Made by a program: the position numbers and the translations under genes. The notes under the pieces were generated by a model, which was given only the letters and a program-made list of their open reading frames with translations, did no database searches and was not told the DNA's origin. Positions 1 to 64,000 of a stretch of 64,000 nt of DNA are shown here, in pieces; the first letter of the stretch is position 1, and each line of letters starts with the position of its first letter. The DNA lies in NCBI GenBank assembly GCA_026391695.1, contig JAPLDP010000042.1:1-64000 (forward strand), given 5' to 3'. This stretch comes from Bacteroidota bacterium. Lineage in GTDB: Bacteria; Bacteroidota; Bacteroidia; Bacteroidales; JAGONC01.

Positions 1-371
1 GCGAAATTGCTCATCAAATAGTCCGTAGGATTTATTTTTACGCATTTTTCTATGTTTTATACAAAAATACGCATTATTAATATATCAAAATATTGATATT
101 CAAATAGTTATTAACATTTTAGTATTTAGAAGTACCCATAATATTGAATAATCTGTTATATTTTTGATTATCAGTCATTTAAATTCTATGTATTTTTTAC
201 ACATACAAATGTATAACAATTTTATAAAATTCGTTTAACCTTTTCAATTTTTTATTACTATTTATACTCATTCTATATTATATATCTTTAAATAACTGTT
301 TTACAGTACTTTTCAAGATTTATTTATAAAATTATTCTCATTGATAGTGGTATTTTCCCACAGAGTTATTT
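1..371. other. AT-rich intergenic region
   Basis: This stretch is strikingly AT-rich, has no open frame of useful length on either strand and shows no recognisable RNA fold. It ends at the promoter of the regulator gene that follows. I see no gene in it. It may hold the 3' side of a gene beyond the left edge or an extended regulatory region. Confidence 0.6.
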
Positions 372-379
372 TATATTTG
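372..379 (+). promoter_or_regulatory. -7 promoter element of the Nudix regulator
   Basis: TATATTTG matches the Bacteroidota -7 consensus TAnnTTTG and lies 28 bases before the ATG at 408. I see no clear -33 TTG at the usual 19-21 base spacing, so only half of the promoter is supported. Confidence 0.5.
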
Positions 380-383
380 CATT

Positions 384-400
384 TGTGTAGTTTAAACACA
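384..400. promoter_or_regulatory. Palindromic operator candidate before the regulator
   Basis: TGTGT and ACACA form an inverted repeat with a 7-base spacer whose centre contains the palindrome GTTTAAAC. It sits between the -7 element and the ATG at 408, where a bound repressor would block transcription. Nudix-type sugar regulators commonly autoregulate, so this is a plausible binding site. The assignment to this regulator is inference. Confidence 0.35.
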
Positions 401-407
401 TCTCAAA

Positions 408-1142
408 ATGAGAGCTATTATTCCTAACTTATCGGTGGATTGCGTGGTATTTGGGTTCGATTACAAGAGACTGAATGTATTATTAACAAAGCGTGAATTG
501 AAAGATCCGGAAACTGGCCAAATCCTATTTACTGATTATACAGTCCAGGGACACCATATGCTTGAAAAAGAGAATATCGATGAGGCTGCCATCAGAGTGC
601 TTAAAGATAAAACCGGACTTAATAACATATACCTGGAACAATTTTATGCATTTGGAGAAACCGATCGGATGCTCAAAGAACGAGACCAGTTATGGACGAA
701 AAAAGCTTATCCCATGGTCTCGGATCATGTGATTTCAATTGGCTATTACTCTCTGGTTGATAGCTCAAAGGTGAATCCTGACACGCAGCATCAGGAAACC
801 CAATGGTTTCCTGTAGACGAACTGCCTGAGTTGGGATTTGATCATGAGAAGATCATTCAAAAAGCTTTAAGTTGTCTTCGCATCAAACTAAGCAGGGAAC
901 CGATAGGTTTCGAACTGTTGCCGGAGAAATTTACATTAACACAAATGCAAACACTTTATGAGGTTGTGTTGGGGACCAAATTTGACCGTCGCAATTTCAG
1001 AAAAAAGGTTACTCAAATGAAATATGTGATCCCCCTGGATGAAAAACAGAAGGGTGGGACTCATAAGTCTGCCCAGGTATTTATATTCAGCAGGGACGTC
1101 TACGAAAGAACAAAAAAGGAGAAGCTAGGCTTTACCATTTGA
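408..1142 (+). CDS. Nudix-domain transcriptional regulator (AraR/NrtR-like)
   Basis: The 244-residue protein has an N-terminal Nudix fold (about residues 8-150) and a C-terminal winged helix (about 160-240). This is the architecture of NrtR and of the Bacteroides arabinose regulator AraR. The Nudix box at residues 48-71 keeps the fold but the catalytic REUxEE motif reads RVLKDK, so pyrophosphohydrolase activity is very unlikely and the domain probably senses a ligand. It lies directly upstream of, and in the same direction as, the symporter, GH94 and GH3 genes, which makes a beta-glucoside-derived sugar or NAD-related metabolite the likely effector. Family call is firm; the ligand and the repressor or activator role are inference. 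Confidence 0.85.
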   Translation: MRAIIPNLSVDCVVFGFDYKRLNVLLTKRELKDPETGQILFTDYTVQGHHMLEKENIDEAAIRVLKDKTGLNNIYLEQFYAFGETDRMLKERDQLWTKKAYPMVSDHVISIGYYSLVDSSKVNPDTQHQETQWFPVDELPELGFDHEKIIQKALSCLRIKLSREPIGFELLPEKFTLTQMQTLYEVVLGTKFDRRNFRKKVTQMKYVIPLDEKQKGGTHKSAQVFIFSRDVYERTKKEKLGFTI

Positions 1143-1163
1143 CATATTCGGATAAAAGTTAAG

Positions 1164-1201
1164 TGTAATTATTTCGTTTACATGGGTTTAACACTCCCAT
1201 G
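1164..1201. promoter_or_regulatory. Overlapping inverted repeats before the sugar operon
   Basis: Two inverted repeats lie side by side. TGTAA and TTACA (1164-1168 and 1178-1182) are spaced by 9 bases. CATGGG and CCCATG (1181-1186 and 1196-1201) are perfect arms around a 9-base loop. The first resembles the TGTGT/ACACA site before the regulator gene. The second could be an operator or a weak hairpin terminator after the regulator; it has no U-run. Confidence 0.3.
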
Positions 1202-1219
1202 ATTCTTGGCAAGGAGTAT

Positions 1220-1227
1220 TAATTTTG
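1220..1227 (+). promoter_or_regulatory. -7 promoter element of the beta-glucoside operon
   Basis: TAATTTTG fits TAnnTTTG and lies 16 bases before the symporter ATG at 1244, just downstream of the paired inverted repeats at 1164-1201. No convincing -33 TTG was seen. Confidence 0.45.
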
Positions 1228-1243
1228 AAATGATGTTATACCT

Positions 1244-3076
1244 ATGGTCTTACACTTACTTGATCTCATTATCATAGGGATTTATCTGCTGGCAACTATT
1301 GCAATCGGGTTTATCCTTAAGAAAAAAGCCCAAAAAAGTAAAAAGTCTTACCTGCTGGGTGGCAACCGACTACCCTGGTATATGCTTGGATTATCTAATG
1401 CCTCCGGCATGTTCGATATTTCAGGCACCATGTGGCTGGTCACACTTGGCTTTGTTTATGGCCTCAAAAGCATCTGGATCCCATGGCTCTGGCCAATTTT
1501 TAATCAGATCTTCCTGATGGTTTACCTTTCAATTTGGCTCAGGAGGTCAAATGTGACAACTGGCGCAGAGTGGATTCAAACCCGTTTTGGAACTGGTAGA
1601 GGAGCTCAGTTTTCACATAATATCGTTGTAGTTTATGCACTGATCAGTTGCCTGGGTTTTCTTGCCTATGGATTTATTGGCCTGGGTAAGTTCATCATGA
1701 TATTTATACCCTGGGATTTTGTTTGCAATGTTTTTGGCCTGAATCCTGGAATTATCTCCCCGGAATATATTCCCCATGTCTATGGATTTGTATTTACCCT
1801 GTTTGCCACATTATATGCTGTATTGGGTGGTATGATGAGCATCGTCTGGACAGATTTACTGCAATACATCATTATGACCTTGGCCTCCCTCGTTATTGGG
1901 ATTATTGCAATGAATGCACTGGCCGATCATACCTTGCTTGTACCGGAAAACTGGTATTCAATCTGGTTTGGATGGAATCTCCACCTCGATTGGAGTAATA
2001 TCATTCCAGAAGTAAATCAAAAGATACAGGATGACGGATTCTCGCTATTTTCCATTTTCATGATGATGATGCTGTTTAAAGGATTCCTGGTTAGTGCTGC
2101 CGGACCGGCTCCAAACTATGATATGCAGAAGATCCTGTCCACAAAGTCACCTAAGGAAGGCGCTAAAATGAGTGGGTTTGTATCAGTGATACTCAATCCT
2201 ATCAGGTATTTTATGATAACCGGTTTTGTAGTACTTGCCTTATTGTATTATGACAAACTCAATCTGATTGTAGCAGGACGTATTGACTTTGAACAGATTT
2301 TACCATCGGCCATTAGTGAATTTGCTCCTGTGGGCCTGATGGGGCTCTTATTTGCCGGTATGCTTGCTGCATTTATGTCGACTTTTGCCGGAACTCTTAA
2401 TGCGGCACAAGCCTACATCGTAAATGACATATTCCTGAAAGTAAGAAAAGACGCCACCAATAAACAGGTTCGGAACACAAATTATATATCGGGTGTTCTG
2501 ATCATGGTGATGAGTATCATTCTTGGCATTTATGCCAAAAATGTAAATAGCTTGCTGCAATGGATTGTATCAGCTTTATGGGGAAGTTATGTGGCCTCCA
2601 ATGTATTAAAGTGGTACTGGTGGCGATTCAACGGTCACGGCTATTTTTGGGGCATGGTGGCAGGATTGATCCCGGCATTGATCTTCCCGCTAATATTTAA
2701 AACAACTCTTGAATTGTATTATTTTCCGATACTGTTGCTTTTTTCATTAACAGGGTGCTATGCCGGAACTTTTTTAAGGCCTGCCACCGATGAAGCAGTT
2801 TTAGATTCTTTTTACAAATCGGTTCGCCCATGGGGATTCTGGAAACCGGTGAAAGAAAGGGTAATAAACAGAGATCCTTCGTTTCAACCAAACACGAACT
2901 TTAAAACCGATATGTTTAATATTTTTATCGGTATTATCTGGCAGACAGCCATGATAGCTGTACCTATCTTTCTTGTATTATGTCATTGGAAAGATATGGG
3001 GATTGCTTTATTTATTGTCATTACAACATCAATAATACTAAAATACAATTGGTGGGATAAATTACCAAATGATTAA
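1244..3076 (+). CDS. Sodium:solute symporter (SSS family), sugar importer
   Basis: A 610-residue polytopic membrane protein with roughly 13-14 hydrophobic helices and the SSS-type start, where a first helix is followed by a polar KKKAQKSKKSYLLGGNRLPW stretch and a GLSNASGMFDISG segment. The family couples sodium entry to uptake of sugars, amino acids or vitamins. Because it heads a tight operon with a GH94 phosphorylase (16 bases downstream) and a GH3 glucosidase, a beta-linked gluco-disaccharide such as cellobiose is the likely cargo. The substrate is inferred from context only. It would act in the inner membrane; no SusC/SusD pair is present to provide outer-membrane passage. Confidence 0.85.
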   Translation: MVLHLLDLIIIGIYLLATIAIGFILKKKAQKSKKSYLLGGNRLPWYMLGLSNASGMFDISGTMWLVTLGFVYGLKSIWIPWLWPIFNQIFLMVYLSIWLRRSNVTTGAEWIQTRFGTGRGAQFSHNIVVVYALISCLGFLAYGFIGLGKFIMIFIPWDFVCNVFGLNPGIISPEYIPHVYGFVFTLFATLYAVLGGMMSIVWTDLLQYIIMTLASLVIGIIAMNALADHTLLVPENWYSIWFGWNLHLDWSNIIPEVNQKIQDDGFSLFSIFMMMMLFKGFLVSAAGPAPNYDMQKILSTKSPKEGAKMSGFVSVILNPIRYFMITGFVVLALLYYDKLNLIVAGRIDFEQILPSAISEFAPVGLMGLLFAGMLAAFMSTFAGTLNAAQAYIVNDIFLKVRKDATNKQVRNTNYISGVLIMVMSIILGIYAKNVNSLLQWIVSALWGSYVASNVLKWYWWRFNGHGYFWGMVAGLIPALIFPLIFKTTLELYYFPILLLFSLTGCYAGTFLRPATDEAVLDSFYKSVRPWGFWKPVKERVINRDPSFQPNTNFKTDMFNIFIGIIWQTAMIAVPIFLVLCHWKDMGIALFIVITTSIILKYNWWDKLPND

Positions 3077-3092
3077 TTGAAAACTAGTAAGA

Positions 3093-5516
3093 ATGAAATA
3101 CGGATATTTCGACGATATAAACAAAGAGTATGTTATTACCAATCCCGCGACCCCATATCCATGGATAAACTACCTTGGAAATGAGAATTTTTTCAGCATC
3201 CTGTCTAATACGTGCGGAGGGTACAGTTTCTATAAAGATGCCAGGTTAAGAAGAATTACCCGTTACAGATATAATAATGTGCCTGTAGATGACGGAGGAA
3301 AATATTTCTATATTCAAGATGACGGCCACATTTGGTCGCCGGGATGGAAGCCTGTAAAAAATGAATTAGATCACTATGAATGCCGTCATGGACTAGGTTA
3401 TTCAAGGATAACAGGAAGATTGAATAACCTTAGTGCCGAAGTCCTCTTCTTTGTACCGCTGGGATTTGATGGAGAGATACAAAAACTTACGCTTAAAAAC
3501 CTTAGTGATCAAATTAAAGAGATCAAAATACACTCGTTTGTTGAATGGGCATTCTGGAATGCCCATGATGATATGACCAATTTCCAACGCAACTTTTCAA
3601 TAGGTGAAGTAGAAGTAGCAGGTTCCGAAATTTTCCACAAAACCGAATATCGCGAACGCCGTGATCATTTTTCATTTTATTCGGTAAATCATCCGATTGC
3701 AGGATTCGACACCGACCGGGATACCTTCCTTGGACTATATAATGGATTTGATCAGCCTGAAAAAGTTTTAACGGGATCTTCCGGTAACTCAATAGCCCTT
3801 GGCTGGTCACCTATAGCCTCACATTTTTTGAAAATTATTTTAGGTCCTGGAGAGGCACGTGATCTTGTGTTTATTCTCGGTTATGTTGAAAATGAAAAGA
3901 ATGAAAAGTTCACAACACCAAACGAGATCAACAAAACAAAGGCAAGAGAAATGATTGGGCGATTTGAAACTGCTGAACAAGTTGACCGGTCACTTGCTGA
4001 ATTAAAGCAATTCTGGAATAAACTGCTGGGAAACTTACAGCTTGCAAGTCAGGATGAAAAATTGAACCGCATGGTGAATATCTGGAACCAATATCAATGT
4101 ATGGTCACTTTTTATTTCTCGCGCAGTGCTTCTTATTTTGAATCGGGGATTGGCCGGGGAATGGGTTTTCGAGATTCGAACCAGGATATAATCGGCATAG
4201 TTCACATAGTACCTGAGCTTGCAAAACAACGTATCATCGACCTTGCGAGGTCGCAGATGAAAGACGGCAGTGCCTATCATCAATACCAACCCCTGACCAA
4301 AAAAGGAAACCTTGAAATAGGTAGTAATTTTAACGATGATCCCTTGTGGTTGATCCTGGCAGTTTCGGCCTACATCAAAGAGACAGGCGACTGGTCATTA
4401 CTCGAAGTTAAGGTACCGTTTGATGACGATCATGTTGAGTATTCTATTTTTGAACACATCAAACGCTCCTTTTATCATGTCGTCAATAATCTCGGACCAC
4501 ATGGGCTTCCTCTCATTGGCCGGGCCGACTGGAATGATTGCCTGAATCTTAATTGTTTTTCTGTAGAACCCGGTGAGCCATTCCAGACAACAGAGAACAA
4601 AACTGGTGGACAAGCCGAATCGATGATGATAGCCGGTATGTTTGTCCTCTATGGTCATGAATTTGTCCGCATTTGTGAACTCACGGGATATAAGGATCAG
4701 GCTGAAGAGGCTCGCGGACATATTGATGCCATGAAAATTACCATTGATGAATACGGATGGGACGGTGATTGGTTTATTAGGGCATATGATTATTTTGGCA
4801 AAAAGGTTGGCAGTAAAGAGAACGAAGAAGGACAGATCTTCATTGAGCCCCAGGGCTTCTGTGTTATGGCCGGAATTGGCCTTCAGGATGGCAGAGCGCA
4901 AAAGGCGATGGACCAGGTTGAAAAAAGGTTGGCCACACCTTATGGAATTGTACTATTAAATCCCGCCTACACTAAGTATTACTTAAACCTTGGAGAGATA
5001 TCCAGTTATCCTCCAGGTTATAAAGAGAATGCCGGTATTTTCTGTCATAATAATCCATGGATCATCATTGCTGAAACAATGCTAAACAATAATGACAAGG
5101 CATTCGATTATTATAAGCGAATTGCACCCGCATATTTGGAAGAGATCAGCGAATTGCACAAAACTGAACCTTACGTATATGGACAAATGATCGCGGGCAA
5201 GGATTCAGCCAAACCGGGCGAAACAAAAAATTCCTGGCTAACAGGAACCGCTGCCTGGAATTTATACGCCATTAGCCAATACATATTAGGCATCCGGCCC
5301 GATTACCAAGGCCTGATCATTGACCCAAAATTACCCGGATACATTGAAGAATGTGAAATCACCAGAAAGTTCAGGGGTGCCACATATAAAATTAAGTTGA
5401 TCAATAATGGTGGGAACCGGTGCAAGGTATTTATTAATAATGAAGAGTTGGAAGGTAATCTGCTGCCCTCTCCTAAAAAAGATTTCACTTATGAAGTGAC
5501 TGTTTTAATGCAATAA
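3093..5516 (+). CDS. Glycoside hydrolase family 94 phosphorylase (cellobiose phosphorylase-like)
   Basis: At 807 residues the protein is close to the length of characterised cellobiose phosphorylases (about 810-820). The N-terminal beta-sandwich is followed by an (alpha/alpha)6 barrel with the family landmarks [16 protein letters not shown] (sugar and phosphate site) and [11 protein letters not shown], where the Asp of DWND is the general acid. No signal peptide is seen, so it works in the cytoplasm, splitting an imported beta-1,4 glucoside with phosphate into glucose 1-phosphate and glucose and saving ATP. Cellodextrin or laminaribiose specificity cannot be excluded from sequence alone. It is the middle gene of the operon, 16 and 18 bases from its neighbours. 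Confidence 0.88.
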
Positions 5517-5534
5517 TCAATTCCAAATTCAAAA

Positions 5535-7892
5535 ATGTCCAGGCATATGTTAAAAAAGTGTTCCTTCATCTTGATCCTTGTTATCAATGTATTTATTATG
5601 CAGAGCTGTGAGCAGAAAAATAATCTAAAACCGATGGGAGACATTGACAAAAAAGTCAACGAAATATTAGCAGGCATGACCCTACAGGAAAAGGTGGGTC
5701 AGATGACACAGGTTACTTTGTCAGTACTTGTTAAAGGTAATTCCCTGGATGCACAGCCTGAACCGGTTGAACTGGATTCTGAAAAGCTTCAGAAAGCTTT
5801 AGGCAAATACAAGATTGGTTCTATCCTGAATACGGTGAACAACCGGGCAAGGTCGTTGGAATGGTGGCATGAAATTATCAACCAGATCCAGGAGGTAGCC
5901 ATTCATGAAACTGGCATCCCGATATTATATGGTATTGACGCTATCCATGGCACTACTTATACTGCCGGGGGCACCTTGTTTCCCCAACAGATCGGCCTGG
6001 GTGCTACCTTTAATCCGGAACTCGTCAGGCAACTTAACGAAATGTGTGCTTATGAAATGCGCGCTTCCAACATACCATGGAACTTTTCCCCGGTGCAGGA
6101 TATGGGCCGCGATCCCAGGGATTCGCGCATGTGGGAGACCTTTGGTGAGGATGTGTATCTGAATGGCATATTGGGTTCTGCAGCTGTTGAAGGCATTCAA
6201 GGAAAAGATGTGGTAACCATCGATCAAAAACACGGTGCTGCCTGCCTGAAGCATTACCTGGGTTATAATTCAAATTCAGGAAAGGACCGCAATCCACTTC
6301 ATATCCATCCACGCGAACTTAACGAGAAACATGTACCAGCTTTCCAGTTCCCGATAAATGCAGGGGCAAAATCCATTATGGTCAATTCAGGTATTTTGAA
6401 TGGCATTCCGGTCCATGCCAGTTACGACATTCTGACAACATTACTCCGGAACGAAATGGGGTTTGAAGGGTTGGTCGTCACTGACTGGGCAGATATTGAC
6501 AACCTTTATGACCGCGATAAATTCGCCTCCTCTCCAAAAGAAGCCGTTAAGTTGGCCATCAACGCTGGCATTGACATGTCAATGGTCCCTTATGATTTCG
6601 ATTTCTGCGATTACCTTGTTGAGTTGGTCAATGAAGGTGAGGTACCCATGAGCCGGATCGATGAAGCAGTTACACGAATTTTGAAATTAAAAATGGAACT
6701 CGGATTATTTGAATCTCCCACTACTGACTACGAAAATTATCCGGATTTTGGGAGTGAACAGCATGAGAATCTGGCGTTGGATGCGGCATTGGAGTCCATC
6801 ACATTGTTGAAAAATGATGACCAGACACTCCCCTTAAAAAAGAATATCAAGGTATTGGTGTCCGGGCCAAATGCCAATTGGATGAGGCCAATGAATGGTG
6901 GATGGTCCTATTCATGGCAGGGTGAAAAAACAGATGAATTTGCACAAGAGTACTTTACCTTTCTTGAAGCAATTGAAAACAAGATAGGTAAAGATAAGGT
7001 CACATTCGTGGAAGGTGTTTCGTATGATATGCAGGGGCCATACTACCAAGAAAAAGATCTGGACATCTCTGATGCAGTCCGGGTTGCAAAAGGGGTAGAT
7101 TGCATCATTCTCTTTCTTGGTGAAAATAGCTATTGCGAAAAGCCCGGCGATCTGTATGATCTTTACATTTCCGAGAACCAGACCCAACTGGCCATAGCAC
7201 TTGCCAATACAGGGAAACCCGTAATACTGGTGTTAAACGAAGGCCGTCCACGCATCATCAGCAAATTCGAGCACACAATGGCTGCCGTTGTGCAAACGTA
7301 CCTTCCTGGTAATTATGGTGGGACTGCCCTGGCAGAAATATTATTCGGTGATGTCAACCCCAGCGGGAAGCTTCCTTATACTTATCCCATGTTTCCAAAC
7401 TCTCTGATCAATTATGATTACAAACCATCAGAAAAACAGGAAAGACTGGAAGGCTTATATGATAATGAATCAGACGTCGCTATCCAGTATGGATTCGGTC
7501 ATGGCTTGAGCTATACAGTTTTTAAGTATAGCAACCTGAAAGTAAGCAGTTCTGAATTGACATCGAAAGGTTCTGTGAATGTTGCTGTTACCATTGAGAA
7601 CACCGGTAACCGTGCAGGGAAAGAAGTGGTGATGCTGTTCACTTCAGATCTGTACGCTTCAATAAACCCTGACAACAAGAGATTAAGGCGGTTCATGAAA
7701 ATTGACCTGGATCCGGCTCAATCAAGGACTATTGAATTTACCATTAGAGCCGAAGATCTCGCATTCTACAATAAGGAAAACCGATTGATCGCCGAAAAAG
7801 GGGATTTTGTAATCAGGATCGGTGATCTGGAACAAATCATCACTTTGACTGAAACGGTTACTTTCAGAGAACCAAGCAATATCATGTTGTGA
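5535..7892 (+). CDS. bglX: GH3 beta-glucosidase lipoprotein (BglX-like)
   Basis: A 785-residue GH3 enzyme. The N-terminus carries a signal peptide ending in a lipobox (MQSC, Cys about residue 25), so it is exported and lipid-anchored. The TIM barrel holds the catalytic nucleophile Asp317 in VVTDWAD. The alpha/beta sandwich domain follows, and a fibronectin III-like domain forms the C-terminus (about residues 680-780), as in BglX. It would cleave terminal beta-linked glucose from oligosaccharides in the periplasm or at the cell surface. As last gene of the operon it complements the cytoplasmic GH94: one route hydrolytic and external, the other phosphorolytic and internal. Exact linkage preference is not visible. 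Confidence 0.9.
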   Translation: MSRHMLKKCSFILILVINVFIMQSCEQKNNLKPMGDIDKKVNEILAGMTLQEKVGQMTQVTLSVLVKGNSLDAQPEPVELDSEKLQKALGKYKIGSILNTVNNRARSLEWWHEIINQIQEVAIHETGIPILYGIDAIHGTTYTAGGTLFPQQIGLGATFNPELVRQLNEMCAYEMRASNIPWNFSPVQDMGRDPRDSRMWETFGEDVYLNGILGSAAVEGIQGKDVVTIDQKHGAACLKHYLGYNSNSGKDRNPLHIHPRELNEKHVPAFQFPINAGAKSIMVNSGILNGIPVHASYDILTTLLRNEMGFEGLVVTDWADIDNLYDRDKFASSPKEAVKLAINAGIDMSMVPYDFDFCDYLVELVNEGEVPMSRIDEAVTRILKLKMELGLFESPTTDYENYPDFGSEQHENLALDAALESITLLKNDDQTLPLKKNIKVLVSGPNANWMRPMNGGWSYSWQGEKTDEFAQEYFTFLEAIENKIGKDKVTFVEGVSYDMQGPYYQEKDLDISDAVRVAKGVDCIILFLGENSYCEKPGDLYDLYISENQTQLAIALANTGKPVILVLNEGRPRIISKFEHTMAAVVQTYLPGNYGGTALAEILFGDVNPSGKLPYTYPMFPNSLINYDYKPSEKQERLEGLYDNESDVAIQYGFGHGLSYTVFKYSNLKVSSSELTSKGSVNVAVTIENTGNRAGKEVVMLFTSDLYASINPDNKRLRRFMKIDLDPAQSRTIEFTIRAEDLAFYNKENRLIAEKGDFVIRIGDLEQIITLTETVTFREPSNIML

Positions 7893-7942
7893 TCACCTCG
7901 AGGGATTGCATAAGGCATTGAGTATTTAAGCAATCGCATACT

Positions 7943-8218
7943 GTAATTCTTTTACTTTTCAAATTATATATCCACCTGATTGGTGGCAAGCTTATCGCCG
8001 GCGACAGCACTAAGTTACGGGCACAGAACAGCAAGAAGAATAATTTCAGCCAGGCTAAAATTGAAAGGCACCTGGCCTATATTGATCATAAACTGGAAGA
8101 ATACACCCGGGCTTTGGCTGAGCAGGATGGGGATGACAAGGAGGCTGTTTTGCAGGAAATAGAAAAACATAATCAGAGGAAAGAGCAATACAGGGAATAC
8201 GGTACCATAAAAATTTGA
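7943..8218 (+). pseudogene. IS1182-type transposase remnant
   Basis: An open frame without a start codon runs to the TGA at 8216-8218. Its translation contains GGKLIAGDSTKLRAQNSKKN followed by a charged coiled segment. This resembles the stretch of IS1182/IS4-like DDE transposases in which the catalytic Asp of a DGTK/DSTK motif is followed by an RAxNSK block and a helical linker. Both the N-terminal DNA-binding part and the C-terminal catalytic part are missing, so it is a dead fragment of about 90 codons. It marks the left side of a small mobile-DNA scar. The precise IS family is moderately certain. Confidence 0.65.
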
Positions 8219-8320
8219 CTTTTAATATGAAGTTGAAGAACTTTTAATTTCAAAGACAGTAGAAGAACAAATGTAATAATCATTAGGGAAAATTAGTTAG
8301 ATTTTATAAAAAGTAATGAT

Positions 8321-8761
8321 ATGGAAATAATTCTAAAAGATTTAAAAAATCAGGATGATATTCATAAATTTAAGGATGTTTTGACTGAGTTTTATGATGA
8401 GATTGAACATGATAAAATAACTGATAATGAGTTGCTACGATTAATTACGGATTTTATTAACAAAGGAATAATTAAGGTCGCAATATATAATAATGAAATA
8501 ATAGGATTTATTAGTTTAATAGAGTCATATGCAATTTATGCAAGTGGAAAATATGGAGTTATAAATGAATTATATGTAAAACCACATTTTAGGTCTAAAG
8601 GAATTGGTGAAAAATTAATGTTGTATGCTAATCAATTAAAAGAAATAAAAGAATGGTCTAGATTAGAACTATCCCCACCCGAGGAATCAAAGTGGAAGAG
8701 GACATTGAATTTTTATTTAAAAGAAGGGTTCAATCCAACTGGTGTGAGAATGAAAAAATAA
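8321..8761 (+). CDS. GNAT-family N-acetyltransferase
   Basis: A 146-residue protein with the GNAT fold. The acetyl-CoA binding segment VKPHFRSKGIGEKLM matches the family pattern R/Q-x-x-G-x-G/A, and an ELSPPEES strand follows with the usual C-terminal YLKEGF turn. The substrate is unknown. The gene is visibly richer in A and T than its neighbours (many ATA, AAT and TTA codons) and lies between two transposase remnants, which suggests horizontal acquisition. It has no obvious operon partner. Family call is secure; function beyond acetyl transfer is not. Confidence 0.82.
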   Translation: MEIILKDLKNQDDIHKFKDVLTEFYDEIEHDKITDNELLRLITDFINKGIIKVAIYNNEIIGFISLIESYAIYASGKYGVINELYVKPHFRSKGIGEKLMLYANQLKEIKEWSRLELSPPEESKWKRTLNFYLKEGFNPTGVRMKK

Positions 8762-8799
8762 ACCCTGCATCCAATAAGTAAGGTGTCGTGTGGCGTAGC

Positions 8800-9360
8800 C
8801 TAATCCCGCCTTACCTTTAGATTAGCCGATGAAGCTGTGTTGCACAGCTTGCCCCGCAGCAGGGGGGGGGGAATCCTGTCCTGTCCGCGCTTCATATAAG
8901 TTTTTCTATTTTTCTTTTCTCTTTTTTCCGGAGTGTGGATGCCAAACTCCTTTTGCAATAACCGCAGTTGTTTGCGTTTTGTGGCTGACAGTAATCCGTA
9001 ATACCGGATCCTGACAAAACCTTTGGCCAGTATGTGCTGACAAAATCGCATCAGGAACTCGATTCCCGATAGCTTCATTTGTTTCTGCAGGTTGTCGCGG
9101 TAATCCAGGTAGTGATTCATCTCTTTCTCGCTGATATGCTGGGGTAGCTTGCCGAAGTGTAAACTCACCTGAGCCAGTTTACAAGCATAGATATTCAGCG
9201 TACTTTTCGATTGCCCCGATAAGACGATCTTGACCTGAAGTTCCCGGAATAATTTTCCGAAGCCATGTATTTCATGGCATGCCTGTTCAACAATAGTGAA
9301 CGATTTTTTTCTTAATTTAGACGTAGCTTTTTCCGTAGTATAAAAATTTTGTGGTAAAAA
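8800..9360 (-). pseudogene. In-frame fusion of a tyrosine-integrase N-terminus with an IS91 transposase C-terminus
   Basis: The minus-strand frame is open from just after a TGA at 9361-9363 to the stop at 8800. Its first half (containing KIVLSGQSKSTLNIYACKLA and KLPQHISEKEMNHYL) is the core-binding SAM-like domain of XerC/D-type integrases. The second half (MKLSGIEFLMRFCQHILAKG, then FVRIRYYGLLS) is the conserved C-terminal part of IS91-type transposases. Both catalytic domains, the integrase RHRY and the IS91 HUH/Tyr region, are missing. Bacteroidota IS91 elements often carry an integrase gene next to the transposase gene, so one in-frame deletion between them explains the fusion. A run of ten G (8862-8871) lies in the non-homologous C-terminal tail. 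There is no ATG at the true N-terminus. Confidence 0.7.
8832..8850. repeat. Perfect 8-bp hairpin in the IS91 scar
   Basis: AAGCTGTG and CACAGCTT flank a TTG loop. It lies just before the ten-G run at 8862-8871, downstream of the recognisable IS91 homology. It may be part of an element end or the original transposase terminator. Confidence 0.4.
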
Positions 9361-9420
9361 TCATTTATACTACATTTATCGGAAAAGGCTATCCCGTTCC
9401 CGGGTCTTGCCCGGGATGGG
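9325..9420. repeat. Nested inverted repeats, probable element end
   Basis: Three palindromic units sit together. TAGTATAAA (9336-9344) pairs with TTTATACTA (9364-9372). Outside them AGCTTTTTCCG (9325-9335) pairs with CGGAAAAGGCT (9380-9390) with one mismatch. A GC-rich hairpin follows (9393-9404 with 9410-9420, one bulge). They lie at and beyond the 5' end of the integrase/IS91 remnant, where an element terminus or integrase crossover site would be expected. Role is inference. Confidence 0.4.
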
Positions 9421-9675
9421 ATTTAGTGCAAAATCGTGCTTGCGCAATTCCCACAAGATACTGATGGAGAATAATGCAAGTAAATTAAATTTTGACGTTT
9501 TGCGAACATCTCAGCAAGTCGATACGTTTGCAAAAGCGCAAGCACATGGGCGTTGAAAGTTAACTCAAAGATTCACCTGTATGATGATTTTTATTTCTGT
9601 ATCTTTACACATGTTATAAAGTTTAGTTCGCAAAGCAAACTTACAGCACAGGTGTCTTTCGTTAATTAGTTCAAT
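9421..9675. other. Non-coding stretch with a 100-bp-spaced inverted repeat
   Basis: No gene is visible. GTGCTTGCGC at 9436-9445 and its exact reverse complement at 9536-9545 enclose 90 bases, so the arms repeat at a distance of exactly 100. The repeat could be a remnant of the mobile element next door. The last 100 bases lead into the ComB-like gene and contain an imperfect -7 element (TATCTTTA near 9600). Confidence 0.4.
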
Positions 9676-10416
9676 ATGCCTGGATCTTCTTCACCCAGAA
9701 CCATCGAAGTTTGCTTCTCGCCATTATTATTTCCACATATTATTACCAGAGAGGACTTTATTATTGTTTTGGTCGACATCCTGCGAGCTTCCACGTCGAT
9801 TTGCACAGCTTTCGCTAATGGTGTCAGTGAAATGATTCCTATTGCCACCATTGAGGAAGCCAGGGAATATAAGAAGAAAGGGTATCTGGTGGCTGCTGAA
9901 CGGGAAGGCTGTAAGCTGGATTTCGCCGACATGGGCAACTCGGCCTTTCATTTTATGACTCCTGATGTCAAAGGGAAAACTATCGTTTACAGCACAACAA
10001 ATGGCACCCAGGCTATTGACAGTGTGAAAATGTCGGGTAAAATCGTGATAGGAGCCTTTATCAACCGCAAGGCTCTCGCCGATTGGCTTACGCTCCAGAA
10101 TAAGAATGTGGTAATCCTCTGTGCAGGGTGGAAAAACCTCTTCAATCTTGAAGATACTCTTTTCGCCGGCGCTCTCACCGATGCCCTGCTGAAAACCGAC
10201 AGATTCCTCACTCACTGTGATTCGGCTCATGCGGCTATGGATTTATGGAATGTAGCAAAAGGTAATATTTTAGGGTATATTGAAAAAGCGGCACACCGCC
10301 ACAGGTTAAAACGGCTGGGACTCGATGACGTCCTGGAGTACTCATTTTCGATGGATATCACACAAGTTATTCCGGTTATGGAAGGCATCAAATTAGTCGA
10401 AGCCGGTACTTTATAG
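9676..10416 (+). CDS. comB: 2-phosphosulfolactate phosphatase family protein (ComB)
   Basis: A 246-residue protein of the ComB family. Visible signatures are VDILRASTSICTAFANGV near residue 32 (the VDVLRATST motif), an LVAAERxG turn and YSTTNGTQAI, all typical of the fold. Characterised members dephosphorylate 2-phospho-3-sulfolactate in coenzyme M biosynthesis. Bacteroidota have many ComB homologues with no CoM pathway, and no other CoM gene is near, so the physiological substrate here is uncertain. It stands alone between the mobile-element scar and the peptidase gene. Family assignment is strong, function moderate. Confidence 0.8.
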   Translation: MPGSSSPRTIEVCFSPLLFPHIITREDFIIVLVDILRASTSICTAFANGVSEMIPIATIEEAREYKKKGYLVAAEREGCKLDFADMGNSAFHFMTPDVKGKTIVYSTTNGTQAIDSVKMSGKIVIGAFINRKALADWLTLQNKNVVILCAGWKNLFNLEDTLFAGALTDALLKTDRFLTHCDSAHAAMDLWNVAKGNILGYIEKAAHRHRLKRLGLDDVLEYSFSMDITQVIPVMEGIKLVEAGTL

Positions 10417-10453
10417 AAATGTTGCTGTTCTTCTTCGATGCCATTCTAAATGC

Positions 10454-10461
10454 TATATTTG
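10454..10461 (+). promoter_or_regulatory. -7 promoter element of the DPP III gene
   Basis: TATATTTG followed by C fits the Bacteroidota -7 consensus and lies 84 bases before the ATG at 10546. A -33 TTG at normal spacing is not evident. Confidence 0.45.
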
Positions 10462-10545
10462 CATTTAAAAAAACTTTGAATCAATAAAGCTACCTTGTCC
10501 TTTTCGGATATTCCATGTAGCCATTTAAAATCAAACTATTGACAC

Positions 10546-12591
10546 ATGAAAACCATTAAAATCCTAATCGCAGCATTTATGATTGTTTCAGTTTTTTCTT
10601 GTAAACAAAAAACACAGCAGCCTCCACCTTCTGAGGATTTCAAGTTTTTCCTCGAGAAATTTGCCGATTTGCGAGTCATGCGCTATCGCGTGCCGGGCTT
10701 TGACAGCCTGACACTGGACCAGAAAAAACTTATCTATTATCTGAGCCAGGCAGCATTGGCCGGCAGGGATATCATCTATGATCAGAACTATAAATATAAC
10801 ATCGCCATCCGTACCACACTGGAAGAAATCATACGGCATTATACGGGTGCCAGGGAAAGCGCTGATTTCAAAAATCTTATGATCTACGCCAAACGGGTGT
10901 GGTTCTCCAATGGCATTCATCACCACTATTCCACCGATAAATTCTTCCCGGAGATATCCAAAGAGTATTTTGCATCACTTGTCACAAACTCTGAAGGAGC
11001 CTTATTTCCATTACTGGAAGGTGAAAAGAAAGAGGTCTTCATACAGAGGATGACCACACTCATCTTTGATCCAACAGTTGCTCCGAAGCGTGTCAGCCAG
11101 GATGCCTCTAAGGACCTTGTTGTCAATTCAGCATGTAACTTCTATGAAGGCGTCACCGAGAAAGAAGTCGTGGCATATTATGAATCCTTGAAGAAACCCA
11201 ATGATACAACACCCATATCCTACGGGCTGAATTCAAAAGTCATTAAAAGGGACGATAAGGTCATCGAGGAAACCTATTGTACTGCAGGATTGTACGGTGC
11301 TGCCATCGAAAAAATCGTATTCTGGTTGCAGGAAGCTTTGACGGTGACAGAAAACGAAAATCAGCGTGAGGCTCTGCAAAAGCTCATCGAGTACTATACC
11401 ACCGGGGACCTTAAAACGTGGGATGAATATAATATTTCATGGGTACAGGACCTTAATTCACAGGTGGATTATGTGAATGGATTTGTTGAAAACTATGGCG
11501 ATCCTATGGGAATGAAAGCCACATGGGAGTCTGTCGTGGATTTCAAAGATAAGGAAGCCACCAAACGGACTGAAATCATCAGTGCCAATGCCCAGTGGTT
11601 CGAAGACAATTCGCCTGTCGACCCACGGTTTAAAAAGAAAGAAGTCAAGGGTGTATCTGCTAAGGTCATTACTGTGGCTCAGCTTGGCGGCGACTGTTAT
11701 CCATCTACCCCGATTGGCATCAACCTGCCTAATGCCGACTGGATCAGGAAAAAGCATGGCTCAAAATCAGTGACAATGGAAAATATCACCTATGCTTATG
11801 ATCAGGTCTCTTTGATAAGCGGTTTCCTTGAAGAATTTGGCTTTTCGCAGGAGGAAATTGACCGTGAAAAGAAATATGGTCCGCTGGCAGGAAATATCAA
11901 CACCGACTTGCATGAATGCCTGGGGCATGCTTCCGGACAACTCCTGCCGGGAACGGGCACCGAAGCATTGAAAAATTATCATTCGCCTCTTGAAGAAGCC
12001 CGTGCTGAATTGTTTGCCCTGTATTACCTCATAGATCCTAAGCTTGTCGAACTCGGTATTTTACCTTCTCAGGAAGCGGCCAAGGCTGAATATGATGCAT
12101 TTATGCGGAATGGCCTCATGACTCAGCTTGTCAGGATTGAATTCGGTAAAACCATTGAGCAGGCACACATGCGCTCACGTCAGCTTATAGCCAGGTGGTG
12201 TTATGAAAAGGGAGCTAACGAAAAGGTGATAGAAAAAGTCACAAAAGATGAAAAAAGCTACTATAAGATCAATGACTATGACAAGCTCAGAAACCTTTTT
12301 GGTGAGCTCCTCAAAGAAGTGCAGCGCATTAAATCGGAAGGAGACTATGAAGCCGGTAAGGCGCTTGTCGAAAACTATGGTGTACAGGTCGATCCCATTC
12401 TTCATAAAGAGGTTAAAGAGCGCTATGATAAGCTGAACCTGGCTCCCTATGGCGGTTTTGTCAATCCGGTTCTCAAACCTGTAATGAAAGGGGATGAAAT
12501 CATTGATATCCAGATCGAATATCCTGAGGACTACTCACAGCAGATGCTGTATTATTCCGACAATTATTCCTTTTTGCCGGTTTATAACTAG
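10546..12591 (+). CDS. Dipeptidyl peptidase III-like metallopeptidase (M49), lipoprotein
   Basis: A 681-residue M49 peptidase. The zinc motif is HECLGH (His456, Glu457, His461), the six-residue HExxxH form unique to M49, and the third ligand lies in EEARAE (Glu483/484). These enzymes remove N-terminal dipeptides from short peptides. The N-terminus is a signal peptide with a VFSC lipobox, so this copy is exported and membrane-anchored, unlike cytosolic eukaryotic DPP III; exported forms are known in Bacteroides. It is monocistronic and convergent with the hydrolase gene on the other strand. Confidence 0.88.
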   Translation: MKTIKILIAAFMIVSVFSCKQKTQQPPPSEDFKFFLEKFADLRVMRYRVPGFDSLTLDQKKLIYYLSQAALAGRDIIYDQNYKYNIAIRTTLEEIIRHYTGARESADFKNLMIYAKRVWFSNGIHHHYSTDKFFPEISKEYFASLVTNSEGALFPLLEGEKKEVFIQRMTTLIFDPTVAPKRVSQDASKDLVVNSACNFYEGVTEKEVVAYYESLKKPNDTTPISYGLNSKVIKRDDKVIEETYCTAGLYGAAIEKIVFWLQEALTVTENENQREALQKLIEYYTTGDLKTWDEYNISWVQDLNSQVDYVNGFVENYGDPMGMKATWESVVDFKDKEATKRTEIISANAQWFEDNSPVDPRFKKKEVKGVSAKVITVAQLGGDCYPSTPIGINLPNADWIRKKHGSKSVTMENITYAYDQVSLISGFLEEFGFSQEEIDREKKYGPLAGNINTDLHECLGHASGQLLPGTGTEALKNYHSPLEEARAELFALYYLIDPKLVELGILPSQEAAKAEYDAFMRNGLMTQLVRIEFGKTIEQAHMRSRQLIARWCYEKGANEKVIEKVTKDEKSYYKINDYDKLRNLFGELLKEVQRIKSEGDYEAGKALVENYGVQVDPILHKEVKERYDKLNLAPYGGFVNPVLKPVMKGDEIIDIQIEYPEDYSQQMLYYSDNYSFLPVYN

Positions 12592-12641
12592 CGCATCGTA
12601 TTATTAGGGCATAGTGGGATTCAAACTCGCAATTTAATTGG

Positions 12642-12661
12642 CCCAGGACTTTAGTCCTGGG
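12642..12661. terminator. Perfect hairpin between convergent genes
   Basis: CCCAGGACT and AGTCCTGGG form a 9-bp perfect stem with a two-base turn. It lies 50 bases after the DPP III stop and overlaps the last codons and stop of the minus-strand hydrolase. There is no U-run on either side, so termination would be hairpin- or Rho-assisted, or the repeat may be a REP-like element. Confidence 0.45.
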
Positions 12662-14087
12662 ATACTTTATGATTTACCCATTCGCTAATAACTTCAAGAG
12701 CTTTCGGTGAAAATGTTTCCTGTATACGGGCATATTCTGCAGGGGAACCTGATTCGCATGACTGGAAGAGATGGTTTAACTCTGGCAGGATAACTACTTT
12801 ATAATCAGTATTTCCGCCTTTCCGTAATGCATCTTCAATAGGAGGGATATTCTCTTTTGGCGGCACCTGGAGATCCTTATCCCCATTCAGAATTAATACG
12901 GGACACTTTACCCTGCTGAGATAGGGTTTAATATCCAGCCTGAGGAAGTATCGCATCCAGGGATTAAGCAGATCACGTATCGTTGCTTCAATCACATAGT
13001 CACTGAATCCCATGCGGTTTTTCTCCATTTCAGTCATGTCTTTGGTAAAGCCGGCAAAAGCTTTTCTAAGTTTCTTCTTAGCTTGTTCCCTGTCGGCATC
13101 GCTGATGGCTATTTTATAGACTTTCCTGTTGAAATCCTCAACTTTCTTTATATTTTTTTCACTCTCTCCGGATGCCCTAAGTAAGACTCCCGACTGGACA
13201 AATAGAATTTCTTCACCTGACAGGCCTGAGCCGGCCATCATCACGATAAATGCAATATCGGGGTGTTCAGCAGCAACCATCGAAGCAATCATCGCACCTT
13301 CACTATGCCCGATGATCCCGATTTTAGCCGGATTAATACGCGTATCCTGTTTCAGAAACTCAAAAGCTGCATAGGCATCGGTGGCAAAATCCCCTGTTGT
13401 CGAATTCAGCATGTCGCCTGTGGATTTCCCAAAGCCCCTGTCATCGTAACGCAGAACTGCAGTACCTTGCAGTGTCAGATAATCGGCTATGACCAGAAAT
13501 GGTTTATGACCCAGGAGCTCTTCATCCCTGTTTTGTGCCCCGCTGCCTGTCACCATAATGGCTGCCGCGAAAGGGTCTCCTCCATCAGGGAGAGTGAGCG
13601 TTCCTGCCAAAGTTATGCCAGCAGATTTATTTGGAAATGTGACATCTTCTACAATATAGGGGTATGGAGGTTTGGGCTCCTGCGGACGCAACAGGCCTGT
13701 ATATTGATCATTGGGTGTGAGATTCAGCGGGTATCCAATACCTCCCTGATACCACATTCCTTCGATAACCGGACCAGCCGGATTAAATTTACCAGTGAAT
13801 TTTCCGCCTATTGATTCCACGTCAAAGATCACACTGTCGTTCTGAAAAGTATAACCATTTACCGGAATACCCATTACTCCTTGATCAGGACTGTCAAGGG
13901 TAACCACGACACTATCCTCCTGCGGGGTAATACAAAAGACGACCTCGAGCGTTTGTACCTTTCCCGACCATTTACCGGATAATTGCAAAATTCCAGGATT
14001 TTTTTGCTGTGAAAATGCTTCAGAAGCAGATAATATAGAAAGGATTAATGAACCAATAATAAATAACGCAGATTTGACATTTTTCAT
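12651..14087 (-). CDS. Secreted alpha/beta hydrolase (esterase)
   Basis: A 478-residue protein with an N-terminal signal peptide ending near SEAFS. A beta-rich N-terminal domain (about 30-130) precedes the alpha/beta hydrolase core. The catalytic triad is readable as Ser in GHSEGAM, Asp in LNGDKDLQVPP and His in LPELNHLFQ, and an RYDDRGFGKS loop precedes the nucleophile. This arrangement matches bacterial EstD-like esterases and is often annotated as peptidase S9-like. The substrate is unknown, probably a short acyl ester in the periplasm. It lies downstream of the small membrane protein gene with a 24-base gap, so the two may be co-transcribed. Confidence 0.8.
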   Translation of the reverse strand: MKNVKSALFIIGSLILSILSASEAFSQQKNPGILQLSGKWSGKVQTLEVVFCITPQEDSVVVTLDSPDQGVMGIPVNGYTFQNDSVIFDVESIGGKFTGKFNPAGPVIEGMWYQGGIGYPLNLTPNDQYTGLLRPQEPKPPYPYIVEDVTFPNKSAGITLAGTLTLPDGGDPFAAAIMVTGSGAQNRDEELLGHKPFLVIADYLTLQGTAVLRYDDRGFGKSTGDMLNSTTGDFATDAYAAFEFLKQDTRINPAKIGIIGHSEGAMIASMVAAEHPDIAFIVMMAGSGLSGEEILFVQSGVLLRASGESEKNIKKVEDFNRKVYKIAISDADREQAKKKLRKAFAGFTKDMTEMEKNRMGFSDYVIEATIRDLLNPWMRYFLRLDIKPYLSRVKCPVLILNGDKDLQVPPKENIPPIEDALRKGGNTDYKVVILPELNHLFQSCESGSPAEYARIQETFSPKALEVISEWVNHKVSQD

Positions 14088-14111
14088 CCTTTATTGTATT
14101 GTTTGAAGTTA

Positions 14112-14633
14112 TTAAAACTGATATCGTTCCGTTTCATTTTTTATCTTATTCAGCGCTCCTTCCAGTTCCTGAGGATTCTGAGTGCCAATGAGAAAACGTT
14201 TGCCATTCTTGAATTCTATTTGCAATCCCATATTGCCCCTAACATTGAACGCTTTACCATGTTTTAATGATCCCATGCGCATGCCCCAGCCGCCATATTC
14301 GCTGATTGGCTTATATTTTCTAACATAACACTTTTCAATATCGGCCCATGGTATTAACTTTAATTTTCGTTGAAATGGTGCAAAGCGGTAAAAAATACCC
14401 TCTTTTCTCACCTCGGTTATAAGCCGGAGTGAGAAAAATAAACCAATAGTTGCAAGTGGAATTAAACTTGTCAGCAGTAATCCTAAATCTGTTGTCGGAT
14501 GATCACCCACGGGCTGATCGAAGACGATCTGCTTAATTATAAAGAAAAGGAATAATCCTACCATTGCTGACAGAAGCACCCAAAGCCATATCTGTGTGAA
14601 CTTCTGAACCTCTTTGAAATATAACCTGCTCAT
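14112..14633 (-). CDS. Small membrane protein with PH-like domain (DUF6141-like)
   Basis: A 173-residue protein with two N-terminal transmembrane helices (about residues 14-35 and 48-68). They are followed by a soluble domain containing EGIFYRFAPFQRKLKLIPWA and a GLQIEFKNGKRFLIGTQ strand pair, the pattern of bacterial PH-like domains. No catalytic motif is visible. It lies just upstream of the esterase gene on the same strand, and its divergent neighbour is the M23 peptidase gene. Function unknown. Confidence 0.6.
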   Translation of the reverse strand: MSRLYFKEVQKFTQIWLWVLLSAMVGLFLFFIIKQIVFDQPVGDHPTTDLGLLLTSLIPLATIGLFFSLRLITEVRKEGIFYRFAPFQRKLKLIPWADIEKCYVRKYKPISEYGGWGMRMGSLKHGKAFNVRGNMGLQIEFKNGKRFLIGTQNPQELEGALNKIKNETERYQF

Positions 14634-14695
14634 ATAATAATTTTTTATGATGCCAAATTAGGAAAATTCCGGCAAAAAATGGAACTGAAAATACA

Positions 14696-14703
14696 TATAT
14701 TTG
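14696..14703 (+). promoter_or_regulatory. -7 promoter element that fixes the M23 peptidase start
   Basis: TATATTTG plus C matches TAnnTTTGy. It lies inside the longest open frame of the M23 gene, between an upstream ATG at 14679 and the ATG at 14742. Transcription from here could only use the latter, which is also the one followed by a signal peptide. Confidence 0.5.
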
Positions 14704-14741
14704 CTAAACCGACGTTAGCTCTGCGTGAAACTCAACACGAA

Positions 14742-16475
14742 ATGTATCCGATTCTGCAAAGATATCTCCTTTTCATGCTATTTCTGGCTTATTCGGGTGT
14801 ATTATCTTCGCAAAGTACTTATCCCGTCAATGATTTTATCCCGCCTGTCGATTACAGGATATTCCTGTCAGGCACCTTCGGCGAGTTGCGTGCTGATCAC
14901 TTTCATTCCGGTATCGACATAAAGACAGGTGGTGCCGAAGGTAAGAAAATATCTGCTGTAGCTGATGGCTATATTTCCCGCATAAATATCTCTCCCTTTG
15001 GTTATGGCAAAGCTCTCTACATCACCCACCCTAATGGATATGTTTCCGTTTACGGCCACCTTAAATCATTCAGTCCAACTATCAGTGAGTATGCCCGCCG
15101 GCAACAGTACAAAAAGGAATCCTTTACCATTGATATCACCCTGGACAAAGATGAATTGCCCGTAAAAAAAGGAGAGATTATCGCTTTATCAGGCAGTTCA
15201 GGCAGCTCAGGCGGTCCTCACCTTCATTTTGAATTCAGGGATGGGCTGACCCAGCAAACGATAAACCCATTGCTTTTCGGAATCAATGTTAAAGATGCCG
15301 TCAAACCTAAAATCCAGGCTGTAAAAATCTACGCACTCGATGCCAGCACCCGGATAAACGGTTCAACCGATACGGTTATCATTGCAGTTGAAAGCAGGGG
15401 AAACACCTACCATCTGTCGCACCATGATACGCTTATTGTGACAGGGTCAGTCGCTTTTGGCATACAGACTTTTGATCAGCAAAGCGATGATGATAATCCA
15501 AACGGCATCTATTCTATTGAACTTTTCCAGGATGGCAGGTCTGAGTTTTCCATTGTAACAGGGAAATTCTCATTTGATGAAACCCGTTATATCAATGCGC
15601 TGATTGATTATGCGGAGTTCATGAAATCGAAAAGACGTTTTATCCGGACTGACATCCTTCCAAACAATAGGCTTAGCCTCTATAAATCAGTTAATAACAA
15701 TGGAATTTTGACTTTTCAGGATGAGAAATTACATAAGATCGAATATGTCGTAAAAGATGTAAAAGGCAATTCAGCCACTCTGAAGTTCTATATCCGTAGC
15801 CATAAACCCGGACCCTTTGATATAAAATTATCCGCCCCTGTGAGCGATTCATCTGTAATATTTCACTTTGACCGTCCGAATGATTTTACAGCAGCCGGCA
15901 TTTGCCTGCATCTTAATGAAAATTGTCTGTATAATGACATTAATTTCACATACAGTTACTCAGCTAAAAAAATCAACGGTCATTCGGGGATACATCATGT
16001 AAATGATATCTATACCCCAGTTCATGATTATTTTGATTTGTGGATAAAACCGGATTCGGTTCCGGCAAAATATCTCGAAAAAGCCTTTCTGGTTAAGCTT
16101 GAAAATGGGCTGCCTGTTTATGCAGGAGGAAATTATGACGATGACTTTATCAAAGCAAAGGTCAGGAGTTTTGGCGATTATGCAGTGGCCGTTGATACTG
16201 TCCCACCCGTCATTAAAGCCATTAATATGACCGATAATATGAATCTGAATGATCTTGATTCATTTATGTTTCAGATATCTGATGAAAGCTCAGGAATTAA
16301 ATCCTATAAGGGAACATTGAATGGTGAGTGGATACTAATGGATTATGATGCCAAAAATAATTTTCTGAAATATGAGTTTGATGATCGATTGAAAAAAGGT
16401 CAAAATAAATTTAAACTCATTGTTACGGATAATATGAATAATAGAAATATTTACCAAGCTCTTTTAAATTATTAA
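14742..16475 (+). CDS. M23 family metallopeptidase (LytM-like)
   Basis: A secreted 577-residue protein. I start it at the ATG at 14742 because a signal peptide (ILQRYLLFMLFLAYSG) begins there and a promoter element lies just upstream. The LytM domain follows: HFHSGIDIKTGG supplies the first His and Asp ligands, and GPHLHFEFRDG supplies the HxH pair. It should cut peptidoglycan cross-bridges or activate amidases in the periplasm. A long C-terminal region of several beta-sandwich modules (about residues 200-577) is typical of Bacteroidota members and has no assigned role. An upstream ATG at 14679 in frame is judged not to be used. Confidence 0.87.
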   Translation: MYPILQRYLLFMLFLAYSGVLSSQSTYPVNDFIPPVDYRIFLSGTFGELRADHFHSGIDIKTGGAEGKKISAVADGYISRINISPFGYGKALYITHPNGYVSVYGHLKSFSPTISEYARRQQYKKESFTIDITLDKDELPVKKGEIIALSGSSGSSGGPHLHFEFRDGLTQQTINPLLFGINVKDAVKPKIQAVKIYALDASTRINGSTDTVIIAVESRGNTYHLSHHDTLIVTGSVAFGIQTFDQQSDDDNPNGIYSIELFQDGRSEFSIVTGKFSFDETRYINALIDYAEFMKSKRRFIRTDILPNNRLSLYKSVNNNGILTFQDEKLHKIEYVVKDVKGNSATLKFYIRSHKPGPFDIKLSAPVSDSSVIFHFDRPNDFTAAGICLHLNENCLYNDINFTYSYSAKKINGHSGIHHVNDIYTPVHDYFDLWIKPDSVPAKYLEKAFLVKLENGLPVYAGGNYDDDFIKAKVRSFGDYAVAVDTVPPVIKAINMTDNMNLNDLDSFMFQISDESSGIKSYKGTLNGEWILMDYDAKNNFLKYEFDDRLKKGQNKFKLIVTDNMNNRNIYQALLNY

Positions 16476-16476
16476 T

Positions 16477-16617
16477 TGTCAATTATCTTCCGTTAAGGAG
16501 GGGATCATCGACCTGCATCTTATTACAGATGAGGACATCCGGAACAAAACAAGTTACGCGGTCATGATCGGTTCATCATATAATTCAGCCAGACCGGTAA
16601 AAATAATTATTCAATAA
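16477..16617 (+). pseudogene. Orphan coding-like stretch without start codon
   Basis: Directly after the M23 stop a frame ending at TAA 16615-16617 reads VKEGIIDLHLITDEDIRNKT and then about 20 more plausible residues. There is no ATG, GTG or TTG start in the gap and the frame differs from the upstream gene. The IIDLHL string recalls the DLHxE motif of Smr-type domains, but the match is too short to name. It could be the tail of a deleted gene or chance. Confidence 0.25.
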
Positions 16618-16625
16618 TATTCTCT

Positions 16626-17492
16626 ATGATAAAGGCATTTTTTGTCACCGACCTGCATGGGAAGATCGGCCGCTATGAAAGATTATTTGCTGAGATGCTC
16701 AATGATCCGCCTCAAGTTCTGTTCCTGGGAGGAGATTTGCTGCCTCACAGGTTACGGCCGGTTCAATGGGGAGACGAGATGATCGAAAATTTTGTGGAGG
16801 ATTATCTCAGTAAAAGGTTTTTGAAATTAAAAGAAAAGATGAGAAACAATTATCCTGAAGTATTTCTCATCATGGGAAACGATGATGCACGGTCGGAAGA
16901 ACAATATTTTATTGATGGCGCTCATCATGGTCATTGGCAGTATATTCATCAGAAGTCGATACCTTATAAGGATTTTATTGTTTCAGGATATGCCTATATT
17001 CCGCCATCACCTTTTCAAATAAAGGACTGGGAGAAGTATGATGTGTCGCGTTATGTCGACCCGGGATGTATTTCGCCAAATGAGGGTTTCCGCACTGTTG
17101 ACCCACCTGAGGATATTGAGCATGGAACTATTGCCAAAGACTTAGAACTGCTGGTAAAAGAAAAGGATACATCCCGAACAGTTTTTCTGTTTCATTCTCC
17201 ACCGTATCGTACACTTTTAGACCGTGCTGCCCTCGATGGTGTGATGTTCGAGCATGTCCCTCTCGATGTCCATGTGGGAAGTATTGCCATTAAACGCTTT
17301 ATTGAAAAATACCAGCCACTCGTCACCATGCATGGGCATATTCATGAGTCATCAAGACTTACCGGACAGTGGCGGGAACGTATAGGACAGACATTCGCAT
17401 TTAATGCGGCTATTGATACGCCTCACCTTTCGCTGATAAAATTTGATTTCAATGATCCCTCTTCATCTGAAAGAATTGTACTGGATATATGA
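16626..17492 (+). CDS. Metallophosphoesterase
   Basis: A 288-residue calcineurin-like phosphoesterase. The metal ligands read in order: DLHG near the N-terminus, GGDLLPH, GNDD (residues about 80-83), HSPP and the terminal pair in MHGHIHES. No signal peptide is present, so it is cytoplasmic. The substrate is not visible; relatives act on nucleotides, phosphoproteins or phosphodiesters. It lies 36 bases before guaA on the same strand, but guaA has its own promoter element in the gap. Confidence 0.82.
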   Translation: MIKAFFVTDLHGKIGRYERLFAEMLNDPPQVLFLGGDLLPHRLRPVQWGDEMIENFVEDYLSKRFLKLKEKMRNNYPEVFLIMGNDDARSEEQYFIDGAHHGHWQYIHQKSIPYKDFIVSGYAYIPPSPFQIKDWEKYDVSRYVDPGCISPNEGFRTVDPPEDIEHGTIAKDLELLVKEKDTSRTVFLFHSPPYRTLLDRAALDGVMFEHVPLDVHVGSIAIKRFIEKYQPLVTMHGHIHESSRLTGQWRERIGQTFAFNAAIDTPHLSLIKFDFNDPSSSERIVLDI

Positions 17493-17516
17493 TTTCCCTC
17501 TCAATCCATTTTTATT

Positions 17517-17524
17517 TATATTTG
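17517..17524 (+). promoter_or_regulatory. -7 promoter element abutting the guaA start codon
   Basis: TATATTTG ends only four bases before the guaA ATG at 17529. Since transcription starts a few bases downstream of this element in Bacteroidota, the transcript would be leaderless or nearly so. Confidence 0.5.
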
Positions 17525-17528
17525 TCGC

Positions 17529-19058
17529 ATGGAAGAGATGATTCTTATCCTGGATTTCGGCTCACAGTATACCCAATTAATTGCCAGGCGCATTCGGGAA
17601 TTAAATGTCTATTGTGAAATACATCCCTTTAACGCTTCAATTCAGCCAAATAATACCCTTAAAGGAATCATCCTTTCCGGCAGCCCGTTTTCAGTCAGAG
17701 ACACCAATTCTCCTGTGCCTGTTTTGTCCCAATTCAGAAAAAGGATTCCTATCCTGGGGATCTGCTATGGAGCACAGTATCTTGCATTAGATAATGGGGG
17801 AGAAGTTTTGCCATCCCAGATCAGGGAATATGGCCGTGCCAACCTGTCTTTTATCGACGCCCTTGACAACCTGATGAAAGGTATGCATCGGGGAAGTCAG
17901 GTATGGATGTCACATGGTGATACTATCCTCTCTGTACCCGCTGGTTTTAAGATCATTTCCAGCACCAAAGACGTCACTATTGCCGGATTTAAAATAAAGA
18001 ACGAACCTACTTATGGCATTCAGTTTCATCCGGAGGTTTACCATTCAACAGAAGGCACAGTTTTACTTAGAAATTTTGTAGTGAATATATGCGGTTGTTC
18101 CCAGTCTTGGACACCCGATTCATTCATCGAGACGACGGTGAAGGAACTGAAAGAGAAACTTGGGAACGACCAGGTCGTGCTCGGCTTGTCAGGAGGGGTC
18201 GATTCCACTGTAGCGGGAGTATTACTCCATAAAGCAATAGGACGGGCACTTCATTGCATTTTTATTGATAATGGTTTACTTCGTAAAAATGAATTTGAAA
18301 ATGTGCTCGTTTCTTATAAACATATGGGACTTAATGTAAAAGGTATTAAGGCCGGTAAACGTTTTCTCGATGCTCTCAGGCATGTTGCGGAACCTGAAGC
18401 AAAACGGAAAATTATCGGAAAGATTTTCATTGAAATTTTCGATGAGCAAGCTCATAAAATAAAAAATGTATTCTGGCTTGCCCAGGGTACTATTTACCCT
18501 GATGTCATTGAATCTATGTCAGTTAAAGGACCATCGGCGACCATTAAATCGCATCACAATGTGGGTGGATTACCCGACATAATGAAGCTGAAGGTTATCG
18601 AACCATTAAAAAGTCTTTTTAAGGATGAGGTCCGCAAGGTAGGGCGCAACCTAGGTATCAGTAATGATCTGATTTCAAGGCATCCTTTTCCGGGACCTGG
18701 CCTTGGAATCAGAATAGTCGGTGAAATAACAACATCCAAGGTCAGAATCCTGCAGGAAGCTGACGATATATTTATCTCAGGTTTAAAGGAAGAAGGACTC
18801 TATGATAAAGTCTGGCAGGCCTTTGTATTATTGTTGCCTGTAAGTTCTGTCGGTGTTATGGGAGATGAACGGACTTACGAAAACGTAGTGGTTCTTAGAT
18901 CTGTGGGATCTACAGATGGTATGACTGCCGACTGGTCGCAGTTGCCTTATGATTTTCTGGCCCGCATTTCCAATAAGATCATTAACAATGTTAAAGGCGT
19001 TAACCGCGTGGTTTATGACATAAGTTCAAAGCCCCCGGCAACCATTGAGTGGGAATAA
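17529..19058 (+). CDS. guaA: GMP synthase (glutamine-hydrolysing)
   Basis: A 509-residue bifunctional enzyme converting XMP, ATP and glutamine to GMP, the last step of guanine nucleotide synthesis. The class I amidotransferase domain (residues 1-190) has the nucleophile Cys79 in GICYGAQ and the His/Glu pair in QFHPEV. The ATP pyrophosphatase domain has the SGGVDST P-loop (about residue 217) and the [11 protein letters not shown] segment. The C-terminal dimerisation domain ends in IEWE, the normal family end. Length is typical. The next gene's first ATG overlaps the guaA stop by 14 bases. Confidence 0.97.
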
Positions 19059-21222
19059 AACATCATCATGTTTAACTTTTAAATATATTCTTCTGCCTGT
19101 GAATAAAGGTTTGTTTTTGATCATATCCCTTTTGCTTTTCTTTATGCCTGTTGCTAACAGCCAGGACATCCCCGGCATAACGCGATCTGACATCATCGAG
19201 GTCTATAACGGCAAGTCTTACTATATTCATTTTGTAAAACCAGGGCAAACATTATCTGCAATTTCTAAAGCATATACAGTCAGCGTTGATGTCATTAAGG
19301 CAGAGAATATTCAGCTGGGCGATGAGGTCAAACCAAACCAGATTATCAAAATTCCTGTCGGAAAGAGCCCATCCGGCAGCATTTCTGCTAAAACACAACC
19401 CGGTGAATCTCAAAATTTTATTTACCACACCGTTAAAGAAAAGGAAACATTATTCAGCCTGTCCAGAGAATATGGTGTCAGTATCGAAGAAATACGTAAC
19501 TGTAATCCGGTGATCATGGAAAAAGGCCTGCTGTCAGGACAGGTTATTAAAATACCTTCAGGTCAGGATGTCGGCTTAAAAGAAATGACTACAGAACATC
19601 AGACACCATGGCAGACACCTGGTCAGGATTCCTTGAAAGGGTATATTCAATATACCATTAAGCCCAAGGAAACCCTTTATGGCTTATCAAAAGTGTTCCA
19701 CATCTCTATTGATGAGCTGATAAAAATAAATCCCACATTAGCCAATGGTCCCAAAATCGGCCAGATCATCAGGATACCCGATAATCGCTCATCAAATGTT
19801 CAGTTTACTGAAAGTGGAAAAGACACATTGGTCTATTATATATATCATAAAACAAAAAAGAATGACACGCCGGTGAGCATTGCCGATAAATATGGAGTCC
19901 GTCCCGATGACCTGTACTTGTTGAATCCTAACCTGGAAGAGCTCATTGAAAATAGGGAGGAAGTGAAAATCCCGGTAAAAGATTTAAATGATAATCCGCA
20001 AGCGCAGGCAGGAACTCTCTATCGTGTGACCTATAAACCACCACCCGTGGAAAAACCGTCCGCAACAGCCGTGGAATCCTCTTGTCAACCCATCATGTAC
20101 AAAGGCGAAACATACAATATTGCTCTCATGATTCCATTCTATCTTGAAGAATATGACAGCATTTTAAACAATGACACTACTGTTGCGGATTACCCTTCCG
20201 ATTATCCATCTTTCAGGTATATCCAGTTTTATGAAGGCGCTTTGATAGCCATCGATTCACTTGCGGAAATGGGATTTAAAAGCAAAATTTTTGTCTACGA
20301 CGTCGACGAAAATACATCTAAGACCAGGGAAGTCCTTTCTGAACCGCAACTAAAAAAAATGGATATTATCATCGGACCTTTGTTCAGAAAGAGTTTCAGT
20401 ATAGTTTCTCAATTCGCCAAGGTCAATCACATTAAAATAGTAAATCCATTTTCATCAAGCGATGAAATATTGAAGGATAATCCACAGGTCTTCAAAGTCC
20501 AGCCATCCTGGCAGGGACAGTTGAAATTACTGTCTGATTATCTGATATCAGAATATCCTGGTGCGACCTTCATTATTGCCCGGCAAAATACTTATTCTCA
20601 TCAGCAAGATCTCGATTACCTGAAGTCACAGTTAAACAGCCAGCTTACAGTGAAATATTTCGGTGACACTTTAAGAGTGAGGAATTATCTGAAGGATTTA
20701 AATTATGGATTTGATAGTATAAACAGTCTTCGTAATAATATCGCTCCGACCAGGAAAAATATTGTTATCAGTTTATCTGATGACAGATTGTTCGTAATAA
20801 AGCTGATCTCCAGCCTTATTTCCCTGCGGGAGTATTACGATATCACTTTGTTTGGTATATCAGAATGGGAAAATTTCGACCTGGAAATTCCCTACCTGCT
20901 CAAGTTGGACCTCCATCTCTTTTCTTCAGGATTTGTGGAATACAGCAATCAAAAAGTCGAACTTTTTATTAAAAAATACCGTGAGAAATTCAAAGGAGAA
21001 CCTTCTGAAGATAAATTTGCATTCGAAGGTTTTGACATCACTTACTTTTTTTTGACAGCCATCAAAACATATGGTAAAGACTTCGAAAAATGTCTTCAGT
21101 ATCTGAAATTAAGCGGATTAAACTGCAATTATCATTTTATTCGACAGGATTCAGGCGGCTTTGAAAATAATGGTGTAAATATTTATAAGTACGAGAATTA
21201 TCAGCGCATAAAAGTAAACTGA
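19045..21222 (+). CDS. Exported LysM-repeat protein with periplasmic-binding (PBP1-like) domain
   Basis: A 725-residue protein. After a hydrophobic signal ([18 protein letters not shown]) come four LysM-like repeats, around residues 52-105, 127-172, 197-245 and 270-310, that bind peptidoglycan glycans. The C-terminal half (about 350-720) resembles type I periplasmic-binding and ABC-transporter leucine-binding folds. The combination is recurrent in Bacteroidota, but its ligand is unknown. The frame overlaps guaA by 14 bases from ATG 19045; a GTG at 19099 just before the signal peptide is an alternative start without overlap. Co-transcription with guaA is likely. It probably anchors to the wall and senses a small molecule, which is inference. 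Confidence 0.75.
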
Positions 21223-21234
21223 GGATACTTTTTA

Positions 21235-21879
21235 TTATCTCATATCAATGATTTCAGCTCCAGGATAATTCTCTTGTTTAAAGATGAATTTATCAGCCTC
21301 CATTGGTACATCGTGCAGGAATCGAATGACTTTATATGAATAGGTACTGCCATTCTTGTCAAAAACTGTAAAACTCAGGATTTCATTTATCCCTTTTTCA
21401 ACTTTGAGTTCGATTTTGGAGAAAGACTTACCTTCAATAGGTGTGAGGTCAATTATCTGAACAGCCTTGCCATTCTCATTTATTTCTTTGATATACTTCG
21501 ATTTATAATTTTTATTATAGGATGTAAACAACTTGGAAGGCGTGATGGCGTCATTACCTTCTTCGACGTAATTGATCTGCACTTCGTTGGCGTCTTTGAT
21601 GTATGTCCATACAGTTTCGCCATCGCAAATCACCTCCTGTCCGGCAATAGTCAACCTGTAGCTATTACCTTTGATAGATAGCACGCCATCCATGCTTTCG
21701 TATATACCCTGGGATTTATTTTCCATGGTGTAAGTAAACTCAAATTTCATCGAGGTGTACGATTGTGTTTTGGTCTGGATTTGGTCGAGGATGTCGGATG
21801 CTGTTTTATCCTGAGCTTTAAGGAGAGTATTAAAACAGAAAAAAATGAGGAATGACGCTATAATTGGTTGTGTTTTCAT
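21235..21879 (-). CDS. lolA: LolA-like outer-membrane lipoprotein carrier
   Basis: A 214-residue periplasmic protein. It has a signal peptide (ending LLKAQ), then the LolA-type half-barrel with a DILDQIQTKTQSYTSMKFEF opening helix and strand and a VICDGETVWTYIKDANEV strand pair. LolA shuttles lipoproteins from the inner to the outer membrane. Its start codon overlaps the stop of ftsK by four bases (ATGA), so the two are translationally coupled, an arrangement common in Bacteroidota. Sequence is divergent from proteobacterial LolA, as usual in this phylum. Confidence 0.82.
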   Translation of the reverse strand: MKTQPIIASFLIFFCFNTLLKAQDKTASDILDQIQTKTQSYTSMKFEFTYTMENKSQGIYESMDGVLSIKGNSYRLTIAGQEVICDGETVWTYIKDANEVQINYVEEGNDAITPSKLFTSYNKNYKSKYIKEINENGKAVQIIDLTPIEGKSFSKIELKVEKGINEILSFTVFDKNGSTYSYKVIRFLHDVPMEADKFIFKQENYPGAEIIDMR

Positions 21880-24284
21880 TTGGAATCCTTAGTTTGGCCG
21901 AAATCTCTCAAATAGTGTTCCAATTCCATTTCGGTTTTAACTTTAACTTCGCGCGCTTTGCTGCCTTCAAAAGGTCCAACGATGCCGGCAGCTTCAAGCT
22001 GGTCTATGATACGTCCGGCACGGTTATAACCGAGTTTAAGTTTTCTCTGAAGCAGGGAAGTGGAACCATGCTGATATTGAACGACCAGCCTGGCGCCATC
22101 TTCGAAGAGTTCATCGCGTTCAGTGGGATCGAAATCCTTATTGGGTTCATCTTTTTCATCGAAATATTCGGGCAGGTCAAAAGCGGTCGGGTAACCTCTT
22201 TGTGATCCGATATATTCTGATACCCTTTCCACTTCTTCAATATCAACATAGGCACATTGGAGACGCACCAGGTCACTGCCTGTACCTATCAACATGTCGC
22301 CACGGCCGATAAGTTGTTCGGCCCCATTTGAATCGAGAATGGTGCGGGAATCGATTTTTGAGATAACACGGAATGCAATGCGCGTTGGAAAATTCGCTTT
22401 TATTAATCCGGTGATGATATTTACCGATGGACGCTGTGTGGCAATGATGAGATGAATGCCAATAGCCCTTGATAATTGCGCCAGGCGCGTGAGGGGTGTC
22501 TCTATTTCTTTGCCGGCCGTGATGATAAGGTCGGCAAATTCATCGACGACAACGACAATATATGGGAGGAATCTATGCCCCTCATTTGGATTGAGCTTTC
22601 TGGTCAGGAATTTTGCATTATACTCTTGTATGTTCCTGACCCCTGCATCCCGAAGGAGATCATAACGACTGTCCATCTCGATGCTCAGACTATGCAATGT
22701 TCTGACGACCTGCCTGATGTCGGTAATGATCGCATCTTCAAGGTCAGGCAGTTTGGCGAGAAAATGCCGCTCAATTTTAGCAAAAAGCGAAAGCTCAACC
22801 TTTTTAGGATCGACGAGGATAAATTTTAACTGCGAAGGATGCTTTTTATAAAGAAGTGATGTGATGATCGTATTTAATCCGACGGATTTACCCTGGCCAG
22901 TGGCACCAGCCATCAGGATATGCGGCATCTTGGTCAGATCGGCAATATAACTTTCATTCGATATCGTCTTCCCAAGCCCAAATGGCAGGGCATATTTTGA
23001 AGTCTGGAAACGTTCGGATGACAGAATCGATTTGATGGATACAACCTCCGGATTCTGATTGGGTACTTCAATGCCAATAGTTCCTTTTCCCGGCAAAGGC
23101 GCTATTATCCTGATACCAAGAGCAGCCAGGCTGAGAGCAATGTCATCTTCAAGATTTTTTATCTTGGAAATGCGTACACCGGGAGGAGGAATAATCTCAT
23201 AGAGTGTCACAGCAGGGCCTATCGTGGCCTTGATCTTGTCAATACTTATGTCATAATTATTCAGCGTCTCAACGATACGGTTTTTATTGGCTTCGAGTTC
23301 CTCTTTACGGACACCTATATTGCTCTCACCATAGTCATTCAATAAATCCAACGGAGGATATTTATAATCACGAAGATCTAAAAGTGGATCATATTCCGAA
23401 TCCAATGATCCATATTCGCCTTCTTTTGGGAAATCAGAGTCTGTGAAGTTCTTCTCGATCTCAGAACTCTCCAGTTCAAGATCAATGCCGCCCGGTGAGT
23501 CATTATGGTCTGTTATTACCGGAACACTTGATCCGGCGCTAAGATCCTGGACACCAGTTACCCGTGCTTCAGCGCTATCAAACGGAATATTTATAGGTCT
23601 GTTTTCTTCGGGAGACTCCTCATTGTTTTCTGATAGTGATTTTTTCTTCCTCAAATGGAAAGGAAAATTAAAGGCAACAATCAGAAAACAAATAAAAACA
23701 AACGCCTGAAGGAATCCTGTTCCTATATTCCCCAAAATGCCCCGAAACCATCCGTTGGCTTGATATCCAAAAGTACCTCCCAGTATCAGTAAGGAATCCG
23801 ATTTCTGAAAAATAAAACCAAGGGTAATCGATATCCATAACATGCCAAAAATAGAATATGCGATTGGTGTGCCGGCCCTCAGGTTAGGTTTTAATAAAAG
23901 TTTAATACCTAAAAAAATCAAGATAAGAATGAACAGATAAGAGGAGATGCCAAACCAACCTTTTATGAAAAGATGCGACAGAGCAGCTCCCAGTCTTCCA
24001 GTCCAGTTTTGAACCTCTATGGAGTCATCAAATAAAATACGACCAAGAGAGATATCTGAAAAGGTGTCATCTGGATTATTACTGAACCATCCTAGTAAAT
24101 AAGATGTAAAACCAAAAAACAGGAAAAAAGCTAAAAGAAAGCAGAAAGCACCGATCATTTTTTTTATCCTATCACTCCGCCCGGATTTTCCGCTTTCTGA
24201 TTGTTTTGAAGATCGCTTTTTGCTGTTATTATTTTTTTCTTTCTGTAATATATTCTTTTTTAAAGTATTCTGATTTGGGGGCAT
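21876..24284 (-). CDS. ftsK: FtsK/SpoIIIE DNA translocase
   Basis: An 802-residue translocase that pumps chromosomal DNA through the division septum and helps resolve dimers at dif. A basic N-terminal segment is followed by about five transmembrane helices (residues about 40-205), an acidic linker, and the motor with Walker A GATGQGKSVGLN and Walker B VVVVDEFADLI. The C-terminal gamma winged-helix domain (SLLQRKLKLGYNRAGRIIDQ) reads KOPS-like polarity sites. It is the first gene of an ftsK-lolA unit with its own promoter element at 24321-24328. Length is normal for Bacteroidota. Confidence 0.95.
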   Translation of the reverse strand: MPPNQNTLKKNILQKEKNNNSKKRSSKQSESGKSGRSDRIKKMIGAFCFLLAFFLFFGFTSYLLGWFSNNPDDTFSDISLGRILFDDSIEVQNWTGRLGAALSHLFIKGWFGISSYLFILILIFLGIKLLLKPNLRAGTPIAYSIFGMLWISITLGFIFQKSDSLLILGGTFGYQANGWFRGILGNIGTGFLQAFVFICFLIVAFNFPFHLRKKKSLSENNEESPEENRPINIPFDSAEARVTGVQDLSAGSSVPVITDHNDSPGGIDLELESSEIEKNFTDSDFPKEGEYGSLDSEYDPLLDLRDYKYPPLDLLNDYGESNIGVRKEELEANKNRIVETLNNYDISIDKIKATIGPAVTLYEIIPPPGVRISKIKNLEDDIALSLAALGIRIIAPLPGKGTIGIEVPNQNPEVVSIKSILSSERFQTSKYALPFGLGKTISNESYIADLTKMPHILMAGATGQGKSVGLNTIITSLLYKKHPSQLKFILVDPKKVELSLFAKIERHFLAKLPDLEDAIITDIRQVVRTLHSLSIEMDSRYDLLRDAGVRNIQEYNAKFLTRKLNPNEGHRFLPYIVVVVDEFADLIITAGKEIETPLTRLAQLSRAIGIHLIIATQRPSVNIITGLIKANFPTRIAFRVISKIDSRTILDSNGAEQLIGRGDMLIGTGSDLVRLQCAYVDIEEVERVSEYIGSQRGYPTAFDLPEYFDEKDEPNKDFDPTERDELFEDGARLVVQYQHGSTSLLQRKLKLGYNRAGRIIDQLEAAGIVGPFEGSKAREVKVKTEMELEHYLRDFGQTKDSK

Positions 24285-24320
24285 TCCAAAAAAATTCTCT
24301 TATAGTGAATCCTGAGACTG

Positions 24321-24328
24321 CAAAATTA
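24321..24328 (-). promoter_or_regulatory. -7 promoter element of ftsK-lolA
   Basis: On the minus strand this reads TAATTTTG, fitting TAnnTTTG, 36 bases before the ftsK ATG. Confidence 0.45.
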
Positions 24329-24362
24329 ATAAAAAATGACTGACGATTGACGGCACCTTGTA

Positions 24363-25055
24363 TCACATATCCCCACCACCAAACATATTTTTCAGCTCTT
24401 CTTCAGTAACCTGTTTATAACCCTCAGGGACTACAAATTCCTTCTTCTTTAGTTTGCATTTGGTAACAGAAGTTGCTGTAAAAACCATTGAAATCCTGTC
24501 TTCATTTACAGTAAATGCGAGAGGGAAACCATCTAATGTTCTGTAATCACCGTCAAAATTCAATTCCTTACCGGGAAGTTTATCCGTATAGAATACGATC
24601 ACTTTATTTTCTTTTCCATTTTTATTTTTGGTGATTATTTCAGCCTGTTTGCAAATATAACCCGCTATTTCTTTGGTTTGATCCAGATAATTGACTACCG
24701 GGGCAGGCTCCTCGGCATTCTTTTTCTCTATCTCCTCTTTCGAAGAAATAATTATAAATTTCTGCCCCATCACATCAAGAAGCGTTGAGCGCGTTCCGGC
24801 TTGGGCATCCGTCATTTCAGTCTGGTTTGCCATGCCTCCGGAAATCTCTGATTTTTTCATGCTACCCATGATGTAAGTGGTCATCTCTTTTGGCAGGGCA
24901 GCACGGATAGATGCATCAAATTTTGCACTGTCAGGATACGAAATCCCGTACTTAATAACACCACTGAATGGTTTTTTTGATACCTGTCCATTCGATAAAG
25001 ACCATGCACAAACAACCAGTAAAACTGTAACTAAAAGAAATCGTAATGTCTTCAT
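24363..25055 (-). CDS. Secreted protein of unknown function (DUF4412/GLPGLI-like)
   Basis: About 230 residues starting at the ATG at 25055, where the signal peptide (KTLRFLLVTVLLVVCAWSL) begins; the longer frame to 25100 would read through a tandem repeat and is unlikely. The mature part contains YLDQTKEIAGYICKQAEI and a VIVFYTDKLPG strand, the pattern of Bacteroidota exported beta-sheet proteins labelled DUF4412 or GLPGLI-like. There is no enzyme motif. It follows lepB on the same strand across a short repeat-filled gap and may be the last gene of the parAB-lepB series. Role unknown. Confidence 0.6.
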   Translation of the reverse strand: MKTLRFLLVTVLLVVCAWSLSNGQVSKKPFSGVIKYGISYPDSAKFDASIRAALPKEMTTYIMGSMKKSEISGGMANQTEMTDAQAGTRSTLLDVMGQKFIIISSKEEIEKKNAEEPAPVVNYLDQTKEIAGYICKQAEIITKNKNGKENKVIVFYTDKLPGKELNFDGDYRTLDGFPLAFTVNEDRISMVFTATSVTKCKLKKKEFVVPEGYKQVTEEELKNMFGGGDM

Positions 25056-25073
25056 AATTAATAAATAATAATT

Positions 25074-25096
25074 GATCATTGATCGTTGATCATTGT
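25074..25096. repeat. TGATCAT-type 7-base tandem repeat
   Basis: TTGATCATTGATCGTTGATCA and flanks are three copies of a TTGATCA-like heptamer, just past the 3' end of lepB. The same heptamer recurs at 32216-32268 and 55575-55598, both also at gene ends. Confidence 0.7.
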
Positions 25097-25102
25097 TCAA
25101 AA

Positions 25103-26611
25103 TTATTGTATACTGCGCAATAATTTATTCCATCTTACCTTTCCGGAGAATAAAGATTTGTTCTTAGCGAGTGATAACCAGACAAAAACAGCTTTCCCGA
25201 CAACATGATCTTCGGGGACATATCCCCAGAACCTTGAGTCAGCAGAGTTATGCCGATTATCACCCATCATCCAGTAATAATTCATTTTAAAGGTGTATCT
25301 ATCACTCTGTTTCCCATTGATAAATATTTTGTCATTTCTTATTTCCATCTGATTATCTTCGAAGACACGGATGATGCGCTCATACAAAGGAAGATTTGTA
25401 ATGGTAAGGGGAACAGTCATCCCTGCTTTCGGTATAAGGAGTGGGCCAAAATTATCCTCATTCCACTTGAAGTTTGAATCATAGGGGAAAATATGTGGAG
25501 CCCAATCACCTTTAGGATAGTTGACTTTTTTGAAATTGATTACGTTCGGGTAGGTTTTTATTTCTTCCACTGCCATGTCAGTCAAAGTTATTAGGAACTG
25601 ATTCTTGCTCAGCGGCTTAATTTCTTCGGTAACATCGAGTTTGGCAAGATTTCTCGGATTAACAGGAGTACCGTTTGTTTCAACAATATATTTGTACTCC
25701 TTTTTACCAGGCGTTACAAGCTCCTTACCGTTAATGAAGATAACCTGGTCTTTTATTTCCAAGGTGTCACCCGGAATCCCGATACAGCGTTTGATATAGT
25801 TTTCCCGCTTGTCAACAGGTCGATAAATGACGTTTCCAAAGTTATACGAATCGCTCCATATCCTGTCTCTTCCAAATTGACGGACAAGGGCATAGTAATC
25901 GGGATTCTGGACTTTTAATGCCACTGTATCACCATTAGGATAATTAAACACCACAACATCATTGTTGTGTATTTTTTCAAGTCCGGGAAAGCGGTAATAC
26001 TTAAATTTAATCCATTCCAGGTATGATTTGCTGGTTTTGGAAAGAGGCATGGTATTATGGACAAAAGGGAAGGATAGGGGTGTGTTGGGAATTTTTGGAC
26101 CGTAATTGATCTTGCTCACAAATAGAAAATCTCCGACAAGAAGAGTTTTTTCCATCGAAGAGGTTGGGATAGTATAGGCTTCAATAAGGAATGTCCTGAT
26201 TATCGTAGCGGCGACAACAGCAAAGATGATTGCATCTACCCACTCTCTCGTGGCAGTCTTCTTTATCTTCGGTCGCTTATCAGGATCCAGAAACTGTTCT
26301 TTGCTTGAGACGCCCAAATAGGGCAGATACAGAAAAGGAAAAAGGACTGCAAGAGCCTGATGACCTATATCGAACTTCTTGTAACATTTTGCCAGTTCAA
26401 CAATCATCAGCATGACCATGAAGGCATTGATAAATGGAATGAGAAGAAAGATATACCACCACCATGGTTTTTTAATTATCCGGAGCCATATATAATAATT
26501 ATAAAATGGAATAACCGAGCTCCATCCATGAAAACCAGCTCGTTCAAAGATATTCCAGGCAAAAATTGGGAAGAATAGAAAAATCACAATGAGTAACAGG
26601 GTCAGGTCCAT
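25103..26611 (-). CDS. lepB: Signal peptidase I
   Basis: A 502-residue inner-membrane protease that removes signal peptides. Several N-terminal helices (residues about 1-100), a Bacteroidota extension, precede the S26 catalytic domain. The serine lies in PTSSMEKTL and the lysine base in YIKRCIGIPGD, with the box E motif MMGDNRHNSADSRFWGYVP near the C-terminus. It is far longer than E. coli LepB (324) because of the extra helices and a large insertion between the Ser and Lys boxes. It lies downstream of parA-parB-DUF5683 on the same strand with a 139-base gap. Confidence 0.95.
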   Translation of the reverse strand: MDLTLLLIVIFLFFPIFAWNIFERAGFHGWSSVIPFYNYYIWLRIIKKPWWWYIFLLIPFINAFMVMLMIVELAKCYKKFDIGHQALAVLFPFLYLPYLGVSSKEQFLDPDKRPKIKKTATREWVDAIIFAVVAATIIRTFLIEAYTIPTSSMEKTLLVGDFLFVSKINYGPKIPNTPLSFPFVHNTMPLSKTSKSYLEWIKFKYYRFPGLEKIHNNDVVVFNYPNGDTVALKVQNPDYYALVRQFGRDRIWSDSYNFGNVIYRPVDKRENYIKRCIGIPGDTLEIKDQVIFINGKELVTPGKKEYKYIVETNGTPVNPRNLAKLDVTEEIKPLSKNQFLITLTDMAVEEIKTYPNVINFKKVNYPKGDWAPHIFPYDSNFKWNEDNFGPLLIPKAGMTVPLTITNLPLYERIIRVFEDNQMEIRNDKIFINGKQSDRYTFKMNYYWMMGDNRHNSADSRFWGYVPEDHVVGKAVFVWLSLAKNKSLFSGKVRWNKLLRSIQ

Positions 26612-26750
26612 AAAAAGGTAATATTTGATTTATAAAGTAAAGCCTAATAAATGAAATTATTTTATTCTTTCTGTTAAATTATGTTAAAGTTTTCATTGAC
26701 AGACAATTTACAATATTTTTATGAGCATATCCGGAATGTGATTTTCGGGA

Positions 26751-27365
26751 TCACCTGAAATTCAAAGTCAGCGTCATACCGGCAACAGGTTGATAACCTG
26801 GGAAGAAATTATTTTTCAATCCCGGTTCCACATGCAGGGAGATATCTTCACTGATATCGAAATCCATAAGCTGTGCATCTACGGCTGCATCCAGTATATT
26901 TAGTATATACCAAATCCCGCAGAATATCCATGATAACTCGAGATTCCGAAGATAATAATCCTTTCCGGCCTTTAATTGTTCTGACGTCAGATATTTATAA
27001 ATATAATCATTATCAATAGGAGTTGTGTCATTACTAACCTTCCAGATATATGCTTCCTTGAATTTTTTATATTCGAACGAATTCTGACTGATAAAATAGG
27101 CAAATGCCCCAAAACCAGCATAAATGATAGGTATTTTCCAATACTTTTTATTATAGGCCTGTCCCAATCCAGGTAAAACAGATGAAAATATGGTGGCTTT
27201 GCGGGGCGAATGCGATTTTTGCTCCAGTGTATCAGGAGGGTGGATAGTGTCATTTTGTGCAAATGAAACCTGAAATACAAAGCAAAACAGCATTATGGTC
27301 ACAAGCGAATGCACGGTAACGGAATGATAAGTTCCCGATAGGATAGTATAGGGGCAGTATGTCAC
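26751..27365 (-). CDS. DUF5683 membrane protein linked to parAB
   Basis: A 204-residue protein with an N-terminal signal or membrane segment (LVTIMLFCFVFQVSFAQ) and the conserved core SSVLPGLGQAYNKKYWKIP followed by a YAGFGAFAYFI helix, which marks DUF5683. The family is restricted largely to Bacteroidota and is repeatedly found after parA-parB. Its start lies 6 bases after the parB stop, so it is in the parAB operon. Function is unknown; an envelope role connected with the segregation operon is only suggested by position. Confidence 0.75.
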   Translation of the reverse strand: MTYCPYTILSGTYHSVTVHSLVTIMLFCFVFQVSFAQNDTIHPPDTLEQKSHSPRKATIFSSVLPGLGQAYNKKYWKIPIIYAGFGAFAYFISQNSFEYKKFKEAYIWKVSNDTTPIDNDYIYKYLTSEQLKAGKDYYLRNLELSWIFCGIWYILNILDAAVDAQLMDFDISEDISLHVEPGLKNNFFPGYQPVAGMTLTLNFR

Positions 27366-27371
27366 AGTCTT

Positions 27372-28259
27372 CTATTTTTCAAAGATGGATGTGATTCTGT
27401 GCAGATCTTCATCATTGCTGAAGGGAATAACGATAGATCCCTTGCCTTTATTATTCCTTTTTATTTCAACAACAGCTGATAGCTTTTCAGATAATTCCTC
27501 TCTGATCTTTTGATATTTGAGTGGCAATGGCGCCGATGATTTTCTGATCTTCTGCATGGGTTGGATGTGCAAGTCCCGGACTATTTTTTCAACTTCCCTA
27601 ACTGAGAGGTCTTTATCAATAATGATTCGTACAAGGTATGACTGACTTTCGGGATCCTCAAGATTGATCAAAGCTCTGGCATGCCCCATGGTGATATGAT
27701 TATCTCTGATAGCCACCTGAATATCCGGAGGTAAACGTAAAAGCCTGATATAATTGGCAATCGTTGATCGGTTTTTCCCAACTTTTTCGCTGAGCTGTTC
27801 CTGGGTGATGTTGCATTCTTCTATCAGGCGCTGGAAACCGATAGCAATTTCAATCGGATTGAGGTCTTCACGCTGTAAGTTTTCAACAAGGATCATTTCA
27901 AGCATCTGATGATCATTGGCCACACGGATATATGTGGGTATCTCTGTCATTCCGGCCATCTTTGCTGCTTTAAGTCTTCTTTCCCCGGATATGAGCTGGT
28001 ATTTGTCATACCCAAGTTTTCGTACTGTAACAGGTTGTATGAGACCTTGCTGTTTAATGGAATTCATCAGTTCATCAAGGGCTTCCTCTTCAAACTGGCT
28101 GCGCGGCTGAAAGGGATTAGATTCGATGCTGCTGATGGAAATGGTAGCAATGGCACCGACCACATAATTCCCCGACATGTCTTTAAATGTGATATCGGTG
28201 TCAGGGCTTTCCAATAAGGCACTCAAACCTCTGCCTAGTGCTTTCTTTTTACCTTTCAT
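27372..28259 (-). CDS. parB: Chromosome-partitioning protein ParB
   Basis: A 295-residue ParB/Spo0J. It contains the N-terminal KKKALGRGLSALLES ParA-interaction segment, the CTP-binding domain with ISGERRLKAAKMAG (the GERR motif) and NLQREDLNPIE, then the helix-turn-helix TQEQLSEKVGKNRSTIANYI that reads parS. A C-terminal dimerisation helix follows a basic linker. It acts with ParA to segregate origins. The gap from parA is 22 bases. I found no parS-like TGTTnCACGTGnAACA in the window. Confidence 0.96.
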   Translation of the reverse strand: MKGKKKALGRGLSALLESPDTDITFKDMSGNYVVGAIATISISSIESNPFQPRSQFEEEALDELMNSIKQQGLIQPVTVRKLGYDKYQLISGERRLKAAKMAGMTEIPTYIRVANDHQMLEMILVENLQREDLNPIEIAIGFQRLIEECNITQEQLSEKVGKNRSTIANYIRLLRLPPDIQVAIRDNHITMGHARALINLEDPESQSYLVRIIIDKDLSVREVEKIVRDLHIQPMQKIRKSSAPLPLKYQKIREELSEKLSAVVEIKRNNKGKGSIVIPFSNDEDLHRITSIFEK

Positions 28260-28281
28260 TCCATATGGATTAAAGTCAGAA

Positions 28282-29061
28282 TCAATTTACTCTGGTCATG
28301 TTGTTTTTCTGAAGGATCTCACGGGCCAGATTGAGGTAATTTATTGCGCCTGTGCTGCTTGCATCATGCATGATAATGGTCTCACCAAAACTTGGTGCTT
28401 CACCCAAACGGGTATTCCTGTTGATGATCGTTTCAAAAACCATTTGCTGGAAATGCGTTTTAACCTCTTCCACCACTTGGTTGGCTAAACGTAATCGGCT
28501 GTCGTACATCGTTAAAAGTATCCCTTCAATATCCAGTTCAGGATTTAGCCGTGTCTGAACTATTTTAATAGTGTTAAGCAACTTCCCCAATCCTTCCAAA
28601 GCAAAATATTCACACTGAATAGGTATAATCACCGAGTCGGATGCCGTCAGGGCATTCACTGTGATCAATCCCAGTGATGGAGAACAATCGATAAATATAA
28701 AATTATAATTATTCCGTATCTTGCTGATCACGCGGCGCATCATTTTCTCGCGGTTTGGCAGGTTGATCATTTCTATTTCAGCTCCGACAAGATCAATGTG
28801 GGCAGGAAGAATATCCATGTTAGGAGTAGACGTATTCAGAATAATGTTTGCAGGATCAACGTCATCAATAATACATTCATATATGCTGGTTTTAATGTTT
28901 TTAGGATTAAAACCGACACCGGAGGTTGCATTGGACTGAGGATCTGCATCAATGAGGAGTGTTTTGTATTCAAGAACAGCCAGGCTGGCACAAATATTTA
29001 TAGCCGTTGTCGTTTTTCCAACACCACCTTTCTGATTGGCAATGGCAATAACCTTTCCCAT
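28282..29061 (-). CDS. parA: Chromosome-partitioning ATPase ParA (Soj)
   Basis: A 259-residue MinD/ParA ATPase. The deviant Walker A motif KGGVGKTT starts at residue 11, with the DADPQSN switch at about 40 and FIFIDCSPSLG as Walker B. It binds nucleoid DNA as an ATP dimer and is displaced by ParB to move origins. It is the first gene of a parA-parB-DUF5683 series (probably extending to lepB), with a promoter element at 29084-29091 close to the terminator of the preceding gene. Confidence 0.96.
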   Translation of the reverse strand: MGKVIAIANQKGGVGKTTTAINICASLAVLEYKTLLIDADPQSNATSGVGFNPKNIKTSIYECIIDDVDPANIILNTSTPNMDILPAHIDLVGAEIEMINLPNREKMMRRVISKIRNNYNFIFIDCSPSLGLITVNALTASDSVIIPIQCEYFALEGLGKLLNTIKIVQTRLNPELDIEGILLTMYDSRLRLANQVVEEVKTHFQQMVFETIINRNTRLGEAPSFGETIIMHDASSTGAINYLNLAREILQKNNMTRVN

Positions 29062-29083
29062 AAATGTTTATTCAAAGAGGTTG

Positions 29084-29091
29084 CAAAAATA
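29084..29091 (-). promoter_or_regulatory. -7 promoter element of parAB
   Basis: Minus strand TATTTTTG fits TAnnTTTG, 22 bases before the parA ATG. It adjoins the terminator hairpin of the upstream gene, so parAB transcription is insulated and restarts here. Confidence 0.5.
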
Positions 29092-29094
29092 ACG

Positions 29095-29123
29095 AAAAAA
29101 GCTGTCCTTGGGGACAGCTTTTT
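29095..29123 (-). terminator. Rho-independent terminator of the DUF3276 gene
   Basis: GCTGTCC (29101-29107) pairs with GGACAGC (29112-29118) around a four-base loop. The stem is extended by A6 and T5 flanks, giving a U-run on the minus strand. It lies 18 bases after the DUF3276 stop. Confidence 0.85.
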
Positions 29124-29141
29124 GTAATATTTTACTAACCA

Positions 29142-29534
29142 TTACTTATCCTGAACATCCGAATCAAGATCTTCGAATTCAACCTGAGTATGTTTTTTGC
29201 TCAGATCTTCAATAGATTCTTCCGGAAGGGCGCTTTCATTAGTTTCCACCAGCTCATCAACAGGTATTTCGGGGATTTTACCGGTTTCAATAAATTCAAT
29301 TACATCTTTCAATCCATTCTGGAATTTTTCAAAGTCCTCTTTATAGAGAAAAAGTTTATGCTTTTCGTAAAAGAACTTTCCCTGATCATTGTTAAATTTT
29401 CTCTTACTCTCAGTGATCGTGATATAGTATTCATTTGAACGCGTTGCTTTGACATCAAAAAAATACGTCCGCTTTCCCGCTCTGACAGCCTTCGAAAAAA
29501 TTTCGTCCTGTCTATCCTTGTTTTCTAACTCTTC
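29142..29534 (-). CDS. DUF3276 PUR-domain nucleic-acid-binding protein
   Basis: A 130-residue protein starting at the ATG at 29534, which follows a purine-rich AAAAGGAAAAG site; the frame upstream to 29576 overlaps a promoter element. The domain KAVRAGKRTYFFDVKATRSN, followed by EYYITITESKRKF, is the PUR repeat shared with eukaryotic Pur-alpha and Borrelia BpuR. These bind single-stranded DNA and RNA. The C-terminal third is acidic and low-complexity. In Bacteroidota it is a conserved single-domain protein. It has its own promoter and terminator, so it is a monocistronic unit upstream of parAB. Confidence 0.85.
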   Translation of the reverse strand, partial: EELENKDRQDEIFSKAVRAGKRTYFFDVKATRSNEYYITITESKRKFNNDQGKFFYEKHKLFLYKEDFEKFQNGLKDVIEFIETGKIPEIPVDELVETNESALPEESIEDLSKKHTQVEFEDLDSDVQDK

Positions 29535-29565
29535 CATGATCTTTTCCTTTTTGGTTATTTCAACA

Positions 29566-29573
29566 CAAAAATA
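29566..29573 (-). promoter_or_regulatory. -7 promoter element of the DUF3276 gene
   Basis: Minus strand TATTTTTG fits TAnnTTTG, 31 bases before the chosen ATG at 29534. It falls inside the longer open frame and so argues against the upstream start. Confidence 0.5.
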
Positions 29574-29665
29574 CATAATAATGTTTTAATTAATTGCAAC
29601 ACTTCTCATTTAATTTATTGGGCAAAGGCTCGACAGAAGAAAGTAATACATTTTAAAAAAAATGT

Positions 29666-29673
29666 TAAATTTG
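29666..29673 (+). promoter_or_regulatory. -7 promoter element of nusB
   Basis: TAAATTTG followed by C matches TAnnTTTGy, 36 bases before the nusB ATG at 29710. Confidence 0.5.
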
Positions 29674-29709
29674 CAGCCTGTCCATTTAACCATTGTTCAT
29701 TAGGTAGAT

Positions 29710-30663
29710 ATGCTTAGCCGTCGGCAACTCCGTATTAAAGTATTGCAGGCCATTTATGCCTATATTCAGTTGGAGAATAATGACCTGGCACTCGGTGAAA
29801 AGGAATTGATGCGGAGCATTAATAAACTCCAGGAATTGTTTATTTATCAGCTTTCTTTTATTATTGAGATCTTTGATTTTGCGCGGAAAATGATTGAACA
29901 GGGCAAACTTAAGATGCTGCCTGCGGATGAGGATATTAATCCTAACACAAAATTTATTGATAACAAGGTCATCAGTCAGTTCATCATCAACCGCGATTAT
30001 AACAAAAAGACTGACCAGTTAAAAATTTCCTGGAAGGACGAGGAGGAAATGGTAAGAAGAGTTTTTCAAAGCATTCGCCAAAGCCAGGAATACAAAGAAT
30101 ATATGGAGAGTGAACAGCACAGTTATCAGGAAGACAAGGATATCCTGCTTGAGCTGTTCAGGAAATATATTATCCCTTACGAAAGCCTTGAAGGATATTA
30201 CGAAGAGAAAAGTATTTACTGGGCCAGTGATTATCCTGTGATCAATATCCATGTCATAAAATGCATCAAAGATGTTGATGAAACATGGAATGAACATAGC
30301 TTTTTACCTTCCTCTCGCGATGAGGATAATGAAGATGAGGCGTTGGATTTTGCACGGCAACTTTTTTTGAAGACTATCTTAAAGGGGAATGAATATGAAA
30401 AAATGATTGCCGAAAAAGCATTGAACTGGGAATCGGAAAGGATAGCCCTTCTGGATATGATATTACTTAAAATGGCTATCTCGGAGATTATTGATTTTCC
30501 TTCGATACCCATCAAGGTCTCATTTAATGAATACATCGAAATTTCCAAGGAATATAGTACTCCTAAGAGCAAAGTTTTTATAAATGGTATACTCGATAAG
30601 CTGATCGCAGAACTCCGTGAAAAGAATATGATACACAAGTCGGGCAGAGGCTTGGTGGAATGA
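29710..30663 (+). CDS. nusB: Transcription antitermination factor NusB (long Bacteroidota form)
   Basis: A 317-residue protein whose N-terminus LSRRQLRIKVLQAIYAY and C-terminal half (EKALNWESERIALLDMILLK to SKVFINGILDKL) match NusB. NusB binds boxA RNA with NusE to support rRNA antitermination. At over twice the E. coli length it has the Bacteroidota insertion between the first helices and the C-terminal domain. It is followed within 37 bases by the DUF1573 gene, although that gene also has its own full promoter. Confidence 0.92.
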   Translation: MLSRRQLRIKVLQAIYAYIQLENNDLALGEKELMRSINKLQELFIYQLSFIIEIFDFARKMIEQGKLKMLPADEDINPNTKFIDNKVISQFIINRDYNKKTDQLKISWKDEEEMVRRVFQSIRQSQEYKEYMESEQHSYQEDKDILLELFRKYIIPYESLEGYYEEKSIYWASDYPVINIHVIKCIKDVDETWNEHSFLPSSRDEDNEDEALDFARQLFLKTILKGNEYEKMIAEKALNWESERIALLDMILLKMAISEIIDFPSIPIKVSFNEYIEISKEYSTPKSKVFINGILDKLIAELREKNMIHKSGRGLVE

Positions 30664-30681
30664 TAATAATTCCTATTTTTG
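30652..30681 (+). promoter_or_regulatory. Complete Bacteroidota promoter before the DUF1573 gene
   Basis: TTG at 30652-30654 and TATTTTTG at 30674-30681 are separated by 19 bases, the expected -33/-7 spacing. The -33 lies in the last codons of nusB. This is the best complete promoter in the window. Confidence 0.65.
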
Positions 30682-30700
30682 TGAGTAGATATTTTCCCGT

Positions 30701-31177
30701 ATGCGACAGAATCTGATTATTTATATACTTTTGTCCGCAGCGCTGATAGGTCTTGATTTATCCGGATGTAAATCGCCGGATGAAAATAGTAATATTTCTA
30801 CACATATTGTTCAGAATCCTAATACTGCTGAAGGGAAAATAGATAAAACAATGTTACCGGAATTTCAGTTTAATATGGAAGAGCATGATTTTGGGAAGAT
30901 CATTGAAGGTGAAATCGTGACCTATGCATTCAAATTCACAAATGTTGGTAAGGTTGATTTATTGATATCATCAGTCAGTACATCATGTGGATGCACTGTT
31001 TCGAAATTTCCCAAAGATCCAATCAGGCCCGGAGAAGAAGGATATGTTGAAGCAACTTTCAATAGTGAGGGAAGGGGTGGATTCCAGAATAAAACCATTA
31101 CTGTGGTGGCTAATACACAACCTAATCACAGGACTTTACGAATAAAAGCTCAAGTCGTGACACCAGAATCGAAATAA
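30701..31177 (+). CDS. DUF1573 lipoprotein
   Basis: A 158-residue lipoprotein (signal ending LDLSGC, Cys about residue 23). It has one DUF1573 immunoglobulin-like domain, with landmarks HDFGKIIEGEIVTYAFKFTN, SCGCTVSKFPKDPIRPGEEG and TITVVANTQPNHRTLRIKAQ. The family is very common in Bacteroidota and related to the ASH/MSP domain. Its function is unknown; an envelope adhesion or assembly role is often guessed. It sits between nusB and yajC on the same strand, a neighbourhood conserved in the phylum. Confidence 0.88.
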   Translation: MRQNLIIYILLSAALIGLDLSGCKSPDENSNISTHIVQNPNTAEGKIDKTMLPEFQFNMEEHDFGKIIEGEIVTYAFKFTNVGKVDLLISSVSTSCGCTVSKFPKDPIRPGEEGYVEATFNSEGRGGFQNKTITVVANTQPNHRTLRIKAQVVTPESK

Positions 31178-31191
31178 TCCTTTTATAGTAT

Positions 31192-31199
31192 TAATTTTG
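31192..31199 (+). promoter_or_regulatory. -7 promoter element of yajC
   Basis: TAATTTTG fits TAnnTTTG, 15 bases before the yajC ATG at 31215. Confidence 0.45.
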
Positions 31200-31214
31200 T
31201 TAAATTAACTGAAC

Positions 31215-31544
31215 ATGAATAATTTGATGTACATCATCCTAATGACTCAACCTGCTGCAGGTCAGAAAGGGAGTGGATACAGTTCTTTGATTTTCCTCGC
31301 TTTGATCATCGTCGTTTTTTATTTTTTCTTCATTCGTCCACAGATGAAGAAAACCAAGGACCAGAAAAAGTTTAGGGAAGCGTTAAAAAAATTCGATAAG
31401 GTCATCACTATTGGTGGTCTCCATGGGAAAATTGTTGAAGTGCGTGATACGACTTTTATCATCGAAGTTGAAGGCACTCGCCTGAAAGTTGAGAAGACAG
31501 CTATAGCCTCCGGTGAACCTGGACAGGCCGAAGAAAATAAATAG
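31215..31544 (+). CDS. yajC: Preprotein translocase subunit YajC
   Basis: A 109-residue protein with one transmembrane helix (SLIFLALIIVVFYFFFIRPQ, about residues 24-43) followed by the conserved RPQMKKTKDQKKFREALKKF and a short beta domain with ITIGGLHGKIVEV. YajC associates with SecDF and the Sec translocon. In related genomes a YbbR-like gene commonly sits between yajC and coaE; here only 81 bases separate them. Length is normal. Confidence 0.93.
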   Translation: MNNLMYIILMTQPAAGQKGSGYSSLIFLALIIVVFYFFFIRPQMKKTKDQKKFREALKKFDKVITIGGLHGKIVEVRDTTFIIEVEGTRLKVEKTAIASGEPGQAEENK

Positions 31545-31625
31545 TATTTCTGGATTTGATCTTCTTCTTCTTAGTAAAAGATCCGGAAACTCTCTATTTC
31601 GTCTTCCACGATAAAACACCAGGCC

Positions 31626-32225
31626 ATGATTAAGGTCGGATTAACAGGTAGCATAGGAAGTGGAAAGACCCTTGTCACCAGGATATTCCGTATAATGGGT
31701 GTCAGTATTTATCACGCTGATATTGAGGCAAGAAAGTTCCTTTTACAGGATGCTGTCAGAAAACTGGTGACAGATCAAATTGATGGCGATTTTAATGATA
31801 AGAATAATAATATCATTCCTGGAAAACTTGCCGGTATCGTTTTCACAAATCCACAGGCTCTTGTAGTTTTGAATGACATTTTGCATCCTCTTGTTAAAAG
31901 TGATCTCACCCATTGGCTTAATTCCCGAATAAAGGAGCCTTACGCGATTTGCGAAGCAGCTATCCTGTTCGAGAGTGGTTTTTATAAGGAGTTTGACAAA
32001 ATCATCTCTGTTGATGCTCCTGATGAACTGCGTCTATTGCGTGTGATGCAGCGAGATGGCATGACCAGGAAGGAAATACTCAACAGGATGCAAAATCAGT
32101 TGAGCGGTCGTGAAAAAGTTCAACGGGCTGACTTCGTCATCATTAATGATGAAAGACATATGCTTATCCCTCAAGTGCTCAAAATTCACCAGATGTTGAT
32201 GAAATTGGCAGGAAGTGAACAATGA
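31626..32225 (+). CDS. coaE: Dephospho-CoA kinase
   Basis: A 199-residue P-loop kinase that phosphorylates dephospho-CoA at the 3' ribose hydroxyl, the last step of CoA synthesis. The P-loop is GSIGSGKT (residues 8-15). DIEARKFL follows, matching the usual DxxAR substrate segment, and the lid contains RVMQRDGMTRKE. The last codon and stop (CAA TGA) are built from the first copy of the heptamer repeat that follows. Same direction as nusB-DUF1573-yajC. Confidence 0.94.
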   Translation: MIKVGLTGSIGSGKTLVTRIFRIMGVSIYHADIEARKFLLQDAVRKLVTDQIDGDFNDKNNNIIPGKLAGIVFTNPQALVVLNDILHPLVKSDLTHWLNSRIKEPYAICEAAILFESGFYKEFDKIISVDAPDELRLLRVMQRDGMTRKEILNRMQNQLSGREKVQRADFVIINDERHMLIPQVLKIHQMLMKLAGSEQ

Positions 32226-32268
32226 TCAATGAACAATGATCAATGATCAGTGAGCAATGATCAATAAG
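32216..32268. repeat. AATGATC-type 7-base tandem repeat array
   Basis: About seven imperfect copies of a CAATGAT heptamer run from the last codons of coaE into the gap. The array supplies the coaE stop codon. Similar arrays lie at 25074-25096 and 55575-55598. Confidence 0.75.
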
Positions 32269-32326
32269 GTAATGACCTTTTTGTAAGATAAAAAAATTGT
32301 CGGTCTGAAAGTAAAATTTTAGAAAC

Positions 32327-32860
32327 ATGGAAAATTTAACATTGGGTATCGGCACGCGGATAGTGCATCCGGAATTTGGAGCCGGTGTGGTTATTCAGGT
32401 CTATTCTGATGCTTATGAAATTACATTTATTGACCATGGCACCAAGCAAATATTGAAAAGTTTTCAGGGATTGAAGGTGACGGATTTCGTGAGCCAGGAG
32501 ACAGATTTGCTTAGCTATGAAAAGATGGAAAAACGCTTTCTTAATATCATACGGAGATTCTCCGATCTGCAGGAAACGGTTACGATGGCAAAAAAATGGA
32601 TAGGAGGAAGGTTGATCCTGGAACCTGGCGATAAAGACCTGCAGGGAAAAGACATGCCCATCGATATACTGTTTCATAAAATTGTAATGATCCGCGACCG
32701 CCTCAGGGTCATGGAACAAAAAGTCAACAGCAGTAACCTGCCCGAAGTGGATAAAATCGAAATTCAGCAATACATCACGAGAATTTATGGCAGTTTAACT
32801 TCCTTTAATGTCCTTTTCGCCGAAAAAGATGATTATTTTATTGGCGATAAGGGCAAATAA
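32327..32860 (+). CDS. Conserved protein with N-terminal tudor/SH3-like fold
   Basis: A 177-residue soluble protein. The N-terminus (residues 5-45) reads GIGTRIVHPEFGAGVVIQVY and then a DAYEITFIDHGTK strand. This resembles the small beta-barrel of UvrD/PcrA C-terminal tudor domains and the CarD RNA-polymerase-binding domain. The rest is mainly helical with no known motif. That architecture suggests a protein that contacts a helicase or RNA polymerase, but this is inference. It follows coaE and its repeat array; its own promoter is not clear. Confidence 0.5.
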   Translation: MENLTLGIGTRIVHPEFGAGVVIQVYSDAYEITFIDHGTKQILKSFQGLKVTDFVSQETDLLSYEKMEKRFLNIIRRFSDLQETVTMAKKWIGGRLILEPGDKDLQGKDMPIDILFHKIVMIRDRLRVMEQKVNSSNLPEVDKIEIQQYITRIYGSLTSFNVLFAEKDDYFIGDKGK

Positions 32861-32928
32861 ATATAGCATCCAAGAGTACTGTGCCTTTTGGAACTTTCAA
32901 TGGCGAAAGGATTTAACTATTATCAAAG

Positions 32929-35319
32929 ATGAGAAATATAATGGTCATATGTATTGTCCTGTTATCGTTTCTGGCTGGACAAAGGATTATGTTTGCACAG
33001 AAGGATTACCAAATCAAGCCGGTTCCCTTTACAAAAGTCAAAGTCAATGACCGTTTTTGGGCTCCACGGATGAAGATAAATAAAGAGATCACCATTCCGG
33101 TTGCTTTCGAAAAGGCTGAAGAGACAGGGCGCATAAAAAATTTTATGATCGCAGGTGGTATTGAACAGGGCAGTTTTTGTTCACTTTATCCCTTCGATGA
33201 TTCGGATGTATATAAAAATATCGAAGGAGCATCTTACTCCCTGCAGGAATTCCCTGATCCTGTTCTTGAGGCCTATCTTGATACATTAATCTCTTACATT
33301 GCTGCCGCCCAGGAGAAGGATGGCTACCTCTATACCAACCGAACAATTGATTCTATCCACACACATGAAATGGCAGGCAATGAGCGATGGGTGAACGAGG
33401 AACAGTTCAGTCATGAGCTTTATAATGCCGGTCATCTGTATGAAGCCGCCGTCGCTTTTTATCAGGCCACCGGAAAACGAACATTGCTGGATGTCGCCTT
33501 GAAAAATGCTGACCTGATCGACAAGACCTTTGGATGGGGAAGACTTGAAAAGGTTCCGGGACATCAGGAAATAGAAATAGGTTTAGTCAAGCTTTACCGA
33601 TTGACTGGTGAGACTAAATATCTTAGCCTTGCGAAATTCTTTCTCGACAGGCGAGGCCCTGGTGGTGATGAATATGCTCAGATGCATAAACGTGTGGTGG
33701 ATCAGGATGTGGCTGTCGGCCATGCCGTCAGGGCACAGTACATGTATGCTGCAATGGCTGATGTGGCGGCCCTCACAGATGATCAATCATATGTTACGGC
33801 TCTTGACAAGCTTTGGGATGATGTCGTATTTAAAAAAACCTATATCACCGGAGGACTCGGCGCTGTCGGCGGCAATGAAGGATTCGGCGATCCTTATGAC
33901 CTTCCCAATATGACTGCCTATTGCGAAACCTGCGCTGCCATTGCCAATGCCTTATGGAATCAGAGAATGTTTCTTTTAAAAGGTGATTCCAAATACTATG
34001 ATGTGCTCGAGAGGGTTTTGTACAACGGGATCATCTCCGGAGTGTCACTCTCCGGCGACCGGTTTTTTTATCCCAATCCCCTGGCTTCCATGGGGCAGCA
34101 TGAACGCAGTCCATGGTTCGGCTGTGCCTGCTGCCCGGTGAATATATCCAGGTTTCTCCCATCTGTGCCAGGTTATATTTATGCATACACCGACAGCAGC
34201 ATTTATATTAATCTGTTTATCCGGAACTCGGCTGAAATATGCCCTGAAAACGATACGGTGGCTATTTCACAGGAAACCACTTATCCATGGGATGGTACAA
34301 TTAAAATCACCGTTGAACCCAAAAAGCCTCAGTCATTTGAAATGCTGATTCGCATCCCCGGATGGGCCAGGGAACAACCCATTCCAGGCAACCTATACAG
34401 GTTCACTGATAAATATGACCAGCTTATTAAAATGACTTTAAACGGCAAAGAGGTAAATATTATAATGAAAAATGGTTATGCCAGTCTGCACCGTTTGTGG
34501 AATAAAGGTGATATCATCGTACTCAAATTGCCCATGCCCATTCGTATGATTGAAGCAAGTGAAAATGTCACTGCTGATATTGGCCATGTCGCTATCGAAC
34601 GTGGTCCGCTTGTATACTGCGCCGAAGGCATTGATCAGCCCGGACAAAGAGTGATGAACATATTTATCCGGGAGAACGCCATTCTGCGATCTGAATATAA
34701 TCCGGAAATGTTAGGCGGCATTATTGTCATTAAAGGGTTTGTTGAAAGTACGGCAAAACTGCCCGGAGATCAAATAGGCATGGCTTCGCAAAGTCTGCTG
34801 GCCATTCCATATTATACCTGGGCAAACCGCGGACCTGGTGAAATGGAGGTTTGGATACCTCAAAGCCAGGATATGACCTTACCTGCACCTTTACCTTCAA
34901 TTGCATCAATGAGCAAAATCTCTGCATCTTCTGTAGTAAAAAATCTGAGGGCTTTAAACGATCAGTATGAACCAGCTAACTCAAATGATCATTCCATAAT
35001 TTACTACCATTGGTGGCCCGAAAAAAACTCCACTGAATGGGTACAATATGATTTCGATAAAGAACAGAAGATTTCATCTTCAAAGGTCTACTGGTTTGAC
35101 GATGAAACCGATGGAGAATGCAGGGTGCCTGCCTCCTGGAAGTTGTCGTATAAAGCCGGCGAGGACTGGCTTCCGGTGGAAAATTTGAATCCATATTCAG
35201 TTAATAAAGACCGGTTTAATGTTGTCAATTTTAAAAAAATAAAGACGAGCGCATTACGGCTGGAAGTGCAGTTCCCAAAAGAGTATTCAGCAGGGATATT
35301 TGAGTGGACCGTTGAGTAA
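32929..35319 (+). CDS. Glycoside hydrolase family 127 protein (beta-L-arabinofuranosidase-like)
   Basis: A 796-residue secreted protein (signal near residues 1-23). The (alpha/alpha)6 domain has the GH127 metal and catalytic set: Glu and Cys in AYCETCAAIAN and the vicinal cysteines in WFGCACCPVNISRF, where the second Cys of the CC pair is the proposed nucleophile. GH127 enzymes remove beta-L-arabinofuranose from plant glycoproteins and hemicellulose. The final 130 residues (YYHWWPEKNSTEWVQYDFDK onward) look like an F5/8-type jelly roll that binds carbohydrate. It is solitary, with no SusCD or other arabinan genes near. Substrate is by family only. Confidence 0.88.
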   Translation: MRNIMVICIVLLSFLAGQRIMFAQKDYQIKPVPFTKVKVNDRFWAPRMKINKEITIPVAFEKAEETGRIKNFMIAGGIEQGSFCSLYPFDDSDVYKNIEGASYSLQEFPDPVLEAYLDTLISYIAAAQEKDGYLYTNRTIDSIHTHEMAGNERWVNEEQFSHELYNAGHLYEAAVAFYQATGKRTLLDVALKNADLIDKTFGWGRLEKVPGHQEIEIGLVKLYRLTGETKYLSLAKFFLDRRGPGGDEYAQMHKRVVDQDVAVGHAVRAQYMYAAMADVAALTDDQSYVTALDKLWDDVVFKKTYITGGLGAVGGNEGFGDPYDLPNMTAYCETCAAIANALWNQRMFLLKGDSKYYDVLERVLYNGIISGVSLSGDRFFYPNPLASMGQHERSPWFGCACCPVNISRFLPSVPGYIYAYTDSSIYINLFIRNSAEICPENDTVAISQETTYPWDGTIKITVEPKKPQSFEMLIRIPGWAREQPIPGNLYRFTDKYDQLIKMTLNGKEVNIIMKNGYASLHRLWNKGDIIVLKLPMPIRMIEASENVTADIGHVAIERGPLVYCAEGIDQPGQRVMNIFIRENAILRSEYNPEMLGGIIVIKGFVESTAKLPGDQIGMASQSLLAIPYYTWANRGPGEMEVWIPQSQDMTLPAPLPSIASMSKISASSVVKNLRALNDQYEPANSNDHSIIYYHWWPEKNSTEWVQYDFDKEQKISSSKVYWFDDETDGECRVPASWKLSYKAGEDWLPVENLNPYSVNKDRFNVVNFKKIKTSALRLEVQFPKEYSAGIFEWTVE

Positions 35320-35328
35320 ATTTAATGT

Positions 35329-35886
35329 TTAGAATCCCTGTTTGACAGCATTTCGTTCCCGGACCCATGTTAAGACGGAAAGTGAAATACCGATCATGAG
35401 TATCCCTAAAATGACAAATAGTTCATATCGTTCAAATTCTTTTATCTGTCCTTTCAGTACATGGCCAAAAAAGTAACCGGCAAGGATTAAAAGTGAAGCC
35501 CAGATGATGGTCATGAAGAAACTTATAATCAAAAACCGGATTGTGCTGATCTTGCTCATACCGATCATAAGTGGCGTCAGGATTCTGAAGCCATAGAGGA
35601 AGCGGTAACTGACAAGGAGCAATCTGGGATGCTTTTCAATATAGTCTTTAACTTTTCCGGCATGTTTCATCAGTGACGGACGTTTTTCAATCACGGTGCG
35701 GCCTTTGTACCTGCCGAGGAAAAAATAAAACCAGTCGGAAGTGAGGGTTATGAGAATTGCAAGGGTGGCAACGAGAAAAATATTCATGTAATCCTGGTGT
35801 GCAGCAAAAGAAGAAGCGATTATAACGGTATCACCCTCCAGGAGCACGCCGATCATGACGCTAAGATACAGGGCAAATGCTTGCAT
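35329..35886 (-). CDS. DedA/VTT-family membrane protein
   Basis: A 185-residue inner-membrane protein with the VTT (SNARE-associated) domain. Landmarks are EGDTVIIASSFAAHQ near the start, FFLGRYKGRTVIEKRP and FLYGFRILTPLMIGMSKIS, followed by terminal helices. DedA proteins are thought to act as undecaprenyl phosphate or phospholipid flippases. It is convergent with the GH127 gene, with only 9 bases between stops. Confidence 0.85.
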   Translation of the reverse strand: MQAFALYLSVMIGVLLEGDTVIIASSFAAHQDYMNIFLVATLAILITLTSDWFYFFLGRYKGRTVIEKRPSLMKHAGKVKDYIEKHPRLLLVSYRFLYGFRILTPLMIGMSKISTIRFLIISFFMTIIWASLLILAGYFFGHVLKGQIKEFERYELFVILGILMIGISLSVLTWVRERNAVKQGF

Positions 35887-35960
35887 AACTCTTAGAGATA
35901 TTTTATTACTTTTACTTTATTAAACATTTCCGGAAATAAAATTAATTAAAATTTATCAGA

Positions 35961-36863
35961 ATGACATCTTCAAAAATTATCAGTGCCTTAAAGATAAGCG
36001 ATGGTATAAAAATCAACCTAAAAAACTTTGATACTGGTCTCGGATTTACAGATGAACTCAAAGAATTTAAAAAATCCGAATTGAAGGACAGGGCTAAGGA
36101 GATTCTTGAAAGGAACATTGAGGAATTAGCCAGTATGCAGGAATTGCTTTATGCAAGTGACAATTACGGGTTACTTATCATTTTGCAGGCTATGGACGCT
36201 GCAGGCAAAGACGGCATTATTAAACACGTGATGAAAGGCATCAATCCGCAGGGATGCCAGGTTTACAGTTTCAAACAGCCGTCGGCAGAGGAACTGGATC
36301 ACACATTCCTGTGGAGATGCATGAAAACCCTGCCTGAACGAGGCCGCATTGGTATATTTAACCGATCATACTACGAAGATGTGCTGGTTGTGAAAGTGCA
36401 TCCCGAAATCCTCAGCAAGGAGCAACTTCCGCAGAAAAGCTATGATGAATCTTTCTGGAAACGTCGCTATGAAGACATCAATGCATTTGAACGGCATCTT
36501 GTCCGCAATGGAACAATAGTCCTTAAATTTTTTCTCCATGTTTCAAAAAAGGAACAGAAACAACGCTTTCTGCAAAGACTTGAAGACCCCAACAAACTGT
36601 GGAAATTTTCAGCGGCCGACATCACAGAACGTGCCTTCTGGGATGATTATATGAAAGCGTATGAAGAAGCCATCAGTAACACCTCAACAAAATGGGCTCC
36701 ATGGTACGTTATTCCTGCTGATTTTAAATGGGCATCACGGACACTTGTGTCGGATATAATTGTGTCGACGATCAAGTCACTTGATTTAAGCTATCCCGTT
36801 CCATCCAAAGAAAAGTTAAAAGCTCTGGAAGATGAACGGCAAAAACTTCTTAATGGTCAATAA
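35961..36863 (+). CDS. Polyphosphate kinase 2 family protein
   Basis: A 300-residue one-domain PPK2. It has the Walker A ILQAMDAAGKDGIIKHVM, the Walker B/DR-type segment GRIGIFNRSYYEDVLVVKVH and a lid with KRRYEDINAFERHL. PPK2 enzymes phosphorylate ADP or AMP (or GDP) from polyphosphate. The short one-domain form suggests class I or III; the class cannot be settled by eye. It is cytoplasmic and transcribed alone, between dedA (divergent) and the broken aconitase. Confidence 0.92.
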   Translation: MTSSKIISALKISDGIKINLKNFDTGLGFTDELKEFKKSELKDRAKEILERNIEELASMQELLYASDNYGLLIILQAMDAAGKDGIIKHVMKGINPQGCQVYSFKQPSAEELDHTFLWRCMKTLPERGRIGIFNRSYYEDVLVVKVHPEILSKEQLPQKSYDESFWKRRYEDINAFERHLVRNGTIVLKFFLHVSKKEQKQRFLQRLEDPNKLWKFSAADITERAFWDDYMKAYEEAISNTSTKWAPWYVIPADFKWASRTLVSDIIVSTIKSLDLSYPVPSKEKLKALEDERQKLLNGQ

Positions 36864-36935
36864 TCATTTTATTTTTCATCTCCCGACATTCGGGATTTCA
36901 CTCGGTTTCGCCTCGTTCAACTTTATTTCCCGGCC

Positions 36936-36943
36936 TATTTTTG
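36936..36943 (+). promoter_or_regulatory. -7 promoter element before the aconitase gene
   Basis: TATTTTTG plus C matches TAnnTTTGy, about 60 bases before the expected aconitase start at 37003. The promoter therefore persists although the reading frame is broken. Confidence 0.4.
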
Positions 36944-37002
36944 CATAGCGTCTAAACAATTGATATTTTTATGCTTTATTCAATAGAAAATTAAAATTCA
37001 AT

Positions 37003-39274
37003 ATACTGTTTGATATAGATCTTGTTAAGAAAGTGTACGGGTTCATGACCGGAAGAATTGAAAGTGCCCGTAAAATTCTGGGCCGACCTTTGACATTAAG
37101 TGAAAAAGTGCTGTATAGTCATTTATGGGATGGTAATGCCACCATTTCTTATCAGAAGGGGACGGATTATGTTAATTTTGCTCCTGACCTGGTAGCCATG
37201 CAGGATGCCACAGCCCAGATGGCATTACTTCAGTTCATGAATGCTGGAAGGGAAAAAACCGCAGTACCAACAACAGTCCATTGCGACCACCTCATACAGG
37301 CGTATGTGGGTGCAAAGGCTGATCTCGGTTTTGCACTTGAACAGAATAAAGAGGTGTATGATTTTCTGGAATCTGTTTCAGTAAAATATGGCATCGGTTT
37401 CTGGAAACCCGGTGCCGGCATCATCCATCAGGTCATCCTCGAGAATTATGCTTTCCCGGGTGGAATGATGACAGGTACGGATTCCCATACGGTGAATGCC
37501 GGCGGTCTGGGCATGATAGCAATTGGCGTCGGTGGCGCTGACGCTGTCGATGTTATGGCCGGTATGCCATGGGAATTGCGAATGCCTGAGCTTATCGGCG
37601 TCAAACTAACAGGAACACTCTCCGGATGGACAGCGCCCAAAGATGTCATATTAAAGGTCGCAGGTATTATTACGGTTAAAGGTGGAACCGGTTATATCCT
37701 TGAATATTTTGGCGATGGAGCTGACTCCATCTCAGCTACCGGTAAAGGTACCATATGCAACATGGGTGCAGAGATTGGCGCAACTACGTCCATTTTTGGT
37801 TATGACAATAAAATGGCTGATTATCTTGTCAGCACAGGCCGCTCCGACATTGCCAGAATGGCTGATAAAATTAAAACCTATCTCAGAGCGGATGATGATG
37901 TTTATTTGCATCCCGACAAATATTTCGACCAGATCATTGAGATCAACCTGTCGAAGCTCGAACCCCATGTCAATGGTCCTTATACTCCTGATGCGGCTTA
38001 TCCCATTTCTGAATTTGTCAACATTGTTAAAGAAAAGAAATATCCACTGAAAATTGAAGTTGGACTTATAGGTTCCTGCACAAACTCATCCTATGAAGAT
38101 CTGACCCGCGCTGCTTCAATTGCACGGCAGGCAAGTGATAAGGGACTTAAAGTAAAAACAGAATTTATCATCACACCCGGATCGGAACAAATCCGGTACA
38201 CTGCTGACGTGATGGACTGCTAAAAGCCTTTGAAGACATTGGTGGCATTGTGATGTCGAATGCCTGTGGACCTTGTATTGGCCAGTGGAAAAGACCTACC
38301 GACGATCCCGACAGGAAGAATTCGATATTGACGTCTTATAACCGGAATTTCGCCAAACGGAACGACGGCAATCCCAACACCCATAGTTTTGTGGCCTCAC
38401 CCGAAATCGTCACAGCAATGACCTTGGCAGGTGATCTGACTTTTAATCCGCTTACGGATGTTCTTGTCATGATAGAGGTGAGTCGTTCAGATTCACCCCA
38501 CCGGAAGGGTTGGAACTACCTCCTGAAGGATTCGAAGTAAATGATAATGGATATATCTCGCCAGAATCTGATAATGCCGTAAATGAAGTTATCATTCATC
38601 CGGATTCTGATCGGCTGCAAATACTTAAGCCATTCGATCCCTGGAGTGGTAACGACTTTATTGACTTGCCGCTGCTCATCAAGGTCAAAGGTAAATGCAC
38701 CACTGATCATATTTCAATGGCAGGGCCGTGGCTGCGCTTTAGAGGCCATCTTGATAAAATATCCGATAACCTGCTCATGGGAGCTGTTAATATATTTAAT
38801 AATGAAAGCAACCTTATAAAAAATCAACTGTCTGGTGTATATGAAAAAGTAAGTTCTGTGGCCCGGTATTATAAAAATCATGGAATTAGCTCAGTTGTCG
38901 TCGGCGATGACAATTATGGAGAAGGTTCATCACGCGAACATGCAGCCATGGAACCACGGCATCTTGGTGTCAATGTTGTTCTGGTGCGGTCATTTGCGCG
39001 CATCCATGAAACAAATCTTAAGAAACAGGGTGTGATTGCATTGACTTTTTCTGAAAGGAATGATTATGAAAGGATACGGGAAGATGACCGGCTCGATATT
39101 ATCGGATTGAAGGAATTTGCAGCAGCGAAATCGCTGATTGTCGTGTTACACCATTCCGATGGAACAGAAGAGCGGTTTCCTGTTAACCATTCATATAATG
39201 ACACGCAGATCGAATGGTTTAAGGCTGGCAGTGCATTGAACCTCCTTCGAAAAGAGATTAAAGGGAATAAATAA
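37003..39274 (+). pseudogene. acnA: Aconitate hydratase, interrupted by two frameshifts
   Basis: Three consecutive frames together encode one full aconitase of about 757 residues, the normal Bacteroidota length. All iron-sulfur cysteines ([17 protein letters not shown]) and the swivel-domain motif [19 protein letters not shown] remain. The first break is after GAC at 38206-38208, where one missing base turns the expected [14 protein letters not shown] into DVMDC-stop. The second is near 38468, where one missing base precedes the [20 protein letters not shown] region. At the expected start (residues [11 protein letters not shown]) the first codon is ATA at 37003; GTG 37033 or ATG 37045 would give a slightly shorter N-terminus. 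It may be a recent pseudogene or carry assembly errors. Aconitase isomerises citrate to isocitrate. Confidence 0.85.
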
Positions 39275-39312
39275 TATTCCTTCTAAAACCTCGTTATTAT
39301 GACTTATTTGGA

Positions 39313-39320
39313 TAAATTTG
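39313..39320 (+). promoter_or_regulatory. -7 promoter element of porQ
   Basis: TAAATTTG followed by C matches TAnnTTTGy, 25 bases before the GTG at 39346. Confidence 0.5.
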
Positions 39321-39345
39321 CACGACTTAGTTTAAATCGTACAGA

Positions 39346-40419
39346 GTGGATATATTGAAGAGAGTTTACTTAATCCTGGTTTTGTTTTTAATTTCCGGTA
39401 TTTGTTCTGCCCAGATCGGCGGTTCGCACACGTATGATTTTCTCAATCTAACAAATTCAGCAAGGATAGCAGGAATCGGCGATAACTACCTGGTTTCGAA
39501 AGATAATGACATGACACTTACTCTTGCCAATCCGTCACTTATCACGCCAAAGATGCATAACAGCTTTTCACTGAGTTTTGTTGATTATCCCTCTGATATC
39601 AATTATGGTTTTGCAATGTATTCGCGAACTTTTGATAAGATAGGAAGCTTCGCTGCCACGATGCAGTTCATCGATTACGGCAAATTTTTGTATGCGGATC
39701 CTACGGGTCAGACATCCGGAAATTTCAGTGTGTCGGAGTATGCGCTTAACATTGGTTGGGGCAGGCAACTAGACTCCTCCTTTTCGATTGGAGCCAACTT
39801 CAAGACAATTTACTCATCACTGGAAGCTTATACATCCCTCGGAATTGCTGTTGATGTTGCCGGCGCTTATTATAATGCGAAGTCGGATTTCACAGCTTCT
39901 TTGATGTTCAGAAATATAGGCACACAACTAACAGCCTATTATTCTGGTCATACTGAGCCTTTGCCTTTCCAGATTGATGCCGGGATATCAAAACGACTGA
40001 AATATTTGCCCTTCAGGTATTTTGTAAATTACAATCACATTGAAAAGTGGGATCTGTCGTATGATGATCCGAATAACCCTGATAATATTGATCCCTTCAC
40101 CGGCGAGCCTCAATCAAAAAGCGGCATTGCCAGATTTGGCGATAACCTGATGCGACATATCGTAATAGGAGGGGAGATCACCCCCATAAAAAGCTTAAGC
40201 TTTAGAATCGGATATAATTATCAACGGCGCCAGGAACTTAAAGTCAATGACAAAGTTGGCATGGTCGGTTTCTCCTGGGGTATCGGACTGAAAATCAATA
40301 AATATGAATTCTCCTTTGCCCGGTCGGTCTATAGTCTTGCCGGATCTCCTAATTACTTCACGTTTACATTTAATCCATCCGCTTCACTAAAAAAGAAACA
40401 ACCTGTATCCAACCAATAA
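39346..40419 (+). CDS. porQ: Type IX secretion system protein PorQ
   Basis: A 357-residue outer-membrane beta-barrel protein of the PorQ family. The signal peptide (LILVLFLISGICSAQ) leads into IGGSHTYDFLNLTNSARIAG and GDNYLVSKDNDMTLTLANPS, the family's N-terminal signature. The terminal strands include RIGYNYQRRQELKV. In Porphyromonas PorQ works with PorV/PorU/PorZ at the outer-membrane stage of type IX secretion, which implies the genome exports CTD-tagged proteins. The start is GTG 39346 or TTG 39355; the latter gives the more usual KRVYL signal opening. No other por genes are in the window. Confidence 0.85.
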   Translation: MDILKRVYLILVLFLISGICSAQIGGSHTYDFLNLTNSARIAGIGDNYLVSKDNDMTLTLANPSLITPKMHNSFSLSFVDYPSDINYGFAMYSRTFDKIGSFAATMQFIDYGKFLYADPTGQTSGNFSVSEYALNIGWGRQLDSSFSIGANFKTIYSSLEAYTSLGIAVDVAGAYYNAKSDFTASLMFRNIGTQLTAYYSGHTEPLPFQIDAGISKRLKYLPFRYFVNYNHIEKWDLSYDDPNNPDNIDPFTGEPQSKSGIARFGDNLMRHIVIGGEITPIKSLSFRIGYNYQRRQELKVNDKVGMVGFSWGIGLKINKYEFSFARSVYSLAGSPNYFTFTFNPSASLKKKQPVSNQ

Positions 40420-40490
40420 ATTGAATTTTTCACTTTTAGCTATTTCTGACATTGTCCATTTTCTTAATGCCTTTTAGTAATTTCTTTATG

Positions 40491-40498
40491 TACCTTTG
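40491..40498 (+). promoter_or_regulatory. -7 promoter element of recF
   Basis: TACCTTTG followed by TG matches TAnnTTTG, about 100 bases before the recF ATG at 40598. The long leader has no recognised structure. Confidence 0.45.
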
Positions 40499-40597
40499 TG
40501 TTATTGAAATATTTAACACAAAGATTCACAAAGTCTTGTACAACTGGACCCGGAGGATTTCTGAATTTAAATGTTTAATTAACTGACCATTGGGCTT

Positions 40598-41716
40598 ATG
40601 TATTTGCATCATCTGTCACTGAATAATTTCAAGAATTACCGGCAGCTTGAATTGGATTTCTGTGAGAAGATAAACTGTTTTGTGGGAGATAATGGCACAG
40701 GCAAGACCAATCTCCTGGATGCCATTCATTACCTTTCTTTCTGTAAGAGTTACTTTAACCTTATCGACACGCAGAATATCCGGCATGATGAACCATTTTT
40801 TGCTGTCCATGGCGACTATATTAAAAATGATGACCGCACTGAAACTATCAGCTGTATCCAGCAGCGCGCACAAAAGAAAGTATTTAAAATCAACAAAAAG
40901 CCTTACACACGTCTTGCTGATCATATTGGTTTGTTTCCACTGGTCATGGTGTCGCCGTATGACCGTGATCTGATCAATGATGGCAGCGAGATCAGAAGAA
41001 AATACATCGACAGTGTCATTTCTCAGTTTGATAAAATCTATCTTGATGATCTGATTAATTACAATAAAGCACTGCTTCAACGGAATACCCTTCTTAAGCT
41101 GTTTTATGATAGCAGGACTTTTGATAAGGCCTCACTGGAAATCTGGGATGAACAGATGATCACACTTGGTGACAAGATCTTTCAAAAGCGGAAAAAGTTT
41201 GTCACTGAATTTATTGCCATTTTTCAGGAATATTTCGAATTCATCACGAATGGAAAGGAGAAGGTAAATATATTGTATGAATCCCAACTTGATAAACAGG
41301 ATTATAAAATACTCCTCGAACAATCAATTGAAAGGGACATGGCGTTGTGCTTTACAAGTGCTGGAATTCATAAAGATGATATGATATTTATACTGGATGA
41401 TTTTCCGATAAAAAAATACGGCTCGCAGGGGCAGCAGAAATCGTTTGTCATCGCCCTTAAACTTGCGCAATTCGATTATACAAAGGATGTTAAAGGATTT
41501 AAGCCCATTCTTTTATTTGATGATATTTTTGATAAGCTGGATGAAAGCAGGGTAAAACAGATTGTCAGGTTGGTGGGAAATAATAGCTTTGGACAGGTTT
41601 TTCTTACCGATACCGACAGTGACCGCATCAGTAAAATTTTTCAGGGATTGGATATCTCTTACAGGATATTTCAGGTACTGGATGGTCAGGTGACACTTAT
41701 AAAGCAGGAAGAATGA
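40598..41716 (+). CDS. recF: DNA replication and repair protein RecF
   Basis: A 372-residue SMC-like ATPase. Walker A is GDNGTGKT (residues 30-37), the ABC signature region is YGSQGQQKSFVIALKLAQ and Walker B is PILLFDDIFDKLD. RecF with RecO and RecR loads RecA on gapped DNA. It is followed after 80 bases by the DUF721 gene, a common Bacteroidota pairing. dnaA and dnaN are not adjacent, so the usual dnaA-dnaN-recF-gyrB origin cluster is not preserved here. Confidence 0.96.
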   Translation: MYLHHLSLNNFKNYRQLELDFCEKINCFVGDNGTGKTNLLDAIHYLSFCKSYFNLIDTQNIRHDEPFFAVHGDYIKNDDRTETISCIQQRAQKKVFKINKKPYTRLADHIGLFPLVMVSPYDRDLINDGSEIRRKYIDSVISQFDKIYLDDLINYNKALLQRNTLLKLFYDSRTFDKASLEIWDEQMITLGDKIFQKRKKFVTEFIAIFQEYFEFITNGKEKVNILYESQLDKQDYKILLEQSIERDMALCFTSAGIHKDDMIFILDDFPIKKYGSQGQQKSFVIALKLAQFDYTKDVKGFKPILLFDDIFDKLDESRVKQIVRLVGNNSFGQVFLTDTDSDRISKIFQGLDISYRIFQVLDGQVTLIKQEE

Positions 41717-41796
41717 AGCAAGAAAAATGAAGAATAAAGAATGACAGGGCAAGTAACTTTGTAGAGTGAAATCACAGTGAATGTAAGAAATAAAAG

Positions 41797-42087
41797 ATGA
41801 AAGGTTCAAACCAATATACACTGAAGGAGGCCATACTGGATTTAATAAAAGCTTATGACCTATCAGGAAAACTTTCTGAGGCACGCGTTATACAGTCATG
41901 GGAAGATGTGACAGGTAGAGTCATTGGTCGCCATACTCAAAGTCTTTACATCAGGAATAAAATCCTCTACATAAAACTCGATTCTCCTGCCTTGAAAAAT
42001 GAACTTCTTTTCTCAAGGCAGAAAATTGTAGATATGCTGAATAATGCAGTGGGAGAAAAGGTGGTCGAAGATATTATTTTCAGATAA
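41797..42087 (+). CDS. DUF721 (DciA-like) protein
   Basis: A 96-residue DUF721 protein with the core SWEDVTGRVIGRHTQSLYIR and SPALKNELLFSRQKIVDMLN. The family includes DciA, the ancestral loader of the replicative helicase DnaB in bacteria lacking DnaC. It sits right after recF in the same direction, which supports a replication role. It ends 3 bases before the convergent membrane glycosyltransferase gene. Confidence 0.85.
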   Translation: MKGSNQYTLKEAILDLIKAYDLSGKLSEARVIQSWEDVTGRVIGRHTQSLYIRNKILYIKLDSPALKNELLFSRQKIVDMLNNAVGEKVVEDIIFR

Positions 42088-42090
42088 TAA

Positions 42091-43287
42091 CTACAACTCT
42101 GTATCTATCCTGAATTTTGTGAATGTCGTATCATAAATTACCTTGAGCCATATCAGTATACAAGGTACTGCCTTTATTACATACGGCTCGATAAATTCAT
42201 TCCGGATTATTCGTGGAAACAAATCTGTTGGGGAAAGAGAAGTGAAAATGAAAGCTGCTATCAGCAAAATAAGATTTTCAACTTTCATGGCCTGCGAAAA
42301 GCACCAGATGGCCACACCACTTATGGCAATGATAAAAGTGGGTGATTCCGCTTTGTGATTAAAAATAACAATCCATAACAATATTGAAGCTAAAATAAAT
42401 AATCTGTATTGGACATTCCGGTATTGCTTTACTCGAAAAAGTGGAATAATGAAAAGTACAACACTAATCAGTAAGACGAATAGCTTGGAAGGATGAATTC
42501 CAAACCATGTTTGTATCCATCCAAAAACCGACAAGCCGGTTGATCCCGAATGGTCAGATGATAATAAAGTCAACCAACTGCTGTAAAGTATTTTAAGTTG
42601 TGCCAGATCGACAACGAGCAATGGAAGGAAAAATAAAATCACGATCCAGAGAATCGAATATCCGGCAAGTTTTAACTTTTTCGGATAAAATAACAATAAA
42701 ACAAATGCTAGTAATCCAAAAGGTTTTATAAAGAGGGAGAGCGCAATAAGGAATGTTCCAAGGAGTTTTTTATCTTTCTCAAGTAGACTAAATGCAAGAA
42801 TAATCAGTCCGGCAATCAGCCCGTTACTCTGCTGATTTTGCATGTTGGTAAATAATTCTATCAGGATAAACCAGAGGATGTACCCGATTTTGTTGGATTT
42901 AATTTGTGGCAATGAGGCAATAGCAGCAAACAGGATTGCTGCATTGAGCAGATTCCAAAGCGGTAAACCAATCCAAACTGGGAATATTGCAAAAATTCCG
43001 AATAATAAAGGAAATGTGGGACTGTATTTAAATAAATCCCAATGTTCTGAAAAATAGATACAATAAAGGTCTTTATGTTCGACCAGGTGAAAAAAAGATT
43101 GCTGGAAAATAATATAATTATTGTAAAAAGTATACTCCTGTCCGTTGTTGAAAATTTTATTGCCCAGAATCAGTGATTGAATGCTGGCAATAGCAGCAAA
43201 CAGGATATAAATGAAAAAGATAAACTTATAATTTAACAGGAGTGATTTTAGTTTCAGGTTCATTACGGGATTCTTCAAAGAATGCAT
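42091..43287 (-). CDS. Polytopic GT87-like (DUF2029) glycosyltransferase
   Basis: A 398-residue membrane protein with about ten helices. The first periplasmic loop carries the HWDLFKYSPTFPLLFG segment, and LPLWNLLNAAILFAAIASLP follows, typical of GT87/DUF2029 polyprenol-phosphate mannosyltransferases. Such enzymes transfer mannose or another sugar from a lipid-linked donor in envelope glycan synthesis. Acceptor and sugar are unknown. It lies 56 bases after the FAH-family gene on the same strand. Assignment to GT87 is moderate. Confidence 0.65.
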   Translation of the reverse strand: MHSLKNPVMNLKLKSLLLNYKFIFFIYILFAAIASIQSLILGNKIFNNGQEYTFYNNYIIFQQSFFHLVEHKDLYCIYFSEHWDLFKYSPTFPLLFGIFAIFPVWIGLPLWNLLNAAILFAAIASLPQIKSNKIGYILWFILIELFTNMQNQQSNGLIAGLIILAFSLLEKDKKLLGTFLIALSLFIKPFGLLAFVLLLFYPKKLKLAGYSILWIVILFFLPLLVVDLAQLKILYSSWLTLLSSDHSGSTGLSVFGWIQTWFGIHPSKLFVLLISVVLFIIPLFRVKQYRNVQYRLFILASILLWIVIFNHKAESPTFIIAISGVAIWCFSQAMKVENLILLIAAFIFTSLSPTDLFPRIIRNEFIEPYVIKAVPCILIWLKVIYDTTFTKFRIDTEL

Positions 43288-43343
43288 TTCACCTGTCAGG
43301 TATTTAAAGTGATATTCACAAAAATTTTTAGACTTAATGGTTT

Positions 43344-43955
43344 CTATTTTATAAGGCAGGAGAGCATTTTCCTGTTCTGGATATATGCTTCGAGCTTGTC
43401 GCCAATTTTAACAGGGCCCACGCCTGCAGGTGTTCCGGTGTAAATGAGATCACCGGTCTTCAAAGTCATGAATTTCGAAAGATAAGCGATCAACGTGTCA
43501 ATATTGAAGATCATCTCTTTCGTATTCCCTCGCTGAACGACTTCGCCATTCATCTCTAAGTGAAAATCAATAGCATAGGGATCGTCATATTCATGTTTGC
43601 CGGTAAAGAAACTCAGTGGCGCAGCATTGTCGAATCCTTTTGCTATAGCCCATGGCAGGCCTTTTTCCTTGCAGATATTTTGTAGGTCGCGAGCTGTAAA
43701 ATCGATACCTATGCCGATTTCCTCATAATATGTATGAGCAAATGTTTCAGGTATGTTTTTACCGACTTTGCATATCTTATAAACGATTTCAACTTCGTGA
43801 TGAATTTCATGGGAAAAGTCAGGATAATAAAATGGCCGGTTGCGTAATAATAATGAAGTATCCGGTTTCAAAAAAAATACCGGTTCTTTAGGGACCGTGT
43901 GATGAAGCTCCTTCGCATGTTCAATATAATTTCTTCCAATACATATAATTTTCAT
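43344..43955 (-). CDS. Fumarylacetoacetate hydrolase-family protein
   Basis: A compact 203-residue FAH-fold protein. The metal site is visible as HHEVEIVYKI (two Glu) and the GIDFTARDLQ Asp. The helix with KGLPWAIAKGFDNAAPLS and the terminal LKTGDLIYTGTPAGVGPVK are also family hallmarks. The family includes acylpyruvases, oxaloacetate decarboxylases and 2-hydroxyhepta-dienedioate isomerases, all acting on beta-dicarbonyl acids with Mg or Mn. The short length fits acylpyruvase/oxaloacetate tautomerase types. Substrate not determined. It lies 45 bases after the exonuclease gene, so the two may be co-transcribed. Confidence 0.88.
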   Translation of the reverse strand: MKIICIGRNYIEHAKELHHTVPKEPVFFLKPDTSLLLRNRPFYYPDFSHEIHHEVEIVYKICKVGKNIPETFAHTYYEEIGIGIDFTARDLQNICKEKGLPWAIAKGFDNAAPLSFFTGKHEYDDPYAIDFHLEMNGEVVQRGNTKEMIFNIDTLIAYLSKFMTLKTGDLIYTGTPAGVGPVKIGDKLEAYIQNRKMLSCLIK

Positions 43956-43978
43956 AGTCTTCTAACCTCCCAATCTTT

Positions 43979-44014
43979 AATCGCCAAATCGACTAATCGT
44001 CTAATCCTTGATCG
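43979..44014. repeat. AATCGnCT-type 8-base tandem repeat
   Basis: Four or five imperfect copies of an AATCGACT-like octamer span the end of the exonuclease gene. The minus-strand stop TAG and last codons lie inside the repeat. It differs in unit and period from the TGATCAA heptamers elsewhere. Confidence 0.6.
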
Positions 44015-44825
44015 CATTCCCTTTATTGAATCCTCTAAGCTTGATCGATGTGATCACTTTTTTTGTGTACAGAGGAAATTCACTCTTCATCATCCAGTCA
44101 TAATACTGGGGCTCCCTTTTGAAAACATCTTCAACAGCACGACCCTTATATTTACCAAAGTTGAACACTTCGATACCTTGATCATCAAAGATAATATGTC
44201 CAACAAGGTCAGCATTTCTGTTATAGAATGAGAATTCGTGTAATGCCCCGATATCATTGATAACCGGGTAAGAGACCACACCTTTAAAGTCAACATATCC
44301 AACATCCTTATAGATATCCAGCTGAGCTTTTAGTATTTCATAGGCCGCTTGTGTGTCGGCTTCGGCATTATGAGCATGCACATGCTCCTTGCCGCAGTAT
44401 AATTTATACGCTGCCCGCAATGTTCTGGGCTCCATTTTATGAAAGATGTTCTGGACATCAACAATGCGCCGGTTTCTGATTTCAAAGTCTACACCTGCCC
44501 TGAGAAATTCTTCGGCCAGTAACGGAATGTCAAACTTTATCAGGTTGTACCCCCCCAGATCGCAATTTGCTAAAAAGCTTGCCAGCTCCCCGGCTAATTC
44601 AGAAAATGGTGGTTCATCTCTGACATCATCATCAGTTATACCGTGTATTTGGGTCGATGAAGGCGGGATTGGGATCGTGGGATTTACCCTGTGTGTCTTG
44701 ATCTTCTCCGATCCATCTACCATTAATTTAAGTATGCTGATCTCAACAATTCGGTCAGTGGAAACATTCGTTCCTGTCGTTTCCAGATCAAAAATAGCAA
44801 AGGGGCGGGTCAGATGAAGTTCCAT
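44001..44825 (-). CDS. DEDDh 3'-5' exonuclease (DNA polymerase III epsilon-like)
   Basis: A 274-residue protein. The N-terminal exonuclease domain (residues about 5-170) has all DEDDh motifs: FDLETTG (Exo I), YNLIKFDIPLL (Exo II) and HNAEADTQAAYE (Exo III). A C-terminal segment with FNFGKYKGRAVEDVFKREP resembles DUF3820, seen in other Bacteroidota epsilon-like nucleases. It may proofread replication or act in repair; the separate DnaE it would partner is not here. A promoter element is at 44920-44927. The last codons fall in an octamer tandem repeat. Confidence 0.88.
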   Translation of the reverse strand: MELHLTRPFAIFDLETTGTNVSTDRIVEISILKLMVDGSEKIKTHRVNPTIPIPPSSTQIHGITDDDVRDEPPFSELAGELASFLANCDLGGYNLIKFDIPLLAEEFLRAGVDFEIRNRRIVDVQNIFHKMEPRTLRAAYKLYCGKEHVHAHNAEADTQAAYEILKAQLDIYKDVGYVDFKGVVSYPVINDIGALHEFSFYNRNADLVGHIIFDDQGIEVFNFGKYKGRAVEDVFKREPQYYDWMMKSEFPLYTKKVITSIKLRGFNKGNAIKD

Positions 44826-44919
44826 ACAAGTTGTCTGGGAATGTTATCAGTGGCTATAAGATCACTTCAATACTCACAATTCTTTACCTGAACAATAAGT
44901 TCCGGCTTGTAATTTCAGC

Positions 44920-44927
44920 AAATATAG
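44920..44927 (-). promoter_or_regulatory. -7 promoter element of the exonuclease gene
   Basis: Minus strand TATATTTG followed by C matches TAnnTTTGy, about 95 bases before the exonuclease ATG. Confidence 0.45.
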
Positions 44928-45008
44928 ACCATTTTATAATTCAAAACAAAACGCGTAATTAGGTCTTTCAAATCTTTACTTGATGTATTCATATCAATTG
45001 AAATAAAA

Positions 45009-45083
45009 AAGCCATCCTTAACCGGGATTTTCTATAACTAGTGCAAGTAATGAGAAAGTGAAATTTCCCCGTCAGGATGGCTT
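45009..45083 (-). terminator. Long-loop terminator of the E2 gene
   Basis: AAGCCATCCT (45009-45018) and AGGATGGCTT (45074-45083) are exact complements separated by 55 bases. On the minus strand the stem is followed by a U-run (TTTTTT). The loop has an imperfect second stem of GAAA/CCCG sequences. It lies 20 bases after the E2 stop. Confidence 0.65.
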
Positions 45084-45102
45084 GTTTCTATATAAACCGG
45101 TA

Positions 45103-46380
45103 CTAAATGGTACGGTTGGTATCGAAATTCTCAAGATAATCAGCGACCTTGCGCAGATACATGCCGCCGAGCGCACCATCAACAGCCCTGTGATCATACG
45201 AAAGTGAAAGGATCATAATATGCCGGATGGCAATCATATCGCCATCCTCTGTCTCAATGACTACAGGTCTCTTTTTCACGACACCAATCCCAAGGATGGC
45301 TACCTGGGGCTGATTGATTATTGGAGTGCCGGTAAGGCTGTTAAAAGTCCCAAAATTAGTTATTGTAAACGTGCCACCCTGAATATCGTCTGGATTGAGA
45401 ATATTATTCCGTGCTTTGCCTGCAAGGTCATTAACTGACTTGGCCAATCCAAGCAAATTTTTCTGATCTGCATTTTTAATGACCGGAACAATAAGGTTGC
45501 CTGATGGCAGAGCTGTAGCCATTCCAATATGGATGTTCTTTCGTATAATGATATTATAACCGTCTACTGAAGCATTCACATCCGGGAAATCCTTCAACGC
45601 TTTGGCAGCAGCCTCAATGAAAATTGGAGTGAAAGTAAGCTTCTCGCCCTCTTTTTTGTAAAACTGGTCTTTGATTTTAGCCCTCCATTTTACCATGTTC
45701 GTAACATCAACTTCAATAAATGAGGTCACATGAGGTGAAACATGCTTTGACTGGACCATGTGGTCTGCTATCAACCTGCGCATACGGTCCATCTCGATGA
45801 TCTGATCTCCAGTGACAGCGATAGTCGTGGGTTCAGTCCCCAAAGCAGTTTCAACCGGCCTTTGGGAGCTGGGTACTTTGAGGTTAGACCGGATAGAGAC
45901 ATAGTCTAAAATGTCTTTTTTTGTCAACCTGCCCTCTTTACCACTTCCTTTCACAGCTTCAAGTTCATCCAACGGAATACTTTCCTCCTTTGCGATATTT
46001 CTCACCAGAGGTGAATAGAACCTTGTGTAGGCTGCCGATGCTGTTTTTGTGTCAGTTTTCACTGACTGGTCTTCTTGTCCTGAAGGAATTCCGTTATCCG
46101 GCTGGCTAATTGCCGCAGGTCCGGAAACGCTAGTTCCTTCTGATAATTCAATGATGGCAATGACTTTACCGACAGGTACAATATCACCTTCCTTATACAG
46201 TATTTCGAGGAGTGTGCCATCTACAGGTGAAGGAATTTCCGAATCTACTTTATCAGTGGCAATCTCAACAATGTTATCTTCTTCTTGAATCGGATCGCCC
46301 GGTTTTTTAAGCCATTTTGTTATTGTTGCTTCAATGATGCTTTCACCCAGTTTAGGCATCACTACTTCAAAACGTGACAT
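45103..46380 (-). CDS. 2-oxo acid dehydrogenase E2 (dihydrolipoamide acyltransferase)
   Basis: A 425-residue E2 component. It has one lipoyl domain (residues 1-77, lipoyl-lysine Lys44 in ATDKVDSE), a hinge, a peripheral-subunit-binding domain (SPLVRNIAKEESIPLDELEA, about 125-165) and the catalytic domain with SYDHRAVDGALGG, whose His and Asp are catalytic. The substrate could be pyruvate, 2-oxoglutarate or branched-chain oxo acids; the single lipoyl domain and sequence style resemble branched-chain or generic Bacteroidota E2. No E1 or E3 gene is adjacent, so partners must lie elsewhere. It is 15 bases downstream of the GT2 fusion gene on the same strand. Confidence 0.9.
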   Translation of the reverse strand: MSRFEVVMPKLGESIIEATITKWLKKPGDPIQEEDNIVEIATDKVDSEIPSPVDGTLLEILYKEGDIVPVGKVIAIIELSEGTSVSGPAAISQPDNGIPSGQEDQSVKTDTKTASAAYTRFYSPLVRNIAKEESIPLDELEAVKGSGKEGRLTKKDILDYVSIRSNLKVPSSQRPVETALGTEPTTIAVTGDQIIEMDRMRRLIADHMVQSKHVSPHVTSFIEVDVTNMVKWRAKIKDQFYKKEGEKLTFTPIFIEAAAKALKDFPDVNASVDGYNIIIRKNIHIGMATALPSGNLIVPVIKNADQKNLLGLAKSVNDLAGKARNNILNPDDIQGGTFTITNFGTFNSLTGTPIINQPQVAILGIGVVKKRPVVIETEDGDMIAIRHIMILSLSYDHRAVDGALGGMYLRKVADYLENFDTNRTI

Positions 46381-46395
46381 ATTGTTCTTGTTATT

Positions 46396-48363
46396 TTATG
46401 ATCTGCCAAGTTGCCGGAATCCCCTATAAATGATATTGAATTCATTTAAAATTTTATAATCCCTGGCATATAACAAATTCAACCGGTTAATTGTTTCATC
46501 GCTGAAATTCAGGTCGTAGAAGGCATCAGTCGGATTCAACACACCTTTTCTGATCCTTGGTAAGCCGCTGATATCATTATGGTCACCAGAATAGTACCCT
46601 GTCCACGAACGTTTTGCAATCAGAACAAATAGGATGTTTCTAAGCAGTCCAAGTGGATTTCTGACAACGAACATGAACAACGGAAATGTTATTATAAACA
46701 ATATGGATGAGAAAATATCAAAGAATCTCTTATTGCGTCTGTTGCTGATTTTATCGATAGAATTTATATCCACGATATAAGGATCTCCGGAAGTACTGAT
46801 GAAATTGCTTCCAATAATGGAGAGACTTTCCGGCGGTGCAATTTTACAATCCACTTGCCAGCTTCTAAGATCCGACATCGTGTCGATAATTTTTTCGGCA
46901 GAAATATCCTTAGCACAGAAAATCACCTCATCGATTTTATAAATCGTAATGATTTCTTTAATCTGGTTGAATTGCCCGATGAAGCCCTCGTGTTTATCAG
47001 TATTCTGTGTTACACTTGCCAGTCCAATAAAACCCGGATTTACATAAGTTTTCCTTAATATGTCGGCCACTCTCAGGGCTTCCTCCGGCTCACCAATAAT
47101 GACGAAACGTCTGCTTTGTTCGCGACCAAACTGGAAGTCCTTTAATTTCATTAACTGAAGGATGAACCTAAGCCCTGTTATACTGATGATTCCCCACAAA
47201 GCACCCAATACAATAATTGCCCTGGAAAAACGGTAAGTTTCACTCAGTAACGCATATATAACTAGAATGACTACCGTTCCAATAAAAAATCCCTGGTATA
47301 TTTTTAGCAGTCTGACAGGGCGGTCATAACCGCCACTTAAATAAACGGAGAATAGCCAAATGATAATATATGATGGAAGCGCAATAGCAATAAATTCAAC
47401 AGGATAATGACCGCCATTGAGGTATACGATTTTTTGTTCCCAATATTGGGTAATCAGGAATATCCCGGCGAAAACCATAAGTGCATCACAAACCGGCAGG
47501 AATATTCTTTTTATGAATCGCGATAAGACTGCCAGAAGAGCCCTGAAATAAACGGCCAGATTTATAAGGAGCGAGAATGCTCTGGCGCTTTTGGCAGAAA
47601 AATGTTTTTTTGCGAAAATGATCATAGCATTATAAAACATCCTGACATAGTTGATGGAGCTCTTTTTTGTGCTTTCCCCTTTATAATGAATGATACGTGT
47701 TTTGGGAAAATAATAGTTTTTATAGCCCGCAAGAATTAACCGATAGGAGAGGTCAATATCCTCGCCATACATGAAAAAGGCTTCATCCAGTAATCCTGAT
47801 TTATCCAATGCTTCTTTTCTTAAAAGCATGAAAGCACCCGAGAGGATATCAACCTGGTGTATTTCATCTTTATCAAGGTATCCCAAATGATAGTGTCCGA
47901 ATTTTTTTGATCGCGGAAAAATCCCTGAAAGCCCGGAAATTTTATAAAAAGCAACAGCCGGAGTTGGTAATCCTCGTTTCGACTCAGGTAAAAACTTGCC
48001 TTTTCCATCGATCATTTTAACACCAAGTCCTCCGGCTTCAGGATGCTCATCCATAAATCCAAGGGCTTTATGGAACGTGTCGTCCTCAACAATGGTATCC
48101 GGATTTAATAATAATACATATTCCCCCTTAGCCAGCCGGATGGCTTGGTTGTTAGCCCTGGCAAAACCAAGATTCTCATTATTGTCGATAAGTATCACTT
48201 CCTGGAACTTATCCCTTATCATCATCACAGAATGATCAACCGAATTGTTATCTACAACAAATATTTCTGCTTCAATGCCTTGAATAGCCTTACGCACAGA
48301 CAAAAGACATTGCTCCAGAAAATGCTTAACGTTGTAGTTAACAATAACGACCGATAGCTTCAT
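46396..48363 (-). CDS. Two-part glycosyltransferase: GT2 domain fused to a sugar-transferase-like membrane domain
   Basis: A 655-residue protein. The N-terminal GT2 domain (residues 1-250) has VVIVNYNVKHFLEQCLLSVR, VDNNSVD and a DPD-type LLNPDTIVEDD motif, with EDIDLSYRLILAG as the acceptor loop. This is the rhamnosyl- or galactofuranosyl-transferase pattern. Four or more transmembrane helices follow (about 285-405), then a nucleotide-binding-like region (RRFVIIGEPEEALRVADILR) and a C-terminus resembling WcaJ/WbaP polyprenyl-phosphate sugar transferases without their full catalytic helix motif. It should act at the inner membrane in O-antigen, exopolysaccharide or T9SS A-LPS type glycan assembly. 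The activity of the second half is doubtful. Confidence 0.8.
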   Translation of the reverse strand: MKLSVVIVNYNVKHFLEQCLLSVRKAIQGIEAEIFVVDNNSVDHSVMMIRDKFQEVILIDNNENLGFARANNQAIRLAKGEYVLLLNPDTIVEDDTFHKALGFMDEHPEAGGLGVKMIDGKGKFLPESKRGLPTPAVAFYKISGLSGIFPRSKKFGHYHLGYLDKDEIHQVDILSGAFMLLRKEALDKSGLLDEAFFMYGEDIDLSYRLILAGYKNYYFPKTRIIHYKGESTKKSSINYVRMFYNAMIIFAKKHFSAKSARAFSLLINLAVYFRALLAVLSRFIKRIFLPVCDALMVFAGIFLITQYWEQKIVYLNGGHYPVEFIAIALPSYIIIWLFSVYLSGGYDRPVRLLKIYQGFFIGTVVILVIYALLSETYRFSRAIIVLGALWGIISITGLRFILQLMKLKDFQFGREQSRRFVIIGEPEEALRVADILRKTYVNPGFIGLASVTQNTDKHEGFIGQFNQIKEIITIYKIDEVIFCAKDISAEKIIDTMSDLRSWQVDCKIAPPESLSIIGSNFISTSGDPYIVDINSIDKISNRRNKRFFDIFSSILFIITFPLFMFVVRNPLGLLRNILFVLIAKRSWTGYYSGDHNDISGLPRIRKGVLNPTDAFYDLNFSDETINRLNLLYARDYKILNEFNIIYRGFRQLGRS

Positions 48364-48422
48364 CCTTATTCGATTGTTCTGTTGCTCAAGTGTTCATCAT
48401 CATCTCCAACCTGAGTGCCTGG

Positions 48423-50048
48423 TTATTCCCCTATCTCCCAGTCTGCAAAATTTTCGATGACTACATTCGTTTTGGGTTGTGTTGTAAAGGATTCATTCGA
48501 GTTATATGTCCATCCCATGGTTTCGGATCCTCCACCACTCTGTGTTGTGACCAGATAGCGGTTCGACAGGTTGCCGATATACATTGCCTGGTTTCTTGGT
48601 GTATCCTGGTCGCCACCACTTGGATCAATGGGAATCCATCCATAATTAGGCAGGTAAACCTCTACCCAACGATGAAAGACATCATCCATTGCTGTTGCAT
48701 CGCCTCTGACAACCACCGCTCCCACATATCGGGCAGGCAAACCTGCTGCCCTGCACATGGATATATAAACAAAAGAATATTCCGAACAGGATCCATTCCC
48801 ACGTGCCAGTACGGTCGGGGCAGTATTCCAGCCTCCAACCATCTCGTAATACATGTTTTCAATTAAATAATTGAAAATCTTTCGCGCGATCCAATAGGCA
48901 TTCTTCTCATCACCAACTACCTTTTTTACAGCGTCCTGAATGACCGGATGATGTATCTGGTATTTTTCATTGTCCTCCAGGTAGAGAGCACTGATGTCAG
49001 CGGGAATTTCATCAATTGTGCCAATTTTATCCGGAAAAAGAAAATACCGTATCTGATATATCCTGGCTTCAGTTGTCATCACAACCTCTCTGTTCTCACC
49101 CGGTGAAATGTTTTCAAAGCGATAATGGGCGGTTTTTTGCCCCCATTTATCTGTTATGATATCTGAATATTTTGGCAGGCAGGTGGGCTCCCCGATTATT
49201 TCCTGGTTATCCCTGCTTATTGGAATTGCCAGATGAACATCCTCAGTCAATACAGTTCCGGGACCGAAGTTTGTAGTCAGGTGGGTGTAGATTATCCGTG
49301 CATTTCGCTCATTCATACGAACAAACTTTTCGTCATCGTTAACAATCAATTGGAAAAGATTATTGCTTTGGTCATCTAATGCCCAGAGATATGTTCCATC
49401 GAAGCATAGATCAGTAATAAACTCACCAGGAGCTTCTGTGATGAGAAGTACGCAACCCTTTTCCGGATCTACCATATAAATTTCATCTACCATCCGGTCA
49501 GATACCCAGATATATTTCCCGTCAAACGCCAGTCCCCGTGGATCCCCTGAAGGTGCTTTGAAGGATCGTATGGTTGTTCCATCTTCCGGGCTGAATTGAA
49601 TGATCTCGCCGGCATCACTATCAACGCACCAAAGATATTTTCCATCCCAGGCAAGCCCCCGGGGTGTTGATGAAGGCGATTGTATCGTTGTTAATATATT
49701 ACCATTTCCTGGATTAAGACGGTAGATTTTCCCGTTATAATTCTCTGCAAGAGGAATCCCACCTTTTATATCAGCATTCCACAAGCCCTGTCCATCCCAG
49801 GCAAGACCGGTCGGCCAGTAACCAGGTGTGGGTATACTGGCTAGAATTTTCCCATCAGTAGGATCTATACAATACAACTTGTCATCCTTGCGATCTGCCA
49901 CCCACAGGTTTTTACCGTCATAAGTAACTCCTGTTCCGAAATTTCCGGGAGTTTTAATGGATCTGACAACCTCTCCCGTGTAGGCCAGGGATGCAAAAGG
50001 GATAATAATGCTACCAATGGAATAAAGTACTAAGTGTTGAAATTTCAT
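48423..50048 (-). CDS. Exported beta-propeller/transglutaminase-like protein
   Basis: A 541-residue secreted protein (signal ending near IIPFASLAYTG). The first 230 residues form five or six NHL/SMP-30-like propeller blades, each with a GLAWDGKYLWCVDSDAGEI-type repeat. The C-terminal part is a transglutaminase-like cysteine protease domain with the triad Cys in GNGSCSEYSFVY, His in VFHRWVEVYLP and Asp in PIDPSGGD. The propeller could position a protein or glycan ligand for the catalytic domain. Substrate and biological role are unknown. It lies 59 bases upstream of the GT2 fusion gene on the same strand. Confidence 0.82.
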   Translation of the reverse strand: MKFQHLVLYSIGSIIIPFASLAYTGEVVRSIKTPGNFGTGVTYDGKNLWVADRKDDKLYCIDPTDGKILASIPTPGYWPTGLAWDGQGLWNADIKGGIPLAENYNGKIYRLNPGNGNILTTIQSPSSTPRGLAWDGKYLWCVDSDAGEIIQFSPEDGTTIRSFKAPSGDPRGLAFDGKYIWVSDRMVDEIYMVDPEKGCVLLITEAPGEFITDLCFDGTYLWALDDQSNNLFQLIVNDDEKFVRMNERNARIIYTHLTTNFGPGTVLTEDVHLAIPISRDNQEIIGEPTCLPKYSDIITDKWGQKTAHYRFENISPGENREVVMTTEARIYQIRYFLFPDKIGTIDEIPADISALYLEDNEKYQIHHPVIQDAVKKVVGDEKNAYWIARKIFNYLIENMYYEMVGGWNTAPTVLARGNGSCSEYSFVYISMCRAAGLPARYVGAVVVRGDATAMDDVFHRWVEVYLPNYGWIPIDPSGGDQDTPRNQAMYIGNLSNRYLVTTQSGGGSETMGWTYNSNESFTTQPKTNVVIENFADWEIGE

Positions 50049-50169
50049 TTATCGTAAATTTTAATGTGAGTTCAAAGATAAGGAAATTTAATGTTGAAAA
50101 TCTCCGCCCAACTTATGTGAATTAGCTGAATTTTGCTTTTTGGTATATTATAGGGAAATTTGCAGCATC

Positions 50170-51480
50170 ATGAAAACTAAACAAGGACAGACGGACAGAA
50201 TCAAGATTATTACCCTGGGATGCCCGAAAAATAAGGTGGATTCGGAAATTTTAATGCGACAGCTTCAAGCCGGGAGGATTCCTGTACTCAATGAATTTTC
50301 TGAAGAGACAGGAGATATTATCCTCATCAATACCTGCGGGTTTATACATGATGCGAAAGAGGAATCGATCGATATCATTTTGCAATATTTAAAGGCCAAA
50401 GAAAAAGGATACGTCAGGAAGGTCATTGTCATGGGGTGCCTCGCCCAAAGATATCAGAGTGAGTTGCAGAAAGAATTACCTGAAATTGATGGACTGTTTG
50501 GCGTTAACCAGCTTGAAAATATTCTGGCATCACTTGGTGCTGATTACAAAAAAGAACTTATCGGAGAACGTGTCCTGACAACTCCGTCACACTATGCCTA
50601 CCTTAAAGTATCTGAAGGTTGTGACCGCCAGTGTTCGTTTTGCGCCATACCATCAATCCGTGGGAGACATGCATCAAAACCTTTGGATGATATACTAAGA
50701 GAAGCTGAATGGTTAGCTTCATCTGGAGTAAAAGAGCTGATCCTTATTGCCCAGGATCTTACCTATTATGGTCTTGATTTATTCAAAAAGCGAACACTGC
50801 CCGAACTGGTGGATAAACTATCCCAAATTGCAGGTATACAATGGATCAGGCTGCATTATACATATCCGGCTGGATTTCCTGTAGAACTATTAGATGTCAT
50901 GAAAAAACATGACCAGATCTGTAAATATATTGACATGCCTGTGCAACACATAAGCAATCGCATTCTTACTTCGATGAAAAGGACAATTTCGGCCAGGGAA
51001 ACTTGGAATCTACTGACATTGATACGGAAAACACTGCCCGATGCCGCCATCAGAACAACCCTCATTTTAGGCTATCCTGGTGAAACTGAAAAAGAATTTA
51101 ATGAATTAAGCTCTTTTATCAAGGATTTTCGTTTTGACCGTCTTGGCGTATTCACCTATTCGCATGAAGAAAACACTCCGGCATTCAAGCTGATTGATGA
51201 TATTCCGCTTGAAGTAAAAAAGAAGAGAGCTGATGAGATCATGCAAATCCAGGAAGTCATATCTTTAGAATTAAACAATAATAAAATTGGAAAAACTTTT
51301 AAAATCGTTATCGATAGAAAAGAAGGCGATTATTTCATCGGAAGAACTGAATATGATTCACCGGAGATAGATAATGAAGTTCTCATCAAAGCTGACTCGT
51401 TTAAATTGACAACAGGGCAGTTCTATCCCGTTCGAATAACTGATGCAGATAGTTTTGATTTATTTGGTGAGGTTAGATAA
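50170..51480 (+). CDS. rimO: Ribosomal protein S12 methylthiotransferase RimO
   Basis: A 436-residue radical-SAM enzyme that adds a methylthio group to the conserved Asp of ribosomal protein S12. The MTTase domain begins ITLGCPKNKVDSE with its cluster cysteines. The radical-SAM cluster is CDRQCSFC, followed by AIPSIRGRHASK, and a TRAM domain closes the protein. I start at the ATG at 50170 because homologues begin there; the upstream frame from TTG 50140 crosses the probable promoter region (GAAATTTGC near 50155). Confidence 0.95.
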   Translation: MKTKQGQTDRIKIITLGCPKNKVDSEILMRQLQAGRIPVLNEFSEETGDIILINTCGFIHDAKEESIDIILQYLKAKEKGYVRKVIVMGCLAQRYQSELQKELPEIDGLFGVNQLENILASLGADYKKELIGERVLTTPSHYAYLKVSEGCDRQCSFCAIPSIRGRHASKPLDDILREAEWLASSGVKELILIAQDLTYYGLDLFKKRTLPELVDKLSQIAGIQWIRLHYTYPAGFPVELLDVMKKHDQICKYIDMPVQHISNRILTSMKRTISARETWNLLTLIRKTLPDAAIRTTLILGYPGETEKEFNELSSFIKDFRFDRLGVFTYSHEENTPAFKLIDDIPLEVKKKRADEIMQIQEVISLELNNNKIGKTFKIVIDRKEGDYFIGRTEYDSPEIDNEVLIKADSFKLTTGQFYPVRITDADSFDLFGEVR

Positions 51481-51559
51481 TCATAAAGTACTGCCATTTT
51501 TTTGAATGCTTATTAATTTCTATTAATTTCGACTTTTCAAATAACTAAAACTTTCGGAG

Positions 51560-52336
51560 ATGAAAAAACATATTTTTCTTCTGGGTTTTACTTTGTTGGC
51601 CTTCATTAGTCTTCAGGCTCAGGCCACTGCAAATGCTTTTTCCGATACAATTAACAGAATGGATAAAAACAATGTAAAGCAGGGATATTGGGACGAAGAA
51701 AATAATAAGATGTTATATAGTGGCATCTACCTGAATGGATTGAAAGAAGGGCAATGGATTACACGGTTCAGTGATGGAACACTGAACAAAATTGAAAATT
51801 ACAAGCATGGTGAAAAGGATGGATTATCCATAACTATTGACCAGAGAGGCTATTTTCTTAACGAAGAAAATTACAGGAACGGGAAATTGCATGGCCGCCA
51901 GGTCAGCTATTTCAGAGGGGGAGTGAAACAATCGGTGATATATTATTATAATGGGCTTTATAATGGACTAAAACAGGTTTTCTATGAAAACTCCCCCGGA
52001 AAACTTATGGAAGAAACCGAGTATGATAATGGGAATAAAGATGGCTTCTCCAAATGGTATGACCAGGATGGTCATCTTCTGGCAGAATACAATTATTCCA
52101 ATAGCCTCCTCGACGGGATTCAGAAAACCTACTATGCCAGCGGTAAGCCTATGACAGAGGAACAATATGCCACTGGCGTGCCTGTTGGAGAATATAAGGA
52201 ATATTTTGAAAATGGCAAAATGAAAAACCATGGACAATATCTGAATGGAAAGAGAAATGGAATCTGGAATGAATGTGATACGATCGGTAACATTATCAAA
52301 GCAGTCAAATATAAAAATGGAATTGAAGCTAAATAG
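51560..52336 (+). CDS. Secreted MORN-repeat (YwqK-like) protein
   Basis: A 258-residue exported protein (signal ending LQAQA). It is built of about seven to eight MORN_2-type repeats of roughly 22 residues, each with a GLKEGQW or NGKLHGR turn followed by a strand pair, such as YYNGLYNGLKQVFYE and YLNGKRNGIWNEC. YwqK/MORN_2 proteins are sometimes annotated as antitoxins of toxin-antitoxin pairs, but no toxin partner is next to it and it is secreted, so that label is not supported here. Role unknown, presumably binding. Confidence 0.75.
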   Translation: MKKHIFLLGFTLLAFISLQAQATANAFSDTINRMDKNNVKQGYWDEENNKMLYSGIYLNGLKEGQWITRFSDGTLNKIENYKHGEKDGLSITIDQRGYFLNEENYRNGKLHGRQVSYFRGGVKQSVIYYYNGLYNGLKQVFYENSPGKLMEETEYDNGNKDGFSKWYDQDGHLLAEYNYSNSLLDGIQKTYYASGKPMTEEQYATGVPVGEYKEYFENGKMKNHGQYLNGKRNGIWNECDTIGNIIKAVKYKNGIEAK

Positions 52337-52418
52337 TTGTCAACAAATGTGATAAGCTATTCATTCAAGAAGATGTGCACAAAATCAACATTCATTAGAA
52401 CCTCAATGTCATTACCCC

Positions 52419-52673
52419 TTACCGGATAGTCGGTTGCCTCCTGTTACTGATAATATACTTTTTCGAGACAGGTTTGTATTGCTTTGCCACGTTCAGCGAA
52501 TGAGAACGGGAAATCTTTTTATTTTTGGAATATGCGGAAGGATACTTTGTGTATTTGCCTGATGATGATGCACATGATGCTAAAATGAGGAACGAAAGAA
52601 TGAATAATATGATCGAAAAAGCACGTTTCGCGTATTTCATATTCCTTATGAAAATAGTTTTTAAATTCTTCAT
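52419..52673 (-). CDS. Small basic lipoprotein, hypothetical
   Basis: An 84-residue protein with a signal and lipobox (FLILASC, Cys about residue 34). A short mature part follows that is rich in Lys, Ser and Tyr (KYTKYPSAYSKNKKIS). An internal ATG at 52640, preceded by an AAGGAA site, is an alternative start that leaves a normal-length signal peptide. No family is recognised. It is convergent with the MORN gene and is followed upstream by the riboswitch region on the other strand. Confidence 0.55.
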   Translation of the reverse strand: MKNLKTIFIRNMKYAKRAFSIILFILSFLILASCASSSGKYTKYPSAYSKNKKISRSHSLNVAKQYKPVSKKYIISNRRQPTIR

Positions 52674-52870
52674 TTATGGTTTGTAAATATAAATATTTTT
52701 TTTAAACCGCAATCTGATGTTTTTTTTCATTTATTTTTTTTATGTTCCGATTTCACCATCCGTGCAGGCTAGACTGCCCATTTCAGGCTCATTTTGAAAC
52801 ATTCATCGGATTTGTTAATTACTTGTTCACTATTCCGGGGAATCGGCATGCAGAGATGAAAAAGAATTAT
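52674..52870. other. Intergenic region upstream of the cobalamin riboswitch
   Basis: This stretch carries A/T homopolymer runs near 52690-52740 and a frame of 65 codons starting at 52742 that runs into the riboswitch and has no homology signs, so I do not call it. The region likely holds the promoter control of the receptor gene. Confidence 0.5.
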
Positions 52871-52878
52871 TACTTTTG
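52871..52878 (+). promoter_or_regulatory. -7 promoter element of the btuB transcript
   Basis: TACTTTTG fits TAnnTTTG and lies about 30 bases before the first riboswitch helices. Confidence 0.45.
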
Positions 52879-52904
52879 TTATTGTACTGGCGTGATTATT
52901 TTAA

Positions 52905-53105
52905 GCCGTAAATTAATCACCCAAGAGGGAATCAGGTGAGAGTCCTGAACAGTTCCCGCTGCTGTAATCTCTAAAGCTTTTTGAAATACCCCTGCCACTG
53001 TCCGTAATAGTTTGGATGGGAAGGCATTCAAAAAAGGAGAGAGTCAGAAGACCTGCCAGTATATAAGCCACGGAGTTAGCTTTCGGGTAAAAAGCATTAA
53101 TCAAC
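52905..53105 (+). ncRNA. Cobalamin (B12) riboswitch
   Basis: The region carries the adenosylcobalamin-riboswitch landmarks in order. There is a GGTGAGAGTCCTGAAC-type P3-P4 segment near 52931, then CCCGCTGCTGTAA, GCCACTG near 52994, GGGAAGGC near 53019, and the diagnostic B12 box AGTCAGAAGACCTGCC at 53042-53057. Complementary AATTAATC-like strands at both ends can close P1. It precedes a BtuB-like TonB receptor by some 20 bases. Bound cobalamin should repress expression of the receptor, probably by hiding the translation start or causing termination. Confidence 0.92.
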
Positions 53106-53120
53106 TTAATATCCTTGCAC

Positions 53121-55043
53121 ATGCATAAATTCAATTATTTTTTTATTGGCATCTGTTGTTTGATTGCTGGCAATCCATGTCTTGCTCAAAAGATTTCTGC
53201 CGACAGTTCCATTATCCTTTCAACGGTGACCATAATGTCTACCAAACTGACCGATAACGCTACCGGATTAAATGTGCATTCGTTTGATTCGTTATCACTA
53301 TTACTAGCCAGTTCAAAGACGCTCTCTGATCTCCTTGTGAGCCAAACACCTGTCTGTATCAAAACGTACGGTTTAGGTAGCCTGGCAACAATTTCATTAA
53401 GGGGAACGTCATCAAACCATACTGGGGTATTCTGGAATGGGCTTTCTATAAGTCCTCCAAATAACGGAATGACAGATATCGGACTTATTCCTGTTTATTT
53501 TTTCGAAAATATCCAAGTTCAGTACGGTGGCGCCAGCTCGGTTTTTGGCGGTGGCAATATCGGCGGAAGTATTCATATCAATAATTCTAACACCTTTCGA
53601 AACGATAAAAAAATCAGCATGGGAATTGGTGCCGGTAGTTTCCATGACTATTCAGGATTTACCAAAATATTGCTTTCGAATGATAAGTGGATATCATCAA
53701 CAGCTGTATATTATCATCAGGCAAAAAATGATTTTCCATTTCATAATAATTCAATAACGGGAAATCCTGAGGAGCGGCAACAGAATTCTGATAATCTCTT
53801 TTATGGTTTTTTACAACAGATAAGTCATGCTATTAAAAGGGGAAATTATCTCACTGCCAATATCTGGTGGCAAACTGCCGATAGAAGAATACCTTCCGCT
53901 ATGACCTTGCAATCCGGTAACGCTGATGAAAAAGATAATTCACTGCGATCATCCCTTACATGGCGAAAGGATTTTACATCAGGTTCTATTACTTCTAAAA
54001 TTGCCTGGTTCAATGACTACCTTCACTACGTTGATATAAACGACTTTTATTCAATCGATTCTAAGGTTATCAGCAATTCTTGGATACTGGAAACGGAAGC
54101 CAAAAAGCAGCTGACTGAGCGGATTCGGATCAATGGAGGTGTTGATATACGTTTTATGACATGCAAAGCTGATTCTTACAATGAAAATGTTAAACAAAAT
54201 CAGATCGGCTGTTATACTTCATTGAGTTATTTAATTCCGTTGATAAACTGGCAGTCAAGTGTTCATATTCACCAGGGCTGGACAGAAGGCTATGATGAGC
54301 CATTCACACCTTCTGTCGGCATCGAAGGCCCCTTATTTAAAATGGTATCAGGAAAAATCAACATTTCACGAAACTTCAGGGCTCCGACTTTCAATGAAAG
54401 ATATTGGCAACCTGGTGGAAATCTTGACCTGCATCCTGAGGTCAGCTGGAATGAAGAGGCTACTGTACTTTTCAAACCTGTCAGTCAAAATATGACCTCG
54501 CGGTACTTTATCTATTTCGATGTGTTTAATTCCATGATCAGTAATTGGATTATCTGGCTACCGGTAGATGAATCCTATATGATATGGCAACCCCGGAATA
54601 TCCAGAAAGTTTGGTCCAGGGGACTGGAGTTCAATGGGGAATTTGAAAAAAAAATCTTCAATGCAACCATATTACTGAAAGCAGGCTATACTTATACACG
54701 GTCAACAAATGAAGAAAGTATTGATGGTTCTTATCAGAAACAACTCATTTATGTGCCTGAACATATAGGCTTAGCAGGACTTACGATATGCATAAAAAAA
54801 ATAACATTCTCCTATACTCATCACTACACTGGTCAGAGGTTCGTCAGCAGCGACAACAGCCAATCCCTGCCGCCATATAACATCGGATATTTTTCTTTTT
54901 CAAGGGATTTCTCTCTGTTGAAAGAGAAATTTAGCTTTCAGCTTAACGTCGATAATGTTTGGAATTCTAATTATCAGGCTATTCAGGATTACCCCATGCC
55001 AGGAATTGCTTTTAAGTTCTCACTGCTTTATAATGTTTTCTGA
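53121..55043 (+). CDS. btuB: TonB-dependent receptor, BtuB-like (cobalamin uptake)
   Basis: A 640-residue outer-membrane receptor. I start at the ATG at 53121; the longer frame begins with a TTG inside the riboswitch tail. After the signal peptide (ending NPCLAQ) comes the plug domain, with SDLLVSQTPVCIKTYGLGSL, a SLRGTSSNHTGVFWNGLSI segment and VQYGGASSVFGGGNIGG. The 22-strand barrel ends in an aromatic residue (LLYNVF), as required for BAM insertion. The upstream cobalamin riboswitch and the plug sequence make vitamin B12 or a related corrinoid the substrate. No btuFCD genes are adjacent. Confidence 0.92.
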   Translation: MHKFNYFFIGICCLIAGNPCLAQKISADSSIILSTVTIMSTKLTDNATGLNVHSFDSLSLLLASSKTLSDLLVSQTPVCIKTYGLGSLATISLRGTSSNHTGVFWNGLSISPPNNGMTDIGLIPVYFFENIQVQYGGASSVFGGGNIGGSIHINNSNTFRNDKKISMGIGAGSFHDYSGFTKILLSNDKWISSTAVYYHQAKNDFPFHNNSITGNPEERQQNSDNLFYGFLQQISHAIKRGNYLTANIWWQTADRRIPSAMTLQSGNADEKDNSLRSSLTWRKDFTSGSITSKIAWFNDYLHYVDINDFYSIDSKVISNSWILETEAKKQLTERIRINGGVDIRFMTCKADSYNENVKQNQIGCYTSLSYLIPLINWQSSVHIHQGWTEGYDEPFTPSVGIEGPLFKMVSGKINISRNFRAPTFNERYWQPGGNLDLHPEVSWNEEATVLFKPVSQNMTSRYFIYFDVFNSMISNWIIWLPVDESYMIWQPRNIQKVWSRGLEFNGEFEKKIFNATILLKAGYTYTRSTNEESIDGSYQKQLIYVPEHIGLAGLTICIKKITFSYTHHYTGQRFVSSDNSQSLPPYNIGYFSFSRDFSLLKEKFSFQLNVDNVWNSNYQAIQDYPMPGIAFKFSLLYNVF

Positions 55044-55053
55044 AAAATCACCT

Positions 55054-55068
55054 GTGAACTAAGTTCAC
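55054..55068 (+). terminator. Weak hairpin after the TonB receptor
   Basis: GTGAACT and AGTTCAC form a perfect palindrome around one base, 10 bases after the receptor stop; a short T4 tract follows. It is a candidate terminator of modest strength. Confidence 0.35.
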
Positions 55069-55151
55069 GATGACCTTTTAAACAAAAACTATTATTTATC
55101 GTTTATTATCTGACAATTAGATCCAATTATTAATTATTAATTTAAGGAGCA

Positions 55152-55568
55152 ATGGAACATAATGTAAAAATTTCGTGGGCTGGGGATATGAGTTTCGAAG
55201 CGGATATATATGGTCATAAAGTAATTATGGATGCGTCAGATGAAGCAGGAGGGAAGGGTCGGGGACCACGTCCAAAGCCGCTATCACTGGCATCGCTTGG
55301 AGGATGCACAGGAATGGATGTGGTTTCCATTCTTGATAAAATGAAAGCCAAACCCGAATCTTTCACCCTGTCAGTCACAGCCGAACTTTCAGATGATTAT
55401 CCCAAAATCTATAAAAAAATTCATATTATTTATTTATTAAAAGGGAAGAACCTGTCACTGGATAAAGTTATGAAAGCTGTCAGCCTTTCACAGGAAAAGT
55501 ATTGTGGAGTCTCTGCCATGCTCCGCAAGGCAGCTGAAATTTCATACGAAATAAAAATTGAAGAATGA
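55152..55568 (+). CDS. OsmC/Ohr-family protein
   Basis: A 138-residue protein. The OsmC fold carries its two redox cysteines in SLGGCTGMDVVSIL and KYCGVSAMLRKAAEISYEIK, which reduce organic or inorganic hydroperoxides with lipoylated or thiol partners. Length is normal. It is convergent with the Nudix gene and separated from it by a tandem heptamer repeat. Peroxide resistance is the probable role; the OsmC versus YhfA-like subgroup is not settled. Confidence 0.88.
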   Translation: MEHNVKISWAGDMSFEADIYGHKVIMDASDEAGGKGRGPRPKPLSLASLGGCTGMDVVSILDKMKAKPESFTLSVTAELSDDYPKIYKKIHIIYLLKGKNLSLDKVMKAVSLSQEKYCGVSAMLRKAAEISYEIKIEE

Positions 55569-55574
55569 TGACTT

Positions 55575-55598
55575 TGATCATTGATCATTGATCACTGT
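55575..55598. repeat. TTGATCA-type 7-base tandem repeat
   Basis: Three copies of a TTGATCA heptamer lie in the gap and overlap the end of the minus-strand Nudix gene, encoding its last residues (VINDQ) and stop. Same unit as the arrays at 25074-25096 and 32216-32268. Confidence 0.7.
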
Positions 55599-56216
55599 TT
55601 TTACAACTTCAAGGAACTCACTGAGTATCATAGCCGTTGCTCCCCATATAGTCACACCGTTAAGTTCAAAACATGGAACGGTGATTTTAACGTTATGGAC
55701 TTCAATCTCTTTTCTAATCATGTTCCGGTCATCCAATAAGTCCATCAGATTGACTTCAATGATCCTGTCGACCTCATTTTCATCTGCCCTAAATGCTGGT
55801 TTATCCGAAATGGCTCCAACAACAGGAAAAACATTAAAATTGCTTGGAGGAATATAAAGATTTGTAAGATGACCAAGTATTCTGATTTCACTAATGTTAA
55901 CGCCAATTTCTTCATTAGCTTCCCGCAGGGCGGTATCAAAAAGTGTGATATCACAGCTTTCATGGCGACCACCTGGAAAGCTGACCTGTCTGCTATGCAC
56001 TCCACTGTTATCAGGCCTGAGGATGAAGACGGTTTTTATAAGATGGTCATCTGGAAAAAGAAGGATAAGAATGCTGCTTTCCATAGCCAGTGACGCATCT
56101 GTCATTTCCCGTATCCATTTTAATCTCGATTCTGAAGCCATCTTCAAATGGGCAAAAAGCCCTGGCAAGGGTTCTTTTAACTTTTCTTCAAGGCGATCAA
56201 TGAAAATATTAAACAT
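55578..56216 (-). CDS. Nudix hydrolase, CoA-pyrophosphatase type
   Basis: A 212-residue Nudix protein with a complete box, GGRHESCDITLFDTALREAN followed by EEIGV, keeping all catalytic Glu residues. A SFPGG run just before the box is the NuCoA-type signature. Such enzymes hydrolyse CoA and its derivatives to 3',5'-ADP and phosphopantetheine. The last residues and stop come from a tandem heptamer repeat, so the natural C-terminus may vary between strains. It is convergent with the OsmC gene. Confidence 0.82.
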   Translation of the reverse strand: MFNIFIDRLEEKLKEPLPGLFAHLKMASESRLKWIREMTDASLAMESSILILLFPDDHLIKTVFILRPDNSGVHSRQVSFPGGRHESCDITLFDTALREANEEIGVNISEIRILGHLTNLYIPPSNFNVFPVVGAISDKPAFRADENEVDRIIEVNLMDLLDDRNMIRKEIEVHNVKITVPCFELNGVTIWGATAMILSEFLEVVKTVINDQ

Positions 56217-56355
56217 GATGATATTATCCGTTTGTTACAAAAATACTGTATTTAAACCTTTAATGCGATTAACGGATTATGTTATCACTATAACATGATT
56301 TTGAGTAATTTTGTCTTAAGAAAACGAAAGATTCTGATTTTTAATTTAGTCAACA
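56217..56355. promoter_or_regulatory. Regulatory gap with palindrome and promoter
   Basis: ATGTTAT (56279-56285) and ATAACAT (56290-56296) are perfect arms around four bases. They lie 9 bases before a TAATTTTG -7 element at 56306-56313. This looks like an operator next to a promoter for the 34-codon ORF and the M48 gene. No regulator gene is adjacent. Confidence 0.45.
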
Positions 56356-56460
56356 ATGGGGAAAGAACGGCAATGTAGTATAAAAAGCAGAGCTTATGCT
56401 GAACTAAGACCAGTGGCGAAAGAAATGGGTCTCCATAACCTGACTGTAGAGATAAAATAA
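56356..56460 (+). CDS. Possible 34-residue small protein
   Basis: An ATG-started frame encodes a 34-residue basic, helix-prone peptide beginning MGKERQCSIKSRAYAELRPV. It lies 43 bases downstream of a -7 promoter element and an operator-like palindrome, and 43 bases before the M48 peptidase start. No family is recognised. It may be a real small protein or leader peptide, a remnant of a longer gene, or chance. Confidence 0.3.
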   Translation: MGKERQCSIKSRAYAELRPVAKEMGLHNLTVEIK

Positions 56461-56503
56461 ACCTTTCTAATTGATTTATAAGGCAAATAAAAAATCCTAT
56501 AGC

Positions 56504-57367
56504 ATGAAATACCTTAGACAGATTTTTTTCCTCACAATAGGCATGCTGGTATTTGCCGGTTGTTCAAAAGTGCCGATCACCGGGCGCAAGCACCTTACTT
56601 TATTACCCAATGATATGATCCTCACCATGAGTATTGCAAGCTACCAGGACTTCCTTAAAGAACATCCGCCTTTGCCGGCTTCTGATAACCGCGTTGCCGG
56701 AGTCAGAAATGTAGGTAATAAAATCTCAGCAGGTGTTATTCAGTTCCTTCAGCAGAATGATATGAGTGATAAGATTAAAGATTATAGCTGGGAATTTAAT
56801 GTCGTTGATGATAAAACAGTTAATGCATGGTGCATGCCCGGCGGGAAAATAGTCTTTTATACAGGGATTTTGCCGATTACACTGGATGACTTTGGTGTGG
56901 CAACGGTGATGGGGCACGAAGTGGCACATGCTGTCGCTGAACATGGCAATGAACGTATGACCGAACAGTTGGCAGTTTATCTTGGTGGTGTCACTCTCGA
57001 TTATGCTTTGCAGAAAGAACCACAAATGACCAGGGATATCTTTCTTACAGCATATGGTGTTGGTTCTCAGCTAGGTGTTTTAGCATACTCCCGGAAACAT
57101 GAATATGAAGCCGATAAGCTGGGAATGGTATTTATGGCTATGTCAGGCTTTGACCCTGCTAAAGCTATTGAATTCTGGCAGAGAATGAAATCTGCCGGTG
57201 GGCAAAAACCTCCTGAGTTCTTAAGTACCCACCCGAATGACGATAACCGAATTAAAGCTCTCCAGTCTTTTCTTCCTGAGGCAAAAAAATATTATAAAAC
57301 AGGTCAGCTATCCCCCGGTGATAACAAACAACAACAAAAACCTGTGAAAACTGTTAAATTACATTAA
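56504..57367 (+). CDS. M48-family metallopeptidase lipoprotein
   Basis: A 287-residue periplasmic peptidase. I start at the ATG at 56504, where the signal begins; the longer frame from TTG 56471 adds only basic residues. The lipobox is FAGC (Cys about residue 20). The zinc site is HEVAHAVAEHG, with the third ligand Glu in RKHEYEADKLG. These are features of the Oma1/YcaL/LoiP group, which degrade misfolded or mis-assembled outer-membrane proteins. Length fits. It lies downstream of a palindrome, promoter element and small ORF, so it may be stress-regulated. The next gene is 66 bases away in the same direction. Confidence 0.88.
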   Translation: MKYLRQIFFLTIGMLVFAGCSKVPITGRKHLTLLPNDMILTMSIASYQDFLKEHPPLPASDNRVAGVRNVGNKISAGVIQFLQQNDMSDKIKDYSWEFNVVDDKTVNAWCMPGGKIVFYTGILPITLDDFGVATVMGHEVAHAVAEHGNERMTEQLAVYLGGVTLDYALQKEPQMTRDIFLTAYGVGSQLGVLAYSRKHEYEADKLGMVFMAMSGFDPAKAIEFWQRMKSAGGQKPPEFLSTHPNDDNRIKALQSFLPEAKKYYKTGQLSPGDNKQQQKPVKTVKLH

Positions 57368-57433
57368 TTGGTATCGTAGTTTTAATTTATGGTTTTAAAT
57401 TGAATATGACTGAACCGAGGTCAGTTATGAAAG

Positions 57434-59620
57434 ATGCAACTGGACAAAGACGAAAATACATTTCAGGCAAATTACGGTAATCTTCTACATTCCTGTAAAA
57501 ACTTCCTTGGTAACGACGATCTTCTGACCATTCAAAAAGCGTACGAACTGGCAGTGAAAATTTATGCTGGCCAGCAGGAAGAGTCAGGCGCTCCTTATAT
57601 TTCACATGTTTTAGATGTCGCATTGATTGTTACTGAAGAAATAGGATTAAGCACCGTATCAATCGTCAGTGCACTTTTACATGATATTCTTAAATGCTCA
57701 GCTTACAAAGAAAGTGAACTTGAACATTTGTTTGGACAACAAATCTGCAAGATAGTTGTCAGCCTGACAAAAATTGCCGGTCTATCACCAGAAAGAACAA
57801 CTGTTAATACCGAAAATTTTATCAGGTTTTTAGTGACAATGACAGGTGATGTTCGTGTCATCCTTATTAAACTCGCCGACCGTCTCTACTATATGCGGAA
57901 TATTGACCGGCTGCCGGTTGATATTCAAAAGAAAATTGCCGGTGAGGCGTCCCTGCTGTATGCGCCGATCACCCATCGCCTGGGTCTTTATAATATAAAA
58001 ACTGAATTGGAAGAACGTGCACTGAAATGTATTTATCCTGAAATATATCATTCACTTGAACGAAAGCTCGAGGAAACAACTTCTGCACGTGAAGCCTTTA
58101 TTAACTCTTTTATCAAACCCATTGAAAAAGAATTAAGCCATCAGGATTTTAAGTGTGAGATTAAAGGCCGTTCAAAATCAATATCTTCAATCTGGAGTAA
58201 AATGAAAAAACAGAATGTCGATTTTGAAGAAGTCTATGATCTTTTTGCTGTCCGTATTATTTCTGAAAAGATCATGGAAGATGAGAAATCGGATTGCTGG
58301 AAAATATATTCAGTTGTCACAGACATTTATCAGCCCAATCCCAAACGGTTGCGTGACTGGATTACAACACCAAAGGCGAGCGGCTATGAATCTCTTCATA
58401 CTACGGTCATCGGACCCGGGGGTCGATGGGTTGAGGTTCAAATACGGACACGGCGTATGGATGAAATAGCTGAACATGGAGGTGCTGCACATTGGCGCTA
58501 TAAAGAGTCGGTTTTTGGTCTCAATAATGATGAATGGATGACTAGCATAAGGAAAAAACTCGAGGAGCCACTTTCTGATCATCCTGCATATCCGGATTCT
58601 TCAAAAATTGAATTATATTCACATGACATTTTTATTTTTACCCCGGCTGGCGATCTCAAAAAACTTCCGGCAGGTTCTACTATACTCGACTTCGCATACC
58701 ATATTCATACCTCTATTGGAAATACTTGCTCAGGTGGAAAGGTGAATAAAAAGTTTGTCACACTTAAACATGTGTTGAAAAATGGTGATCAGGTCGAAAT
58801 ACTTACGTCCAAATCCCAGAAACCTAATCCGGAATGGTTAAATTTTGTTGTTTCCGCAAGGTCAAAGGCGAAAATTAAGAGAGCACTTAATGAGCAGACA
58901 TATTATGATGCCAGTACCGGCAGAGATATCCTAATTCGAAAGCTCAACCAGTTGAAGCTTACTTTAGGCAATGAAACGATCAATGCACTTCTTGAATATT
59001 TTAAATTAGATAATCCCCTTGAGCTATATCATAAAGTGGCAAATGGATCTATCGATATTTCAGAAGTCAGAACCTGCTTTGAATCGATCACTCAGACTGC
59101 ACAGGAAGTCAGGCAACACGAAGCCAGCACATTATCCTTACCGCTTGCGCCCCGGATTTTTGCCAGTGAAGAATTATTGGTCATTGATGGTAATGCTGAT
59201 CTTAAAGATTATAGATTCGCTAAATGCTGTCATCCGGTTTATGGTGATAATGTTTTTGGATTTATTACCGTGGGGAAAGGTATTAAGATCCACCGCAGCG
59301 ATTGTCCTAATGCTGATCAGATGCGGATCAGATACAGTTACCGCATCATTAAAGCTAAATGGCTATCCGATAGTGATGCCACACCCCACTTGGCGAGTCT
59401 TAAAATCACAGGGAAAGATGAATTGGGATTGATTAATAAAATCTCTGATCTTATCTCTGTTCAACTTAAGCTGAATCTTCGTTCTATTTCTTTTGAAACA
59501 AATGGAAATAAATTTGAAGGAAGCATACGGGTGTATGTCAAAGATGCCCGACAACTTGATTTTTTGATACGAAGATTGATGAAAGTCAAGGTAGTTGAAA
59601 AAGTGGTCAGAGCAACATAA
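57434..59620 (+). CDS. RelA/SpoT-family (p)ppGpp synthetase with degenerate hydrolase site
   Basis: A 728-residue long RSH protein. The order is HD domain (about 30-190), synthetase domain (220-380, with KGRSKSISSIWSKMKKQNVD and YDLFAVRII), TGS (about 395-460), helical and zinc-finger-like regions with CCHPVYGDN, and a C-terminal ACT domain. In the HD domain His58, His83 and Asp84 remain, but the HDxxED motif reads HDILKC (Lys87, Cys88) and ADRLHNMR reads ADRLYYMR. ppGpp hydrolysis should thus be lost, making this a RelA-like synthetase. Bacteroidota usually carry a second bifunctional RSH; it is not in the window. Confidence 0.9.
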   Translation: MQLDKDENTFQANYGNLLHSCKNFLGNDDLLTIQKAYELAVKIYAGQQEESGAPYISHVLDVALIVTEEIGLSTVSIVSALLHDILKCSAYKESELEHLFGQQICKIVVSLTKIAGLSPERTTVNTENFIRFLVTMTGDVRVILIKLADRLYYMRNIDRLPVDIQKKIAGEASLLYAPITHRLGLYNIKTELEERALKCIYPEIYHSLERKLEETTSAREAFINSFIKPIEKELSHQDFKCEIKGRSKSISSIWSKMKKQNVDFEEVYDLFAVRIISEKIMEDEKSDCWKIYSVVTDIYQPNPKRLRDWITTPKASGYESLHTTVIGPGGRWVEVQIRTRRMDEIAEHGGAAHWRYKESVFGLNNDEWMTSIRKKLEEPLSDHPAYPDSSKIELYSHDIFIFTPAGDLKKLPAGSTILDFAYHIHTSIGNTCSGGKVNKKFVTLKHVLKNGDQVEILTSKSQKPNPEWLNFVVSARSKAKIKRALNEQTYYDASTGRDILIRKLNQLKLTLGNETINALLEYFKLDNPLELYHKVANGSIDISEVRTCFESITQTAQEVRQHEASTLSLPLAPRIFASEELLVIDGNADLKDYRFAKCCHPVYGDNVFGFITVGKGIKIHRSDCPNADQMRIRYSYRIIKAKWLSDSDATPHLASLKITGKDELGLINKISDLISVQLKLNLRSISFETNGNKFEGSIRVYVKDARQLDFLIRRLMKVKVVEKVVRAT

Positions 59621-59671
59621 TATTTATGGATTGCTTGTCACAAAGTATAATATGTTTTAAATAAATATTTA

Positions 59672-60490
59672 ATGATTATGAGAAATATTTCTGGAGATAA
59701 ATTTATATATGATGATCAGATTTTGCCTGCCATAACTTATAGCCCATCTCTTTATGAACAGGGTGAAACATTATATGAAGTGACCGGCTTTCAAAATGGA
59801 CATTTCTTTTTTCTTGACGACCACCTTGACAGGCTTGTAAATTCAGCTTCTATGGCCAATCTGAAACTTTGGTTGTCAAGGGAAGAAATTATCGCGAAAT
59901 TCAATCAAATACTTATTATTAACCAAGTCAAAAATGGAAGTGTAAATATCATTTTCAACTTCTCAGATATTAAACATTGTATCGTATATTATATCGAACC
60001 TGCAAAGCTGACCGAAAAAGATTACAGCCACGGCGTGCCAGTTGGATTGCTTCATTCCGAGCGGCTGAATCCCAATATTAAATTCTATAATATGTCATTT
60101 CGCCGGCTCGCCGATAAAGCCATCATGGATAATAAAGTTACCGAGGTCATTCTAGTCGACAGGAATGGTTTGATTACTGAAGGCAGCCGTTCAAATGTCT
60201 TTTTAGTCCGAAATTCAGAAATTTATACCCCGCCTGTAGAAGATGTACTTCCTGGTATTACCAGGAAACACATTATAAGTATTTGTAAAAAGATGGATAT
60301 AAATTTTATTGAAAAAAAAATTCCTCTTGAAGAACTCCCTGCATATCAGGGTCTATTTCTTACAGGAACTAATGTACGGGTTGTACCAGTAAACAAGGTT
60401 GAAAATATTCATTTTCAGGCAGATCAGCCTCTAATTCAGGATATAAGATTCGCATATTCTGAGTTGATAATGCGCCTCACCGCTGATTAA
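59672..60490 (+). CDS. Class IV PLP-dependent aminotransferase
   Basis: A 272-residue fold-type IV enzyme. The PLP-lysine is in LNPNIKFYNMSFRRLADKAI and the phosphate and substrate loop in VDRNGLITEGSRSNVFLV. PGITRKHIISICKKM and LTGTNVRVVPVNKVEN follow, as in this class. Candidates are branched-chain aminotransferase, D-amino acid aminotransferase and 4-amino-4-deoxychorismate lyase; motif inspection alone does not separate them, although the size (272) and sequence are closer to the ADCL/DAAT group. ATG 59678 is an alternative start. It is convergent with glgB, 63 bases apart. Confidence 0.85.
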   Translation: MIMRNISGDKFIYDDQILPAITYSPSLYEQGETLYEVTGFQNGHFFFLDDHLDRLVNSASMANLKLWLSREEIIAKFNQILIINQVKNGSVNIIFNFSDIKHCIVYYIEPAKLTEKDYSHGVPVGLLHSERLNPNIKFYNMSFRRLADKAIMDNKVTEVILVDRNGLITEGSRSNVFLVRNSEIYTPPVEDVLPGITRKHIISICKKMDINFIEKKIPLEELPAYQGLFLTGTNVRVVPVNKVENIHFQADQPLIQDIRFAYSELIMRLTAD

Positions 60491-60553
60491 GATAAAACCT
60501 TAAAACGGATCTTTGATAGTTTATAATATCGCCCTGAATTAATAATGCTGAAT

Positions 60554-62578
60554 TTAAAGTTTCTTAAATACAAGAGCTGTCCTGTTGGTGTTATATATTT
60601 TGAGATAATTTATTTTTTTATAAGCATCGTAGTGCGAAAAGTAATGAATGTTTTCATCGATCCGCCCATGCCCTCCAAAACGTGAGTTGTCAGTATTCAG
60701 AATTATATGGTATTCTCCGGGTTCAGGAACCATAAAGGTATAATCCATTGATGAACAGCTGACATGCCAGTTAAAAACAAAGATTAACCGGTTTCTTTCA
60801 AAGATGATCGTTTTATTTTCATTATCCATATTTAGCTGATGGGCAAAAGCAGACTTGAGTATGGAGTGCTCTCCAATGATTTTTAGCATTTCTCTGTCAA
60901 ACAGGGAAAGATAGTGATACTTAAGCTTGGGGTTTTCAGACAAAGACCAGTGTCGGTGGGCATACTTATATGACCAGTTGTTACCTTCCCTAGGGAAATC
61001 AATCCACTCGGGATGACCGAATTCATTCCCCATGAAGTTCAGATATGCCTGACCTCCAAGTGATATCGTAAACAAACGGATCATTTTGAGGATAGCAATA
61101 CCCCGGGCAATAATCAGGTTATCATCCTCCTTTTGCATATGGTAGTACATCTCTTTATCCATCAACCAAAAAGCAAGTGTCTTGTCACCGACTAGCGCTT
61201 GGTCGTGCGACTCACAGTAAGCTACTGTCTTTACATTTGGTAACCTGTCATTTAGCACATGCCACATTTCATAAATGTTCCAGTCTTCATCTCTTTGCTC
61301 TTTAAGCAATTTTATCCAATAATCAGGAATTCCCATACCCAGCCGGTAATCGAATCCAATGCCACCTTCATGAATGGGCCTGCATAAACCTGGCATACCG
61401 GTGACATCTTCTGCAATCGTTACGTTATTCTGATTAAGGGTATGAACCAGATGGTTGGCAAGCTGTAAATAAGTGATGGCATCCCATTCCACTCCTTCAG
61501 TAAAATATTTCTCTCTCTTATCAATGACTTCATTGCCATGATGAAAATACATCATCGAGCCCACACCATCAAATCGAAATCCGTCAAAATGAAATTCCCT
61601 GAGCCAGTATTTCAGGTTAGATAATAGGAATTGCAGGGCTTCAGTCTTTCCATAATCAAATAGTCTGGAATCCCAGTTCGGGTGAATACCTCGTTCTCCG
61701 GCATGAAAATACTGTCCGTCAGATCCGTCGAATTCACTTAGCCCCTCATTAATATTTTTAACCGTATGGGAATGAATCACATCAAGAATGACGGCAATGT
61801 CCAGGTGATGTGCTTCTTTTATCAAATTTTTCAGGTCTTCCGGAGTGCCAAAACGTGAGGAAGGTGCGAAAAAATTCGAAACATGATAACCAAATGATCC
61901 ATAGTAAGGATGCTCCTGTATGGCCATCAGCTGAATTGCAGTGTAACCGGCTTTTTTTATAACAGGAAGATTATTACGTATGAACTCCTGAAAGGTGCCT
62001 ATTCCTTCTTTTTCCTGTGCCATACCTACATGGCATTCATAAATGAATAACTGTTCCAGCCTGGAAATATCAAAATCATCATCATGCCAGTCAAAAGAAG
62101 GAGGAAACCATAACTGTCCTGAAAAGTCCTTGGTCACATCATCCTGAACCACCCGGTTTATATATGCCGGAATGCGGTCAGTCATTCCTTTGACCGATCC
62201 AACAACAACCTTGATTCTACTACCATGAACAAATGTATTTTTATATATTTCCTCATCTAGGAAAATCTCCCAAACACCATTTCCTTTTCTTGTAAGAGGA
62301 TGCGAAAGACGGTTCCAATTATTAAAATCACCTGTCAGATATAAAGCCTGTGCAGCTGGTGCCCATTCCCGGTAGATCCATCCTTTGCGGGCTTTATCAT
62401 AATTTATACCGAAAAAGTGGTAGGCATCAGCAAACTTTATCAAACTTCCATAGTCATTGTTGATTTGATTTAAACGGTCACGGAATCGTATGTATCTGGC
62501 CTCGATGTCCCTCTCACATGGTTCCAGCCAAGGATCATCTATAATAAGCTTAAATCTGCGGAGTGGATAGGGAGTCAT
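60554..62578 (-). CDS. glgB: 1,4-alpha-glucan branching enzyme (GH13, eukaryote-like)
   Basis: A 674-residue glycogen branching enzyme. It has an N-terminal CBM48 (WIYREWAPAAQALYLTGDFN), then the GH13 barrel with FDGFRFDGVGSM (nucleophile Asp), TIAEDVTGMP (acid Glu) and ESHDQALVGDK (third Asp), and a C-terminal beta-domain. The short N-terminus and sequence are those of the GH13_8 type also found in eukaryotes, common in Bacteroidota. It introduces alpha-1,6 branches into glycogen. It is the last gene of a three-gene minus-strand series (63464-64000, 62594-63436, 60554-62578) with gaps of 15-20 bases. Confidence 0.93.
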   Translation of the reverse strand: MTPYPLRRFKLIIDDPWLEPCERDIEARYIRFRDRLNQINNDYGSLIKFADAYHFFGINYDKARKGWIYREWAPAAQALYLTGDFNNWNRLSHPLTRKGNGVWEIFLDEEIYKNTFVHGSRIKVVVGSVKGMTDRIPAYINRVVQDDVTKDFSGQLWFPPSFDWHDDDFDISRLEQLFIYECHVGMAQEKEGIGTFQEFIRNNLPVIKKAGYTAIQLMAIQEHPYYGSFGYHVSNFFAPSSRFGTPEDLKNLIKEAHHLDIAVILDVIHSHTVKNINEGLSEFDGSDGQYFHAGERGIHPNWDSRLFDYGKTEALQFLLSNLKYWLREFHFDGFRFDGVGSMMYFHHGNEVIDKREKYFTEGVEWDAITYLQLANHLVHTLNQNNVTIAEDVTGMPGLCRPIHEGGIGFDYRLGMGIPDYWIKLLKEQRDEDWNIYEMWHVLNDRLPNVKTVAYCESHDQALVGDKTLAFWLMDKEMYYHMQKEDDNLIIARGIAILKMIRLFTISLGGQAYLNFMGNEFGHPEWIDFPREGNNWSYKYAHRHWSLSENPKLKYHYLSLFDREMLKIIGEHSILKSAFAHQLNMDNENKTIIFERNRLIFVFNWHVSCSSMDYTFMVPEPGEYHIILNTDNSRFGGHGRIDENIHYFSHYDAYKKINYLKIYNTNRTALVFKKL

Positions 62579-62593
62579 GGATATAGTTTTTAA

Positions 62594-63436
62594 TTATCTG
62601 ATCTTCAGAGTCAACATTGCCTTATCAGGTAGTGCACGATAAACGATCCTTGCATCTTCCCTCGATAATTCCAACCTCATCCATAATTTATACCGTGATT
62701 TTTCTGAATGAAATAAGAACCTAATATTATCACTTGCTGCCTGATAAAGATTATGAAATCTGTATTTGCGTCTTTCCTTTTTACCTTCCGACGGAGGAGT
62801 CTCCTTCTGGTCTATGTCCACAACCAGATCCCTGTCGAAATTTAATCTGTAATAAACTGCAGTATCAGCTGGAAGTGTAGGTATTTGTGATTTTTGACCA
62901 GCCTCAATAGTATCTTTAGGAGCTTTGATATATACCACCGGTGCCGCGAGAATAGTCGATACAGTATTTTGTAGCGTGAATGGATTGTCAATCCAGTCAT
63001 GCAGTTGTTCATGCGTCATCTTCATAAAACCCTTACTTATCTTATAATCTGATATCTTACAGGTCCTGACCACCACACCTTTAATCTCCATATTCAATAC
63101 ACTGTCATGCAAATTAATGGATAAGCTGACTGAATCGGTCACGGCCATTTTAAGACGTGAATTCAGATACGATTCATCAAGTTCAAGAGTTTGTAATTTA
63201 TCAGATAACTTGATTTGCTCTTTTGTCGCTCCGGAGTTTTTATTTTTTTTATCGAACTTGCTGATATAAATAGATTCTTTAAGCGGACGGTATCCGAAAT
63301 AATATATCGAAGCACTTACAGGGAAAATTATTATTGCTATGAATACTAATTTAATAAGCAGAGATAACTGCCTGGAATTGTTGACCCTTTTTACTGATTT
63401 TTTCACTTGTGAAGTGTCAAAATTATTTTGATCCAT
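62594..63436 (-). CDS. Membrane-anchored protein of unknown function
   Basis: A 280-residue protein. A short cytoplasmic basic tail is followed by one helix (LSLLIKLVFIAIIIFPVSAS, about residues 25-45) and a large periplasmic beta-rich domain with a dibasic, charged LSDKLQTLELDESYLNSRLK segment. I start at the ATG at 63436, as the longer frame begins TTG at 63445. A TAACTTTG promoter element (63443-63450) lies only 6 bases before it. No family is recognised. It is located between an L,D-transpeptidase and glgB with gaps of under 30 bases. A peptidoglycan or envelope role is suggested only by the neighbour. Confidence 0.55.
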   Translation of the reverse strand: MDQNNFDTSQVKKSVKRVNNSRQLSLLIKLVFIAIIIFPVSASIYYFGYRPLKESIYISKFDKKNKNSGATKEQIKLSDKLQTLELDESYLNSRLKMAVTDSVSLSINLHDSVLNMEIKGVVVRTCKISDYKISKGFMKMTHEQLHDWIDNPFTLQNTVSTILAAPVVYIKAPKDTIEAGQKSQIPTLPADTAVYYRLNFDRDLVVDIDQKETPPSEGKKERRKYRFHNLYQAASDNIRFLFHSEKSRYKLWMRLELSREDARIVYRALPDKAMLTLKIR

Positions 63437-63442
63437 AATGCA

Positions 63443-63450
63443 CAAAGTTA
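63443..63450 (-). promoter_or_regulatory. -7 promoter element close to the start of the unknown membrane gene
   Basis: Minus strand TAACTTTG fits TAnnTTTG, 6 bases before ATG 63436. As with guaA this would give an almost leaderless transcript, or it is a chance match inside an operon. Confidence 0.35.
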
Positions 63451-63463
63451 AATATACATAAAC

Positions 63464-64000
63464 TCAATAAATAAAAACTTTAGAATTAACCTGAAGGTTT
63501 TTATAAATGATCTCAAGATCTTCATCGCCAAAGCGAACACAACCATGAGTGACGGGCATTCCCAGAAATCTTTTATAGATGGTTCCATGTAGCATGTAAC
63601 CATGACCAAGGTATAAAGCATAGTCGCCTAATACACCTGTCTCATATCGTTCGGGGGCATCGGGCGCAAGTATAGGAAGACCTTCCTCGATAAACGCCCA
63701 GTCAGGTTTTCGCCATACAGGTGATTCAGTCTTTCCCTGAATTTTAAACTGACCACGGGGAGTTTTAAACATATATTTCTGATCTGCGCCGGCATCCAGC
63801 AATACATAACTGCCTGTTGAACAAATACCTTTCCGGATAATGGAATCAGCTTCTTTCAAAACAAATTCATTCTCACTTGTATTAATAATCAGATAAGGAT
63901 TTTTTGGTGTGAGCTTATCCACTTTCTTCTGCAAGGTGGCAATGTTCTTTATCTTCTGGCCTATTAAACTCTCTATTTCAGATGCTGAAATGGCCTGTCG
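63464..64000 (-). CDS. L,D-transpeptidase (YkuD), truncated by the window edge
   Basis: The catalytic YkuD domain reads YLIINTSENEFVLKEAD, the LYLGHGYMLHGTIYKRFLG segment and the active-site MPVTHGCVRFGDEDLEIIY, with the catalytic Cys in HGCVR. The frame stays open through an upstream coiled segment (EIESLIGQKIKNIATLQKKV) to base 64000, so the true start and any signal peptide lie outside the window. It would cross-link peptidoglycan or attach proteins to the wall. It is the first gene seen of the operon leading to the unknown membrane gene and glgB. Confidence 0.85.
   Translation of the reverse strand, partial: RQAISASEIESLIGQKIKNIATLQKKVDKLTPKNPYLIINTSENEFVLKEADSIIRKGICSTGSYVLLDAGADQKYMFKTPRGQFKIQGKTESPVWRKPDWAFIEEGLPILAPDAPERYETGVLGDYALYLGHGYMLHGTIYKRFLGMPVTHGCVRFGDEDLEIIYKNLQVNSKVFIY

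Follow-up and report, generated by a model that had tools for sequence, protein, structure and literature searches.

Decayed two-gene integrase–IS91 transposase element in a Bacteroidota genome and the apparent attC setting of its relatives

The open reading frame P0001, located on the minus strand of the 64,000-nt stretch of contig JAPLDP010000042.1 analyzed here (hereafter, the window), is best read as a pseudogene. Two internal deletions in a two-gene element of approximately 2.4 kb, carrying an integrase gene and an IS91-type transposase gene, very probably left this 659-nt remnant, which would earlier have been located in the attC site of a GNAT acetyltransferase cassette. Taken alone, the fused ORF is ordinary decay. 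The recurrent two-gene element connects HUH transposition with integron attC sites, both being systems with a preference for single strands, and also flags integron-type cassettes in a lineage in which they readily escape notice, as this setting did in the sequence-only reading of the window.

Composition and decay of the fused frame

The features delineated in the window were as follows:

8803–9360, minus strand: fused pseudogene P0001, a 186-codon open frame (profile matches and DNA alignment)
9106–9360, minus strand: integrase-derived N-terminal part with the SAM-like domain in part (DNA alignment to C17, L026 and L155)
8911–9105, minus strand: C-terminal part of an IS91 (Y2) transposase, beyond the catalytic tyrosines (profile matches and DNA alignment)
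8775–9433, minus strand: complete remnant of the element, 659 nt (ends placed by aligning it with the other copies)
9418–9433, minus strand: 5′ end motif of the element, TTTTGCACTAAATCCC (TGTTGNACTAAAYC in relatives; comparison with relatives)
8773–8850, minus strand: 3′ end region of the element, with the inner GTGCAAC box and a degraded terminal hairpin (no canonical hairpin fold)
8321–8761, plus strand: GNAT acetyltransferase gene, the proposed integron-type cassette gene (Pfam Acetyltransf_7, E 1e-12)
8764–8774, plus strand: proposed attC R″ box CCTGCATCCAA, 3 nt past the GNAT stop (position by analogy with other copies)
9434–9552, plus strand: proposed remainder of attC, a palindrome followed by G|TTGAAA (fold z −2.49)

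According to the DNA alignments, the window from 9431 to 9105 matches the sister copy C17 and the relatives L026 and L155 over their 5′ end and integrase gene, and from 9105 on it matches the IS91 transposase genes of L085, L088 and L155. Positions 135–182 of 183 of the Pfam profile Y2_Tnp (PF04986) corresponded to P0001 residues 83–130 (E 2.3e-11, above the cut-off), and positions 265–340 of 356 of the NCBIfam IS91 transposase profile NF033538 to residues 83–157 (E 9.7e-17), with a score of 61 bits that is below the cut-off of 125. The integrase half was not called by Pfam because the stretch is too short; the same stretch is assigned to Phage_int_SAM_4 in the C17 copy and in the intact relatives. 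The profile matches and DNA alignments thus agree with the sequence-only reading, in which an integrase N-terminal part was proposed to be joined in frame to the C-terminus of an IS91 transposase near HYLDYRDNLQK. This join was placed within the motif, at window position 9105 (codon 86 of P0001), and the SAM-like domain is therefore kept in part. Compared with L155, the integrase of which is 84% identical over the matched part, the window stops at position 3547 and restarts at 5032 with approximately one shared base at the join; across the junction, the DNA aligns to two separate L155 stretches 1,484 nt apart, this being the loss at the first join, and deletion holds as the cause of the fusion. 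The frame would have been kept here by chance.

The earlier assumption of one deletion event had to be revised, since a second join was found at window position 8911/8909, which corresponds to positions 1202 and 1540 of the C17 copy with 337 nt gone, and past which the frame reads into the non-coding 3′ end of the element. Given the two joins, residues 1–85 are derived from the integrase gene together with the edge upstream of it, residues 86–150 from the transposase, and the last 36 residues (151–186) from neither, being read-through of that non-coding end. Both catalytic domains are missing, as had been noticed from the sequence: in the transposase and integrase alignments, the kept part ends ahead of the integrase catalytic domain and starts again past the HUH motif and the two catalytic tyrosines. 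As for the limits of the ORF, the open frame of 186 codons stands, and the 122-aa ORF starting from GTG is a mechanical call.

The sequence-only reading had allowed for a product with DNA-binding potential. Such a product is unlikely, because the start codon is lost (that of the C17 copy aligns with a non-start codon in the window), the fusion is absent from the sister copies C17 and C55, and the SAM-like domain is partial. Both sister copies are cut at other places: C17 retains the integrase up to approximately residue 170, followed by the transposase joined out of frame, and C55 retains it up to approximately residue 104, followed by a join to the 3′ region. The 186 codons open through both joins would suit a retained, translated protein binding the element or attC sequences; against this stand the same three observations, the final 36 residues that come from neither protein, and the full-length match in 0 of 60 other genomes, which make retention highly improbable.

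Neither P0001 nor its join was found elsewhere in its own genome or in the 60 relatives, the sole full-length match being P0001 itself. Scans that reach close relatives only gave 19 pattern matches in genome_contigs and 6 in viral_contigs, with no end-to-end relative of P0001 in either set. As the draft genome comprises 95 contigs, the join could in principle be an assembly artefact; this is extremely improbable, as other internal deletions were seen in the sister copies and both joins lie within one 659-nt stretch whose ends resemble those of other copies.

The ancestral two-gene element and its ends

Intact pairs of an integrase of approximately 300 aa and a transposase of approximately 380 aa, overlapping or almost touching, were found in relatives, in agreement with the proposed ancestor, in which the two genes would have followed each other in this order. 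The suggested check for an integrase next to IS91 elsewhere was thus positive in relatives and negative in the own genome, where no intact Y2 transposase was found and the single PF04986 match is the remnant itself. An integrase, partial ones counted, was located directly upstream on the same strand in 74 of the 80 nearest transposase loci, which are the best of at least 589 transposase relatives; three of the six loci without it have less than 900 nt of upstream sequence. The hosts of the transposase loci are mostly Bacteroidota, with some from other phyla, and the element length in the 13 relatives with both ends read was 2,370 to 2,670 nt (median 2,422). The HUH motif and the two catalytic tyrosines are present in the transposase alignment of relatives, and their integrase has the SAM-like and catalytic domains, whereas only part of the N-terminal domain is left in the window. 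The intact locus L076 contains both PF04986 and PF14319 (Zn_Tnp_IS91). The L026 integrase gave 166.8 bits with the integron integrase profile TIGR02249 (IntI), which is below the cut-off of 265; being Xer-like and below this cut-off, the integrase was therefore not assigned to IntI. No integron integrase above the cut-off was found in the own genome, which gave 15 TIGR02249 matches below it; this counts against the attC reading.

The element ends were examined in 38 hand-picked loci of the 80. The 5′ motif TGTTGNACTAAAYC was present with up to 3 mismatches in 33 of them, and its inverted copy was detected downstream with up to 4 mismatches in 21, several of these clearly by chance; 14 of the 21 were taken forward. 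The 5′ ends were located by a pattern containing TGTTG, so that this sequence is partly imposed and no argument on the base at the exchange point is drawn from it. In the fuller relatives, the 5′ end opens with a GTTGNAC box, and the 3′ side has its complement, GTNCAAC, and then a hairpin, after which comes the RTT|R of an attC-like box. The hairpin is supported by covariation, with changes on both sides at 8 of 11 pairs among 16 readable sequences. The 3′ end of the window copy is degraded and did not form the canonical terminal hairpin on folding.

With up to 3 mismatches, the hairpin motif occurs 15 times in the own genome (0 for the reversed-pattern control), mostly close behind a gene and on the same strand. 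An initial view of the 3′ hairpin as nothing more than the attC of the cassettes was dropped, as the outer 5′ flanks are the other half of longer palindromes. A hairpin of 55–60 nt was also found alone between two genes, as a full palindrome without integrase or transposase, at L067, L066, L069 and L073 of the own genome, at L083 (8535–8585) and at L152. Such a solitary hairpin may act as a short attC site or be the last trace of a lost element; hairpins without the integrase–IS91 pair are unaccounted for by the model of insertion into attC and count against it. Genomes G001 and G002 (loci L143–L146) have hairpin copies, yet no P0001 match.

Insertion at attC-like sites in relatives and the proposed site in the window

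Many of the relatives appear, from sequence comparison, to be located inside integron-type attC sites. In the fuller relatives, the element recurrently breaks an attC-like palindrome within its RYYYAAC, at the R″ box close to the stop of a gene, and the other half of the longer palindrome sits outside its 5′ end. An uninterrupted homologue was found for 20 of 49 outer flanks and none for the other 29. YAAY coincides with the insertion point or lies a few bases from it in 17 of these 20 uninterrupted homologues, or 16 of 19 when one self hit is excluded (background 0.155), and in all 13 with E ≤ 0.01; it is missing in the other 3. The L187 flank, for instance, is 96% identical to L085 over 77 nt with CCGCTAATA ahead of it, the L173 flank is 100% identical to L169 over 46 nt (GCATAACA), and the L206 flank is 95% identical to L175 over 77 nt (GCACAACA). 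The uninterrupted homologues and several native sites have a palindrome behind a gene that is framed by RYYYAAC and GTTRRRY boxes. Integrons have been reported from Bacteroidota (PMC9668308; PMC8618304).

The outer flanks gave a mean fold z of −2.17 versus −0.64 for random places in the same loci, and z was below −2 in 28 of 56 outer flanks versus 22 of 112 random places (p 1.8e-6); 7 of these 56 five-prime ends were later dropped as not belonging to the element, and the real five-prime ends L158, L165 and L195 were filed as inner ends. Of 14 named 3′ ends in relatives, one was unreadable, and 8 of the remaining 13 have a stop at a distance of up to 60 nt (control 0.149; 5 of 13 without); a stop was also found within 60 nt of the own-genome hairpin in 10 of 14 motif copies, the fifteenth, near a contig end, being excluded (control 0.134; 4 of 14 without). 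Complementarity of cassette start and end over at least 8 nt was detected at 5 of 43 sites versus 0.9 expected from swapped pairs, with some palindromic sites entered once per strand and one of the five, that of the window, being due to chance. Among seven joined flanks folded against simple shuffles, four were clearly better, with the window, C17 and C55 the clearest; G003_C15 and, hardly, G003_C36 showed a slight to moderate gain, and G026_C40b and G011_C19 folded no better than the shuffles.

These data also bear on the reading that the hairpin and end motifs are those of a common IS91-type element, the target of which is short and GTT-like, and that the link to attC is only apparent, insertions behind stops being the least harmful. 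IS91-type elements do use short targets, the three hairpin copies of G011 all lie at integrase–IS91 copies, as would be expected of a part of the element, and the five named 3′ ends without a nearby stop point in the same direction. Such a reading is nevertheless unlikely, given the RYYYAAC box at the junction in uninterrupted flank homologues from other contigs (13/13 at E ≤ 0.01), the close match of the L187 flank to L085, outer flanks that are more palindromic than random places, and the cassette-type complementarity of start and end.

In the window, the layout of GNAT gene, box, remnant and palindrome is compatible with a cassette whose attC was interrupted by the element, for which the evidence is weaker than in the relatives. 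The palindrome at 9434–9552 was equalled by 2 of 200 dinucleotide shuffles, and the proposed attC remainder on 130 nt gave z −5.0 when simple shuffles were used. Neither an uninterrupted homologue of the window flank nor a 5′ boundary of the window cassette was found, and R′/R″ complementarity was rejected as proof of this cassette, the only R′ match lying by chance inside the glycoside hydrolase gene. Before decay, the element would have been located in the attC of the GNAT cassette, at the R″ box just past the stop.

Several other observations concern the surroundings of such sites. A fragment of an IS1182-family transposase lies between the glycoside hydrolase and GNAT genes (7976–8215, plus strand; NF033551 positions 133–203, E 9.6e-08, 31 bits versus a cut-off of 270), and a 2-phosphosulpholactate phosphatase gene (PF04029; 9676–10413, plus strand) is located directly behind the mobile stretch; the neighbourhood of the latter gene differs in three relatives, as far as the examined loci extend. 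Glycoside hydrolase and GNAT genes were not found in the 2.5 to 3.7 kb examined of G001, G003 and G004. Elsewhere in the own genome, the arrays L022 (C5) and L096 (C30) consist of a hairpin, a shared repeat of approximately 400–450 nt ending in gctgttagcaaatag|TTR, and the next gene, one of these genes having an FRG domain; the ends of their cassettes are complementary to the starts (TTGGGTGC, TTGGCAGCA).

Possible targeting and comparison with known systems

The anatomy of the element, its ends and its insertion place in relatives are seen in the sequence comparisons; as for targeting, we infer that the element's own proteins would choose attC, with the HUH transposase handling or supplying a single strand; recombination between the folded hairpin and the attC core would perhaps fall to the integrase. 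The element ends GTTGNAC and GTNCAAC, together with the hairpin, would copy R′ and R″ of attC, so that the integrase may recombine the folded strand. We therefore tentatively propose that the integrase–IS91 elements could be self-moving cassettes, in which the strand is made by the HUH enzyme, the hairpin mimics attC, and a Xer-like integrase other than IntI recombines at the GTT core of R″; if so, the gene-cassette sites of Bacteroidota would be landing pads for rolling-circle elements.

A plausible alternative, though less likely than not, is that in living relatives the HUH transposase alone picks attC as a folded single strand, the integrase serving only for resolution or excision of intermediates. 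Hairpins and single strands are substrates of HUH enzymes, as established for IS200/IS605. A cassette array with an IS200/605 element immediately downstream has been reported (PMC7923331). At odds with this are the resemblance of GTTGNAC/GTNCAAC and the hairpin to R′ and R″, which a tyrosine recombinase would read, and the almost constant presence of the integrase. If targeting is real and driven by the element, it would account for the constant association of these IS91 transposases with an integrase, and recombination of attC-like hairpins by a Xer-like integrase would become testable.

Some IS91 members in ISfinder carry an integrase-like gene. The open-access literature searched yielded no description of IS91-type elements in attC or of this integrase–IS91 pair; the two-gene design is therefore probably not new, and the novelty may lie in the attC setting. 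The element shares with the IS91 family the transposase, as recognized by Pfam Y2_Tnp and Zn_Tnp_IS91 and NCBIfam NF033538, and the hairpin at the 3′ side. It differs in the integrase directly upstream (in the above majority of the best loci), in the inverted end boxes, and in its insertion into RYYYAAC of attC-like sites rather than into GTTC/CTTG, the target of IS91.

With integron cassettes it has in common the G|TTR starts, the YAAC ends and the palindrome behind a gene; in contrast to them, the element has its own integrase, scoring below the integron-integrase cut-off, sits in the R″ box and reads towards the cassette gene. The CR2-sul2 unit/GIsul2 likewise combines an IS91-like (ISCR) unit with a tyrosine integrase by which it is mobilised (PMC9376610), but that integrase comes from a genomic island with a chromosomal attB, and no attC hairpin is involved. 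The IS1111-attC group (ISKpn4, ISPst6) is described as targeting one end of attC (PMC11187229, citing Tetu and Holmes 2008; Post and Hall 2009), a preference that the element described here would share. The transposase of that group, however, is a DEDD enzyme and RNA-guided, with neither a HUH transposase nor a tyrosine integrase. If its targeting is real and element-driven, the present element would provide a second, unrelated route by which insertion sequences home to attC.
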